Origin: a bacterium
GTDB taxonomy: Bacteria > Sysuimicrobiota > Sysuimicrobiia > Sysuimicrobiales > Segetimicrobiaceae
Direction of reading: 5' to 3'
Assembly (NCBI GenBank): GCA_035703895.1
Contig: DASSXJ010000068.1
Coordinates: forward strand, 1 to 43,633
Length of the DNA: 43,633 bases
In this document: piece after piece, positions 1-43,633 of the stretch
Layout of the letters: each line of letters opens with the position of its first letter
Position numbering within the stretch: the stretch's first letter is position 1
Translations under genes and position numbers: made by a program
Notes under the pieces: generated by a model
What the model saw: the letters and a program-made list of their open reading frames with translations, nothing else
The model's database searches: none
What the model was told of the DNA's origin: nothing

Positions 1-398
1 CGGGCCGCCGCCTCGAGGCCGGCATCCCAGCACGCGAACACTACCAGTGTTTCGAGACGAGCAGCGATAGTCAACGCTGATGCCAAGTGGACGGCATCGT
101 ATGCACGAAGCTGGAATGACTCAGCCGTCTCGGCGGCCTTATGGATAAGTTGGTCGGTCACGCGGACTCGTTGATAATGGACCCAGTCCGCGTCCAAGGA
201 TCTCACGGCTCGACGGTACTCGGTCGTGGCGAGCCCGCCCTCCCGGCGTCGGCGCGCAAGCGCGGACCTGGCTTCGACATAGGCAAGAGGGGAAGTAGCT
301 GCCACGGTCGCTTGCTGTAGCGCCCCGTGCACGGCAGGCGAACCCTCTTCATCCACATAGAGCTTTACGAGCGCGCTGGTATCGAGATACAGGTTCAC
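1..398 (-). CDS. vapC: PIN-domain toxin, VapC type (3' end outside window)
   Basis: Reading down from a GTG at 398, the frame stays open to the window edge. It gives about 132 residues starting NLYLDTSALVKLYVDEE, the usual PIN start with the first metal-binding Asp in LDTSALVK. Further acidic residues follow in the helix AYVEARSALARRR, and the motif AYDAVHLASAL is the classic C-terminal PIN active-site segment. VapC toxins are Mg-dependent RNases that cleave tRNA or rRNA when their antitoxin is degraded. The GTG overlaps the antitoxin stop in a GTGA, so the two are translationally coupled. PIN proteins are usually 125-145 residues, so only a few C-terminal residues are missing. The target RNA cannot be told from the sequence. 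Confidence 0.88.
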   Translation of the reverse strand, partial: MNLYLDTSALVKLYVDEEGSPAVHGALQQATVAATSPLAYVEARSALARRRREGGLATTEYRRAVRSLDADWVHYQRVRVTDQLIHKAAETAESFQLRAYDAVHLASALTIAARLETLVVFACWDAGLEAAA

Positions 399-664
399 CG
401 GCGGTCCTCGAGGACGGCAGCCGCCACTGCAGGACCCTTGAGATGGGCCGGGCGTCGGGCACCCCGAGGCTTGCCACCCTCCCACCGTATCGTCCCATCC
501 CTGACCATGGCGTCGATGCGCTGATCATCAGTGCTCACTGCGGGCGGGCCGATGATCGCGACCGGGCGACCGCGGTCCGTCACGGTGATGCGCTCCCCCT
601 GCCTGACGCGTGCGAGAAAGCGGCTTAGGCGAGCCTTCAATTCGCGGATGCCAACGCTTGCCAT
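395..664 (-). CDS. Type II antitoxin, Phd/YefM family
   Basis: An 89-residue protein beginning MASVGIRELKARLSRFLARV and followed by ERITVTDRGRPVAII, the standard Phd/YefM N-terminal DNA-binding fold (beta strand, helix, and a strand with the DRGRPVA turn). The C-terminal 40 residues are basic and less conserved, as expected for the flexible segment that wraps the PIN toxin. It overlaps vapC by 4 bp. By family knowledge it binds its own promoter and neutralises VapC. A strong promoter with a palindromic operator lies directly upstream. The ATG at 664 is only about 4 nt from the predicted transcription start, so the mRNA is probably leaderless, which fits the lack of a Shine-Dalgarno site. Confidence 0.88.
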   Translation of the reverse strand: MASVGIRELKARLSRFLARVRQGERITVTDRGRPVAIIGPPAVSTDDQRIDAMVRDGTIRWEGGKPRGARRPAHLKGPAVAAAVLEDRR

Positions 665-674
665 TTGTGGTCAC

Positions 675-703
675 ATAATAGTTCAATGTGTCCACATTGT
701 CAA
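675..703 (-). promoter_or_regulatory. Promoter with embedded operator for the antitoxin-toxin pair
   Basis: On the minus strand a consensus -35 TTGACA (703-698) is followed after exactly 17 nt by TATTAT (680-675). Inside the spacer and touching the -35 is a perfect inverted repeat, CAATGTG-GA-CACATTG on the minus strand (699-684). Its place fits autorepression by the antitoxin or the toxin-antitoxin complex. The predicted start at about 668 leaves roughly 4 nt before the ATG. Confidence 0.8.
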
Positions 704-745
704 GGACGTAGTAATGGCCGCAGTGGCAGCGCCCCTAGAAAAACC

Positions 746-791
746 TGGAGCCGGCGATCGGATTCGAACCGATGACCAGCGCATTACGAGT
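746..791 (-). pseudogene. 3' fragment of tRNA-Thr(CGT), likely attachment-site remnant
   Basis: The minus strand carries anticodon loop to CCA end of a tRNA-Thr: ACTCGTAATGCGC, then a complete T arm (ATCGG TTCGAAT CCGAT), acceptor 3' strand CGCCGGC, discriminator T and CCA. No 5' half follows: the bases above 791 do not continue the tRNA. It matches 41 of 46 positions of the 3' half of the intact tRNA-Thr at 3957-4031, with a compensated base-pair change in the T stem. Same-strand orientation and position relative to the intact gene are those of an att-site duplicate. Confidence 0.75.
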
Positions 792-1025
792 CGGCTTCCC
801 TCTTTGTCGTCCTCTGCCGTCCTGTGCGCTAACCCGCCTCCTGCAACGGTTCCCGACGGATGCGAGTGAAGCCATCTGCAGTCCTTTCCACCCCTCTGCC
901 GCCGGGTCCGGTAGCAAAACGGTAGCAGATTGCGGCCCGGTGAGCGGCGAACTTCGAGCAGGAAGTTGTGATTTTCCATCACAGGACTTTAGAGAGAGAC
1001 GAATGCTGGCGTCAGGTGAACGCAG
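792..1025. other. Non-coding stretch beside the tRNA fragment
   Basis: I see no supported gene here. On the minus strand, near 905-930, the short repeat GCTACCGTTTTGCTACCG occurs between the tRNA fragment and the HTH remnant. Short repeats of this sort are common near tyrosine-integrase attachment sites, but no integrase reading frame is left. Frames that read through the tRNA fragment give the usual SSVRIRSPAP-like nonsense and were ignored. Confidence 0.4.
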
Positions 1026-1319
1026 ATGAAAGGTCACGGCGAGAAGTTGACGAGGAAGCAGGAGCAGGCAATCGCGGCACTTCTGGCCGAGCCGACCCTG
1101 GGATCCGCTGCTCGTCGGTGCGGGGTGAGTGAGACGACCTTGTGGCGTTGGCTTCAAGACGAGGAGTTCCAGGCTGCTTACAAGAACGCGCGGCGGTCCG
1201 CGGTGGATGCTGCCACCACCTGCCTCCAGCAAGCGGCGACCGAGGCCGTCGCTTGCCTACGCCGCGCTCTGACGTGCGGGCAAGTGGCCGCCGAGGTGAG
1301 GGCCGCAGGCCAACCTCGA
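1026..1319 (+). pseudogene. Phage-type helix-turn-helix protein, N-terminal remnant
   Basis: From the ATG at 1026 about 95 residues look real: KLTRKQEQAIAALLAEPTL, then AARRCGVSETTLWRWL (helix-turn-helix with the Trp-rich recognition helix) and EFQAAYKNARR. This is the pattern of small HTH proteins related to terminase small subunits that often sit on integrated elements. A further helical segment (CLQQAATEAVACLRRAL) follows. After EVRAAGQ the same frame stops resembling the family and runs into fragments of an unrelated RNase gene. I read this as a deletion fusion rather than a working fusion protein. The frame itself runs on to 1694. Confidence 0.6.
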
Positions 1320-1329
1320 GTCGACACGA

Positions 1330-1705
1330 CCTCCAGACAATTGCTCGGCGCGCGATGCTCGAGCGCGGCTTCCTGCCGGACTTCGGCGCGGCCGTGCTCA
1401 CAGAGGTGGGGACCCTTCCCCGGACCCACCGCGACGCAGATTCCGTCCGTCCGCGAGCTGAGTGGATTGCTCTGGGCGTCCATTGACAACGACGACTCGC
1501 TCGACCTCGATCAGCTCTCGGTCGCCGAGCCCCTGGCCGACGGCAGGGTGAAAGTCCTCGTCGCGATTGCCGACGTGGATGCCCTCGTGGGAAGAGCCTC
1601 GGCGATTGACGCGCTCGCGCAACACAACGCGACGTCCGTCTATCGGTCGCACAGGTCTTCCCCATGCTCCCGGAGCGGCTGTCAACGGATCTGACCTCGG
1701 ACGGT
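1330..1705 (+). pseudogene. RNase II/RNB-domain exoribonuclease, frameshifted remnant
   Basis: Three short stretches in alternating frames reconstruct the N-terminal part of an RNB-type 3'-5' exoribonuclease: HDLQTIARRAMLERGFLPDF (about 1337-1395), VRELSGLLWASIDNDDSLDL followed by DQLSVAE and VAIADVDALV (about 1447-1640), and VFPMLPERLSTDLTSD (1655-1702). The segment IDNDDSLDLDQ is the acidic metal-binding signature at the start of the RNB catalytic domain. At least two frame changes separate the pieces, and the gene stops after roughly a third of the usual length, so it cannot make a working enzyme. It is fused head-on to the preceding HTH remnant. Confidence 0.7.
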
Positions 1706-1856
1706 CGATCTCCTTCTCGCTTAGGCCGAGACGGGTTTGATCGGTATCGGTAAGCCCTGGAGCAACCGCGTTCATCGAAATCCCGTACGATGCGAGAGTC
1801 AGCGCCAGGAGTTGGCCAAACGGAGCGAATGCTACGTTGGAGTCCTCCCAGATCAT
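1700..1856 (-). pseudogene. Short-chain dehydrogenase (SDR), C-terminal-half remnant
   Basis: The minus strand encodes LALTLASYGISMNAVAPG followed by LTDTDQTRLGLSEKEID, the typical SDR stretch after the catalytic YxxxK helix, where NAVAPG is the conserved loop. Neither the Rossmann N-terminus nor the catalytic Tyr-Lys lies upstream, and the match ends at about 1700, exactly where the RNase remnant on the other strand ends. It is a roughly 50-codon scrap of an oxidoreductase gene, joined to another scrap. Confidence 0.6.
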
Positions 1857-2090
1857 CGTAACATGACCTATTGCCGCCGATTAATTCGCCGAGGAGCGAG
1901 AGTCACTTCCGCCGGCGGCAGGAAGGGAAGGTCATGGTGACAGGGTAAGCCGCCGATCAAGCGGGCGCCGCGCGGGGCGAAGGATTTCCGACGCGGCGGA
2001 ACGAAAGGGCCGCCGGTTGGCATGCCTCCGAGCGCGGATCAATGGGCGAGCGCGGACAGCCGGTGAGGCACGCCGGGGGAGGGAGCACGT

Positions 2091-3692
2091 ATGCGCATGA
2101 CGAGGGGGCTCTCGGGTCATATCCCGCTCGCGCTGGTCATCGCCGGCGTCCTTGGCGCCGGCATGTTCACCATGCCGCTCCCTCAGACGGGGTCCGCCGC
2201 CGGACCGATCACCTTCGTCTGGGGCCGTGCCGGCGACGCGGACACCCTGGACAATCCTGTGAGCACGAACGGCGAGACCTCGGAGGTGACGACCCAGATC
2301 TTCAATACCCTCGTGCGGCTCCGGCCGGGGACCGTGGAAGTCGAGCCGGACCTCGCCACCAGTTGGTCGGTCTCGCCTGACGGCACCGTCTGGACTTTCA
2401 AGCTGCGCAAGGGCGTGACGTTCCACGATGGGACTCCCTGGAACGCCGAGGCGGCCAAACTCAATATCGACAGGTGGTCGGACAAGAACAACCCCTACCA
2501 CCAGTCCGGGACCGACTTCTACTATTGGAATGACCTGCTCGCGGATTTGTTCAAGGAAGCCAGGGCCGTCGACCCGGAGACGCTTCAGATCGTCACGTCT
2601 GCACCCTTCGGCGCGATGCTCAGCGATCTCACCGTGATCGCCTTCGATTTCGCCAGTCCGGCCTCGCTCAAGGAGTACGGGGGGCAGGGTGCGGGCCAGC
2701 ATCCGGTGGGGACCGGCCCCTTCAAGTTCGTGGAGTGGGTCCGGGACGATCACATCACTCTAGTAGCCAATTCCTCGTTCTTTCGGCCGGGATTCCCGAA
2801 GATGCCCCGGGTGATTTATCGGGTCATCAAAGACAACGCGGCGCGATACTTGGCCCTGAAAGCCGGTGGGGCGCACGCGATCGAGCTACCGAACCCCGAC
2901 GACGTCAAGACCGCTCAGGCCGACCCGAACCTCAAGGTCGCCTTTCGATCGTCGTTTAACACCGGGTGGCTCCACTTCAACATGAACCACCCCCAATTCA
3001 AAGACCGGCGCGTCCGCGAGGCGGTCGCGCTGGCGATCAACAAACGGGCGATCGTGGAAGGGCTGTACGGCGGATTCGGCGAGGTCGCCGACCAGCTCAT
3101 GCCCCCCGTGATGTGGGGCCGGTCGTCCAAGGTCAAAGCGTACCCGTACAATCCCGAGCGGGCCAGGAAGCTCCTCGCCGAAGCGGGGTACGCCAACGGG
3201 TTCGCCGTAGACTTTTGGTATATTCCCGTCAGCCGCCCCTACTTTCCCCAAGGGAAAGAGATTGGGACGGCGATTGCCAACGACCTGGGCAAGGTTGGCA
3301 TCAAGGCCAACCTGATGACCGAGGACTGGGCGGCCTATGGAAAGGACGGTCGCGAGACCTTGAAGTTCTCCGCATACATGGTCGGGTGGATCGGCGATAC
3401 GGGAGACCCCGATGACTGGTTGGGGTTCTTCTTCAGCCGTACCAAGCCGAGCGCGACGCGGTACTCGTACGACAATCCCACCGTGCGCGAGCTGGTGGCC
3501 AAAGCCCGGACCCTCAGCAGTCAGGCCGATCGGGCGAAGGTGTACGCGCAGATCCAGGAGATCGTGGCCAACGACATCCCGCTGGTGCCGATCGCCCACT
3601 CCAAGACCCCGCTCTTGATGCTGAAGGCCGTAGAGGGCCTCATTCCGCATCCTAACGGCAACGAGTACATGGAGACGGTCTCGCTGCGGTAG
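2091..3692 (+). CDS. Peptide/nickel-type ABC transporter substrate-binding protein (SBP_bac_5)
   Basis: A 533-residue periplasmic binding protein of the DppA/OppA family. Residues 1-36 form a signal peptide (basic MRMTRG, hydrophobic stretch, cleavage near GSAAG). The mature part has family marks: DTLDNPVSTNGE near 50, EPDLATSWSVSPDGTVWTF and GVTFHDGTPW near 100-120, GTGPFKFVEW near 210, and the C-terminal DTGDPDDWLGFFFS. A GGGGAGGGAG ribosome site lies 5 nt before the ATG. These proteins capture oligopeptides, nickel chelates, sugars or other small compounds for an inner-membrane ABC importer. No permease or ATPase gene is adjacent, so it is an orphan binding protein. It lies inside the stretch bounded by the two tRNA-Thr sequences and is the only intact gene there. 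The ligand cannot be predicted. Confidence 0.9.
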   Translation: MRMTRGLSGHIPLALVIAGVLGAGMFTMPLPQTGSAAGPITFVWGRAGDADTLDNPVSTNGETSEVTTQIFNTLVRLRPGTVEVEPDLATSWSVSPDGTVWTFKLRKGVTFHDGTPWNAEAAKLNIDRWSDKNNPYHQSGTDFYYWNDLLADLFKEARAVDPETLQIVTSAPFGAMLSDLTVIAFDFASPASLKEYGGQGAGQHPVGTGPFKFVEWVRDDHITLVANSSFFRPGFPKMPRVIYRVIKDNAARYLALKAGGAHAIELPNPDDVKTAQADPNLKVAFRSSFNTGWLHFNMNHPQFKDRRVREAVALAINKRAIVEGLYGGFGEVADQLMPPVMWGRSSKVKAYPYNPERARKLLAEAGYANGFAVDFWYIPVSRPYFPQGKEIGTAIANDLGKVGIKANLMTEDWAAYGKDGRETLKFSAYMVGWIGDTGDPDDWLGFFFSRTKPSATRYSYDNPTVRELVAKARTLSSQADRAKVYAQIQEIVANDIPLVPIAHSKTPLLMLKAVEGLIPHPNGNEYMETVSLR

Positions 3693-3776
3693 CGCGCCGG
3701 ACGCGCGACGAGCGGCGCACACGACTCTGGACCGGGCGGCGCGCTCGGCCCTTAGCTCATCTCAACCATCTCGGTC

Positions 3777-3842
3777 AAGTTGTCGCAACGGGGTATTTCG
3801 GAACCCGTCAATCGTTAGGTTGCCGCACCGGGTACATTCCGC
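3777..3842. repeat. Two imperfect 25-bp direct repeats, 40-bp period
   Basis: GTTGTCGCAACGGGGTATTT (from 3779) and GTTGCCGCACCGGGTACATT (from 3819) begin exactly 40 bp apart and differ at few positions plus a one-base shift. The second is followed by CCGCCATTTGACC. Tandem imperfect copies of this kind are common at the ends of insertion sequences, but no transposase frame is present. On the minus strand a short frame over the repeats includes MAECTRCGNLTIDGF, with a CxxC pair, but is too short to call. Confidence 0.4.
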
Positions 3843-3956
3843 CATTTGACCCTCCAGCAGCAGACCGTCCTGCCCGGATTCTTCTTGCAGTGATTGAGCG
3901 CGACCCTCGTGCGGTCGAGCGAGTGATTGTTGGCAGCCGGAAGCCTTAGTGACTTC

Positions 3957-4031
3957 TGGTGGCGGCGAACGGATTCGAACCGTTGACCTGCGCATTACGA
4001 GTGCGCTGCTCTACCACTGAGCTACGCCGGC
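3957..4031 (-). tRNA. tRNA-Thr (anticodon CGT)
   Basis: The minus strand folds as a full cloverleaf: acceptor GCCGGCG, TA at positions 8-9, D arm with GCTCAGTGGTAGAGC, anticodon stem GCGCA/TGCGC with loop CTCGTAA (anticodon CGT, Thr), T arm AACGG TTCGAAT CCGTT, acceptor 3' strand CGCCGCC, discriminator A and an encoded CCA. One oddity: acceptor pair 2-71 is C-C, a mismatch. The fragment at 746-791 has CGCCGGC at this place, which would pair perfectly with the 5' strand here. This suggests that the 3' half was exchanged during an integration event. Confidence 0.93.
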
Positions 4032-4041
4032 GTCACCGCGC

Positions 4042-4072
4042 ATTCTACCATATTTCAAACCAGGCCTACCAA
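4042..4072 (-). promoter_or_regulatory. Probable promoter of tRNA-Thr
   Basis: Upstream of the tRNA on the minus strand, TAGAAT (4047-4042) ends 10 nt before the mature 5' end, and TTGGTA (4072-4067) lies 19 nt further up. The -10 is good; the spacer is slightly long. The surrounding 100 bp are clearly AT-richer than the rest of the window. Confidence 0.45.
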
Positions 4073-4331
4073 ATAACTCTATCAATTCTACCGAACAGTA
4101 CCATGTCGACCGGGGGCCCCCTGCTTATACCGGCATGTCACAGATGCTCCCGACTCTAGCTTCAGATTCACCCACGGAGCCTTGCGCGAAAACCGGGCGG
4201 GTAGTACCGTGCAAATAAGGGAATATGAATAGTGAGGCGAGAAGCGCTCATGCGGACCGGTCTGAGTGCCTCAAAATCGAATCCCCCATCGCCGCTAGGC
4301 TCGGCGCATCGCGGCTAATGCCGACCACGCC
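4073..4331. other. AT-richer intergenic region between tRNA-Thr and the AsmA-like gene
   Basis: No coding signal stands out on either strand. It separates the minus-strand tRNA from the plus-strand AsmA-like gene and presumably carries the promoter of the latter. I could not find a convincing -35/-10 pair near 4200-4331 nor a strong ribosome site before the ATG at 4332. Confidence 0.4.
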
Positions 4332-6992
4332 ATGACGGCCCCCAAGCGCGTGCCGCGGTGGGTGATCATCGGTGGGGCCGCGCTGCTCATGCTGGTTGTG
4401 GTACTTCTGCTCGTGCCCTTCCTGGTGCCGGTGGATCGCTTCCGTCCGCTGATCGTCCGACTCGCGGAAGACAGCACCGGACGCAAGATCGACATCGATG
4501 CGCTCCAGTTGCACCTGCTGCCCACCATCCATCTGCGTGTCGTGAACCTTCATATAAAGAACCCCGAGGGCTTCCCCAGCGGCGACACGCTGGTGGTCAA
4601 ATCGCTCGACGTCGGCACAACGCTCAGCAGCGTGCTCGCCCGCCGCTTGGACGTGACGAGAGTGGCGTTCAGCGGTGTGGAAGTGAACCTCCTCCAGACA
4701 CCCAAGGGAAAGACCAACTACGACTTCTCCGGTCGCCTGGGCAAGCCCGTGGCCACAAACGCGCCGGAGAAAGCGAACGCCCCGGCGTTCTCTCTCAGCC
4801 GGATCGATTCCGTCACCGCGCGCGGCGTCAAGATCACATCGGGCACCTATAACCCCGCGACCAGACGGGTTGTCCCGCTCTTTGCCGCCGACGGCCTCAA
4901 CGCTCGGGTCGGGAGCATCAACTTGGGCGCGCAGAACTGGACGGACTCGGTGGACGTCGTGGGCGATCTCGGGGGCATCTTGTTTTCCAACCCGGCCTTG
5001 ACCAAGCCGTTGCGCATCCAGAAGGGTATCTTCAGGGTCAAGAAAGGCGCAGTGGAGGGAGCGTTCGCCGCGGCACTCGACACGCTGCGGGTCGATGGCG
5101 TGGTCAAGATCGCCGATATCAAGAATCCAATCGCCGAATTTGACGTCATCTTCCCCGAGCTTGACGTCGACAAGCTGGAGGCGTTGGCCCGAGCGGGAGG
5201 GGGCGGCACGCCACCGCCGCCACCCGGTGGGCCGCGGCGGCTGCTGGCGAGGGGAAACATCAAGGTCGGCAAGGTGATCGCCCGGCCGGTCGAAGCGGGC
5301 GCGATGACCGCACGGCTGACGATTTACACAGACAGGGCGGAGGTCACCCCGTACAGCCTGGCCGCGTTTGGAGGAACCGTGCGGGGGACCGCGGTGATCG
5401 ATTATGCCGCGGCGCGCCAGCCCCTCGAGATCAGCGCCCACGCGAAAGGCCTGGACGTGGGCGCGGTGATGAAGGCGGCGGGCCGGGCGCAGCAAGGGAT
5501 CGCCGGGAAATTGGACGCGGATGTGCGCGCCACGACGGCGCTCGTGCCAGACCCGCTGACCGCGCTCAAGGTCACGGTGGACTCGTACACGCTCGCCGCG
5601 TCCGAAGGGGTCATTCGGGGAACCGCGGCGGTGGATTACGGGGCGCCTGGACAGCCCGTTCAGGTGACCGCGCTGGCCCGTGGCGTAAATCTCGGCAGGG
5701 TGATGACGACGTTCGCGCCTTCGATGCTGCCGGGGATCGGTGGAACGGTGGATGTCGATGCTCGGGTCGCGACCCGGTTGCGGCAGGATCCGCTGGTTGC
5801 CCTGACCGCGGCGGGAACGTTCGCGCTGCGGAACGGGGTCCTCCCCGGTTTGCCGAAACCGCTGGAGGTCCAGAAGGGGACGTTCAACTTCAGCGGGGGC
5901 GGGGTGCAGGGCACGTTTGCCGCATCGCTTGACACACTGAGGGCGCAGGGCGCGGTCGCGGTGCCCAACCTCAAGAATCCGGTAGCAGACTTCGACGTCA
6001 CCGTTCCGGATCTCGACGTCGACCGAGTGAGGACGTTGTTCGCGAGCGGGCCCGGCGTGACCGGAAAGGGCGGCACAGCGCCGGGAGGACGCGGCGGTCT
6101 GCGGCGGCTGCTGGCGAAGGGTGTGTTAAAGGTTGGTCGGATGAGGGCGCGGCCACTGGAAGCGAGCGCCGTCACCGGCCGGATGAATGTATTCACGGAC
6201 GCCGTTGTGGTTAACCCCCTTAGCATGTCCATGTACGGTGGCACTGCCCGAGGCGCCATGACCGTGGATTACACCGCGCCACACCTCCCCCTCCAGGCGG
6301 TCGTGCAGGTCGGCGGGGTGGACTTCAGCCGGGTAATGGCTGCTCTGGCGCCCGGAAGCAAGCGGTCGATCACGGGGACGCTCGAGGGCAGCGGCAGCCT
6401 AGCGACCATCCTGGCAGCGGATCCACTCGCCGGACTTACCGGTACGGGGACCTTTGCCGTGCGGAACGGCACGATCACCGGACTCGACGTGAAGAACACA
6501 TTGGTGAGTGTCGCCAAGGTCGCCGAGTTCGTGTCTTCGGGCATCACGAAGTTCCGGTACTTCGGGGGGGACTTCCGCATCCAGCAGCAGCGGGTGTACA
6601 GCAACGCGTTGAAGCTCGATTCGGAAGGACTCCAAGCAACGGGCCAGGGCAGCTCCGGTTTCGACAGGACGCTCAACTATACCGGCATCGGCGACGTGAA
6701 AACCAGCGTGTTCGGTCAACCTCAAACCCAGTTGGGCTTGGCGTTACTGAGGAACGCCCTTGGGGGAAAGGTGCCGGAATCCGTCCGCGACTTCAACGCG
6801 CGAGTGCCGTTCGCGATCAAGGGGACGTTCGATAATCCTCAGTTCTCGACGACAGGGGCGCCGCAGATCACCCCGCTGAACTCGCCGACGAAACCGCAGC
6901 CCCAGCAACCCGGGCAGAACCCGCCCCAGATTCCAGGGTTCCCGCAGCTCCCTGTGAATCTCCCGCCACTTCCCTTCCCCAAAGGACCGTAG
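4332..6992 (+). CDS. AsmA family envelope protein with duplicated core
   Basis: An 886-residue protein with one N-terminal membrane helix (about 8-33) followed by VDRFRPLIVRLAEDSTGRKI, the hallmark AsmA start (lipid-transfer, bridge-like family with TamB, YhdP). The long periplasmic part is beta-rich and contains an internal duplication: about 222-400 and 507-690 share the order IQKG(I/T)F, AALDTLR, KNP(I/V)A(E/D)FDV, LDVD, RRLLAKG, the YTD/FTD stretch and the GGT(V/A)RG turn. The end (840-886) is a proline/glutamine-rich tail. AsmA-like proteins are thought to move or balance phospholipids between the two membranes of diderm cells, so the gene is evidence for an outer membrane. The start ATG lacks a clear ribosome site. 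It stands alone, with a gene of unrelated type downstream. Confidence 0.85.
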   Translation: MTAPKRVPRWVIIGGAALLMLVVVLLLVPFLVPVDRFRPLIVRLAEDSTGRKIDIDALQLHLLPTIHLRVVNLHIKNPEGFPSGDTLVVKSLDVGTTLSSVLARRLDVTRVAFSGVEVNLLQTPKGKTNYDFSGRLGKPVATNAPEKANAPAFSLSRIDSVTARGVKITSGTYNPATRRVVPLFAADGLNARVGSINLGAQNWTDSVDVVGDLGGILFSNPALTKPLRIQKGIFRVKKGAVEGAFAAALDTLRVDGVVKIADIKNPIAEFDVIFPELDVDKLEALARAGGGGTPPPPPGGPRRLLARGNIKVGKVIARPVEAGAMTARLTIYTDRAEVTPYSLAAFGGTVRGTAVIDYAAARQPLEISAHAKGLDVGAVMKAAGRAQQGIAGKLDADVRATTALVPDPLTALKVTVDSYTLAASEGVIRGTAAVDYGAPGQPVQVTALARGVNLGRVMTTFAPSMLPGIGGTVDVDARVATRLRQDPLVALTAAGTFALRNGVLPGLPKPLEVQKGTFNFSGGGVQGTFAASLDTLRAQGAVAVPNLKNPVADFDVTVPDLDVDRVRTLFASGPGVTGKGGTAPGGRGGLRRLLAKGVLKVGRMRARPLEASAVTGRMNVFTDAVVVNPLSMSMYGGTARGAMTVDYTAPHLPLQAVVQVGGVDFSRVMAALAPGSKRSITGTLEGSGSLATILAADPLAGLTGTGTFAVRNGTITGLDVKNTLVSVAKVAEFVSSGITKFRYFGGDFRIQQQRVYSNALKLDSEGLQATGQGSSGFDRTLNYTGIGDVKTSVFGQPQTQLGLALLRNALGGKVPESVRDFNARVPFAIKGTFDNPQFSTTGAPQITPLNSPTKPQPQQPGQNPPQIPGFPQLPVNLPPLPFPKGP

Positions 6993-7007
6993 CGCGGAGA
7001 AGCGACT

Positions 7008-7090
7008 TCAGCCGCTAGACAACGCGCGCAGCAGCGCGATGAGCTTGGGCAGGCCCTTGCCGGCGGTCCCGAAGAACTTCGCGTCGGCCG
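7008..7090 (-). pseudogene. Possible C-terminal scrap of an unidentified gene
   Basis: On the minus strand a short frame ends in AKFFGTAGKGLPKLIALL and a TGA at 7010-7008. Its composition (regular hydrophobic helix, no Arg-rich shadow look) resembles a true protein C-terminus, but no start or upstream body remains; the sequence above belongs to the leader of the next plus-strand gene. I do not recognise the family. Confidence 0.25.
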
Positions 7091-7168
7091 GCCTCCCCGT
7101 CCGTGTCTGCCCGGCGCCGGTCCAGGGCACTCTATGATGAAACGACCCCGCCTGAAAGGAGCCGACCG

Positions 7169-7963
7169 TTGGGCAGCATCTCCCGCACGTGGGAATTGAT
7201 AAAGGAGAGCTTTCGGGTTTTGGTCGGAGACTCGAAGCTGATCGTCTTTCCCATCCTCAGCATCCTCGCGCTCGTCCTGATCGACGGCTGGGGCCTCTTG
7301 ACGTTCGGCAAACAACTGAGAGGGCCGGGGCGGGGAATCCCGGCCGACCTCCAATTCCTGGTCTTCCTGTTCTATTGGGTCAACTATTTCATCGTGCTCT
7401 TCTTCAACAGCGCTCTCATGGCGTGCGCGTATCTCAGGATCTCGGGCGAGGATCCGAGTCTGGGCGCGGGGCTGCGGGCGGCCTGGGTGAACGTCGAGCG
7501 GATCCTCCTCTGGTCGTTCGTCGCGGCCACCGTCGGCTTTGTCCTGCAGCTCCTCGAACAGCACAGCGTGCTTCGGCGGTTCGTCGCCTCTCTCCTCGAG
7601 CTCGCGTGGTCCCTCGGCACGTTCTTCATCATCCCCGTGCTCATCCTCGAGGACTGGGATGTCTTCGGCTCGCTCAAGCGGTCGGCCGAGCTGTTCCGCG
7701 GCCAGTGGGGTAATGAAGTCGCGGGCAACTTCAGTTTCGGCGTGCTGTACTTCCTATTGTCGCTCCCGGCGATCGTGGTGGGGAGCGCCTGCATCAAGCT
7801 GGCGCCGATCCTCTGCGCGCTGGTGGTCGTCGGGTATTTCTTGCTCCTCTACGTCATCATGACCGCCGTGCAGGGCATCTTCGTCGTGGCGCTCTACCGC
7901 TACGCGACTGGGAAAAGCGACGGGGGATTCGACGCCACACTCTTGAAGGACGCCTTCTCCTGA
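7169..7963 (+). CDS. Polytopic membrane protein, DUF6159-like
   Basis: From a TTG at 7169, 264 residues. I chose this start because GAAAGGAG lies 7 nt upstream and the conserved part begins right there (GSISRTWELIKESFRVL). The upstream in-frame extension is Arg-rich and unlike the rest. About six hydrophobic segments follow: LIVFPILSILALVLI, FLVFLFYWVNYFIVLFF, a pair around LLWSFVAATVGFVL, TFFIIPVLIL, and two near the C-terminus. Motifs such as the amphipathic AWVNVERILLW and FFIIPVLILEDWDVFGSLKRS match a widespread family of unknown function. The chain carries no obvious catalytic residues. Function unknown; the cell location is the inner membrane. Confidence 0.7.
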   Translation: MGSISRTWELIKESFRVLVGDSKLIVFPILSILALVLIDGWGLLTFGKQLRGPGRGIPADLQFLVFLFYWVNYFIVLFFNSALMACAYLRISGEDPSLGAGLRAAWVNVERILLWSFVAATVGFVLQLLEQHSVLRRFVASLLELAWSLGTFFIIPVLILEDWDVFGSLKRSAELFRGQWGNEVAGNFSFGVLYFLLSLPAIVVGSACIKLAPILCALVVVGYFLLLYVIMTAVQGIFVVALYRYATGKSDGGFDATLLKDAFS

Positions 7964-7994
7964 CGGCGGGAGCGGGCGCCTTCTCCATGAAGCG

Positions 7995-8156
7995 TTATCG
8001 ACGCCAGTTCTCCATGATAATCAGCACGCCGGCGACGAGCGCGATCAGGTTGGTAATCTGGCTGAGGCCGTAGAGGAAAAAGAAGCCCATCGAGCTCAGC
8101 CCGGCGAGGATCAGCCACACTCCGAGCAGGAAAAATCCCCAGTTGGTGACCCGCAT
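7995..8156 (-). CDS. Small two-helix membrane protein
   Basis: A 53-residue protein, MRVTNWGFFLLGVWLILAGL and onward, ending LIALVAGVLIIMENWRR. Two hydrophobic helices (about 6-22 and 28-47) are joined by a short aromatic turn. The ATG at 8156 has GAGGAGGGAG 4 nt upstream, which decides it over the longer frame that begins at 8222 and would overlap the end of the gamma-glutamyltransferase gene. It is codirectional with that gene, about 50 bp downstream of its stop, so the two may share a transcript. I know no function for it. Confidence 0.65.
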   Translation of the reverse strand: MRVTNWGFFLLGVWLILAGLSSMGFFFLYGLSQITNLIALVAGVLIIMENWRR

Positions 8157-8205
8157 CAACTCCCTCCTCTCGAATTCGGCCGCAGCAACCCGAGCGATCC
8201 CTCCC

Positions 8206-9963
8206 CTACCATCCCATCGCATACCCGTTGCGCCGCGGATCGGCGCCGCCCGCTAGCCACCGATCCTCCCGAAACGCAATCCCCTGGCCGCCCCCGACCT
8301 TCATGGACCAGTCCTCCAGGATCTCGAGACGGTACCCTCGCGCGGCGAGCGCCTTTTGGACGGCGGACGAGAAGCGGCCCTCCAAGAGCAGCACCTTGGG
8401 GGGGAGCGGGTCGCCGACATCGTCCTTCCACCGGAACCTGGGCGCCGCGATCGCGTCCTGGATGTTCCGGCCGAAGTCAATGAGGTTGATGATCATCTGC
8501 GCGGTCGTCTGCGGAATCCCGTAGGAACCAGGCGTCCCGATCATGAACGCGAGGCGACCGCCGCGTGCGGCGTGCGCGGGGCCGAGCGGGTCGATCCCGA
8601 AGGAGTGCGTGGGGGCAACAGGCGCTTCCTGGACGCCGAACGCGTGTACCGGGGAGGTGGGCGACTCCCGCCGCTTGCCCGGCGCGATCTCCTTGCGGTC
8701 TCCTGGAATCAGCGTGCACCAGTGATGTCCGTTGTTCATCGCGATGCCGGTGCGGCCGATGACCACCCCGGACCCGTACGACGATCCGAGCGTCTGGGTG
8801 ATATTGACCGCGAGCCCGTCCTCGTCCGCCGCCGCCAGGTGCGTGGTCGAGCGGTCCGGGGTCGGACGGGCGCGCCGGATCCGGCCGGCAGGACGGCGGC
8901 GCGCGCCGTTGCGGCTGGCCCGCCCCGCCCGGCCTCGCTTCCGCCAGGCGTCCACGCGGCGGGTGACCTCGGTTCTGAGCTCGCCGACGCGCTCGTCGCT
9001 CAGCATCCACGCGAGCGGCACGTCGACAAAGTTGGGGTCGGCGACGTTGGATGCCGCGTCCATCCGGGCGAGACGGATCGTCTCCGCGAGCAGCGCGAGA
9101 TAATCCACCCCGAGGTGCTCCATGGCGCTGAGGTCGAACGCCTCGAGGATTCGAAGCGTCTGGAGGACCTGCACCGCGCTGCTGGGTGGTGGACACGTCC
9201 GCAGCTCATACCCGCGGTAGGTCGCGGTGACCGGGGCCTCCCACTTGAGCGTCCCTGGATAGCTGCGGAGGTCCTCTTCCGCGATTAGCCCGCCGTGCTC
9301 GGCCATCCAATCGGCGATCGTGCGGGCGATCCGGCCTTCATACAAGGCCATCCAGCCGTCTTGCGCGATCGTCCGGAGCGTCTCTGCGAGGCCGGGCTGC
9401 CGGAGCGCCTCGCCCACTTGGTAAGGACGGCCGCTGTGAAGATATGTGCGCGCGGCTTCGGGATGCGGAGTGAGCCGGTCGACGGCCTGCAGGTTCCGCT
9501 CGTAGTCGAAGACGGTGGTGGGGATGCCGCCGTCGGCCAGCTCGATCGCCGGTTCGAGGACCTGTGCCAGCGGCAGCCGGCCGAACTCGCCGTGCAGCCG
9601 GGCCCATCCCGCGACGTTACCGGGCACCATCGGGGCCATTGGGCCGAGGTCCTGGGTCTCGGTCGTAAAGATCTCCGGGCGAGCGCTGTGCGGGCTGCGC
9701 CCCAAGAAATTGAGGATCCGCGTCTCACCGCTCGGATGGGTCACCACGGCGATGCCGATCCCGCCCAGCCCCGAGAAATAGGGCTCGGCAACCGTGACGG
9801 CCACGGCTGTGGCCACGACCGCGTCGACGGCGTTCCCTCCGGCGGCGAACATCCGGACCCCGGCCTGCGTGGCCAGCGGGTTGGCCGAGGCGACCATGCC
9901 TCGGCGGCCCAGCGCGACGGGCCGGACGCCGAACTCAGACGCGCCTCCTGCGTACGCCACCAT
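8206..9963 (-). CDS. ggt: Gamma-glutamyltransferase (Ntn hydrolase)
   Basis: 585 residues of the gamma-glutamyltransferase family, which cleaves gamma-glutamyl bonds (glutathione and related compounds) after autoproteolysis into two subunits. Visible marks: MVASANPLATQAG, GGNAVDAVVA and GLGGIG in the large subunit, then STTH at 372-375, where T373 is the expected N-terminal nucleophile, followed by LAAADEDGLAVNITQTLGSS. PGKRRESPTSP and FMIGTPGSYGIPQT are the usual small-subunit loops. The ATG at 9963 follows GGAGGTGC closely. There is no clear signal peptide, so it may be cytosolic or an acylase-like member. Odd: the 30 residues just before the nucleophile (340-371) are a low-complexity Arg/Ala/Gly stretch in place of the usual linker. 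Confidence 0.88.
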   Translation of the reverse strand: MVAYAGGASEFGVRPVALGRRGMVASANPLATQAGVRMFAAGGNAVDAVVATAVAVTVAEPYFSGLGGIGIAVVTHPSGETRILNFLGRSPHSARPEIFTTETQDLGPMAPMVPGNVAGWARLHGEFGRLPLAQVLEPAIELADGGIPTTVFDYERNLQAVDRLTPHPEAARTYLHSGRPYQVGEALRQPGLAETLRTIAQDGWMALYEGRIARTIADWMAEHGGLIAEEDLRSYPGTLKWEAPVTATYRGYELRTCPPPSSAVQVLQTLRILEAFDLSAMEHLGVDYLALLAETIRLARMDAASNVADPNFVDVPLAWMLSDERVGELRTEVTRRVDAWRKRGRAGRASRNGARRRPAGRIRRARPTPDRSTTHLAAADEDGLAVNITQTLGSSYGSGVVIGRTGIAMNNGHHWCTLIPGDRKEIAPGKRRESPTSPVHAFGVQEAPVAPTHSFGIDPLGPAHAARGGRLAFMIGTPGSYGIPQTTAQMIINLIDFGRNIQDAIAAPRFRWKDDVGDPLPPKVLLLEGRFSSAVQKALAARGYRLEILEDWSMKVGGGQGIAFREDRWLAGGADPRRNGYAMGW

Positions 9964-10128
9964 GCACCTCCATGAATTGTAGAAACGTCACGCAGATGGA
10001 CACATCGCCGCGCGGGATGGGTGTGTTGCGCGGAGCCTGCTCGACGTTGCGGGCTTCTACGCGTCGCGCTCGATTCCTCCGGCCTCATGCGGTCCCGCGT
10101 CGAAACGCGCCACGAGGCAAGCGGGGGC

Positions 10129-10169
10129 CAGTGTCGAAAATTGACACTGCGCGCCTTTCAGGCGATAAT
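10129..10169 (+). promoter_or_regulatory. Sigma-70-type promoter with overlapping palindrome
   Basis: TTGACA (10141-10146), 17-nt spacer and GATAAT (10164-10169) form a near-consensus housekeeping promoter. Its -35 lies inside a perfect inverted repeat, CAGTGTC-GAAAATT-GACACTG (10129-10149), a plausible repressor operator. The predicted start near 10176 gives a leader of about 70 nt before the lipid-kinase gene. Confidence 0.7.
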
Positions 10170-10246
10170 AAAGCGGTTAACATGCTGGATCATCCGAGCA
10201 TACTCGTCCTATTTTTCGAGTGCGCGCACCCCAGAGGAGTCACGAC

Positions 10247-11200
10247 ATGCCAGCAACGCTAATCGTGGCGAACCTTCGAGCGGGGGGCGGCCGCGCACGC
10301 GATGTCCTCCCCCTGGTCACCAGCACCCTCAGACGCGCCGGCCGGGACTATGAACTGATCATCACCCCCACGGGGGAAGCGACGGCGCCCTTGCTGGCAG
10401 AGTTTCTCTCGGTCGAACGGCCGGGGTTCGATCAGGTGGCGGTCATCGGCGGAGACGGAACCCTCAACGGTGCGGTCAACGGCATTTTGACGAGCGGCTC
10501 GAACCTGCCGCTCGGCATCATCCCGTGCGGCACTGGAAACGAGATCGTCCGGTCGTTGGGGATCCCCAAGGATCCCGAGAAAGCCGTCGGCATCATCCTC
10601 CGCGGCCAAGTCTGCCCTGTCGACGTCGGGAGGGTGAACAACCGGTACTTTCTCCACATCTTCGGCCTGGGCTACGACGTCCAGGTCGTGAAGATGGTCA
10701 ATACCCTTCGGGCCAGGTACCGCCTCGCCCGCAATCGCTCGGTCTACTACCTGGCGTCCCTCCTCTTGCTCTCGTCCGGGTTCGATCCGTTCCCGGTCCG
10801 GGTCCAGGTGGGTGAGCGCACCTTCAGCGGCCGCGCGATCATGATCGTCGCTGCCAACGGCAGGATGTACGGAGAGCGGCTGCTGGCGCTCCCGGCACCG
10901 AGTCTCTCGGACGGCCTGCTCGACCTCTACCTGCTCCAGGAGCTTCGCACCCGATCGTTTCGCAAGACGGCCCGCCTCCTCCGGCACCTGCCGGTGCCCG
11001 AGCTGAGCGTCCACCGGTGTTCGGCGGTGAAGATCCAGCTCGACCAGCGCCGGGAGGCGCAGGTGGACGGCAGCCTGCTCGGACCCGCCCAAACGTTCGA
11101 TCTCTCGCTGCTGCCGCGCCGGATCTCGGTGATGCACCCTGCGCCGCCCGCGCTTGTCGGCGCGCCGCGCCGCGCGGAGACCGGATCGGAGCGCCGCTAG
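10247..11200 (+). CDS. Diacylglycerol/lipid kinase family protein
   Basis: 317 residues of the DagK/YegS family of soluble lipid kinases, which phosphorylate diacylglycerol or a similar lipid with ATP. The signature FDQVAVIGGDGTLNGAVNG is present near residue 65-82, followed by PLGIIPCGTGNE and a second domain with FGLGYDVQVV. The ATG at 10247 is preceded by AGAGGAG at good spacing; the in-frame ATG at 10220 has none. It is the first gene of a unit with a glycosyltransferase (ATG 4 bp after its stop) and an MFS protein, so the lipid substrate is probably diacylglycerol shared with the glycosyltransferase. Membrane surface, cytoplasmic side. Confidence 0.85.
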   Translation: MPATLIVANLRAGGGRARDVLPLVTSTLRRAGRDYELIITPTGEATAPLLAEFLSVERPGFDQVAVIGGDGTLNGAVNGILTSGSNLPLGIIPCGTGNEIVRSLGIPKDPEKAVGIILRGQVCPVDVGRVNNRYFLHIFGLGYDVQVVKMVNTLRARYRLARNRSVYYLASLLLLSSGFDPFPVRVQVGERTFSGRAIMIVAANGRMYGERLLALPAPSLSDGLLDLYLLQELRTRSFRKTARLLRHLPVPELSVHRCSAVKIQLDQRREAQVDGSLLGPAQTFDLSLLPRRISVMHPAPPALVGAPRRAETGSERR

Positions 11201-11204
11201 GCGC

Positions 11205-12377
11205 ATGTTCCTTTCGATCCTCTCCTGCAACTACGGCGGCGGCCACCGCCGGGTCGGCGAAGCGATCGCGGAAGAGTGGAAAGCCCGCACCGGGGGCCGG
11301 GTGGACATCGCCGACTACTTCGCGCGGTTCGTGCATCCCGTGTTTGACGCGGTGACCAAGTTCTCATACATTCAGAGCGTCCGGCGGGCGCCCGTCATGT
11401 ACGGCATGTTCTACCGGGCGACCGGGGAGATCAAACCGGACTCAGTGGTCCAGCGGGCGATCAACCGAATGGGGCTGGAGCGATTGGACCACTATCTCCA
11501 GACGGAGCGCCCGGATGTGGTATGCTGCGTCCACTGCACGCCGGCGGGCACGATGTCGGACCTGAAGATCGCCGGGCGCACCACCGTCCCCTGCGCGACA
11601 GTCATCACGGACTACGTCACGCACAGTCAGTGGATCCATCCCTGCGTGGACCGGTACTGCGTGCCGGCGGCGTCCGTCCGTGACGGCCTCATCTCCCGCG
11701 GGATCCCCGCGGAGCGGATCACCGACACGGGCCTCCCGATCGAGCGGAAATTCCTCCGGCCGCTCAACCGTGAGGTCCTCCTCGAGCGGTTTGGCCTCGT
11801 GCCCGGCCGCCCGGTCGTCTTGGTGATGGCCGGAGCGTACGCGATGCTGGGAGGGGTGGGGGACGTCGTTCGCGTGCTCGCCCGGTTCCCGAGACCGTTG
11901 CAGGCGCTTGTGGTCTGCGGCCACGACCGGCGGATGACCGAGCAGGTCCGGGCGCGGACGGCCAATGCGCCGCACCCATTCAGGACCTTCGAGTACGTGG
12001 ACAATGTCGAGGAGCTGATGGCGGTGAGCGATCTGCTCATCACCAAGGCCGGGGCGGTCACCGTGACCGAGGCGCTCGTACGGCAGCTTCCGATGCTGAT
12101 CTACCGGCCGATCCCCGGCCAGGAAGAAGGCAACACAGAGTACCTCCTCGAACACGGCGCGGCGCTTGCGCCCAAGACGCCGGAGATGCTCCGCGAGATG
12201 CTCGAGATGCTCCTCGCCGATCCCGCCCGCCTCGAGGCGATGCGGCGGGCCACCGCATCGCTGGCCCGGCCGGAGGCGACCGAACAGGTGGTCGCCCGGC
12301 TGGCCGCCCTGGCCACTACGGTCGATGCTGAACGTACGTTTCAAAGGACGCTCGCGACCTCCAACCCCCGGATTTGA
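11205..12377 (+). CDS. MGDG-synthase-type glycosyltransferase (GT28, UgtP/YpfP-like)
   Basis: 390 residues. The N-terminal domain opens with ILSCNYGGGHRRVGEAIAEEW, the GGGH motif of monogalactosyl/diglucosyl-diacylglycerol synthases, and continues with the ADYF...FSYIQ region. The C-terminal GT28 part has VLVMAGAYAM, the VDNVEELMAVSDLLITKAG donor site and PIPGQEEGNTEYLLEHGAA, where the E/N residues bind the nucleotide sugar. Enzymes of this family move sugar from UDP-hexose onto diacylglycerol at the inner face of the membrane. The start ATG lies 4 bp after the lipid-kinase stop. Downstream, the MFS gene overlaps it by 4 bp (TTGA). The sugar and the number of residues added are not visible from sequence. 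Confidence 0.85.
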   Translation: MFLSILSCNYGGGHRRVGEAIAEEWKARTGGRVDIADYFARFVHPVFDAVTKFSYIQSVRRAPVMYGMFYRATGEIKPDSVVQRAINRMGLERLDHYLQTERPDVVCCVHCTPAGTMSDLKIAGRTTVPCATVITDYVTHSQWIHPCVDRYCVPAASVRDGLISRGIPAERITDTGLPIERKFLRPLNREVLLERFGLVPGRPVVLVMAGAYAMLGGVGDVVRVLARFPRPLQALVVCGHDRRMTEQVRARTANAPHPFRTFEYVDNVEELMAVSDLLITKAGAVTVTEALVRQLPMLIYRPIPGQEEGNTEYLLEHGAALAPKTPEMLREMLEMLLADPARLEAMRRATASLARPEATEQVVARLAALATTVDAERTFQRTLATSNPRI

Positions 12378-13534
12378 AATCTCCGAGCGAGACCACGCTC
12401 CTCGCGACCACGGTCGGCCTGGTCGAGTTTGTGCACGGCGCTCTCCTCTTTGTCCTGCTGCCGACCCTGGTCGCCGAGCGCTTGGGATGGCCGATGGGCA
12501 CGACCGGGGCCGCGGTCGCGACCTATTTCTTCGCTGAGGTGGCGGCGAAGCTTGTCTCCGGATGGCTGGTCGATCGGATCGGCGCACGCCGGATGCTGCT
12601 GTGGGGGTTCTTGGTCTACGTCCTCGCGTTCGCCGCGCTCGTCGTGTCGAAGACGACCTGGGAGACGTTCCTCGCGCTCGCGGTGATGGGCGCCGGAGCC
12701 TCGCCGCTGTGGCCCGCAGCGCTGACCCGCCTGACGCGCAGCGCCGGTCCGCAGGTTGGCGGAGCGCTGGGACATGTCTTCTCGACGTGGTTCTTCGGCG
12801 CGGGGCTCGGGATCGGCCTCGCAACACTGCTGAGCCGGACTAACCATCCCGTTTCGCTGAGCGTGTTTCTGCTCCCGCTCATTGGAGCGGCGTTGCTCGG
12901 CCTCCTCGTGCCGAAGGACCCCGACAATCCCTCGCCGGCGATGAGCGGCCCGCCGATCGGCAGGCTGCTCCGCATCGTGATGAGCTCCCTCGTGAAGCTC
13001 GCCACCAGTATCGTCCCGCAGATCATTGCGGTGGGCGTACTCATCCCGGTGGTGGTTCCCTATCTCGAGAACGTGCGCGGGCTCGACGAGCGCGAGCTGC
13101 TTGTGCTCATGGTCCTCGGCATGGGCGCCGGCCTGCTGCTGCTGGCCCCGGCGGGGCGGTGGGGCGACCGGCTGGGACGGCGGCGAACGTACGCGCTGGC
13201 CTTGGGGGCCGTAGCGTTGCTGCTCATGGCCGTGCCCCTCTGTCGCACGCTGTGGCTGCTGATCTTGGACTTTATCGGGATAGGCGTGGGCTACGCCTTC
13301 GTGCTCCCGGCGTGGAACAGCATCCTCCTACACCTCCTCCCCGAAGATGTCAGAGGCGCCGGGCTCGGGATCCTGATGACGGTCGAGGGGATGGGCGGCG
13401 TGATCGGCCCGCTCCTCGGTGGGCTCCTCTGGCAGTGGGCGAATCCCTCCACGCCGTTCTACCTCAGCGGTGGCCTGCTGCTGTCGGCGTCCTTCGCCGC
13501 GTCGCAGTGGGGAGCGGACGTGGGGCCCGGCTAG
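12374..13534 (+). CDS. MFS transporter, possible glycolipid flippase
   Basis: 386 residues, about 12 hydrophobic segments, with the MFS loop motif at WLVDRIGARRMLLWG (loop 2-3) and its repeat in RWGDRLGRRRTYALALG (loop 8-9). The TTG start overlaps the stop of the glycosyltransferase, so the genes are coupled. In Staphylococcus the diglucosyl-diacylglycerol synthase gene ypfP is followed by ltaA, an MFS protein that flips the glycolipid; the same order here makes a lipid flippase a reasonable inference. The charged, substrate-binding residues of LtaA cannot be aligned by eye, so a drug or sugar exporter remains possible. Confidence 0.8.
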   Translation: MKSPSETTLLATTVGLVEFVHGALLFVLLPTLVAERLGWPMGTTGAAVATYFFAEVAAKLVSGWLVDRIGARRMLLWGFLVYVLAFAALVVSKTTWETFLALAVMGAGASPLWPAALTRLTRSAGPQVGGALGHVFSTWFFGAGLGIGLATLLSRTNHPVSLSVFLLPLIGAALLGLLVPKDPDNPSPAMSGPPIGRLLRIVMSSLVKLATSIVPQIIAVGVLIPVVVPYLENVRGLDERELLVLMVLGMGAGLLLLAPAGRWGDRLGRRRTYALALGAVALLLMAVPLCRTLWLLILDFIGIGVGYAFVLPAWNSILLHLLPEDVRGAGLGILMTVEGMGGVIGPLLGGLLWQWANPSTPFYLSGGLLLSASFAASQWGADVGPG

Positions 13535-13580
13535 GACAGCAAAGGGCGACCGCCCCCGCGCTCGCGTCTGATGCCTTCCC

Positions 13581-14072
13581 CTATCGAGGCGGATACTCGG
13601 CTTCGGGAGGGACCCGTTCCCGCGGAATCTCGATGAGCTCCAGGATCACGCCGAGCGACGCCTCGGTATCGAAGTACGCAAACCCGCCGTCGCCGAACCG
13701 GCCATATCCGCGGCCGCTCTGGAGCACCGAGAATCCCTGGCGCTCCGCCTCCGCCACCCCCTGATCGAGGGAAGGCACGATGATTCCAAGGTGGTGCAGT
13801 CCTTCCCCCTTGCGATCCAGGTGCTCGACGTAGATGTTGCGATCCGACAGCGGCTGAATGATCTCCACCATCAATGGCCCCATCTGGGCCAGCGCGAGCC
13901 GCATGCGATAGTCCTGCGCCCTGCCGCGGTAGGTCATGTCACGGACGAGCGGGGGGCCGTACGTGTACATTTTCCACGGTCCGACGCCAAGCATCTCCCA
14001 ATACCGCCGCACGGCGGCATCCAAATCGCGGACGACCAGGGCGATCTGGTTGACCTGCGTAAGGGGCCGCAC
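13581..14072 (-). CDS. VOC family protein (glyoxalase/dioxygenase superfamily)
   Basis: 163 residues with two beta-alpha-beta-beta-beta modules: NQIALVVRDLDAAVRRYWEM at the start and GLHHLGIIVPSLDQGV in the middle. Candidate metal ligands are H in GLHHLG, E in LMVEIIQP and E in VILELIEIP. The overall pattern (VGPW, then MGPLMVEIIQPL) resembles methylmalonyl-CoA epimerase-like members. The GTG start follows GGAAGGAGG. It is the last gene of a minus-strand run with an unknown protein, a binding protein and an amidohydrolase, which suggests breakdown of a small aromatic or carboxylic compound; the substrate is not visible. Confidence 0.8.
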   Translation of the reverse strand: MRPLTQVNQIALVVRDLDAAVRRYWEMLGVGPWKMYTYGPPLVRDMTYRGRAQDYRMRLALAQMGPLMVEIIQPLSDRNIYVEHLDRKGEGLHHLGIIVPSLDQGVAEAERQGFSVLQSGRGYGRFGDGGFAYFDTEASLGVILELIEIPRERVPPEAEYPPR

Positions 14073-14114
14073 GGGCTCAGGCCTCCTTCCGTGACACCTG
14101 CGATGGCAAGCGGG

Positions 14115-14741
14115 TTAGTCCGGCACCTCGAGTGCGATGGCCGTGATACGCTCGAGCATGTCATCGCCCCAGACGTACCGGCCCAGCCGGTGCTGCTTGG
14201 CGGACGGCTCGGCCACGAAATCGGGGTCGACGTCCTTGCCCGAGTACGTGCGGCATCGGAAGAAGATGGAGTGATCCGGCACGAGGTAGCGGGGATCGCC
14301 TCCGATTGAGACCAGCACCGGGACGTAAGACCCCATCCGGTACTCGTGCGTATGCCGGGCCGCTTCGATGATCGGGAACGGCAACGTGAACCGGCTGCGA
14401 AGGAGTCGCGCAACCCGGCCGCCCACGAGCTTCCTAGGATTGTCCATAAACTCCGTAGACCCCCAGTCGGACAGCCAGACGAGGCACGGATCCACAAGCC
14501 GGCCATCCAGCAGCCTGGCCCGGCAGGGCACCAGGCCGCGGTCGTCGTGCGCGCGATACCGCGCGACATTGAGCGCTTGGAGCATCGCCGAGACCGCGAC
14601 GGCGCTCAGCCCCGGAATGCGGAGGCCATACTGCGCCCTGAGCGCGTCGAACGCGGCCCGTTCCGCCTCCTCGAGCAACCGGCGCCGCAGGACCTGCGCA
14701 CGCCGGAACTCCCTGACCGACCTCGGACGTCCTCTGCCCAC
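14115..14741 (-). CDS. Unrecognised protein
   Basis: 208 residues from a GTG. The N-terminal 40 residues are a charged helix (RRAQVLRRRLLEEAERAAF), followed by a mixed alpha/beta part with several aromatic and acidic stretches (VWLSDWGSTEFMDNP, YLVPDHSIFFRCRTY, YVWGDDMLERI). No signal peptide and no membrane helix. Codon use and a clean third-position GC pattern support it as a gene, as does its tight packing: 42 bp after the binding-protein stop and 42 bp before the VOC start. I do not recognise the family. Confidence 0.6.
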   Translation of the reverse strand: MGRGRPRSVREFRRAQVLRRRLLEEAERAAFDALRAQYGLRIPGLSAVAVSAMLQALNVARYRAHDDRGLVPCRARLLDGRLVDPCLVWLSDWGSTEFMDNPRKLVGGRVARLLRSRFTLPFPIIEAARHTHEYRMGSYVPVLVSIGGDPRYLVPDHSIFFRCRTYSGKDVDPDFVAEPSAKQHRLGRYVWGDDMLERITAIALEVPD

Positions 14742-14783
14742 GGCGCCTCGGACCTCAGCCTCCTGCTCAGATCGGGCGATTCG

Positions 14784-16025
14784 CTACGGGTGCGCCGGGG
14801 GGTTGTCGCGCGAGTAGACCGGCTGCTTGAGGTACTCCTCGGGGCTGAACGTCCAGAACTGCGAGACGTTCGGGTACGTGAAGATCACGGTGTTTTGCGG
14901 CTGCCCGTTGACGATGTCGACGCGGCGGATGTAGATGTTCTCGATCGGATTGCCCCAGCCGTCGAGCCGGAGCGGGCTCCGGGGGGCGTCGGGGAGCACG
15001 ACCCTCCGCACCGCGGCGACGAACGCGCTCCGGTTCTCCACACGGCCGCCGACGGCCTCGAGCCCTTTCTGCAAAAACTGGACGGTCGTATACGTGGCCT
15101 CCGAATAGTAGGACGGTACCCGATTATAGGTACGGGTGTAGAGGCGCACGAAATCGCGATTCGCCGGCGTGTTGAGCGCCGCGCTGTAGTGGAGCGCGGT
15201 CACGACCCCTTTCGCCAGATCGCCCTCCTGGAAGAGGATGGATTCGTCTGTGAGAGTCCCGCCGCCGAGGAGCGGGATGCGGCCCGCGAGGCCAAACTCC
15301 CGATATTGCTCGAGGAACCGGAGGGCATCCCCGCCGCTGAACTCCGCGTAAACGGCGTCGATGTCCCTGGGGATGCGCCCGAGGTACGGACTGTAATCGG
15401 GGGCGCTGAGAGGCGGCCATAGGTGCGTGATCACGCGGCCCCCGTTCAACTCGAACGTCCGCTGGAACCCGCCGACCGACTCATACCCGAAGGCGAAGTC
15501 GTTTGCGATGGCCACCATCCGGCGGAAGTGGAGCGTCTTGGCCGCGTACTCGCCGAGCGGATGGTTGGGCTGGCTGCTCGTCCACCCGGTCCTCACGATC
15601 CAGGGGGTACGGTTGCGCTGGGTGAGGTCGTCCGAGGCTACGACGGGGTAGATCGCCAGGATCTTCTGCTCGTTGATGTAGTCGCGCAGAGCATAGCCCG
15701 AGTTGGCGGAAATCGGGCCCATGAGCAGGTCGACCCTATCGAGCTCCACCAGTTTGCGCGCCTTGGTAAGTGCCCCGGACGGCGTTCCTCCGTCGTCCTC
15801 GACGACGACTTGGATCTCGCGGCCCGCCATCCGGTGGTTGACCTGGTCGAGGCCGAGCGTTAGTCCGTTCACCAAGTCCCGCCCGTTCTGCGCCACGCGG
15901 CCCGTCAGCGTCACGATGAGCCCGATCTTGATCGGCGCCTGCTGGGCGGCGGCCATCCCGGCCCCACCGGCAAGCGCCGCCGGGAGCCCTGCCGCGAGGA
16001 GTCCGAGGAAACTCCGCCGTCGCAT
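14784..16025 (-). CDS. ABC transporter substrate-binding protein, branched-chain amino-acid type, Tat-exported
   Basis: 413 residues of the Peripla_BP_6 (LivJ-like) family: KIGLIVTLTGRVAQNGRDLV at the start of the mature part, DDGGTPSGALTKARKLVE, LLMGPISANSGYALRDYI, and the hinge region FAFGYESVGGF. The N-terminus MRRRSFLGLLAAG has the twin-arginine pattern, so export is probably by Tat. I prefer the ATG at 16025 (GGGGTGAGGG upstream) to the GTG at 16037. Such proteins bind amino acids, amides or aromatic acids for Liv-type importers, yet no permease or ATPase is adjacent. Between an amidohydrolase and a VOC gene, its ligand may be the compound these enzymes degrade. Confidence 0.87.
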   Translation of the reverse strand: MRRRSFLGLLAAGLPAALAGGAGMAAAQQAPIKIGLIVTLTGRVAQNGRDLVNGLTLGLDQVNHRMAGREIQVVVEDDGGTPSGALTKARKLVELDRVDLLMGPISANSGYALRDYINEQKILAIYPVVASDDLTQRNRTPWIVRTGWTSSQPNHPLGEYAAKTLHFRRMVAIANDFAFGYESVGGFQRTFELNGGRVITHLWPPLSAPDYSPYLGRIPRDIDAVYAEFSGGDALRFLEQYREFGLAGRIPLLGGGTLTDESILFQEGDLAKGVVTALHYSAALNTPANRDFVRLYTRTYNRVPSYYSEATYTTVQFLQKGLEAVGGRVENRSAFVAAVRRVVLPDAPRSPLRLDGWGNPIENIYIRRVDIVNGQPQNTVIFTYPNVSQFWTFSPEEYLKQPVYSRDNPPAHP

Positions 16026-16106
16026 CGCCGCCCTCACCCCCCTGCTGTGGTTCCGGCCTTCTTCTGGGCGACGAACGTCCCACCCTTCGCGCGGCGCCCG
16101 GGGGCG

Positions 16107-17042
16107 CTAGGCTTCGCCGATCCGGAACAACGCCGCGGCGTTGCCGTGCCCGATCGTCTGCCGGTCGGCCGGTGCGACGCCCGCGGCATCCAGCGTGGCC
16201 AGCGGTGTCGGATCCCCCATGTCGAAGGGGATGTCCGTCCCCAACAGCACGCGATCCGCGCCCACCAGATCGATCAAGTAGCGCAGCGCTTCGGGGGAGT
16301 GGACGACCGTGTCGTAGTAAAAGGCGCGCAGGTAGGCGCGGGGCGCTTTTGCCGTCCCGCGGCACTCGGGCCGCACCGCGTGCCCGCGGTCGAAGCGGCC
16401 GAACTGGTACGGCCAGTACCCGCCGCCGTGGGCGAGAATCAGGACCAGGTCGGGATGGCGGTCCAGCACGCCGCCGAAGATCAGCTGGGCCGCCGCGAGC
16501 GTCGTGTCGAGCGGGTTGGCCACCAGGTTGTGCAGGTAGAAGGACTCGACGCGTGGCGTGGGGATCGTGTACGCCGGGTGAAAGAAGACGGGCGCCCGGG
16601 CCTCCTCGCACGCGGCCCAGAACGGCTCGACGGTCGGGTCGGACAGCTCGCGTCCGCGCGCGTTGGTCCCGATCTCAACCCCAAGGAGCCCATGCCCAAG
16701 CGCCCACTGAAGTTCCGCCGCGGCCGCGCGGCCGTCCTGAAGCGGCACCGTCGCGAGGGCGGGGCGGCCGGCCATCGCGGTGTTCATGAGACGCGCCCAC
16801 TGCGCGCCGCGTTCGCCATCCAGCCCATACCCAAACAGGTCGATCCACGGTGAGACGATCTGGAAGTCGCAGCCCGCGGGCGGCCGGGGGGCGAACAGGC
16901 CGGGCTGGATCGGCCGGCTGATCTCCCCCGACGCGAACTCCACACGGTTATCGGGACGCAGGTGCACTCCGACCCGCTCCCCGTCCGCGGCGATCCGGTC
17001 GCGCAGTTCGGGCGGGACCTGATGGGCGTGCGCGTCGATCAT
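16107..17042 (-). CDS. Amidohydrolase-2 family metal enzyme (ACMSD-like)
   Basis: 311 residues with a TIM-barrel amidohydrolase pattern: MIDAHAHQVPPEL gives the first HxH metal pair, VFFHPAY the third His, LILAHGGGYWPYQ the fourth, and LLGTDIPFDMG the catalytic Asp. The HGGG and GTD motifs, and the length, are those of the amidohydrolase-2 group, which includes decarboxylases of aminocarboxymuconate or hydroxybenzoates and various hydrolases. It starts with ATG 18 bp after the SRPBCC stop and is followed 81 bp later by the Tat-type binding protein, so these genes are probably co-transcribed. The substrate is likely a carboxylated ring or lactone, by family only. Confidence 0.83.
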   Translation of the reverse strand: MIDAHAHQVPPELRDRIAADGERVGVHLRPDNRVEFASGEISRPIQPGLFAPRPPAGCDFQIVSPWIDLFGYGLDGERGAQWARLMNTAMAGRPALATVPLQDGRAAAAELQWALGHGLLGVEIGTNARGRELSDPTVEPFWAACEEARAPVFFHPAYTIPTPRVESFYLHNLVANPLDTTLAAAQLIFGGVLDRHPDLVLILAHGGGYWPYQFGRFDRGHAVRPECRGTAKAPRAYLRAFYYDTVVHSPEALRYLIDLVGADRVLLGTDIPFDMGDPTPLATLDAAGVAPADRQTIGHGNAAALFRIGEA

Positions 17043-17060
17043 CGAGCCCTCCGCGACCGC

Positions 17061-17450
17061 TTACTTCTCGAGCATCGCCTTCATCGGCTGCCAGTAGTGT
17101 GTTCTCCAGCCCGACGTTTTGTCTCTGACGTCGTCGTCCGGTACGCCCTCCTGGGTAAACGTCAGGCGCGTTCCGGTCTTCGTCTTGGCCAGGGCGTAGG
17201 TCACCGTCGAGTAATGGTACTGCGGCCATCCCTTCGATCGCCAAAACTGGACAATTTTCTTGCCGGGGACCAGCTCGAGGTTCACGCCGTTGATGTAGGA
17301 TCCATAGGCGGTAAACCTGCCCCCCGGTCTGCGGCTGATCTGCGCAGGCGCACCGCTGAAGGCGGCGTGCTTGCGGGAATCCATCAGGGCCTCATAGACC
17401 GCGCGTGGGCTCGCCTTGATCGTCACCGACTGGCGGATCGTCTTCGCCAT
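17061..17450 (-). CDS. SRPBCC family protein (AHSA1-like)
   Basis: 129 residues, MAKTIRQSVTIKASPRAVYE followed by ALMDSRKHAAFSG, GGRFTAYGSYINGVNLELVP, and LTFTQEGVPDD near the end: the helix-grip (START-like) fold of activator-of-Hsp90 and polyketide-cyclase relatives. The ATG at 17450 has GGGGAGGGGAAGC just upstream, which decides against the longer frame from 17597. That longer frame is what remains of a second, damaged SRPBCC gene. Its role is unknown; such proteins bind small hydrophobic ligands or partner proteins. Confidence 0.82.
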   Translation of the reverse strand: MAKTIRQSVTIKASPRAVYEALMDSRKHAAFSGAPAQISRRPGGRFTAYGSYINGVNLELVPGKKIVQFWRSKGWPQYHYSTVTYALAKTKTGTRLTFTQEGVPDDDVRDKTSGWRTHYWQPMKAMLEK

Positions 17451-17465
17451 CGCTTCCCCTCCCCT

Positions 17466-17597
17466 GCCGATCCACCGACCTTCGAGTCGGTCGTGCTGTC
17501 GTCCGTCCACCAACCGCGGAGGCCCTCTTCTCTGGCGATCGCCCGGAACACCTGCTCTGGAGACGCCTCGATCTCGATCGTGCTGCGTGTCCGCCAT
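17466..17597 (-). pseudogene. N-terminal remnant of a second SRPBCC gene, frameshifted
   Basis: After GAGAGGAGG and an ATG at 17597 the frame reads MADTQ. One base out of frame the sequence continues STIEIEASPEQVFRAIAREE and GLRGWWTDDSTTD, a typical SRPBCC start. The match breaks off after about 45 residues, just at the ribosome site of the intact SRPBCC gene. It thus has its own ribosome site and start but a frameshift in codon 6 and a lost body. The tail-less copy sits in tandem with the intact gene. Confidence 0.6.
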
Positions 17598-17668
17598 CGC
17601 GAACCTCCTCTCGCATCTTGGGCCGGGCCCAGGGGAGGATCACCGCCTGACGGTGTCACGCGAACACG

Positions 17669-18211
17669 TTACCTGCCGTCCCCCTCCTTTCCGTACCGCT
17701 CCAAGAGCGTCCGCCGCGTCATCCAGATCTGGCGCAGCTCTTTGCGGTTGCCCTCGGCGAGACGGGCGCGGCCGGCGGGGTGATAGCGCATAAGCAGGAA
17801 CCGCTCCCACCATGTCAACCACCACCGGGTGAAGGCGGGCAGCGGCCGGTGCTCGAACCCCGCGAGCCGCGCCTCTTCCCAAAACAAACTGGGACCCCCC
17901 ACGATTTCGATCGCCTGGTAGTCCGGCCGCGTGCGGACGTCTCGGGCCAACGCGGGAAGCGCGCGGAAGACCTCACGCCGGTAGCGGAGCCCGCCCCGGC
18001 CTCCTTCGTGCAGGACGGCAGCGCGCCGGTTGTCGACATGGATCTCCCCCGCGAGCGCGCCCCGCTTCACCACCGTGCCGTCCGCGAAGGTCAGCGCCGG
18101 TCCACGGTACCGGATCAGCCCCAGCCGGATGATATACCCACCTTCGCCAATTGGGCGGATGTCGTAGCGCCGCTCGAACCACTGCTCGAGGCGATCGAAG
18201 AGTCCCGTCAC
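17669..18211 (-). CDS. YkoP-like protein of unknown function
   Basis: 180 residues from a GTG that overlaps the permease stop (GTGA). Pattern: TGLFDRLEQWFERRYDIRPI, then YIIRLGLIRYRGPALTFADG, IHVDNRRAAVL, and WERFLLMRYHPAGRARLAEG with IWMTRRTLLERYG at the end. I recognise this arrangement from proteins resembling B. subtilis YkoP, whose function is not known to me. It has no membrane helix or signal. The coupling to the ABC permease gene is the only functional hint. The longer frame running up to 19396 is a shadow of the permease genes. Confidence 0.55.
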   Translation of the reverse strand: MTGLFDRLEQWFERRYDIRPIGEGGYIIRLGLIRYRGPALTFADGTVVKRGALAGEIHVDNRRAAVLHEGGRGGLRYRREVFRALPALARDVRTRPDYQAIEIVGGPSLFWEEARLAGFEHRPLPAFTRWWLTWWERFLLMRYHPAGRARLAEGNRKELRQIWMTRRTLLERYGKEGDGR

Positions 18212-19050
18212 AGCACCGGCTCCTTGCCCGCCACGCGACGGAGCTGAGGATCGAGCGCGTCTCGCAGCCCGTCGCCGAGCAGATTGATCCCCAGCACCGT
18301 CAACGCGAGCGCCAGACCGGGGAACACCGCCATCCATGGCGCGATCGCGAGCGCTCGCGTCGCCTCCAGCATCATCCGCCCCCACGATGGCACGGGGGGC
18401 TGCGTGCCCACCCCAAGGTAGCTCAGCGAGGCCTCGCTCAGGACGGCCCCACTGAACGTCGTGGTCGCTTGAATCACGAGCAGCGGCGCGATCTGCGGCA
18501 TGATGTGGCGCATCAACACACGGCCCTCCGTCGCGCCGAGGCCGCGGGCGGCCGTCACGAATTCGCGACCCTCGATGGACAATGCCTGCGCCCGTGTCTG
18601 CCGCCAGAACACCGGCACGAGCACGATGCCGATCGCGATCATCGCCGGAACCGCGCCGGACCCAAGCACGGCCACGATCGCGAGGGCCAGCAGGATCGCG
18701 GGAAACGCCATCAACCCGTCCATCAGCCGGCCGAGGAGGCGACCCCACCAACCCCGCCACCGCGCGGCGACGAGGGCGAGCGAGACGCCGGCAGAGAGTC
18801 CGATCCCGACGGCCACAAGCCCGACCTGGAACGCGACCACCCCGCCGCCGAGCACGCGAAAGAAGAGGTCGCGGCCCAGGTCGTCGGTCCCGAAGGGATG
18901 GTCCGCAGTGGGCGGCTGGAGGCGGATCTCCACCGCCACCCGTGTCTCCGCTCCCCGGGCCCACATCGCCGCGTAGAGGACGCCGGCGATGACGACCGCG
19001 AGCAGCGCCATCCCGACGGCAAGCGGCCGGTTCGCCCGACGGGACCTCAT
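18208..19050 (-). CDS. ABC transporter permease, DppC type
   Basis: 280 residues with an N-terminal membrane helix (10-32), the family motif HPFGTDDLGRDLFFRVLGGG, then five more hydrophobic segments. The cytoplasmic EAA-like loop is AARGLGATEGRVLMRHIMPQ, which docks the ATPase. The C-terminal GDGLRDALDPQL is standard for DppC/OppC. Its ATG overlaps the DppB stop (ATGA). With DppB it forms the membrane channel of the importer fed by the binding protein at 19991-21499. No ATPase gene follows: the next gene is the YkoP-like one. Confidence 0.9.
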   Translation of the reverse strand: MRSRRANRPLAVGMALLAVVIAGVLYAAMWARGAETRVAVEIRLQPPTADHPFGTDDLGRDLFFRVLGGGVVAFQVGLVAVGIGLSAGVSLALVAARWRGWWGRLLGRLMDGLMAFPAILLALAIVAVLGSGAVPAMIAIGIVLVPVFWRQTRAQALSIEGREFVTAARGLGATEGRVLMRHIMPQIAPLLVIQATTTFSGAVLSEASLSYLGVGTQPPVPSWGRMMLEATRALAIAPWMAVFPGLALALTVLGINLLGDGLRDALDPQLRRVAGKEPVL

Positions 19051-19982
19051 GCGGCGCCGACGCGGGGATCGACGACGCTGTAGAGGAGGTCCACGACGGT
19101 GTTGAGCGCGGAGACGAGCAGCGCGAGCACGACGACCGCCCCCTGGACGATCGGAAGGTCTCGCGCATAGATCCCCTGGAGCACCAACCGCCCGAGTCCC
19201 GGAAGCCCAAAGACCTGCTCGACCACGATCGCGCCGCCGAGCAGGTAGCCGAACTGCAGCCCCGCGATCGTGAGGACCGGGATGAGCGCGTTCCGGAGCA
19301 CGTGGCCGAGAAGGACCGCCCGCTCGGCGAGCCCTTTGCCCCGCGCGGTCCGCACGTAGTCGTGGGCCAGCTCCTCGAGGACCGCGCCCCGCACAAAGCG
19401 CATCAGCTGCGCGGCGCGCGCCACGCCGAGCGTCACCGCCGGGAGCAGTAAATGCGCAGCCCACGCTCCAACGCCGGCGGCGAGAGGCGCGTACCCCTGC
19501 AACGGCAGCCATCCCAGGGTCACGCTGAAGAGGAGCAGGAGGAGGATGCCGACCCAGAAGTTGGGGACGGCCAGGCCGGCCTGGGTGGCCGCCAGCACGC
19601 CGAGATCGAGGAGGGACCACGCCCGCACCGCCGCCAGCAGGCCGAGGGGCAGCGCGACCGCGACCGTCACCACCATCGCCGCGAGCGCGAGCGACAGCGT
19701 CACCGGGAGGCGCTCGGCGATCAGCGTGGCGACCGGCGCGTGGTAGCGGATCGACTCGCCGAGCTGTCCCCGAGCGAGTCCGCTCAGCCAGGCCGCATAC
19801 TGCACCCAGATCGGCCGGTCCTCCCCCAAGGCATGCCGGAGCGCCTGGAGCTGCGCGGGCGGCGCTTCGAGCCCGAGCATGAGCGCGGCCGGATCTCCCG
19901 GGATGATGCGGATCAGCACGAAGACAATGGTCGCGGTCACCACGACCGTGGGGACGATGGCGAGAGCCCGGGCGGCGCGCAT
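19047..19982 (-). CDS. ABC transporter permease, DppB type
   Basis: 311 residues. First helix TVVVTATIVFVLIRIIPGDP, then GEDRPIWVQYAAWLSGLARG (the family's periplasmic loop), five more helices, and the EAA-type loop RTARGKGLAERAVLLGHVLRN. The end YSVVDPRVGAA is typical of DppB/OppB. It starts 8 bp after the binding-protein stop and overlaps the DppC start. Inner-membrane half-channel of the peptide-type importer. Substrate follows the binding protein and is unknown. Confidence 0.9.
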   Translation of the reverse strand: MRAARALAIVPTVVVTATIVFVLIRIIPGDPAALMLGLEAPPAQLQALRHALGEDRPIWVQYAAWLSGLARGQLGESIRYHAPVATLIAERLPVTLSLALAAMVVTVAVALPLGLLAAVRAWSLLDLGVLAATQAGLAVPNFWVGILLLLLFSVTLGWLPLQGYAPLAAGVGAWAAHLLLPAVTLGVARAAQLMRFVRGAVLEELAHDYVRTARGKGLAERAVLLGHVLRNALIPVLTIAGLQFGYLLGGAIVVEQVFGLPGLGRLVLQGIYARDLPIVQGAVVVLALLVSALNTVVDLLYSVVDPRVGAA

Positions 19983-19990
19983 CGCGCGCG

Positions 19991-21499
19991 CTATTTCGCG
20001 GCGGTCCGCAGATCGTAGGTGTCGATCGCGTACATTTCCTTCACGTTCTGAACGCCCTTGCGCATCGCCAGCCGATCTTCAGGGTCGCCCAGGAACACCA
20101 TCATCGCGTCCTCGGTCATGAGACGGAGCACTTCGGCATAGGTTCGCTTGCGCAGATCGGCCCTGAGGGTGAACCGCCCGGCGTCGACCAGCGCGACGAC
20201 CCTGGCGTTGGTGTAGCTCACGTAATTGGTCGCGGGATTGCCGAAACCCGCCAGCCGGCCGTCGGGGTCGAGCTTCCCGGTGTGCCCGATGATCGTCAGG
20301 TCGTAATCGTGCGCGCCTGTGAAGATCCGCGTCAGCCAGAATCCGAACTCCACCACGCGGATCTTGGCTTGAATGCCGACCTGCGCCAGCATCGCCTGGA
20401 CGAGCTCACCGGCTTTGATGTGGGTCGCGTAGGGCTGCGGGAGGGCGAGGTCGGCGGTGAACCCCGATGCGAGGCCCGCCTCGGCCAGCAGCTCCTTGGC
20501 CTTCGCCGGATTATAGGGGTACGGGTCGCCGAGATCGACATAGTACGGACTCTGCGCATCCATGAAGACCGCCACGGGCGTCGAGCCGGCGCCGTACGCG
20601 GTCTTGAGCACCGCTCTGCGGTCGATCGCGTACCAGAGGGCCCGCCGCACCCGGACGTCGGTGAACGGTTTGCGGGTGTTGTTGATCGCGACCACGTTTA
20701 CGGTCGCGTTCTGCCGCGGCCGGATCGAGACGCGGGGGTCCCGCTCGAGCCGGGGCACGTCGAGCGGATCGACGCTGTCGACGACGTCGAACTCGCCGGT
20801 CAGCAGGCCGGCGGTCTTGACCGGGCCCTCCGACACGAATCGGAAGGTGACACCCTCCAGCGCCGGCCGTCCGTGCATGAAGTACGCGTCGAACCGCCCG
20901 AGCCGGAGGAAGCTGTCACGCGACCATTCCTCGATCTTGAACGGACCGGTGCCGATCGGGGTCTTGCCGAAATCCGTGCCGGAGGCGATCGCATCCTTGG
21001 GGAGAATCGCCCCCCACCCCTGCCCCAGCGCGGCCAGAAACGGCGCGAACGGCTGCTTGAGCACGAACCGGACGGTAGCCGCATCCACCGGCTCTACCCG
21101 GTCGATCGCGGCAAAGTCATTCCGCTTGGGCGACCCGAGCGCGGGGTCAAGGATCCGGGTAAACGTCGCGACGACGTCCTGGGCGTCGAGGGGCTTCCCA
21201 TTGTGAAAGCGGACGCCGGGCTTGAGCTTGAACGTCCACTCCTTGCCGTCCGGCGCCATCGTCCACGAGGCGGCCAGGTCGGACACCAGGACCCCGCGGT
21301 CGTCGGGTTCGACCAGGGTATCGTACAGGCTCTTCATCACCTGGAAGGCCAGCGTCGCGGAGGTTCGCTGGGGATCGAGAGTGTCCGGACCCCCGGAGAT
21401 CGCGAACGTGAGCCGGCCGCCCAGGCTCTCCGCGGGCTGCGGGGAGAGCGCGGCGGCGCAGGCCGCCGCCAGGACGAGGGCGACCAGGCGTCCTATCAT
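19991..21499 (-). CDS. Peptide/nickel-type ABC transporter substrate-binding protein
   Basis: 502 residues: signal peptide MIGRLVALVLAAACAAALSP, then FAISGGPDTLDPQRTSATLA and SDLAASWTMAPDGKEWTFKL, the usual SBP_bac_5 front, FHNGKPLDAQDVVATFTRIL and GTGPFKIEEWSRD in the middle. The ATG at 21499 overlaps the stop of the MTH1187-type gene (ATGA), with GAAGGAGAG upstream, so translation is coupled to a putative thiamine-binding protein. The permeases follow directly. This raises the chance that the ligand is thiamine, a precursor or another cofactor rather than a peptide, but family membership alone does not show it. Confidence 0.9.
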   Translation of the reverse strand: MIGRLVALVLAAACAAALSPQPAESLGGRLTFAISGGPDTLDPQRTSATLAFQVMKSLYDTLVEPDDRGVLVSDLAASWTMAPDGKEWTFKLKPGVRFHNGKPLDAQDVVATFTRILDPALGSPKRNDFAAIDRVEPVDAATVRFVLKQPFAPFLAALGQGWGAILPKDAIASGTDFGKTPIGTGPFKIEEWSRDSFLRLGRFDAYFMHGRPALEGVTFRFVSEGPVKTAGLLTGEFDVVDSVDPLDVPRLERDPRVSIRPRQNATVNVVAINNTRKPFTDVRVRRALWYAIDRRAVLKTAYGAGSTPVAVFMDAQSPYYVDLGDPYPYNPAKAKELLAEAGLASGFTADLALPQPYATHIKAGELVQAMLAQVGIQAKIRVVEFGFWLTRIFTGAHDYDLTIIGHTGKLDPDGRLAGFGNPATNYVSYTNARVVALVDAGRFTLRADLRKRTYAEVLRLMTEDAMMVFLGDPEDRLAMRKGVQNVKEMYAIDTYDLRTAAK

Positions 21500-21801
21500 G
21501 GCCGCTGTATTCTCTCCTTCACAGAACGGACCTTTCCTTCTATAGAAGACGGGGTGTCGCGGCGGTCGTCGATCTTCATCACGGTGGAGATCCGCCGGGC
21601 CCCCCGGGCAAAGCACGCCTGGTGGATTTGCGGGACGAGGCGGAGGAGCGGCTCGAGCTCCCCCTCGACCTCCGTGTGCATCGCGTTGAGGCGGTACGAC
21701 AGGCCGCTCCGCTCGATGACCCGCACAGCCTCCGCCACGTACTCACCGACGCTGGGAGATCCCGTCCCGATGGGGGTGACGCTGATCGCAAGGATCGCCA
21801 C
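21496..21801 (-). CDS. MTH1187 family thiamine-binding protein (DUF77)
   Basis: 101 residues from a GTG with GGAGGG upstream: MAILAISVTPIGTGSPSVGE, then LSYRLNAMHTEVEGELEPLL and RISTVMKIDDRRD. This is the ferredoxin-like MTH1187/YqgV fold; the family's solved members bind thiamine-like compounds and YkoF is a relative with two such domains. The stop overlaps the start of the binding protein, and the gene follows the VOC stop by 22 bp. The coupling suggests a sensor or carrier for the compound moved by the ABC importer. Confidence 0.83.
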   Translation of the reverse strand: MAILAISVTPIGTGSPSVGEYVAEAVRVIERSGLSYRLNAMHTEVEGELEPLLRLVPQIHQACFARGARRISTVMKIDDRRDTPSSIEGKVRSVKERIQRP

Positions 21802-21823
21802 TGCCGCCCTCCGCCCGAAGGCA

Positions 21824-22321
21824 TTATCCTCGATCGTATGCCTGCTGTAAGGTTTTGATCTCGATTTTCTTCATTTGAAGCATGGCCTTCATGACCCTTC
21901 TCGATTTCTCACCATCTTTGTCGGCCAACAACTCGCCCAAGACAGAGGGAACGACTTGCCATGACAGACCATATTTGTCTTTCAGCCAGCCGCACTGTCC
22001 TTCTTTTCCGCCCTGTGAGAGTTTCTCCCACAACTCGTCCACTTCTTCCTGCGTCCCACAGTTCACCAGAAACGATATGGCCTCAGTGAATTGAAATACC
22101 GGCCCCCCATTGAGCGCCAGAAATTCTTGGCCCTCCAGCTGGAATGTCACGACCATGGCCGTTCCCTTGGGCCTTCCAGAAGCCTGTGCCGCTTCTTCTG
22201 CATAGCGGGAAATGTGTCCAATCTTCGAGTTCTTGAAAATCGACACGTAAAATTTCGCAGCCTCTTCGGCTTTGTCATCGAACCACAAGAACGGGGTGAT
22301 TTTTTGCACCACGCTGGGCAT
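21824..22321 (-). CDS. PhnB-like VOC family protein
   Basis: 165 residues: [55 protein letters not shown], then [15 protein letters not shown], all standard for the PhnB group of VOC proteins. A clear GGAGGAGGAG precedes the ATG at 22321. Its codons are visibly AT-richer (many Lys AAA/AAG, Phe, Ile) than those of neighbouring genes, which suggests a later arrival. Upstream lies a promoter nearly identical to the one before the YCII operon. PhnB-like, YCII and ECF42-type sigma genes often occur together in bacteria, which fits. Its enzymatic role is not known; it may act on a small oxidised or methylated compound. Confidence 0.87.
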
Positions 22322-22366
22322 GGTTCACGTCTCCTCCTCCGAGATCTCCACGCGCTTTCGTGTATG

Positions 22367-22393
22367 GTCGAGCGGGCCGGCCCGAAATCGACA
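22367..22393 (-). promoter_or_regulatory. ECF42-type promoter of the VOC gene
   Basis: On the minus strand TGTCGA (22393-22388) and CGAC (22370-22367) are separated by 17 nt. The surrounding 30 bp agree at 26 positions with the promoter at 30957-30983, and the four differences are all C/T or A/G changes. The predicted start near 22360 gives a leader of about 40 nt with the VOC ribosome site. This matches the published ECF42 signature as I recall it (TGTCGA and CG[A/T]C). Confidence 0.75.
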
Positions 22394-22450
22394 CGGGGCG
22401 ACCAGTCGGAATGGTCGGGGGGCTCGCCCCGTGTGCAGAGACGCGGGAGG

Positions 22451-22852
22451 TTACATCCGATCGCTCCCGATGAAGTACCTCCTGGCGTGGGCAACGATCT
22501 CTCTGTCGGTCGGATGATCCGCGGTTTCAATACCAACGACTCGGGCTTGGAGCGTCTTGTCGTGGTCTTGGAGATATCTGAAAAATTCGAGCTTCGCCGA
22601 CGACGGACCCACGATGAGCACGGCATCGGTGCCGTCGAGCGATCGCGCGACCTCGTGGAAGAACCTCTTGGCGTCATCGGGATGCTCTCTCGCCTCGCCC
22701 AGCCCCTTGGGATGCCGATGGATAAGGTGCTGCGGAGACAGGATCGTTGTTTCGTCGATGGCCTCTGGCTGCACGTGGCCGACCGTCTCCCGTCGAACGT
22801 GGAAGACGCGAGCTTCCGTGTGATCGATCCAGACGACTGCGTGCGTAGCCAT
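22451..22852 (-). CDS. Translational-machinery/BaeRF-like protein
   Basis: 133 residues from ATG 22852 (GGAGGG 7 nt upstream): MATHAVVWIDHTEARVFHV, then HLIHRHPKGLGEAREH, DAKRFFHEVARSLDG, AVLIVGPSSAKLEFFRYL and ADHPTDREIVAHARRYF. This is the pattern of short proteins annotated as translational machinery protein, related to the bacterial archaeo-eukaryotic release factor (BaeRF) superfamily, with a Gly-Pro-x-x-x-Lys region comparable to the eRF1 middle domain. Its role is unproved; ribosome-related stress is suspected for the superfamily. It is divergent from pyruvate kinase. Confidence 0.6.
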   Translation of the reverse strand: MATHAVVWIDHTEARVFHVRRETVGHVQPEAIDETTILSPQHLIHRHPKGLGEAREHPDDAKRFFHEVARSLDGTDAVLIVGPSSAKLEFFRYLQDHDKTLQARVVGIETADHPTDREIVAHARRYFIGSDRM

Positions 22853-22959
22853 GATGGGACCCTCCGCGACACGGCGTGCGCAACCCGGCTGGCTTAAATC
22901 TAGCACACGCCAACACCGCACGCGGCATCTGAAGTATGATGTGACACAGGAGGACGCTC

Positions 22960-24501
22960 ATGCTGCGTGCCCGGCCACATCTGACCGCCGCCGCGCCCCA
23001 GGCCGCGCTTCTCGCCCGGCGGACGAAGATCGTCGCCACTATCGGGCCGGCCAGCCGCGGCGAGCCAATCCTGCGCCGCCTCCTCGCCGCCGGCATCGAT
23101 GTGGCCCGGTTCAACTTCTCCCACAGTACACGCGCGGAGCACTGGACCACCATCCGGTTACTCAGGCAGCTCGCCCGGGAGGCCGGCGTCCCGATCGCCA
23201 TCCTCCAGGACCTGCAGGGGCCCAAGATCCGGGTGGGACGCCTCGCGGAGCCGGTCAGGCTCCAGGAGGGCGCGGAGGTCGTGCTGACGACCCGGCCGGC
23301 GGGTGGCCGCGGCCGGATTCCGGTTCCATTCCCCGGGCTCGCGCACATGGTCAAGCGTGGGGCGCGGATCCTCCTCCGCGACGGCCTCATGGAGCTGGTG
23401 GTCTTGCAGTGCCAGAGAGGCGAGATCCGCTGCCGCGTCGTCCGCGGCGGGATGCTCGGAGAGCATCAGGGGGTCAACATCCCGGGCGCGAGGCTCCGGG
23501 TCCCATCGCTCACCCCGAAGGACGCCGTCGATCTCCGGTTCGGTCTGCGGCACGGGGTCGATTACGTGGCGCTGAGCTTCGTGCGCCGCGCGGAAGACCT
23601 CCGGCACGCCCGGCGGGTGATGCGCCGGCTGGGGCGGGTCGTGCCCATCGTGGCCAAGCTCGAGAAGGCCGAAGCGGTCTCCAACCTGGACGATATCATC
23701 GCGGAGGCCGACGCCGTCATGGTGGCCCGGGGCGACCTCGGGGTCGAGCTTGCGCCGGAGCAGGTCCCGCTCATTCAAAAGCGGATCATTCGCCTCGCGA
23801 ACGAGCGGGGTATCCCCGTCATCACCGCCACGCAGATGCTCGAGTCCATGGTCCGCCAGGAGCGGCCGACCCGGGCGGAGACCTCTGACGTCGCCAATGC
23901 GATCCTCGATGGGACAGACGCGGTGATGCTTTCCGAGGAGACCGCCGCCGGACGGTACCCGGTCGAGACGGTGGAGATGATGGCTCGGATCGCCCGGGCG
24001 GTGGAGTCCGGCGTCCGGCTGCGGTGGGACCCCCGCCGCCCCGCGCGCAGTTTCTCCCATGCGATCGCCGCGGCCACACGCACGCTGGCGGCGGATCTCC
24101 AGATGGACCTGGTCGTGGCCCTGACGACAACCGGTCGCACGGCACGCCTGCTCTCCCAGCTGCGGCCGCCGGTCCCGGTGCTCGCCTGCACGCCGGATGA
24201 GCACGCCGCGCGCCTCCTCAACCTGTACTGGGGCGTGCGGACGCTCGTGACGCCGTTCCAGCCGCACACGGAGGGGATGATCCGGCTGCTGGACCGAGAG
24301 CTCATCCGGCGCGATCTCGCGCGCTCGGGCGACAGCGTGGTGATCGTCGGCTCCGTGCCGATCACCGCCCGGGGCCGCACGAACTTCGTCCAGCTGCACC
24401 GCCTTGGGACCCTACGGCGGGAGAGCTCCGACAGCGGCCCCCCGGTGCGGGCGCGCATCGCCGGCGGGAAGATTGCGGCCCGCGGCATCGTTCCAGAGTG
24501 A
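22960..24501 (+). CDS. pyk: Pyruvate kinase
   Basis: 513 residues: TKIVATIGPASRGEPILRRL, the FNFSHSTRAEHW substrate site, DLQGPKIRVG, then VAKLEKAEAVSNLDDII (catalytic Lys), VMVARGDLGVELAPEQVPLI and TATQMLESM (active-site Thr). These are all the usual signatures, in order, with a C-terminal regulatory domain (about 365-480). The short C-terminal extension is Arg/Gly-rich. It catalyses PEP + ADP to pyruvate + ATP, the last step of glycolysis. The ATG follows AGGAGG. The next gene begins a few bases after its stop, so the two are co-transcribed. Confidence 0.95.
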   Translation: MLRARPHLTAAAPQAALLARRTKIVATIGPASRGEPILRRLLAAGIDVARFNFSHSTRAEHWTTIRLLRQLAREAGVPIAILQDLQGPKIRVGRLAEPVRLQEGAEVVLTTRPAGGRGRIPVPFPGLAHMVKRGARILLRDGLMELVVLQCQRGEIRCRVVRGGMLGEHQGVNIPGARLRVPSLTPKDAVDLRFGLRHGVDYVALSFVRRAEDLRHARRVMRRLGRVVPIVAKLEKAEAVSNLDDIIAEADAVMVARGDLGVELAPEQVPLIQKRIIRLANERGIPVITATQMLESMVRQERPTRAETSDVANAILDGTDAVMLSEETAAGRYPVETVEMMARIARAVESGVRLRWDPRRPARSFSHAIAAATRTLAADLQMDLVVALTTTGRTARLLSQLRPPVPVLACTPDEHAARLLNLYWGVRTLVTPFQPHTEGMIRLLDRELIRRDLARSGDSVVIVGSVPITARGRTNFVQLHRLGTLRRESSDSGPPVRARIAGGKIAARGIVPE

Positions 24502-24533
24502 GGCGCTCGGGAAAGGCAGTGGAGGTGCCGGAG

Positions 24534-25454
24534 ATGGAAGATACCAGCAAAGTGATCATCCTGGGGTCCGGTTCCGCAGGGCTCACCGCGGCGATCTACG
24601 CGGCCAGGGCGCAGCTCGACCCGCTGGTGATCTCCGGAATCCAGCGAGGCGGTCAGCTGACCCTCACCACCGACGTCGAGAACTACCCCGGATTTGCCGG
24701 CGGGATCCAGGGGCCCGAGCTCATGGACATCATGCGCAAACAGGCGGAGCGGTTCGACGTGGACTTCATCGATGAGGACGCGACCGCCGTCGATTTTCGA
24801 AAGAAGCCGTTCGAGATTACGTCGGCCGGCAAGACGTTCCTGGCCGAAAGCGTGATCGTCGCGACGGGGGCCGCCACGAACTGGCTCGGCCACCCCAATG
24901 AGCAGCGGTTGATCGGCCACGGGGTGTCGTCCTGCGCCCCCTGTGACGCCTTCTTCTTCCGGGAAAAGGAGGTCGCGGTCGTAGGCGGCGGAGACTCCGC
25001 CATGGAGGAAGCCCTCACCCTGACGAAGTTTGCGACTAAGGTGACGATCATCCACCGCAGGGACCGGTTCCGGGCGAGCAAGATCATGGCCGACCGCGTC
25101 CTCCGGCACGGGAAGATCAGGGTCCTTTGGAACACCACGGTGGACGACGTCCTCGGCGACGGCTCGGTGTCCGGACTGCGGCTGCGTGATGTCAAAACGG
25201 GCGCGCAGCGCGACTTCCGAGTCGACGGCATGTTCGTCGCGATCGGGCACAATCCCAACACGGAGTTGTTCCGCGGGCAGCTCGAGCTCGACGAGAAGGG
25301 CTACGTGGTGCTCAAAAAGCACACCATGACCAGCGTGGAGGGCGTGTTCGCCGCCGGGGACGTCCACGACACCCGCTACCGTCAGGCTGTCACGGCAGCG
25401 GGCTGGGGATGCATGGCGGCGATGGACGTCGAGAAGTACCTCGAGGGCCACTAG
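24534..25454 (+). CDS. trxB: Thioredoxin reductase
   Basis: 306 residues: VIILGSGSAGLTAAIYAARA (FAD), VISGIQRGGQLTLTTDVENY, SSCAPCDAFFF with the redox CxxC, EVAVVGGGDSAMEEALTLTK (NADPH domain) and VFAAGDVHDTRYRQAVTAAG at the end. A flavoenzyme that reduces thioredoxin with NADPH. The ATG at 24534 has GGAGGTG upstream and was preferred to the GTG at 24498 that overlaps the pyruvate-kinase stop. No thioredoxin gene is close. Confidence 0.93.
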   Translation: MEDTSKVIILGSGSAGLTAAIYAARAQLDPLVISGIQRGGQLTLTTDVENYPGFAGGIQGPELMDIMRKQAERFDVDFIDEDATAVDFRKKPFEITSAGKTFLAESVIVATGAATNWLGHPNEQRLIGHGVSSCAPCDAFFFREKEVAVVGGGDSAMEEALTLTKFATKVTIIHRRDRFRASKIMADRVLRHGKIRVLWNTTVDDVLGDGSVSGLRLRDVKTGAQRDFRVDGMFVAIGHNPNTELFRGQLELDEKGYVVLKKHTMTSVEGVFAAGDVHDTRYRQAVTAAGWGCMAAMDVEKYLEGH

Positions 25455-25513
25455 GCGTGCGTCCCGCGGCGGAGACGGCCGCGAGCGACTTCCGTCACCC
25501 AACCGCGTCCGGC

Positions 25514-26044
25514 CTATCGACGCCGGGACGCGGCGCGTCGCCCGATCAGCCGCCTGAGTGCCAGCACCGCGTGCCGGTTGTTTTTGAAGGCCAGCAGGCG
25601 GGGGGGCCGATCGAGCGGGAACCACCGGCACTCCGATGCGTCGTCGCCGGCGCGCAGACGGGCGGTGCCGCGGCGGAGCCGGCCGAGATAGTAGATATTG
25701 AGTGACGGGCGCCGCTCCGGACCGTAGGTGTCCGGGAAGATGCCGACGAAGCGTTCGATCCGCACGTCGACCCCCAGTTCCTCACGCACCTCCCGGCGCG
25801 CGGCCCGCTCTATCGTCTCCCCGCGTTCAACGAACCCCCCCGGCACGTCCCACGCGCCGCGGGCGGGGGCAAACGCCCGCCGGACGAGGAGGATGCGGTC
25901 CCCGCGTAGGATCAGCACCGAGACGGTCGGGGCGGGATTCATCCAGTCGATCCACCCGCATCGGGGGCACCCGGGCACACGGCGACCCCTCTCTTGGATC
26001 CGCCGCAGCCGGGTGCCGCAACGGATGCAGAATAATCTCGGCAC
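25514..26044 (-). CDS. NUDIX hydrolase with N-terminal zinc ribbon
   Basis: 176 residues from a GTG at 26044 (GGAGGAA upstream; the longer frame from 26095 has none). The start LFCIRCGTRLRRIQ and VPGCPRCGWIDW hold four Cys as two CxxC pairs, a zinc ribbon, then a NUDIX box with DVPGGFVERGETIERAARRE followed by VREELGV. This resembles NudC-like or ADP-ribose/NADH pyrophosphatase relatives, which hydrolyse nucleoside diphosphates linked to another group. It is divergent from the small acidic gene at 26148. Substrate uncertain. Confidence 0.86.
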   Translation of the reverse strand: MPRLFCIRCGTRLRRIQERGRRVPGCPRCGWIDWMNPAPTVSVLILRGDRILLVRRAFAPARGAWDVPGGFVERGETIERAARREVREELGVDVRIERFVGIFPDTYGPERRPSLNIYYLGRLRRGTARLRAGDDASECRWFPLDRPPRLLAFKNNRHAVLALRRLIGRRAASRRR

Positions 26045-26147
26045 AGTGGTTCCTCCGTGCACACGGGGTCCGATCCCGGCAGGGGACCGGGTCACTTCCC
26101 ATAGTATATCGTGCAGCCGGACGCGAATCCGGGAAGGGGATCGATCG

Positions 26148-26432
26148 ATGAACGAGCAGTTGTGGGAGCTGTATCAGACCGTCTGTCAGGAAGAGGTCCG
26201 CCCGCTCGGCGAGTTCATCGACCGGCTGCTGGCGAAGGAGTGGGGACCGTATCCCAAGGAGGACATTCTCGAGCTGCTCGGGGAGATCGAAGGGCAGATG
26301 CTCTCCAACATCCAGGTCAAAGCCCAGGAGGGGCCGTGGTTCGCGGAGAACGCCGACGACGTGAGCGAGCAGACCCAGCGGGAGTTCGAGGCGCTGGTTG
26401 CGCGGGTGGAGGAGGCGTTCTCCGGCGGATGA
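26148..26432 (+). CDS. Small acidic protein, family unknown
   Basis: 94 residues, MNEQLWELYQTVCQEEVRPL and then LLAKEWGPYPKEDILELLGE, mostly helical and acidic. AAGGGGA lies 7 nt upstream of the ATG at 26148, while the longer in-frame extension to 25728 runs antisense through the NUDIX gene. No signal peptide or membrane segment. Convergent with the M29 aminopeptidase, 10 bp apart. I do not recognise it. Confidence 0.55.
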   Translation: MNEQLWELYQTVCQEEVRPLGEFIDRLLAKEWGPYPKEDILELLGEIEGQMLSNIQVKAQEGPWFAENADDVSEQTQREFEALVARVEEAFSGG

Positions 26433-26441
26433 GCGAGCGGG

Positions 26442-27545
26442 TCAGAGGAGGAACCGGCCGTTCCGGTAGATCACCTCGCCGTCCCCGAGCACTTCCGCCC
26501 CATTTCGTAGTTCAAGAATCATGTCCCAGTGGAGTCCCGAGACGTTCCGGCCACCGGTGTCGGGATAGGCGGCACCGAGGGCCATGTGCAGGGTCCCGCC
26601 GATCTTCTCGTCAAACAGGATGTTCCGCGTCCACTGCTGGATGTCGTAGTTGAGGCCGAAGGCGAACTCGCCGAGCGTCCGGGCCCCGGCATCCAGATCC
26701 AGCATCGCCAGGAGAAACTCCTGGCCTTTCGCCGCGACCGCGCCGGTGACGCGCCCCCCCTCGAACGTGAGGCGCACGTCAGTCACCTCCCGGCCGCCGT
26801 AGATCGCCGGGAACGAAAATCGAACCGTGCCCCGGGTCGACTCCTCAACCGGGCCGGTGAACACCTCCCCATCGGGGAAGTTGTGGGTCCCGGCCGCGCT
26901 GATCCACTTCCGGCCGGCCACGGAAAGGGTGAGGTCGGTGTCCGGCCCGACGACCCGCAGGGTCTTGATCGACCCGAGGAGCGCAGCGACCTTGGCCTGG
27001 TTCTTGGCCACGGCCTCCCACGCGGCGACCGGATCCTCGCGGTCCAGGTGGCCGGCGGTGTAGACGAAGTCCTCGTACTCGCCGAGTGACATCTCCGCTT
27101 CCTGTGCATCGGCGTGGGTCGGAGCCTGCGTCAGGCACCACCGGAACTCTCCAGTGGCCGCGCGCTCCATGTACCGGCGGGTCAGCTCGCGGGTGGCCTC
27201 CCGCCGCTTCGCCATCCGCTCCGGCGGAATGTGGGACAGCGCGCGCGTGTTAGTCGAGCCGAGAAACCGCAGATCGGCGTCGAATCGTTCGACCTCCATC
27301 CGGTCGAGATCGGAGACGAAGCCGAGCTGCGCGTCGTTGGCGTGCTTGAAGTAGATCTCTTCGAGGCCATCCACGGCGACACGCACGGACGGGTATGCCC
27401 CGGCGAGCAGCACCTCTCGGTAGGCAGCCGCGAGGTGCGGGGCGGCGACGGCGGGGCCGGCGATCCGCACCAGTTGGCCTTTCTTTGCGGCGAGCGAGTA
27501 GTGGACGAGCACGCGGGCGAGCTTCTCAACTCTGGGATCGACCAT
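26442..27545 (-). CDS. Aminopeptidase, M29 family
   Basis: 367 residues beginning MVDPRVEKLARVLVHYSLA, the thermophilic aminopeptidase (AmpS/AmpT) opening, followed by VRIAGPAVAAPHLAAAYREV. Later marks are SAAGTHNFPDGEVFTGPVEE (metal-binding Glu), SGLHWDMILELRNG at the C-terminus with the conserved His/Asp, and AFGLNYDIQQWTRNILFDEK. A metal-dependent exopeptidase in the cytoplasm that removes N-terminal residues from peptides, fitting a cell that imports peptides. The ATG at 27545 begins the conserved part; the in-frame stretch above it is Arg/Ala rich. Length normal for the family. Confidence 0.9.
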   Translation of the reverse strand: MVDPRVEKLARVLVHYSLAAKKGQLVRIAGPAVAAPHLAAAYREVLLAGAYPSVRVAVDGLEEIYFKHANDAQLGFVSDLDRMEVERFDADLRFLGSTNTRALSHIPPERMAKRREATRELTRRYMERAATGEFRWCLTQAPTHADAQEAEMSLGEYEDFVYTAGHLDREDPVAAWEAVAKNQAKVAALLGSIKTLRVVGPDTDLTLSVAGRKWISAAGTHNFPDGEVFTGPVEESTRGTVRFSFPAIYGGREVTDVRLTFEGGRVTGAVAAKGQEFLLAMLDLDAGARTLGEFAFGLNYDIQQWTRNILFDEKIGGTLHMALGAAYPDTGGRNVSGLHWDMILELRNGAEVLGDGEVIYRNGRFLL

Positions 27546-27643
27546 GCGCGTGTCTTCCGCCCTGGCAGAGCGACCTCCTGCGGCGCCGGCCCGCACGCCG
27601 GCATCGCACCGGCGCCCAAAAAACCGCGGGATCCCGAGAACGA

Positions 27644-27676
27644 CCGGGGGCGCCGCGCGGTCCGCGGCGCCCCCGG
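27644..27676 (-). terminator. 14-bp perfect GC hairpin, likely terminator of the micro-ORF transcript
   Basis: CCGGGGGCGCCGCG and its exact complement (27644-27657, 27663-27676) are joined by a 5-nt loop. It lies directly behind the micro-ORF stop on the minus strand and is followed there by TCGTTCTC and, about 20 nt on, a run of six T. It also separates that transcript from the M29 gene downstream. Confidence 0.55.
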
Positions 27677-27695
27677 AGGTACCAGGGCTAGAAGC

Positions 27696-27737
27696 TTATC
27701 TCTTCTTCTTGCTGGCTGCTTTCTTCTTCTTCGCCAC
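27696..27737 (-). CDS. 13-residue basic micro-ORF
   Basis: Minus-strand GTG with AAAGGAGGG 8 nt upstream reads MAKKKKAASKKKR and stops (TAA). The ribosome site is near ideal for so short a frame, and a 14-bp hairpin closes the transcript. Lys-rich tails of this type bind nucleic acids or phospholipid, but function is unknown. Alternatively it could be a leader peptide for downstream genes or the surviving end of a longer basic protein. Coding status rests on the ribosome site and clean stop alone. Confidence 0.4.
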   Translation of the reverse strand: MAKKKKAASKKKR

Positions 27738-27754
27738 GGTTGGGGCCCTCCTTT

Positions 27755-28054
27755 CGACTGGTATCGCAGGGGGCCGTATCTTGCCCCTCGGTTCCCCTAT
27801 ATACGACACTGTTTACTATTTTCCTTCCGGGAAACCGAGGAAATTTCAAAAAACTTAAGAGAATCCGAGGGGCCCGGCGGCAGGGCCGGAATTCCGGGAT
27901 ATTCACCCACCCCGGCCCATCCTCCTTGGTTGCAACACTGTGTGAAGGAGGCAGTCAGAACGCCCGTCCTCCCTCGATCGAGCGGCGCACGCGGGAACTC
28001 CCCGCCGCGTGCGGGCGCTCGATGGGGAAACGCGTGTAGAGGGAGGTAGACAAC
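27755..28054. other. AT-richer intergenic region with two hairpins
   Basis: No gene is seen. 27780-27880 is the AT-richest part of the area and probably holds the promoters of the minus-strand micro-ORF and perhaps of the secreted protein. CCTCCTT (27921-27927) pairs perfectly with AAGGAGG (27945-27951), burying a Shine-Dalgarno-like sequence, and CGCACGCGG/CCGCGTGCG (27986-28013) forms a second stem. Both lie in the likely leader of the gene at 28055. Confidence 0.45.
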
Positions 28055-28420
28055 GTGAAGAAGGCAGGATTGATCGCAGCAGGAATGCTGGCCCTAGGGG
28101 TCGCGATCCTCCCGGGAGTCGCCATGGCGAACGACAGGGACCGCGACGGCAGGGACGCGCATGATATACGGGCCGACACCCGGAATACCCGACACGATCG
28201 GGTGGATGCCTACAGGGACGAGCGGCGCAAGGACCGGATCCAGACCGATCTGCGGTATGATCTGCAGCATCCGCTGGCGAATAGGGGCGACATCCGGAGG
28301 GATATCCGGCAGCTCGACCGGGTCCAGTACGACCTAAATCGGGACCGGCGCGACCTCTACCGTGACCGGGTAGATCGACGGCGCGACGTCAGGGACTTCT
28401 ACAACGACTTCGGACGGTAA
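28055..28420 (+). CDS. Secreted Asp/Arg-rich protein
   Basis: 121 residues from GTG with GGGAGGT upstream. Residues 1-25 are a signal peptide (MKKAGLIAAGMLALGVAILP, cleavage near AMA). The mature protein is about half Asp and Arg in a helical pattern (NRDRRDLYRDRVDRRRDV) with no Cys. Such extreme polyampholytes may be periplasmic desiccation or metal-associated proteins, but I know no proved function. A strong hairpin terminator follows 54 bp after the stop. Confidence 0.7.
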   Translation: MKKAGLIAAGMLALGVAILPGVAMANDRDRDGRDAHDIRADTRNTRHDRVDAYRDERRKDRIQTDLRYDLQHPLANRGDIRRDIRQLDRVQYDLNRDRRDLYRDRVDRRRDVRDFYNDFGR

Positions 28421-28474
28421 CCGGACCCGCTGACACACGCGCGGCCCTTCTGATTGCGCACGCGCCCCTCGACC

Positions 28475-28507
28475 GCGCGGCCCCCGGGACATCGCTGGGG
28501 GCCGCGC
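28475..28507 (+). terminator. Hairpin terminator after the Asp/Arg-rich gene
   Basis: GCGCGGCCCCC (28475-28485) pairs exactly with GGGGGCCGCGC (28497-28507) across an 11-nt loop and is followed by TTCTCC. Eleven GC-rich pairs, downstream of the gene ending at 28420. The T run is short, so termination strength is uncertain. Confidence 0.5.
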
Positions 28508-28573
28508 TTCTCCGCCCGGGGACCCCCCACGCGACCAACGGGCGTCCGCCGGGCACGCCGGGCGATCACGCAG

Positions 28574-28620
28574 TATCATGAAGCAATATGTATTGCAGAC
28601 AATGGCAATATATGATACGC
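28574..28620 (+). promoter_or_regulatory. Nested palindromes and -10 at the chrB start
   Basis: GCAATA-TG-TATTGC (28583-28596) is a perfect palindrome; a second TATTGC (28591) pairs with GCAATA at 28605-28610; and GTATCAT (about 28573-28579) pairs with ATGATAC (28612-28618). TATGAT at 28611-28616 would be a -10 about 12 nt before the ATG at 28629. AT-rich nested repeats point to an operator, maybe bound by ChrB itself. Confidence 0.55.
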
Positions 28621-28628
28621 TCCCGGAG

Positions 28629-29600
28629 ATGCCCTGGACTGTCTTCTCCTACTCCCTGCCTTCCAAGGGGCGGTCGAGCCCTCGGGTCGCCGTCTGGCGT
28701 CGGCTGCGGACTGTGGGGGCGATCTCGCCGAAGGGTGGCGTCCATGTCCTCCCGGCGCGCGAGGAGTGCGTGGAAGCGTTTCAGTGGCTCGCCCAAGAGG
28801 TGGAGCAGGCAGGCGGAGAGGCGCTGCTCCTCCGCGTGGAGCGCTTCGAGGGGCTCAGCGACGCCCGTCTCATGGAGCTGTTTCGGGAAGCGCGCAAGGA
28901 AGACTACGCGGCGCTCGACGTGAGGGCCGCATCGCTGGAGAAAACCCTCGCCGGCTCGAGGAAGCGCGGTTCAAGGGATGACGCGCAGGCGCGGGAGCTG
29001 CTGGGGAGGCTGAAGAGGGAGTATGCAGAGATCGCGCGCGTCGACTTCTTCGACTCCCCGGCAGGGGCGCAGGTGGCTTCGCGGCTGGCCAGGATCGAGG
29101 AGGCCCTCTCTCCGACACCGCCGGATACCCCGCAGGTGACCGCCGCCGCCCTCTCGGCGTACCGGAACAAGCGCTGGGTCACGCGGCCCAGCCCCCATGT
29201 CGACCGGCTGGCGTGCGCCTGGTTAATCCGGCGGTTCATCAACCCCCGCGCCGTGATCCGCTATTCGAATACCACGGTACCGGATGAGGTCGCCTTCGAC
29301 ATGAGTCAGGGTCCGTTCAGCCACCGCGGGAACCTGTGCACGTTCGAAACGATGGTCAGGGCCTTTGGGCTGGACGATCCCGCGGTGGGGGCGATCGCGG
29401 AGATCGTCCACGAGATCGATCTGCGAGACGGCCGCTACACCCGCCCCGAAGTTCCCGGGATCGACGCGGTCCTCCGCGGATGGATGTCCCGCTCCGATGC
29501 CGACCGCGAAACGCACGGAATCGCGCTGTTCGACGGCCTCTACGCCGCGCTCTCGCACACCCCGAAGCGGACCGCTCGACGAGAGCGCCGCGAACGGTGA
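28629..29600 (+). CDS. chrB: Chromate resistance regulator ChrB
   Basis: From the ATG at 28629, 323 residues: MPWTVFSYSLPSKGRSSPR, then VAVWRRLRTVGAIS and VHVLPAREECVEAFQWL. The N-terminal domain ends near 160; the C-terminal ChrB domain has TRPSPHVDRLACAWLIRRF, FDMSQGPFSHRGNLCTFETM and EIVHEIDLRDGRYTRPEVPG. ChrB senses chromate and controls chrA and related genes, and may also have an enzymatic C-terminal domain. I chose 28629 because family members start right at this motif, while the longer frame from 28578 runs through the palindromic operator. No chrA is present in the window. Convergent with the sigma-factor gene. Confidence 0.83.
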   Translation: MPWTVFSYSLPSKGRSSPRVAVWRRLRTVGAISPKGGVHVLPAREECVEAFQWLAQEVEQAGGEALLLRVERFEGLSDARLMELFREARKEDYAALDVRAASLEKTLAGSRKRGSRDDAQARELLGRLKREYAEIARVDFFDSPAGAQVASRLARIEEALSPTPPDTPQVTAAALSAYRNKRWVTRPSPHVDRLACAWLIRRFINPRAVIRYSNTTVPDEVAFDMSQGPFSHRGNLCTFETMVRAFGLDDPAVGAIAEIVHEIDLRDGRYTRPEVPGIDAVLRGWMSRSDADRETHGIALFDGLYAALSHTPKRTARRERRER

Positions 29601-29622
29601 GTCCGAGCGGGCGGTGCGCGTC

Positions 29623-30876
29623 TCAGTGCGGAAGCGCAGCCAGCCGTCGCTCGAGAAATCGACGCTCCGGCTCCTGGCGCGTGAGGCTGAGGGCCCGCTT
29701 GTAGGCCGCCCGGGCTTCTGCTGTCCTCCCCAGTCGCCGGCACAGGTCCGCCCGCGCCGAGTGCGCGAGGTGGTAGTCCCGAAGATCCCCACGGGCCAGG
29801 AGGGCGTCGATGAGGACCAGACCCGCCGCCGGGCCGTCGCGCAACGCTATCGCCACGGCGCGGTTCAGTTCGACCACGGGCGACGGATCCACGCGTGCCA
29901 GCACGTCGTACAGTCCGACGATCTGGGCCCAATCCGTCGCGGCGGCATTGGGCGCTCCGGCGTGGACCGCCGCGATCGCCGCTTGGAGCGTGTACGGGCC
30001 GACCCGCTCCGACGACAGCGCGCGTTGCACCAACGCCGATCCCTCAGCGATCTGATCCCGATTCCAGAGCGAGCGGTCCTGGTCGTCCAGCAGGACCAGC
30101 TCGCCCTCCGGCGAGGTGCGCGCCGCCCGCCGCGATTCCTGCAGCAACATCAGCGCCAGGAGCCCCACGGCCTCGGGCTCGGGCAGCAACTCGATGAGCA
30201 GCCGCCCCAGGCGAATCGCCTCGCCCGAGAGATCGTGCCGCGTCAGCGACACGCCCGAGGACGCGGAGTACCCCTCGTTGAACACCAGGTAGACGACGCG
30301 GAGCACGCTGTCCAGCCGATCCGGCAGATCGGCGCGCGACGGCACCTCATACGGAATGCGTGCGTCGCGGATCTTGGCCTTGGCACGCACGATCCGCTGG
30401 GCCACCGTGGGCGCGCCGGTGAGGAAGGCGCGCGCGATCTCCTCGGTCGTGAGGCCGCATACCTCACGCAGGGTCAGCGCGACCTGGGCGTCCGGCGGCA
30501 GGGCCGGATGGCAGCACGTGAAGATCAGCCGCAGCCGATCGTCTCCGACGCCCTCGTCGTCCCACTCCGCGCCGTCACTGGTGGCGGCATCGAGCTGCTC
30601 GGCCAGCGCGGCCAGCGACGCGTCAAACCGGGCGCGCCGGCGCATAGCATCGATGGCCTTGAAGCGGCCGGCCGACACGAGCCAGGCCCGGGGGTTGGTG
30701 GGCACGCCATCCCGCGGCCACTGCTCCACCGCTGCCGCGAAGGCATCGTGCAGCGCCTCCTCTGCGACGTTGAAGTCGCCGAGCAGGCGGATCAGCGTCG
30801 CGAGGACCCGGCGCGAATCGGAGCGGTAGACGGTGTCCACCGTATCGCGCACCCGTTCAGCCGTGTCCTCGCTCAT
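29623..30876 (-). CDS. ECF42-type sigma factor with C-terminal TPR extension
   Basis: 417 residues. Sigma2 (about 10-80) contains FNVAEEALHDAFAAAVEQWP and NPRAWLVSAGRFKAIDAMRR; sigma4 (about 105-170) contains LTLREVCGLTTEEIARAFL and APTVAQRIVRAKAKIRDA. A DUF6596-like part (VVYLVFNEGYSASSG) and a TPR-like C-terminus (LIDALLARGDLRDYHLAHS) follow. This long form without anti-sigma gene is the ECF42 group, which is partnered with YCII/DGPF proteins, as is the case just upstream here. The C-terminal extension is needed for activity in studied members. ATG 30876 follows a GTG at 30879 in the same frame. TACAAT at 30926-30921 is a possible -10 for its own promoter. Confidence 0.88.
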   Translation of the reverse strand: MSEDTAERVRDTVDTVYRSDSRRVLATLIRLLGDFNVAEEALHDAFAAAVEQWPRDGVPTNPRAWLVSAGRFKAIDAMRRRARFDASLAALAEQLDAATSDGAEWDDEGVGDDRLRLIFTCCHPALPPDAQVALTLREVCGLTTEEIARAFLTGAPTVAQRIVRAKAKIRDARIPYEVPSRADLPDRLDSVLRVVYLVFNEGYSASSGVSLTRHDLSGEAIRLGRLLIELLPEPEAVGLLALMLLQESRRAARTSPEGELVLLDDQDRSLWNRDQIAEGSALVQRALSSERVGPYTLQAAIAAVHAGAPNAAATDWAQIVGLYDVLARVDPSPVVELNRAVAIALRDGPAAGLVLIDALLARGDLRDYHLAHSARADLCRRLGRTAEARAAYKRALSLTRQEPERRFLERRLAALPH

Positions 30877-30956
30877 CACCGGTCGCCCTTGGTTGCTGCT
30901 GCATCGAGCCAGTTTTCTTCATTGTACACCAGGCATAGGGACTTCCTCGCCCCCCA

Positions 30957-30983
30957 TGTCGATCTCGAGCCGGCCCGTTCGAC
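30957..30983 (+). promoter_or_regulatory. ECF42-type promoter of the YCII-BNR operon
   Basis: TGTCGA (30957-30962), 17 nt, CGAC (30980-30983), in a 30-bp block shared at 26 positions with the VOC promoter at 22367-22393. The likely start near 30990 leaves about 65 nt to the YCII ATG. It faces away from the divergent ECF42 gene, the usual place for a target promoter of such a sigma factor. Confidence 0.78.
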
Positions 30984-31055
30984 TATGCAGTGAGACGATG
31001 AACACAAGTGTCCAGCATGGATGGTAAACTGTGAACAAGCGAAGGAGGTATGACG

Positions 31056-31484
31056 ATGCGGTTCATGATGTTGATGATCCCGAAGGGGTACGAGAAGGCC
31101 GAGCCGGGCACCACGCCCGACCCCAAGGCCGTGGCGGCGATGATGAAGTACAACGAATCCCTGCAGAAGGCCGGCGTGCTGCTCGCGCTCGACGGCCTCC
31201 ACCCGCCGTCGACGGGCTCGCGCGTGAGGTTCTCCGGAGGGAAGCCCACGGTGACCGACGGGCCCTTCACCGAGACGAAGGAGACGCTCGGCGGCTACTG
31301 GATGATTCAGGTGAAGTCGAAGGAAGAGGCGGTCGAATGGGCATCACGCTGCCCCGCTTCGGACAACGAAGTGATCGAGGTTCGCCAGGTGTTCGAGATG
31401 TCGGACTTCCCTGCCGATGTCCAGGAGGCCGCCGGCACGTTTCCTGAAATGCAGGCGAAGTCCGAACCGCGCAGGGGGGCGTAG
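31056..31484 (+). CDS. YCII-related (DGPF) protein
   Basis: 142 residues, MRFMMLMIPKGYEKAEPGTT at the start, then LDGLHPPSTGSRVRFSGG, TDGPFTETKETLGGYWMIQV with the DGPF motif, and EVIEVRQVFEMSDF. I chose the ATG at 31056 because AAGGAGGT sits 6 nt before it; the ATG at 31050 is too close. These ferredoxin-like proteins share the fold of YciI and are the standard genomic partner of ECF42; a His/Asp pair in YciI is suspected to be catalytic, but their substrate is unknown. First gene of a four-gene operon. Confidence 0.9.
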   Translation: MRFMMLMIPKGYEKAEPGTTPDPKAVAAMMKYNESLQKAGVLLALDGLHPPSTGSRVRFSGGKPTVTDGPFTETKETLGGYWMIQVKSKEEAVEWASRCPASDNEVIEVRQVFEMSDFPADVQEAAGTFPEMQAKSEPRRGA

Positions 31485-32596
<1,112 letters not shown>

Positions 32597-32600
<4 letters not shown>

Positions 32601-32893
32601 TCCGGGTCGCGTTGCCGGCCCATCTGCGGAAGCTGGCGCAGGTCGACGGAGAGGTAGGACTCGAACTCGACGGTCTGGTGACGCAGCGTTCGGTCCTCGA
32701 CGCCCTCGAGGCCCGCTATCCGGTGCTGCGCGGGACGATCCGCGACCACGTCACGCAGCAGCGCCGGCCGTTCTTGCGGTTCTTCGCCTGCGAGCAGGAT
32801 CTGTCCCACGAGCCGCCGGATACGCCGCTGCCCGACGCGGTCGCGAGGGGGACGGAGCCCTTTCTCGTCGTAGGGGCCATGGCCGGCGGCTAG
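32597..32893 (+). CDS. MoaD/ThiS-like ubiquitin-fold protein with C-terminal diglycine
   Basis: 98 residues from a GTG that overlaps the propeller stop. [20 protein letters not shown], then [20 protein letters not shown], and the end [10 protein letters not shown]: the beta-grasp order and the terminal Gly-Gly are those of MoaD, ThiS and other sulfur-carrier or modifier proteins. In that family the terminal Gly is adenylated by an E1-like enzyme and carries sulfur or forms conjugates. No E1, MoaE or JAB protease gene is in the window, so its target and partner are unknown. Confidence 0.8.
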
Positions 32894-32917
32894 ACCGGCT
32901 CGAATGGAGGCAACCAC

Positions 32918-33274
32918 ATGAAATATTTGCTGCTGGTGTACGGTGATGAGCAGGCCTCGGATGAAGCCGAGAAGGAGCAGTGCCGCGAGGAGTCCGCGCA
33001 GTTGGTGCATCAGATCAGGTCAACCGGGAAGTATCTCGCCGCCGCCCCGCTGCACCCTGTGTCGACGGCGACCAGCGTCCGGGTGCGCGAGGGCAAACGG
33101 CTGGTGACCGACGGTCCGTTCGCGGAGACGCGCGAACAGTTGGGCGGCTACTTCTTGGTCGACGCCCGGAACCTCGACGAGGCGATCGACATCGCCGGAC
33201 GGATTCCAGGCGCGCGGCTCGGGACTGTTGAAATTCGACCGCTGATGGAGATGCCCGGCCTGTCTTCGCATTAG
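32918..33274 (+). CDS. Second YCII-related (DGPF) protein
   Basis: 118 residues: MKYLLLVYGDEQASDEAEKE, then GKYLAAAPLHPVSTATSVRV, VTDGPFAETREQLGGYFLVD and GTVEIRPLMEMPG. It has a proper GGAGG before the ATG at 32918 and lies 24 bp behind the ubiquitin-like gene. It is a paralogue of the first YCII gene, with the DGPF motif kept. Probably the last gene of the ECF42-controlled operon, since an MFS gene without strong ribosome site follows 57 bp later. Confidence 0.88.
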   Translation: MKYLLLVYGDEQASDEAEKEQCREESAQLVHQIRSTGKYLAAAPLHPVSTATSVRVREGKRLVTDGPFAETREQLGGYFLVDARNLDEAIDIAGRIPGARLGTVEIRPLMEMPGLSSH

Positions 33275-33331
33275 AGAGGTTCCGAAAGGCCGCACCAGGC
33301 CCGAGATGCGCTCAGCCGGCAACGTCGGCCA

Positions 33332-34591
33332 GTGACGGGGGACGAGTGGTGGCGACCCCTACCTCGGGGTTTCTCCGCCGATGCCCTGCGGGTGCTCGCC
33401 GGCAGGAGCGTGCGGGCGTTTGGGGATGGGTTCGTCTCTTTGTTGCTGCCGATTTACCTGCTCCGGCTCGGCTTCAGCCCGTTGGCCATCGGTTCGATCA
33501 TTACCGGCACGCTGCTTGGGTCCGCCTTACTCACTCTCACATTAGGGTTGATCGCCCATCGGTATTCCCGGCGGTGGATGTTACTCGGCGCCTGCCTGCT
33601 GATGGCGGCGACTGGGATGGGCTTCGCGCTTACCCGCGAGTACTGGCCCATTCTGATCGTTGCTTTTGTCGGTACCATGAACCCTTCGGCCGGCGATGTG
33701 AGCGTCTTCCTGCCGCTCGAACACACCGTGCTGGCCGAGACGGTCGAGCCGCGGCGGCGGACGGCGCTGTTTGCGCGCTACAGCCTGGCCGGGACACTCG
33801 TGGCGGCGATGGGAACGCTGGCCGCGGCGATCCCCGACCTTGTCGCGGCCCGCGTTGGAATCAGCCGGGTCGCCGCCGTGCAGTTCACGTTCTGGGTGTA
33901 CGGCGCGCTCGGTCTCGTGGCGTTCCTCCTGTATCGCCCGCTGTCGGCGGCCGTCGAGGCGCCGTCTCGGCCCGAGGCCCCGCGGCCGGCGTTGGGACAA
34001 TCGAAACAGGTCATCTACAGCCTCGCCGCGCTGTTCAGCATCGATGCGTTCGGAGGCGGATTCTTCGTCCAGTCGCTGCTCGCGCTCTGGCTCTTCCAAG
34101 CGTTCCATCTCTCCGTGGCGACGGCCTCGTCGATCCTGTTCTGGAGCAGCGTGTGTTCCGCACTCTCGTTTCTGGTGGCTGTGCCGATCTCCGAGCGGAT
34201 CGGTCTGATCAATACGATGGTGTTCACACACCTGCCGTCGAACATCTTTCTGATCCTGGTCCCGTTTGCGCCCAACCTCGCCACGGCGATTGGCCTGCTG
34301 CTGGCCCGCAACGCGCTTTCGCAAATGGATGTGCCCACGCGCACATCCTATGTCATGGCGGTGGTAACACCCGAGGAACGCCCCGCCGCGGCAAGCATTA
34401 CCGCCGTGCCCAGAAGCCTCGCCACGGCCGCGAGCCCGATCCTCGCAGGATACCTGCTCACGCTCTCGACCTTCGGCTGGCCGCTGCTCATCGGCGGCGC
34501 GCTGAAAGGAATATACGATGTGCTGCTGCTGATCAAGTTCCGAGGAGTTCGCGCCGCGGAGGAACGTCCCGCCACGGGCCCGCTTCTATGA
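33332..34591 (+). CDS. MFS transporter
   Basis: 419 residues, about 12 helices. DGFVSLLLPIYLLRLGFSPL opens the first pair, and IAHRYSRRWMLLGACLLMAA carries a weak loop 2-3 motif. LARNALSQMDVPTRTSYVMA and AVVTPEERPAAASI lie in the C-terminal half. The GTG start at 33332 lacks a strong ribosome site, so the start is uncertain. Likely a drug or metabolite exporter; it may be read through from the YCII operon. Convergent with the phosphatase-fold gene, 22 bp apart. Confidence 0.8.
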   Translation: MTGDEWWRPLPRGFSADALRVLAGRSVRAFGDGFVSLLLPIYLLRLGFSPLAIGSIITGTLLGSALLTLTLGLIAHRYSRRWMLLGACLLMAATGMGFALTREYWPILIVAFVGTMNPSAGDVSVFLPLEHTVLAETVEPRRRTALFARYSLAGTLVAAMGTLAAAIPDLVAARVGISRVAAVQFTFWVYGALGLVAFLLYRPLSAAVEAPSRPEAPRPALGQSKQVIYSLAALFSIDAFGGGFFVQSLLALWLFQAFHLSVATASSILFWSSVCSALSFLVAVPISERIGLINTMVFTHLPSNIFLILVPFAPNLATAIGLLLARNALSQMDVPTRTSYVMAVVTPEERPAAASITAVPRSLATAASPILAGYLLTLSTFGWPLLIGGALKGIYDVLLLIKFRGVRAAEERPATGPLL

Positions 34592-34612
34592 TAGGTCGTG
34601 AGATCCCGCCGC

Positions 34613-36124
34613 TTACCGGGACGACGCCGCTACGGTGCCGAGGCCGGGCAAGACAGGAGTCTTCTCCATCTGCACCGCGCGCAGCGCGCGCGGGTCCAAC
34701 TTCAACGCGTCCAGGATCGTCGGCGCGACCTGAGCCGTCCGCACTGGAGCCGGCGACACCCGCGGCTCCAACCCGGGGATCGAGACCAGGAGGGCGACGT
34801 GCGTGTCATCGTCGGAGAACCCCCCGTGCTCGGCGATCTTGGTCGCCGTCAAGCTCGCGTAGATCACTCCCACCGTCGGCTGCACGATAATGTCCGGTGT
34901 GCGCGAATCGGCCGCGTGGGTGTCGAACATCCGGACCAGCCCGTCACCGGCGATGACCGCGTCGATGCCCGCGAACCGCTGGGTGGCCCGGAGCGCCGCG
35001 GCGACGGATGCGGTCTTGGCCCGGTCGCGCAGCCACAGCAGGGACACGCTGTCCTGGGTGGCGTGCGCAAGGAGATCATGTTGCACGGTGTTGACGATCT
35101 TTGGGATCATCCCCTTGTCAACGACCTGTCTCCGCGTCGGATCGATCGGGGACTGACCGTGCTTCGCGGTGATCACGATGAGGGTGGACGCCAGGAGATT
35201 CCGCGCGCGCAGCTCGCCGACGAACTGGCCGATGGAACGATCGGTATGCCGGAGCGCCTCGAGCAGCATCGCGCCGGGGGTGGCGCCGGCATCGCGGTAG
35301 CCGCCGCCCGGCAGTTTTTGGGCCACGCTCACCGCTTGGAAATTCATGCCGAACAGGACGGGGACCGGGACCGCCGTGACGCCCGCGTGATCCTTGCCCT
35401 GGATCTCGTTGAGGACGGCCCGGACCTTGAGGTCGTCGTTGGCCTCGGCGTCCTGGACCGTGCCCGTCGCCCTCCCTTTGTCCGCGGCGATCTCGGGGGT
35501 GTAGAGATCGTCGACGCCTTGCCCGGAGGGGCCGCGCACGATGTCGTACGAGAGGTGCTTGTCGGCCCAGGCGGTGCGGCGCTCCGGCGACCGCACAACT
35601 TCGAAGATCGTGTTGACCCGGAGGTAGTCATGCGGGAAGACCGCCGCGCACCCCCGCCGTGGGTCGCGGGTGAGGCGGGCCGGATCGATGCCCCCGCCAC
35701 CGTCGATGGCATCAGGATTTTTGTCGATGGACTCGTCGAACGCCACCTCCACCCCGGTCGTGCTGCAGTTGGAGCCCGGCGCGGACAGGCCTCGATCGTA
35801 ACTCACGTCGTACCACACGCCCGTGGCGGCAGGGGACCCGCCCGTGAGGATGGCCACCAGGCCGGGAAAGGAATCCGACGGAAGGGCAGACGTCGCCGCA
35901 GCGTAGGTGACCCCCGCGCGGCTGAGCTCGGCGAGCGTCGAGTCCGGGGCGCCTTTAATGAAGCCGGTGAGGTCCACGGCGTGCAGCCCGTCAACGCTCA
36001 GCAGCAGCACCCGCTGAACGGAGAACGCCGTGCCGGCGGGCCCCGACAACGCGGCGGGCGCCACCAACGAACCGGCCGTGCCACATGCGACCAAGGCAAG
36101 CCACAACCGTGCCGAACGCATCAT
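34613..36124 (-). CDS. Alkaline-phosphatase-superfamily hydrolase (phosphodiesterase type), secreted
   Basis: 503 residues. Signal peptide MMRSARLWLALVACGTAGSL, then RVLLLSVDGLHAVDLTGFIK, with the first metal-binding Asp. ATSALPSDSFPGLVAILTGG holds the nucleophile, expected Ser/Thr within SDSFPG, as in nucleotide pyrophosphatase/phosphodiesterases. Further: VIITAKHGQSPIDPTRRQV-like metal site (written here as ITAKHGQSPID) and EHGGFSDDDTHVALLVS near the C-terminus with metal-binding Asp/His. The ATG at 36124 is preceded by GGAGGAATC. Exported enzyme that cleaves phosphate esters or diesters; substrate unknown. Confidence 0.83.
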   Translation of the reverse strand: MMRSARLWLALVACGTAGSLVAPAALSGPAGTAFSVQRVLLLSVDGLHAVDLTGFIKGAPDSTLAELSRAGVTYAAATSALPSDSFPGLVAILTGGSPAATGVWYDVSYDRGLSAPGSNCSTTGVEVAFDESIDKNPDAIDGGGGIDPARLTRDPRRGCAAVFPHDYLRVNTIFEVVRSPERRTAWADKHLSYDIVRGPSGQGVDDLYTPEIAADKGRATGTVQDAEANDDLKVRAVLNEIQGKDHAGVTAVPVPVLFGMNFQAVSVAQKLPGGGYRDAGATPGAMLLEALRHTDRSIGQFVGELRARNLLASTLIVITAKHGQSPIDPTRRQVVDKGMIPKIVNTVQHDLLAHATQDSVSLLWLRDRAKTASVAAALRATQRFAGIDAVIAGDGLVRMFDTHAADSRTPDIIVQPTVGVIYASLTATKIAEHGGFSDDDTHVALLVSIPGLEPRVSPAPVRTAQVAPTILDALKLDPRALRAVQMEKTPVLPGLGTVAASSR

Positions 36125-36202
36125 CGGGTGATTCCTCCGATCGGGGGGATGGGGGTCAGGCCACCACTGTAGCAGAAACGGCGATGGTGCAGGTTAGGCG
36201 GA

Positions 36203-36276
36203 GGTGAAAATCGGCTGAAATCTTCACCAGGCCTTAACGCCGCCATAACGCAGGTGAATGAGTACTCGCGAAGTAC
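36203..36276. promoter_or_regulatory. Two inverted repeats between divergent genes
   Basis: GGTGAA (36203-36208) pairs with TTCACC (36223-36228), and GTACT (36262-36266) pairs with AGTAC (36272-36276) around CGCGA. They lie in the shared upstream region of the hydrolase (minus) and sthA (plus). They could be operators, but no clear -10/-35 pair accompanies them. Confidence 0.35.
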
Positions 36277-36311
36277 CGCTAATGTCGGACGACGCGTAGG
36301 AGGAGGACGGG

Positions 36312-37691
36312 GTGCGGGAGTACGATCTCGTCGTCATCGGGAGTGGGCCGGCCGGCCAAAAAGCCGCGATCGCGGCCTCCAAGCTCGGCAAGCAGGTGGC
36401 GATCGTCGAGCGAAATCCCGACGTGGGCGGCATTTGCATCCACCAGGGCACGATCCCCAGCAAGGCCCTGCGCGAGGTGGTCTCGTACCTGTCGGGGGTG
36501 CGCCAGCGCCAGGTCTACGGGGCTGCCTACCGCGTCAAAGAGAAGATCACCATCCAGGACCTCACCTTCCGCACCCAGCGCGTGATCGAGGCCGAGGTGA
36601 ATGTCGTCAGGGATCAATTGATTCGCAACTCCGTCGACATCGAGTCCGGAACCGCTTCGCTGCTCGATCCGCACCGGGTCGCGGTGACCACGCCCGACTC
36701 GACGGTGGCGCTGACCGCGGACAAGATCATCATTGCCGTCGGCACGGTGCCGGATCGCCCGGCCGGCATCGAGTTCGACGACCGCCGGGTCATCGATAGC
36801 GACGGACTCCTCAACCTGACGGACGTTCCGCGGACCATGACCTTCGTGGGGGCCGGCGTCGTCGGGGTCGAGTACGCCACGATCTTCCAGGTGCTCGGCG
36901 TACGGGTGACGCTCATCGACGGCCGGGAGCGTCCGCTGGACTTTGTGGACCACGAGATCGAGGACGCGCTCTACTATCACATGCGCGACCAGGGGGTCAC
37001 CCTGCGGTTCGGCGAGCGTGTGTCCAGGGTCGCGCCGAGCGCCGACGGGCGGGTGCTCGTGTCGTTGGAGAGCGGCAAGAGCCTGACCACGGACTCGCTC
37101 ATGTTCTCCGCGGGGCGGGTGGGGGCGACCGAAAACCTGAACTTAGAAGAGGTGGGGATCCGCACGGACCACCGCGGCCGCATCAAGGTGGACGAGATGT
37201 ACCGCACAGATGTCGAAAACATCTATGCGGTCGGCGACGTCATCGGGTTCCCCAACCTCGCCTCGACGTCGATGGAACAGGGACGGATCGCCGCGATGCA
37301 TGCATTCGGCATCGACGCGCCCCGGATGTCGTCGCGGCTCCCCTATGGGATGTATACGATCCCGGAGATTGCCATGATCGGCCCCACCGAGCAGGAGTTG
37401 ACGAAGAGCGCGGTGCCCTACGAAGTCGGCGTGGCACCTTTCCGGGAGCTCTCCCGCGTGCAGATCAGCGGCGGCCGGGGCGGTATGCTCAAGCTCCTGT
37501 TCCATCGCGAGGCGCTCAAGCTGCTGGCGGTGCACATCATCGGCCAGAACGCCACCGAGCTGGTGCACATCGGCCAGGCTATCATCGACCACGGAGGGAC
37601 GATCGAATATCTGCGCGACGCCGTCTTCAACTATCCGACCCTGGCCGAGGCCTACAAGGCCGCGGCGCTGAACGGATTGAACAGGTTGTGA
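36312..37691 (+). CDS. sthA: Soluble pyridine nucleotide transhydrogenase
   Basis: 459 residues: DLVVIGSGPAGQKAAIAASK (FAD), GGICIHQGTIPSKALREVV, where the second active-site Cys of disulfide reductases is replaced by Thr, as in SthA. Then MTFVGAGVVGVEYATIFQVL (NAD), ENIYAVGDVIGFPNLASTSM and a dimerisation domain with LAVHIIGQNATELVHIGQAI. The enzyme passes hydride between NADPH and NAD. GTG start with GGAGGAGG just upstream. Convergent with the Gfo/Idh/MocA gene, 10 bp apart. Confidence 0.92.
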   Translation: MREYDLVVIGSGPAGQKAAIAASKLGKQVAIVERNPDVGGICIHQGTIPSKALREVVSYLSGVRQRQVYGAAYRVKEKITIQDLTFRTQRVIEAEVNVVRDQLIRNSVDIESGTASLLDPHRVAVTTPDSTVALTADKIIIAVGTVPDRPAGIEFDDRRVIDSDGLLNLTDVPRTMTFVGAGVVGVEYATIFQVLGVRVTLIDGRERPLDFVDHEIEDALYYHMRDQGVTLRFGERVSRVAPSADGRVLVSLESGKSLTTDSLMFSAGRVGATENLNLEEVGIRTDHRGRIKVDEMYRTDVENIYAVGDVIGFPNLASTSMEQGRIAAMHAFGIDAPRMSSRLPYGMYTIPEIAMIGPTEQELTKSAVPYEVGVAPFRELSRVQISGGRGGMLKLLFHREALKLLAVHIIGQNATELVHIGQAIIDHGGTIEYLRDAVFNYPTLAEAYKAAALNGLNRL

Positions 37692-37701
37692 CGCCCGGCA
37701 T

Positions 37702-38904
37702 TCATCGGCGCACGTGCGGCCGCAGATCGACGGCGCGGCCCTGCTCGGCGGACAGATACGCTCCATAGCAGACCACGGTGACGTCGCGGGCCAGCATCGC
37801 CCCGCTCACCGGTTCGCGGTCCGACGCCACGGCCTCGCAGAAGTCCTGCAGCTCCTGCGGAAACCCGTTCATCCAGTGTTCGTCCCCGCTGGTGAACTGC
37901 CAGCCCGAGGCCGTCTCCACCTTTTCGCGAATGTACTCGCCCCCGTAGAGGCCGTCGCGCGGGGCGTAGGCGACGACGCTCGTGTTGGGGACGTTATTGG
38001 CGTGGACGACGGCCTGGCTGCCGTAGATCGAGAGCACATTCTGAATACCCCCGAGGACGATGTCGGACGCCGTGATCTGGGCGACGGTGCCGTCGTCAAA
38101 CGTGAGGAACAGTGCGCCCCAATCCTCCGAATCGACCCAGCCTTCCCGGATGAATTTCTCCGTGTCGGCGAGGAAGCCGCGGGTCTGCGTCAGCCGGGCC
38201 ACACACGCCGTGACGCTCGCCGGCCGGATAGGCTCGCCGTACTTCCGGCGCCCTTCGTCGTATTTGAGCTGCAGCGCGGCGCCGAGCGGGTGACACCCCT
38301 TGTTGATCAGGCTCCCCCCTCCGCTGTACCGCCACTGCCGCGCGTAATCGGAGTGGGTGCCGCTGTGCGACTCCTCGCCGACGATCCGGAGGATCGCCCC
38401 CCCGGTCCGGTCCACGAGCCGGGCCGCCTTCCGGATGTTCGGGCTGTACACCCAGTTCTCGGCGTAGTGGAGCCGGACCCCGGCGCGCCGCAGGGCGTCC
38501 AGCGCGCGGTCGGCGCTCTCGAGCGCGCCCGCGAGCATCTCGGCCCGCGCGAACCGGTTCCCGACCAGAGGCTCACCGTCTCCGAAGAACCCCGTGAACG
38601 GCTTCTCGCAGATGACGGCCTTCCCGGCCTCGGCGCAGCGGAGGATAAAGGGGACGTGCTGGTAGTTGGAAATGCACAGATCGACGAGATTGATCTGCGG
38701 ATCGGCGAGCAGCTCGTCCACGCCGCGGTACGCCCGCTCGAGTCCGTGCTTTTCCGCGAACTGCCGGCTGCGCTCCGGGTTGCGGGAGGCGACTCCCGCG
38801 ATCCGCAGATCCACGCCGTGGACGTGCGCGTAGTTTTCCATGTGGAGATTCGCGGCGAAGCCGGCGCCGATGATGCCAATCGTGACGTTCCGATCTCCAG
38901 GCAC
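37702..38904 (-). CDS. Gfo/Idh/MocA family oxidoreductase
   Basis: 400 residues: TIGIIGAGFAANLHMENYAH (Rossmann GxGxxA), then AGVASRNPERSRQFAEKHGL, AEAGKAVICEKPFTGFFGDG with the EKP motif, and a C-terminal GFO domain with GGGSLINKGCHPLGAALQLK, where His is the expected acid. Enzymes of this family oxidise or isomerise sugars and cyclitols with NAD(P). GTG start with AGGAGGGAA. It is the last of four codirectional genes behind a binding protein and two permeases, 13 bp after DppC, so the transported compound is likely a sugar or polyol. Confidence 0.9.
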   Translation of the reverse strand: MPGDRNVTIGIIGAGFAANLHMENYAHVHGVDLRIAGVASRNPERSRQFAEKHGLERAYRGVDELLADPQINLVDLCISNYQHVPFILRCAEAGKAVICEKPFTGFFGDGEPLVGNRFARAEMLAGALESADRALDALRRAGVRLHYAENWVYSPNIRKAARLVDRTGGAILRIVGEESHSGTHSDYARQWRYSGGGSLINKGCHPLGAALQLKYDEGRRKYGEPIRPASVTACVARLTQTRGFLADTEKFIREGWVDSEDWGALFLTFDDGTVAQITASDIVLGGIQNVLSIYGSQAVVHANNVPNTSVVAYAPRDGLYGGEYIREKVETASGWQFTSGDEHWMNGFPQELQDFCEAVASDREPVSGAMLARDVTVVCYGAYLSAEQGRAVDLRPHVRR

Positions 38905-38917
38905 AGGCCGTTCCCTC

Positions 38918-39838
38918 CTATCGATTGTGCCGGTACGGGTCCAGCAGATCGCGCAGGCCGTCGCCGACCAGATTGAGCGAAAAGACGAGCACCACGATCG
39001 AGACGCCGGGGAAGAACGCGTACCAGGGCGACTGAAAGAGGTAGTCGCGGGCGCTCGACAACATCACGCCCCACTCCGGTGTTGGCGGCTGCGCTCCCAG
39101 CCCAAGGAAACTGAGGGAGGCTTCGTAGAGGACGGCGTAGGCAAACCCGAGGGACACCAGGACCGTCAGCGGGCCGATCAGGTTGGGCAGCAGTGTGCGA
39201 ACGATAATGTAGGGTGTGGAGGCGCCCACGGCGTGGGCCGCGGCCACATACTCGAACTCTCGTTCCCGGAGGATGGCGGAGCGGGAGACCCGCGCGAAGT
39301 TGGGCAGGGAGGCCAGCGCGATGGCCACAACGACGCTCGGCTCCCCAGGACCGAGCACGCTGACGATCGCGATACCGAGGAGCACTACCGGAAAGGCGAA
39401 GAAGATGTCGGTGATCCGCCCGGTGATGGTATCGTACACGCCCCCAAAGTAGCCCGCCGTGAGGCCGATCGTGCTCCCGATGAGGACCGCGAGCAGCACG
39501 GCGGCGCCGCTTGCCAGCAGCGTCAATCGGGCCCCGAAGAACACCCGGCTCAGAATGTCGCGCCCGAACTCGTCGGTGCCGAACGGATGCGAGCCCGACG
39601 GCGGCTGGAGCGTGGCGGCCATATTCTGCCGGTCGGGTGCGTAGGGAGAGATCGCCGCGGCCGCCAGCGCGACCACGCACAGCGCCAGCACAACCCCCAG
39701 ACCGACCAACAAGGTCCCCCGCTTGCCCGCCCACCGAGCGGCCCGCCGGAGCGACGAGGTCGCGATCGGCCGGCTGGTGACGCGGGCCCCCCCGACGTAC
39801 TCCATGCGGGCGGCGCGGTCGGGCTCGACTGCTCCCAT
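38918..39838 (-). CDS. ABC transporter permease, DppC type
   Basis: 306 residues from ATG 39838: first helix about 43-63, then HPFGTDEFGRDILSRVFFGA, five further helices, EAA-type loop EYVAAAHAVGASTPYIIVRT, LSFLGLGAQPPTPEWGVMLS and GDGLRDLLDPYRHNR at the end. It starts 7 bp after the DppB stop. Channel half of the importer with the neighbouring DppB and binding protein. The longer frame from 39931 overlaps DppB and was dropped. Confidence 0.9.
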   Translation of the reverse strand: MGAVEPDRAARMEYVGGARVTSRPIATSSLRRAARWAGKRGTLLVGLGVVLALCVVALAAAAISPYAPDRQNMAATLQPPSGSHPFGTDEFGRDILSRVFFGARLTLLASGAAVLLAVLIGSTIGLTAGYFGGVYDTITGRITDIFFAFPVVLLGIAIVSVLGPGEPSVVVAIALASLPNFARVSRSAILREREFEYVAAAHAVGASTPYIIVRTLLPNLIGPLTVLVSLGFAYAVLYEASLSFLGLGAQPPTPEWGVMLSSARDYLFQSPWYAFFPGVSIVVLVFSLNLVGDGLRDLLDPYRHNR

Positions 39839-39845
39839 GCGCAGG

Positions 39846-40808
39846 CTACCGCCAGCTCGTGGCCTGCCCGAGCCGGACTCGCGGATCGAGCACCGGGTAG
39901 AGGAGATCAACGACGAGATTGACCAGCACAAACGCCGCGGCGATCAACAGGATAATCCCCACGGCGACCTGGTAATCGCGGTTCAGGATTGCGTTCAGCA
40001 CCAACCGGCCTACCCCCGGCAGGGCAAAGACGGACTCCGTGATGACCGTACCGCCCAGCAGATACCCCATCTGCACTCCTAAGACGGTCATGAACGGAAT
40101 CAACGCGTTGCGCATCGCATGGCGCACCAGCACCATCGCGGCGGCCAGGCCTTTGGCGCGCGCGGTGCGGATGTAATCCGCGTTGAGCACGTCCAGCATG
40201 CCCGCCCGCAGGTAGCGCATCAGCTGGGTCGAGGCGAACGTCCCAAGCGCAATCGCGGGGAGGATCATGCTGCGAATGTTCGCGGGCAGGCCCTGAGAGA
40301 GGGGGGTGAAGCCGCCGGCCGGCAGCCACCGCAGCTCCGCGCCGAACACGTAGATCAACATGATCCCGAGCCAGAAGCCGGGGATGGACAGCCCGATGAA
40401 CCCGACCGCCGTCGCCCCCAGATCGAACCAGGACCTGGGCCGGACGGCGGAGATGATCCCGGTCGGGACGGCGATCGCGACGGCGATGACGAGCGCGAGC
40501 AGCGCCAGCTCCAAGGTGACCGGAAACGCGCGCCCCACGAGTCGCAGGACGGTCTGGTGACTGAAGTAGGATTCGCCCAGGTTGCCCCGGGCGATGTTTC
40601 CCATCCAGACGCCGTACCGAACGTAGATGGGCTGGTCCAACCCCCACTGATGGCGGAGGCTGGCCACCACCTCGGGTGGGGCCTCGGCGCCCGCCAGCAC
40701 CTGGGCCGGGTCGCCGGGGATGAAGTAGGTGACGAGAAACACCAGGACCGTGATGCCGAGGAGCGTGGGGACGACGCTCACGGCGCGCCAGATCAGGTAT
40801 CGAGCCAT
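39846..40808 (-). CDS. ABC transporter permease, DppB type
   Basis: 320 residues: MARYLIWRAVSVVPTLLGIT, then VTYFIPGDPAQVLAGAEAPP, RTARAKGLAAAMVLVRHAMR (ATPase-docking loop), GGTVITESVFALPGVGRLVL and LDPRVRLGQA at the end. Six hydrophobic segments. It follows the binding protein by 36 bp. Inner membrane; other half of the channel. No ATPase genes adjoin this operon. Confidence 0.9.
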   Translation of the reverse strand: MARYLIWRAVSVVPTLLGITVLVFLVTYFIPGDPAQVLAGAEAPPEVVASLRHQWGLDQPIYVRYGVWMGNIARGNLGESYFSHQTVLRLVGRAFPVTLELALLALVIAVAIAVPTGIISAVRPRSWFDLGATAVGFIGLSIPGFWLGIMLIYVFGAELRWLPAGGFTPLSQGLPANIRSMILPAIALGTFASTQLMRYLRAGMLDVLNADYIRTARAKGLAAAMVLVRHAMRNALIPFMTVLGVQMGYLLGGTVITESVFALPGVGRLVLNAILNRDYQVAVGIILLIAAAFVLVNLVVDLLYPVLDPRVRLGQATSWR

Positions 40809-40844
40809 CGCGGCGGGCTGCCTGCGGGTCGGGTTATCGTGGGC

Positions 40845-42464
40845 TCATTTGGCGAGCCAGACGTCCGCGAAGCTCTGCTGAAACGCCGGGTGCGGCACGA
40901 ATCCGCTCACATACGGCCGGTGGGCGTGGGCGGTCGAGCGGTGGCAGTAGATCGGACCCGGGAGATACTCGAGCCACAGCTCCTGGACCTTCGTGTAGGC
41001 CGACTTTCGCGCCCCCCGCTCAAGGGTCGTGGCGCCCTTGCGGATCTCGTCGACGTAGCCGGGAATCATGTCCGGCGTCAGACCGAGATAGTTGGCCGGG
41101 ACAGGCGGAAAGAACAACCCGGCCGAGTACGTGAGGGCCGGATCCGTCGATCCCCGCGGTGGGTAGTCGACACAGGCGAAGAAGTCTTTGGTCTGATTCA
41201 GCCGGGCCGCCCACTGCGCGATGTCCACCTCTTCGATGGCCGGCCGGTATCCGGCGGACGCGAAGGTCGCCTGCAGCAGCGTAGAGATCTGCTTGAACTC
41301 GGGGTACCCCGACGGCACGAGGAAGCTGAAGTTGAGCCCCCGCCCCTTGGGGTAGCCGGCCTTCTCCAGCAGCTTTCCCACGGTGTCCGGGTTGTACGAG
41401 TACGCGTTCTCCGTCTTCGGGTCGAACGCCCAATGCTGCGGGGTAAACGGGCTGTTGTCGACGCGCCCCAGGCCGGCTAGGAAATTCTTGATGAATCCCT
41501 GGCGGTCGAGGGCCCACGCCATCGCCTGCCGCATCTCCAGCTTGTTGAAGGGCGGCTTACGCATGTTCAGGTATACGAGGAACATCTGGTCCGCCGGCGG
41601 GACGACCGCGACGGCGATGCTCTTGTCGGCGCGGAGGCGCGGAACCTCCTGCAGGCTAAAATCGTAGACGAGGTCGACGTCACCGGCGAGGAGCTGCGAG
41701 ATGCGGGTCTGGAGCTCGGTCACCGGCCGGAGTATGATTTTGTCGACGTGTCCGGCCCGCGCCTCGTTCCAGTAGTTCGGGTTTCGCTCGAGGGTGACAT
41801 GGTCGTTCGGGATCCACTCCACAAACTTGTAGGGCCCCGAGCCAATGGGGTTCTTCTTGGCCAGATCCGTCCCCATGCTGCGCGGCACGATATCCACGTA
41901 CGTGAAGGCGGGGATGAGCTGGTTCTCGATCGTCTCGGTCTTGATCTTGAGATGGGTGTCGTCGAGCACCTGCACGTCTTTGATCGGCGCAACGAACCCT
42001 CGCAACCATGATCCCACCTTGGGATCGCGGATGCTGTCGAGGGTGAACTTCACATCCTCGGCGGTGAGCTTCTCGCCGTTGTGGAAGGTCACGCCGCTGG
42101 GAAGCGCGACCACCAGGCTGGTGTTGTTATCCGTCCAGACGAACGATTTTGCCAGCTTCGGTTTGACTTGAAAGGTCGTCGGATCCTGGTACGAGAGTTG
42201 GTCGAAGATGTTGGTTTTGGTCACTTTCCAGACGTTCAGCGTGCCGTTCCAGGGGTGCAGCGTGTTGATGTCGACCGACTGGCTGACCGTCAGCGTCCCG
42301 CCGCGCTTCGGCTGGCCGGTCGCCGGCGTGGCCACCGCGTGCGCCAGGTCGCGCAGGACGGCCGGGGTTATTCCCGAAGCCGTCCCCGCCAGCGCCAGCC
42401 CGGCCTGGGACAGCAAACGGCGCCGCGAGATCGAGCGTGCCTCTCTCCTCAGCCGCTTCCCCAT
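40845..42464 (-). CDS. Peptide-type ABC transporter substrate-binding protein, Tat-exported
   Basis: 539 residues from ATG 42464 (GGGGAGGGATC just upstream). The front SISRRRLLSQAGLALAG has the twin-Arg pattern with a hydrophobic stretch. The mature part shows RGGTLTVSQSVDINTLHPWN, LPSGVTFHNGEKLTAEDVKF, PIGSGPYKFVEWIPNDHVTL and LEMRQAMAWALDRQGFIKNF, all SBP_bac_5 marks. First gene of the operon with two permeases and a Gfo/Idh/MocA enzyme, so the ligand may be an oligosaccharide or polyol rather than a peptide. Confidence 0.9.
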   Translation of the reverse strand: MGKRLRREARSISRRRLLSQAGLALAGTASGITPAVLRDLAHAVATPATGQPKRGGTLTVSQSVDINTLHPWNGTLNVWKVTKTNIFDQLSYQDPTTFQVKPKLAKSFVWTDNNTSLVVALPSGVTFHNGEKLTAEDVKFTLDSIRDPKVGSWLRGFVAPIKDVQVLDDTHLKIKTETIENQLIPAFTYVDIVPRSMGTDLAKKNPIGSGPYKFVEWIPNDHVTLERNPNYWNEARAGHVDKIILRPVTELQTRISQLLAGDVDLVYDFSLQEVPRLRADKSIAVAVVPPADQMFLVYLNMRKPPFNKLEMRQAMAWALDRQGFIKNFLAGLGRVDNSPFTPQHWAFDPKTENAYSYNPDTVGKLLEKAGYPKGRGLNFSFLVPSGYPEFKQISTLLQATFASAGYRPAIEEVDIAQWAARLNQTKDFFACVDYPPRGSTDPALTYSAGLFFPPVPANYLGLTPDMIPGYVDEIRKGATTLERGARKSAYTKVQELWLEYLPGPIYCHRSTAHAHRPYVSGFVPHPAFQQSFADVWLAK

Positions 42465-42588
42465 CCTGATCCCTCCCCGATCCAGATGAGAACGCTCCAA
42501 CGCCGCGATGGCGTCGCTGGGACATTCGCGTAGGGCGAACGGGCTCCCTTGAGGACGAGGCGAAACAGGAGCGCGGATGGCTGGGCGT

Positions 42589-43572
42589 TTAAGGCGTGAC
42601 GCTTACCTCCTTTGCGATTCTCCGGTCGCCGGCTGAGACCGTCCAGACGGTCACCGCATGGCCGAGATAACTCTCGAGCCCGCAAAAATCTGGCAGCCGG
42701 TGGGACGAGGCTCCCCGGGCATAGATCGTGACAGTGGGGGTGGTGAAGTACTCTTCATCACCATTTGCGCCGCGAAGCACAAAGGTACGCTTCTGGCAGT
42801 CAATCCCGACGAGGCTTCCCTGGCTCGGGGTGACTACCGGCTCGCCGGGGGGCGTCAAGACCGCGACGGTTTCCTGGACTACGGCGGGTGCAGGTGATGG
42901 TTGGCCGGCGGGGGGCTTGTCCGCGCTCGCCGCGGGCTTGTCCGTGCTCGTCGCGGGGGCGGCGGGCGAAGCGGGAGCGGACGTCGGAGGAGGCTGGGGG
43001 TGCGGCGTCGCAGCCGGAGGCGGGAGCGGCGCTGCCGGCTGCAAGCCCTTGGTTACTCGAGATGCGTGCCGGTCTTGCGGCCGAGGCTCGGAACGCCCTC
43101 GTGTCATCGGCGTCGTATCCGTCGGATGAGCGACGATTCGCTTCGACTCGATCACGGCCGCCGCCCGCGCGCTTGCCGCCGCAAGGATTTCGAGGCTGTT
43201 TCGCGAGTAATGCTCGGGCGTCTCCCCCCTTCGTGCGATCGCCTGCCGGTACTCGGCGGCCTGGCGGCGAAGCACCGCTGGGTCGTCGGCTGCCAGCTGG
43301 CGCCTCACCGCCACCAGCCCCTCCATCGCCACAGGATCGAGGGAGTTGTTTTGCAGAATTTCCAAGTATGCGTCCTGGGCCTCGCGCAGGCGCCCGGTCT
43401 CCGCCAGCAGCCGGGCGTTCGCTGACCTCGTTTGCGGATTGATCTTGTCCGCGGGAGCCTCGGACGCCGGTCGAGGCCTCTGCGGGCCGTTGCCGAGGTT
43501 GACGCCCATGATCCCCAGCGTGACGAGCGCAGAGGTGAGAAAGATCAGAACGAGTTGAACCGCTCTTCGCAT
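42589..43572 (-). CDS. Membrane-anchored protein with TPR-like, proline-rich and C-terminal domains
   Basis: 327 residues. One N-terminal helix (VQLVLIFLTSALVTLGIMGV) anchors it; residues 48-110 form a TPR-like helical repeat (LLAETGRLREAQDAYLEILQ). A long Pro/Ala-rich linker follows (about 175-240), and a C-terminal domain of about 80 residues that holds two Cys (GIDCQKRTFVL and PDFCGLESYL) and is beta-rich. The Cys may form a disulfide outside the membrane. I know no family name. It probably projects from the inner membrane through the linker; its partner is unknown. Confidence 0.65.
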   Translation of the reverse strand: MRRAVQLVLIFLTSALVTLGIMGVNLGNGPQRPRPASEAPADKINPQTRSANARLLAETGRLREAQDAYLEILQNNSLDPVAMEGLVAVRRQLAADDPAVLRRQAAEYRQAIARRGETPEHYSRNSLEILAAASARAAAVIESKRIVAHPTDTTPMTRGRSEPRPQDRHASRVTKGLQPAAPLPPPAATPHPQPPPTSAPASPAAPATSTDKPAASADKPPAGQPSPAPAVVQETVAVLTPPGEPVVTPSQGSLVGIDCQKRTFVLRGANGDEEYFTTPTVTIYARGASSHRLPDFCGLESYLGHAVTVWTVSAGDRRIAKEVSVTP

Positions 43573-43633
43573 CTACGATGGCCTTTGGCGGCCGCGAGTT
43601 GCTCGCATCGATTCACAATCCCGATTTATTGTC

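Follow-up and report, generated by a model that had tools for sequence, protein, structure and literature searches.

Putative ECF42-type promoters of a VOC gene and a YCII operon, part of a wider set of predicted sites in an uncultured bacterium

Two sites in the analysed DNA, at 22367-22393 and 30957-30983, are best read as promoters recognised by the adjacent ECF42 sigma factor (gene at 29623-30876), and as members of a wider set in the same genome (probability about 0.88). The window, which is the whole stretch of 43,633 nucleotides, makes up contig 68 in an assembly of 4.38 Mb.

The two sites and the genes behind them

The motif TGTCGA-N17-CGAC is present at 22367-22393 (minus strand) and 30957-30983 (plus strand); these coordinates and strands are exactly those given in an earlier note on this DNA. 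The elements concerned are the following:

21824-22321 (-), VOC-superfamily protein (PF06983, 3-dmu-9_3-mt; E 8e-48), 165 aa, predicted target
22367-22393 (-), putative ECF42-type promoter of the VOC gene: TGTCGA at 22388-22393, 17-nt spacer, CGAC at 22367-22370, then CA; score 26.8
29623-30876 (-), ECF42-type sigma factor (sigma-70 regions 2 and 4, DUF6596, TPR), divergent from the YCII operon
30957-30983 (+), putative ECF42-type promoter of the YCII operon: TGTCGA, 17-nt spacer, CGAC, then TA; score 30.0
31050-31484 (+), YCII-domain protein (PF03795; E 1.5e-23), operon gene 1
31485-32600 (+), BNR/Asp-box repeat protein (domain match), operon gene 2
32597-32893 (+), small protein with a GG end, overlapping the BNR stop; likeness to MoaD/ThiS sulfur carriers by eye alone
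32918-33274 (+), second YCII-domain protein of the operon (E 2e-20)
33332-34591 (+), MFS transporter (domain match), possibly the last gene of the YCII operon, to judge from spacing alone

The two sites are identical at 24 of 27 positions, and at 26 of 30 when counted through the third base past CGAC, a recount that returns the earlier figure. The VOC start (22321) lies 45 nt, and the YCII start (31050) 66 nt, past the end of the respective -10 element, in line with the limit of about 70 bp claimed before. The exact pattern is found three times in the window, against 0.23 expected from window shuffles; the third match, at 41146-41172 (-), lies within a solute-binding-protein gene and scores at background level.

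The scores given above come from an independent matrix, for which 80 ECF42 loci were collected across many phyla and the two closest excluded from training. The next best position in the window reaches 16.7, and the best position in the reversed window, which served as control, 15.1. By this matrix, 22367 and 30957 are the only good ECF42 sites in the window, and the earlier identification of both as ECF42-type promoters is supported. The same scan of the window found no ECF42 site before the AHSA1 gene (17061-17597) or before the second YCII gene (32918-33274).

An inverted repeat that is long and rich in GC, CGGGGCGA...TCGCCCCG (22393-22430), stops just ahead of the -35 element of the VOC promoter and could be the terminator of the upstream gene at 22451-22921, although it lacks a T run. 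The small GG-ending protein, encoded between the BNR and second YCII genes, has no match to a Pfam or NCBIfam model. Two relatives (G001 and G004) have, in the corresponding operon, a similar small open reading frame with a GG end, immediately ahead of the VOC gene.

Conservation of the promoter motif

In the 80 ECF42 loci there are 71 occurrences of TGTCGA-N17-CG[A/T]C, spread over 61 of the loci, against three of the reversed pattern, and the count of spacer lengths peaks sharply at 17. Pseudomonas loci in this set also carry TGTCGA-N17-CGAC. The window sites conform to the ECF42-promoter pattern, in which TGTCGA, a fixed spacer and CG[A/T]C stand upstream of YCII-type genes. Conservation is observed beyond the two elements: the upstream DNA and the bases past the -35 element are T-rich, CC(G/A) precedes the -10 element, and TA follows CGAC. 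It is asymmetric: T at position 28 is found in 77% of ECF42 sites and A at position 29 in 96%, and the opposite side has no counterpart. Site 22367 has C, not T, directly after CGAC, a point against its reading as an ECF42 promoter.

The sequence GCCGGCCCG, which the earlier note singled out as a spacer core, is indeed common to the spacers of both window sites. It was rejected as a recognition core, since among ECF42 promoters only its CC(G/A) near the -10 element is conserved.

The sigma factor and its locus

The protein encoded at 29623-30876 has sigma-70 regions 2 and 4 only (PF04542 at residues 18-84 and PF08281 at 119-170), followed by a C-terminal extension of about 230 aa. This corresponds to the extension of about 200 residues with TPR (DUF6596) that marks the ECF42 group, and carries DUF6596 (residues 188-287, E 2e-37) and TPR_2 (371-400, E 1.3e-5, slightly below the Pfam cut-off). 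The YCII-family gene that adjoins ECF42 genes is also present, in divergent orientation (31050-31484). These domains confirm that an ECF42 gene lies next to the second site. The closest named ECF42 matches are in MAGs labelled Terrabacteria group ANGP1 and Methylomirabilota.

No anti-sigma domain was found among the identified neighbours of the sigma gene (ChrB-like, YCII, BNR, MFS), and a search for a sigma-70-type promoter of this gene found none. The ChrB-like protein (ChrB_N and ChrB_C; 28578-29600, plus strand) adjoins the ECF42 gene. At three loci in relatives (L187, G005:C115; L195, G009:C48; L199, G011:C82), an ECF42 site stands ahead of the sigma gene's own YCII gene, with the sigma gene 3' of the latter, an arrangement that suggests self-activation. 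The sigma gene of the window, unlike these, has no such site.

A genome-wide set of sites

The exact pattern TGTCGA-N17-CGAC is present 18 times in the 4.38-Mb genome, and its reversed control once. Eight of the 18 are promoter-like (spacer-only matrix score of at least 4.3), and lie 30-135 nt from a downstream gene or remnant of the YCII, VOC/glyoxalase or RibD_C families: YCII in four cases (two of them fragments), VOC in two and RibD_C in two. Because the genome was scanned by exact pattern alone, eight is a minimum. The genes behind these sites are:

30957 and C240, YCII gene
C118, YCII gene truncated by the contig end (sub-threshold Pfam match, E 0.004)
C41 (L208:2545-2685), short YCII-like remnant of 46 aa, recognised by eye, without a Pfam match
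22367 and C171, VOC gene
C52 and C113 (site C113:9538), RibD_C gene

The remaining ten matches have scores below zero, like chance matches, and lie within or antisense to open reading frames. The earlier note had reasoned that many equal-scoring random matches in the genome would count against promoters; the ten extra exact matches all fall below zero with the independent matrix, a result that favours promoters. At C41, the ECF42-type promoter ahead of the remnant is intact and high-scoring, and the remnant is likely a pseudogene with a retained switch.

The pair in the window had also been taken to define a local regulon. A local regulon would leave the genome without further sites of equal quality, but other contigs hold six more promoter-like CGAC sites, before the same kinds of genes; owing to this scatter, the regulon is not local.

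Among the relatives, promoter-like sites track the presence of the sigma factor. Where the window-type ECF42 clade is present, 30 of 89 exact matches are promoter-like; with other ECF42s the figure is 3 of 25, and in relatives without ECF42 it is 0 of 36 (in each case among the matches listed, for the relatives other than G002). Since TCGACA is what TGTCGA reads on the opposite strand, some ECF42-type sites in relatives match exactly on both strands, shifted by one base (G005:C91:2322-2349, G001:C176:14342-14369 and G010:C76:55408-55435).

Probable co-regulation of the VOC gene with the YCII operon

Joint switching of the VOC gene and the YCII operon, as proposed earlier, is very probable and well supported by comparison of gene orders. 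The best evidence is the position of the VOC orthologue relative to ECF42 sites in eight relatives with a close orthologue (64-71% identical). In two sister species of the same genus (G001 and G004) operon linkage is observed: the VOC gene lies within the operon behind the ECF42 site, in the order site-YCII-BNR-small protein-VOC. In G003 and G005 an ECF42 site precedes a neighbouring operon in which the orthologue comes after another gene, and elsewhere the orthologue has a site of its own, either 35 nt upstream (G009) or with an N16 spacer (G006). No ECF42 site was found at the orthologue in G002, which has an ECF42, or in G007, which alone among these relatives lacks ECF42. The case of G002 counts against the promoter reading. 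The arrangement in Leptolyngbya boryana, where a VOC gene stands directly 3' of YCII beside an ECF42 gene, also fits joint switching. Most relatives have kept an ECF42 site for the VOC gene, whether it belongs to the main operon or lies apart from it, a clear case of predicted co-regulation preserved despite gene rearrangement.

Alternative readings of the sites

The genome encodes three DUF6596 sigma factors (in the window, on C35 and on C113), and motifs are alike within the family. The promoters might therefore be read wholly or partly by the C35 or C113 paralogue, and the window sigma factor would not be the switch. This is unlikely, because the sites that adjoin the paralogues end in CGTC (C35:22112 and C113:52889, as well as G005:C49, where the neighbouring sigma factor is orthologous to that of C35), whereas relatives with window-type ECF42 alone still carry CGAC sites. 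The lineages are also separate in the tree: all labelled members of the window sigma factor's clade have CGAC, and CGTC is found beside other ECF42 lineages, including those of Sinorhizobium and Ruegeria. Exact CGTC sites number 11 in the genome, three of them upstream of target-type genes, namely DUF899 (C30), VOC (C35) and YCII (C113:52889), and two of these three adjoin the other two paralogues. Since the labelled sequences are few and the labels come from the neighbourhood, the assignment of CGAC to the window paralogue is a lead rather than proof. A more tentative suggestion, at somewhat less than even odds, is that the ambiguity in CG[A/T]C reflects lineage sub-specificities, with the window lineage reading CGAC only and the paralogues CGTC, so that several ECF42s within one cell would run separate YCII/VOC sets from near-identical promoters.

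The near-palindrome GTCGA...TCGAC could instead be a bidirectional promoter or the operator bound by a dimeric transcription factor, given that TGTCGA and TCGACA are reverse-complementary and that a few relatives have exact matches on both strands (G001:C176, G005:C91). Both forms appear very improbable. The asymmetric conservation described above (T28, A29) speaks against a dimeric operator. For a two-way promoter toward the sigma gene, the divergent reading of site 30957 scores 4.9, against 30.0, and lacks the conserved A after CGAC. Moreover, promoter-like sites are missing from ECF42-less relatives among the matches listed.

Chance resemblance in GC-rich DNA does produce exact hexamer-tetramer pairs, as in the coding gene at 41146-41172, but it is scarcely credible for both sites, whose matrix scores far exceed all other window positions and the reversed-window control, and for which gene family, position and conservation agree.

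Proposed mechanism

On the reading as ECF42 promoters, RNA polymerase carrying the sigma factor encoded at 29623-30876 would recognise both sites, with sigma region 4 contacting TGTCGA and region 2 contacting CGAC across the fixed 17-nt spacer. Transcription would start a few bases 3' of CGAC, from one promoter into the VOC gene and from the other into the YCII-BNR-small protein-YCII(-MFS) operon. Since both promoters would be driven by the same sigma factor, both transcripts should rise upon its activity. The two promoters belong to a predicted genome-wide set of at least eight CGAC promoters ahead of YCII, VOC and RibD_C genes. With no adjacent anti-sigma gene, the sigma factor is probably controlled via its own C-terminal DUF6596/TPR extension.

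Relation to known ECF42 systems

For the ECF42 factors of Streptomyces venezuelae, Liu et al. reportedly described in 2018 the motif TGTCGA and CG[A/T]C, as in the window sites, and their targets are said to be chiefly the adjacent YCII operons. By contrast, the genome studied here has many scattered predicted targets. The S. venezuelae proteins (Sven_0747, Sven_4377 and Sven_7131) resemble the window sigma factor in their TPR-rich C-terminal extension and their YCII (DGPF) partners (PMC8999054). ECF-10 of Pseudomonas putida belongs to the same sigma group, but differs in having a reported stress and antibiotic phenotype (PMC8999054).

In Sinorhizobium meliloti, the ECF42 factor RpoE10 has promoters mapped by their 5' ends, with the sequence TGTCGG-N17-CGTC (spacer counted from the printed sequences), upstream of SMc01149, SMb20475 and SMc01151 (PMC6180224). 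SMb20475 and SMc01148 are glyoxalase-like, and one RpoE10 promoter precedes a glyoxalase-like gene on another replicon (PMC6180224). The two systems share an ECF42 gene adjoining a YCII gene, a bipartite N17 promoter and distant glyoxalase-like targets (PMC6180224). However, the window sites read TGTCGA...CGAC in place of TGTCGG...CGTC, and the YCII and sigma genes, which form one operon in S. meliloti, are divergent in the window. A published proposal has ECF42 factors controlled via their TPR-containing C-terminal extension, perhaps with YCII as partner (PMC8999054). Together with the RpoE10 promoters, this proposal indicates that the window system fits a known kind.

The regulatory system itself is therefore already known in other bacteria, and what is added here is the size of the set, the rearrangement of the operon and a possible split in -10 specificity. 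The families that travel with the sigma factor (YCII, VOC, RibD_C and DUF899), to which DoxX-like and SRPBCC-like companions are added in relatives, as judged by eye, hint at the signal to which ECF42 responds. The outcome is a testable, predicted genome-wide ECF42 regulon in an uncultured lineage.
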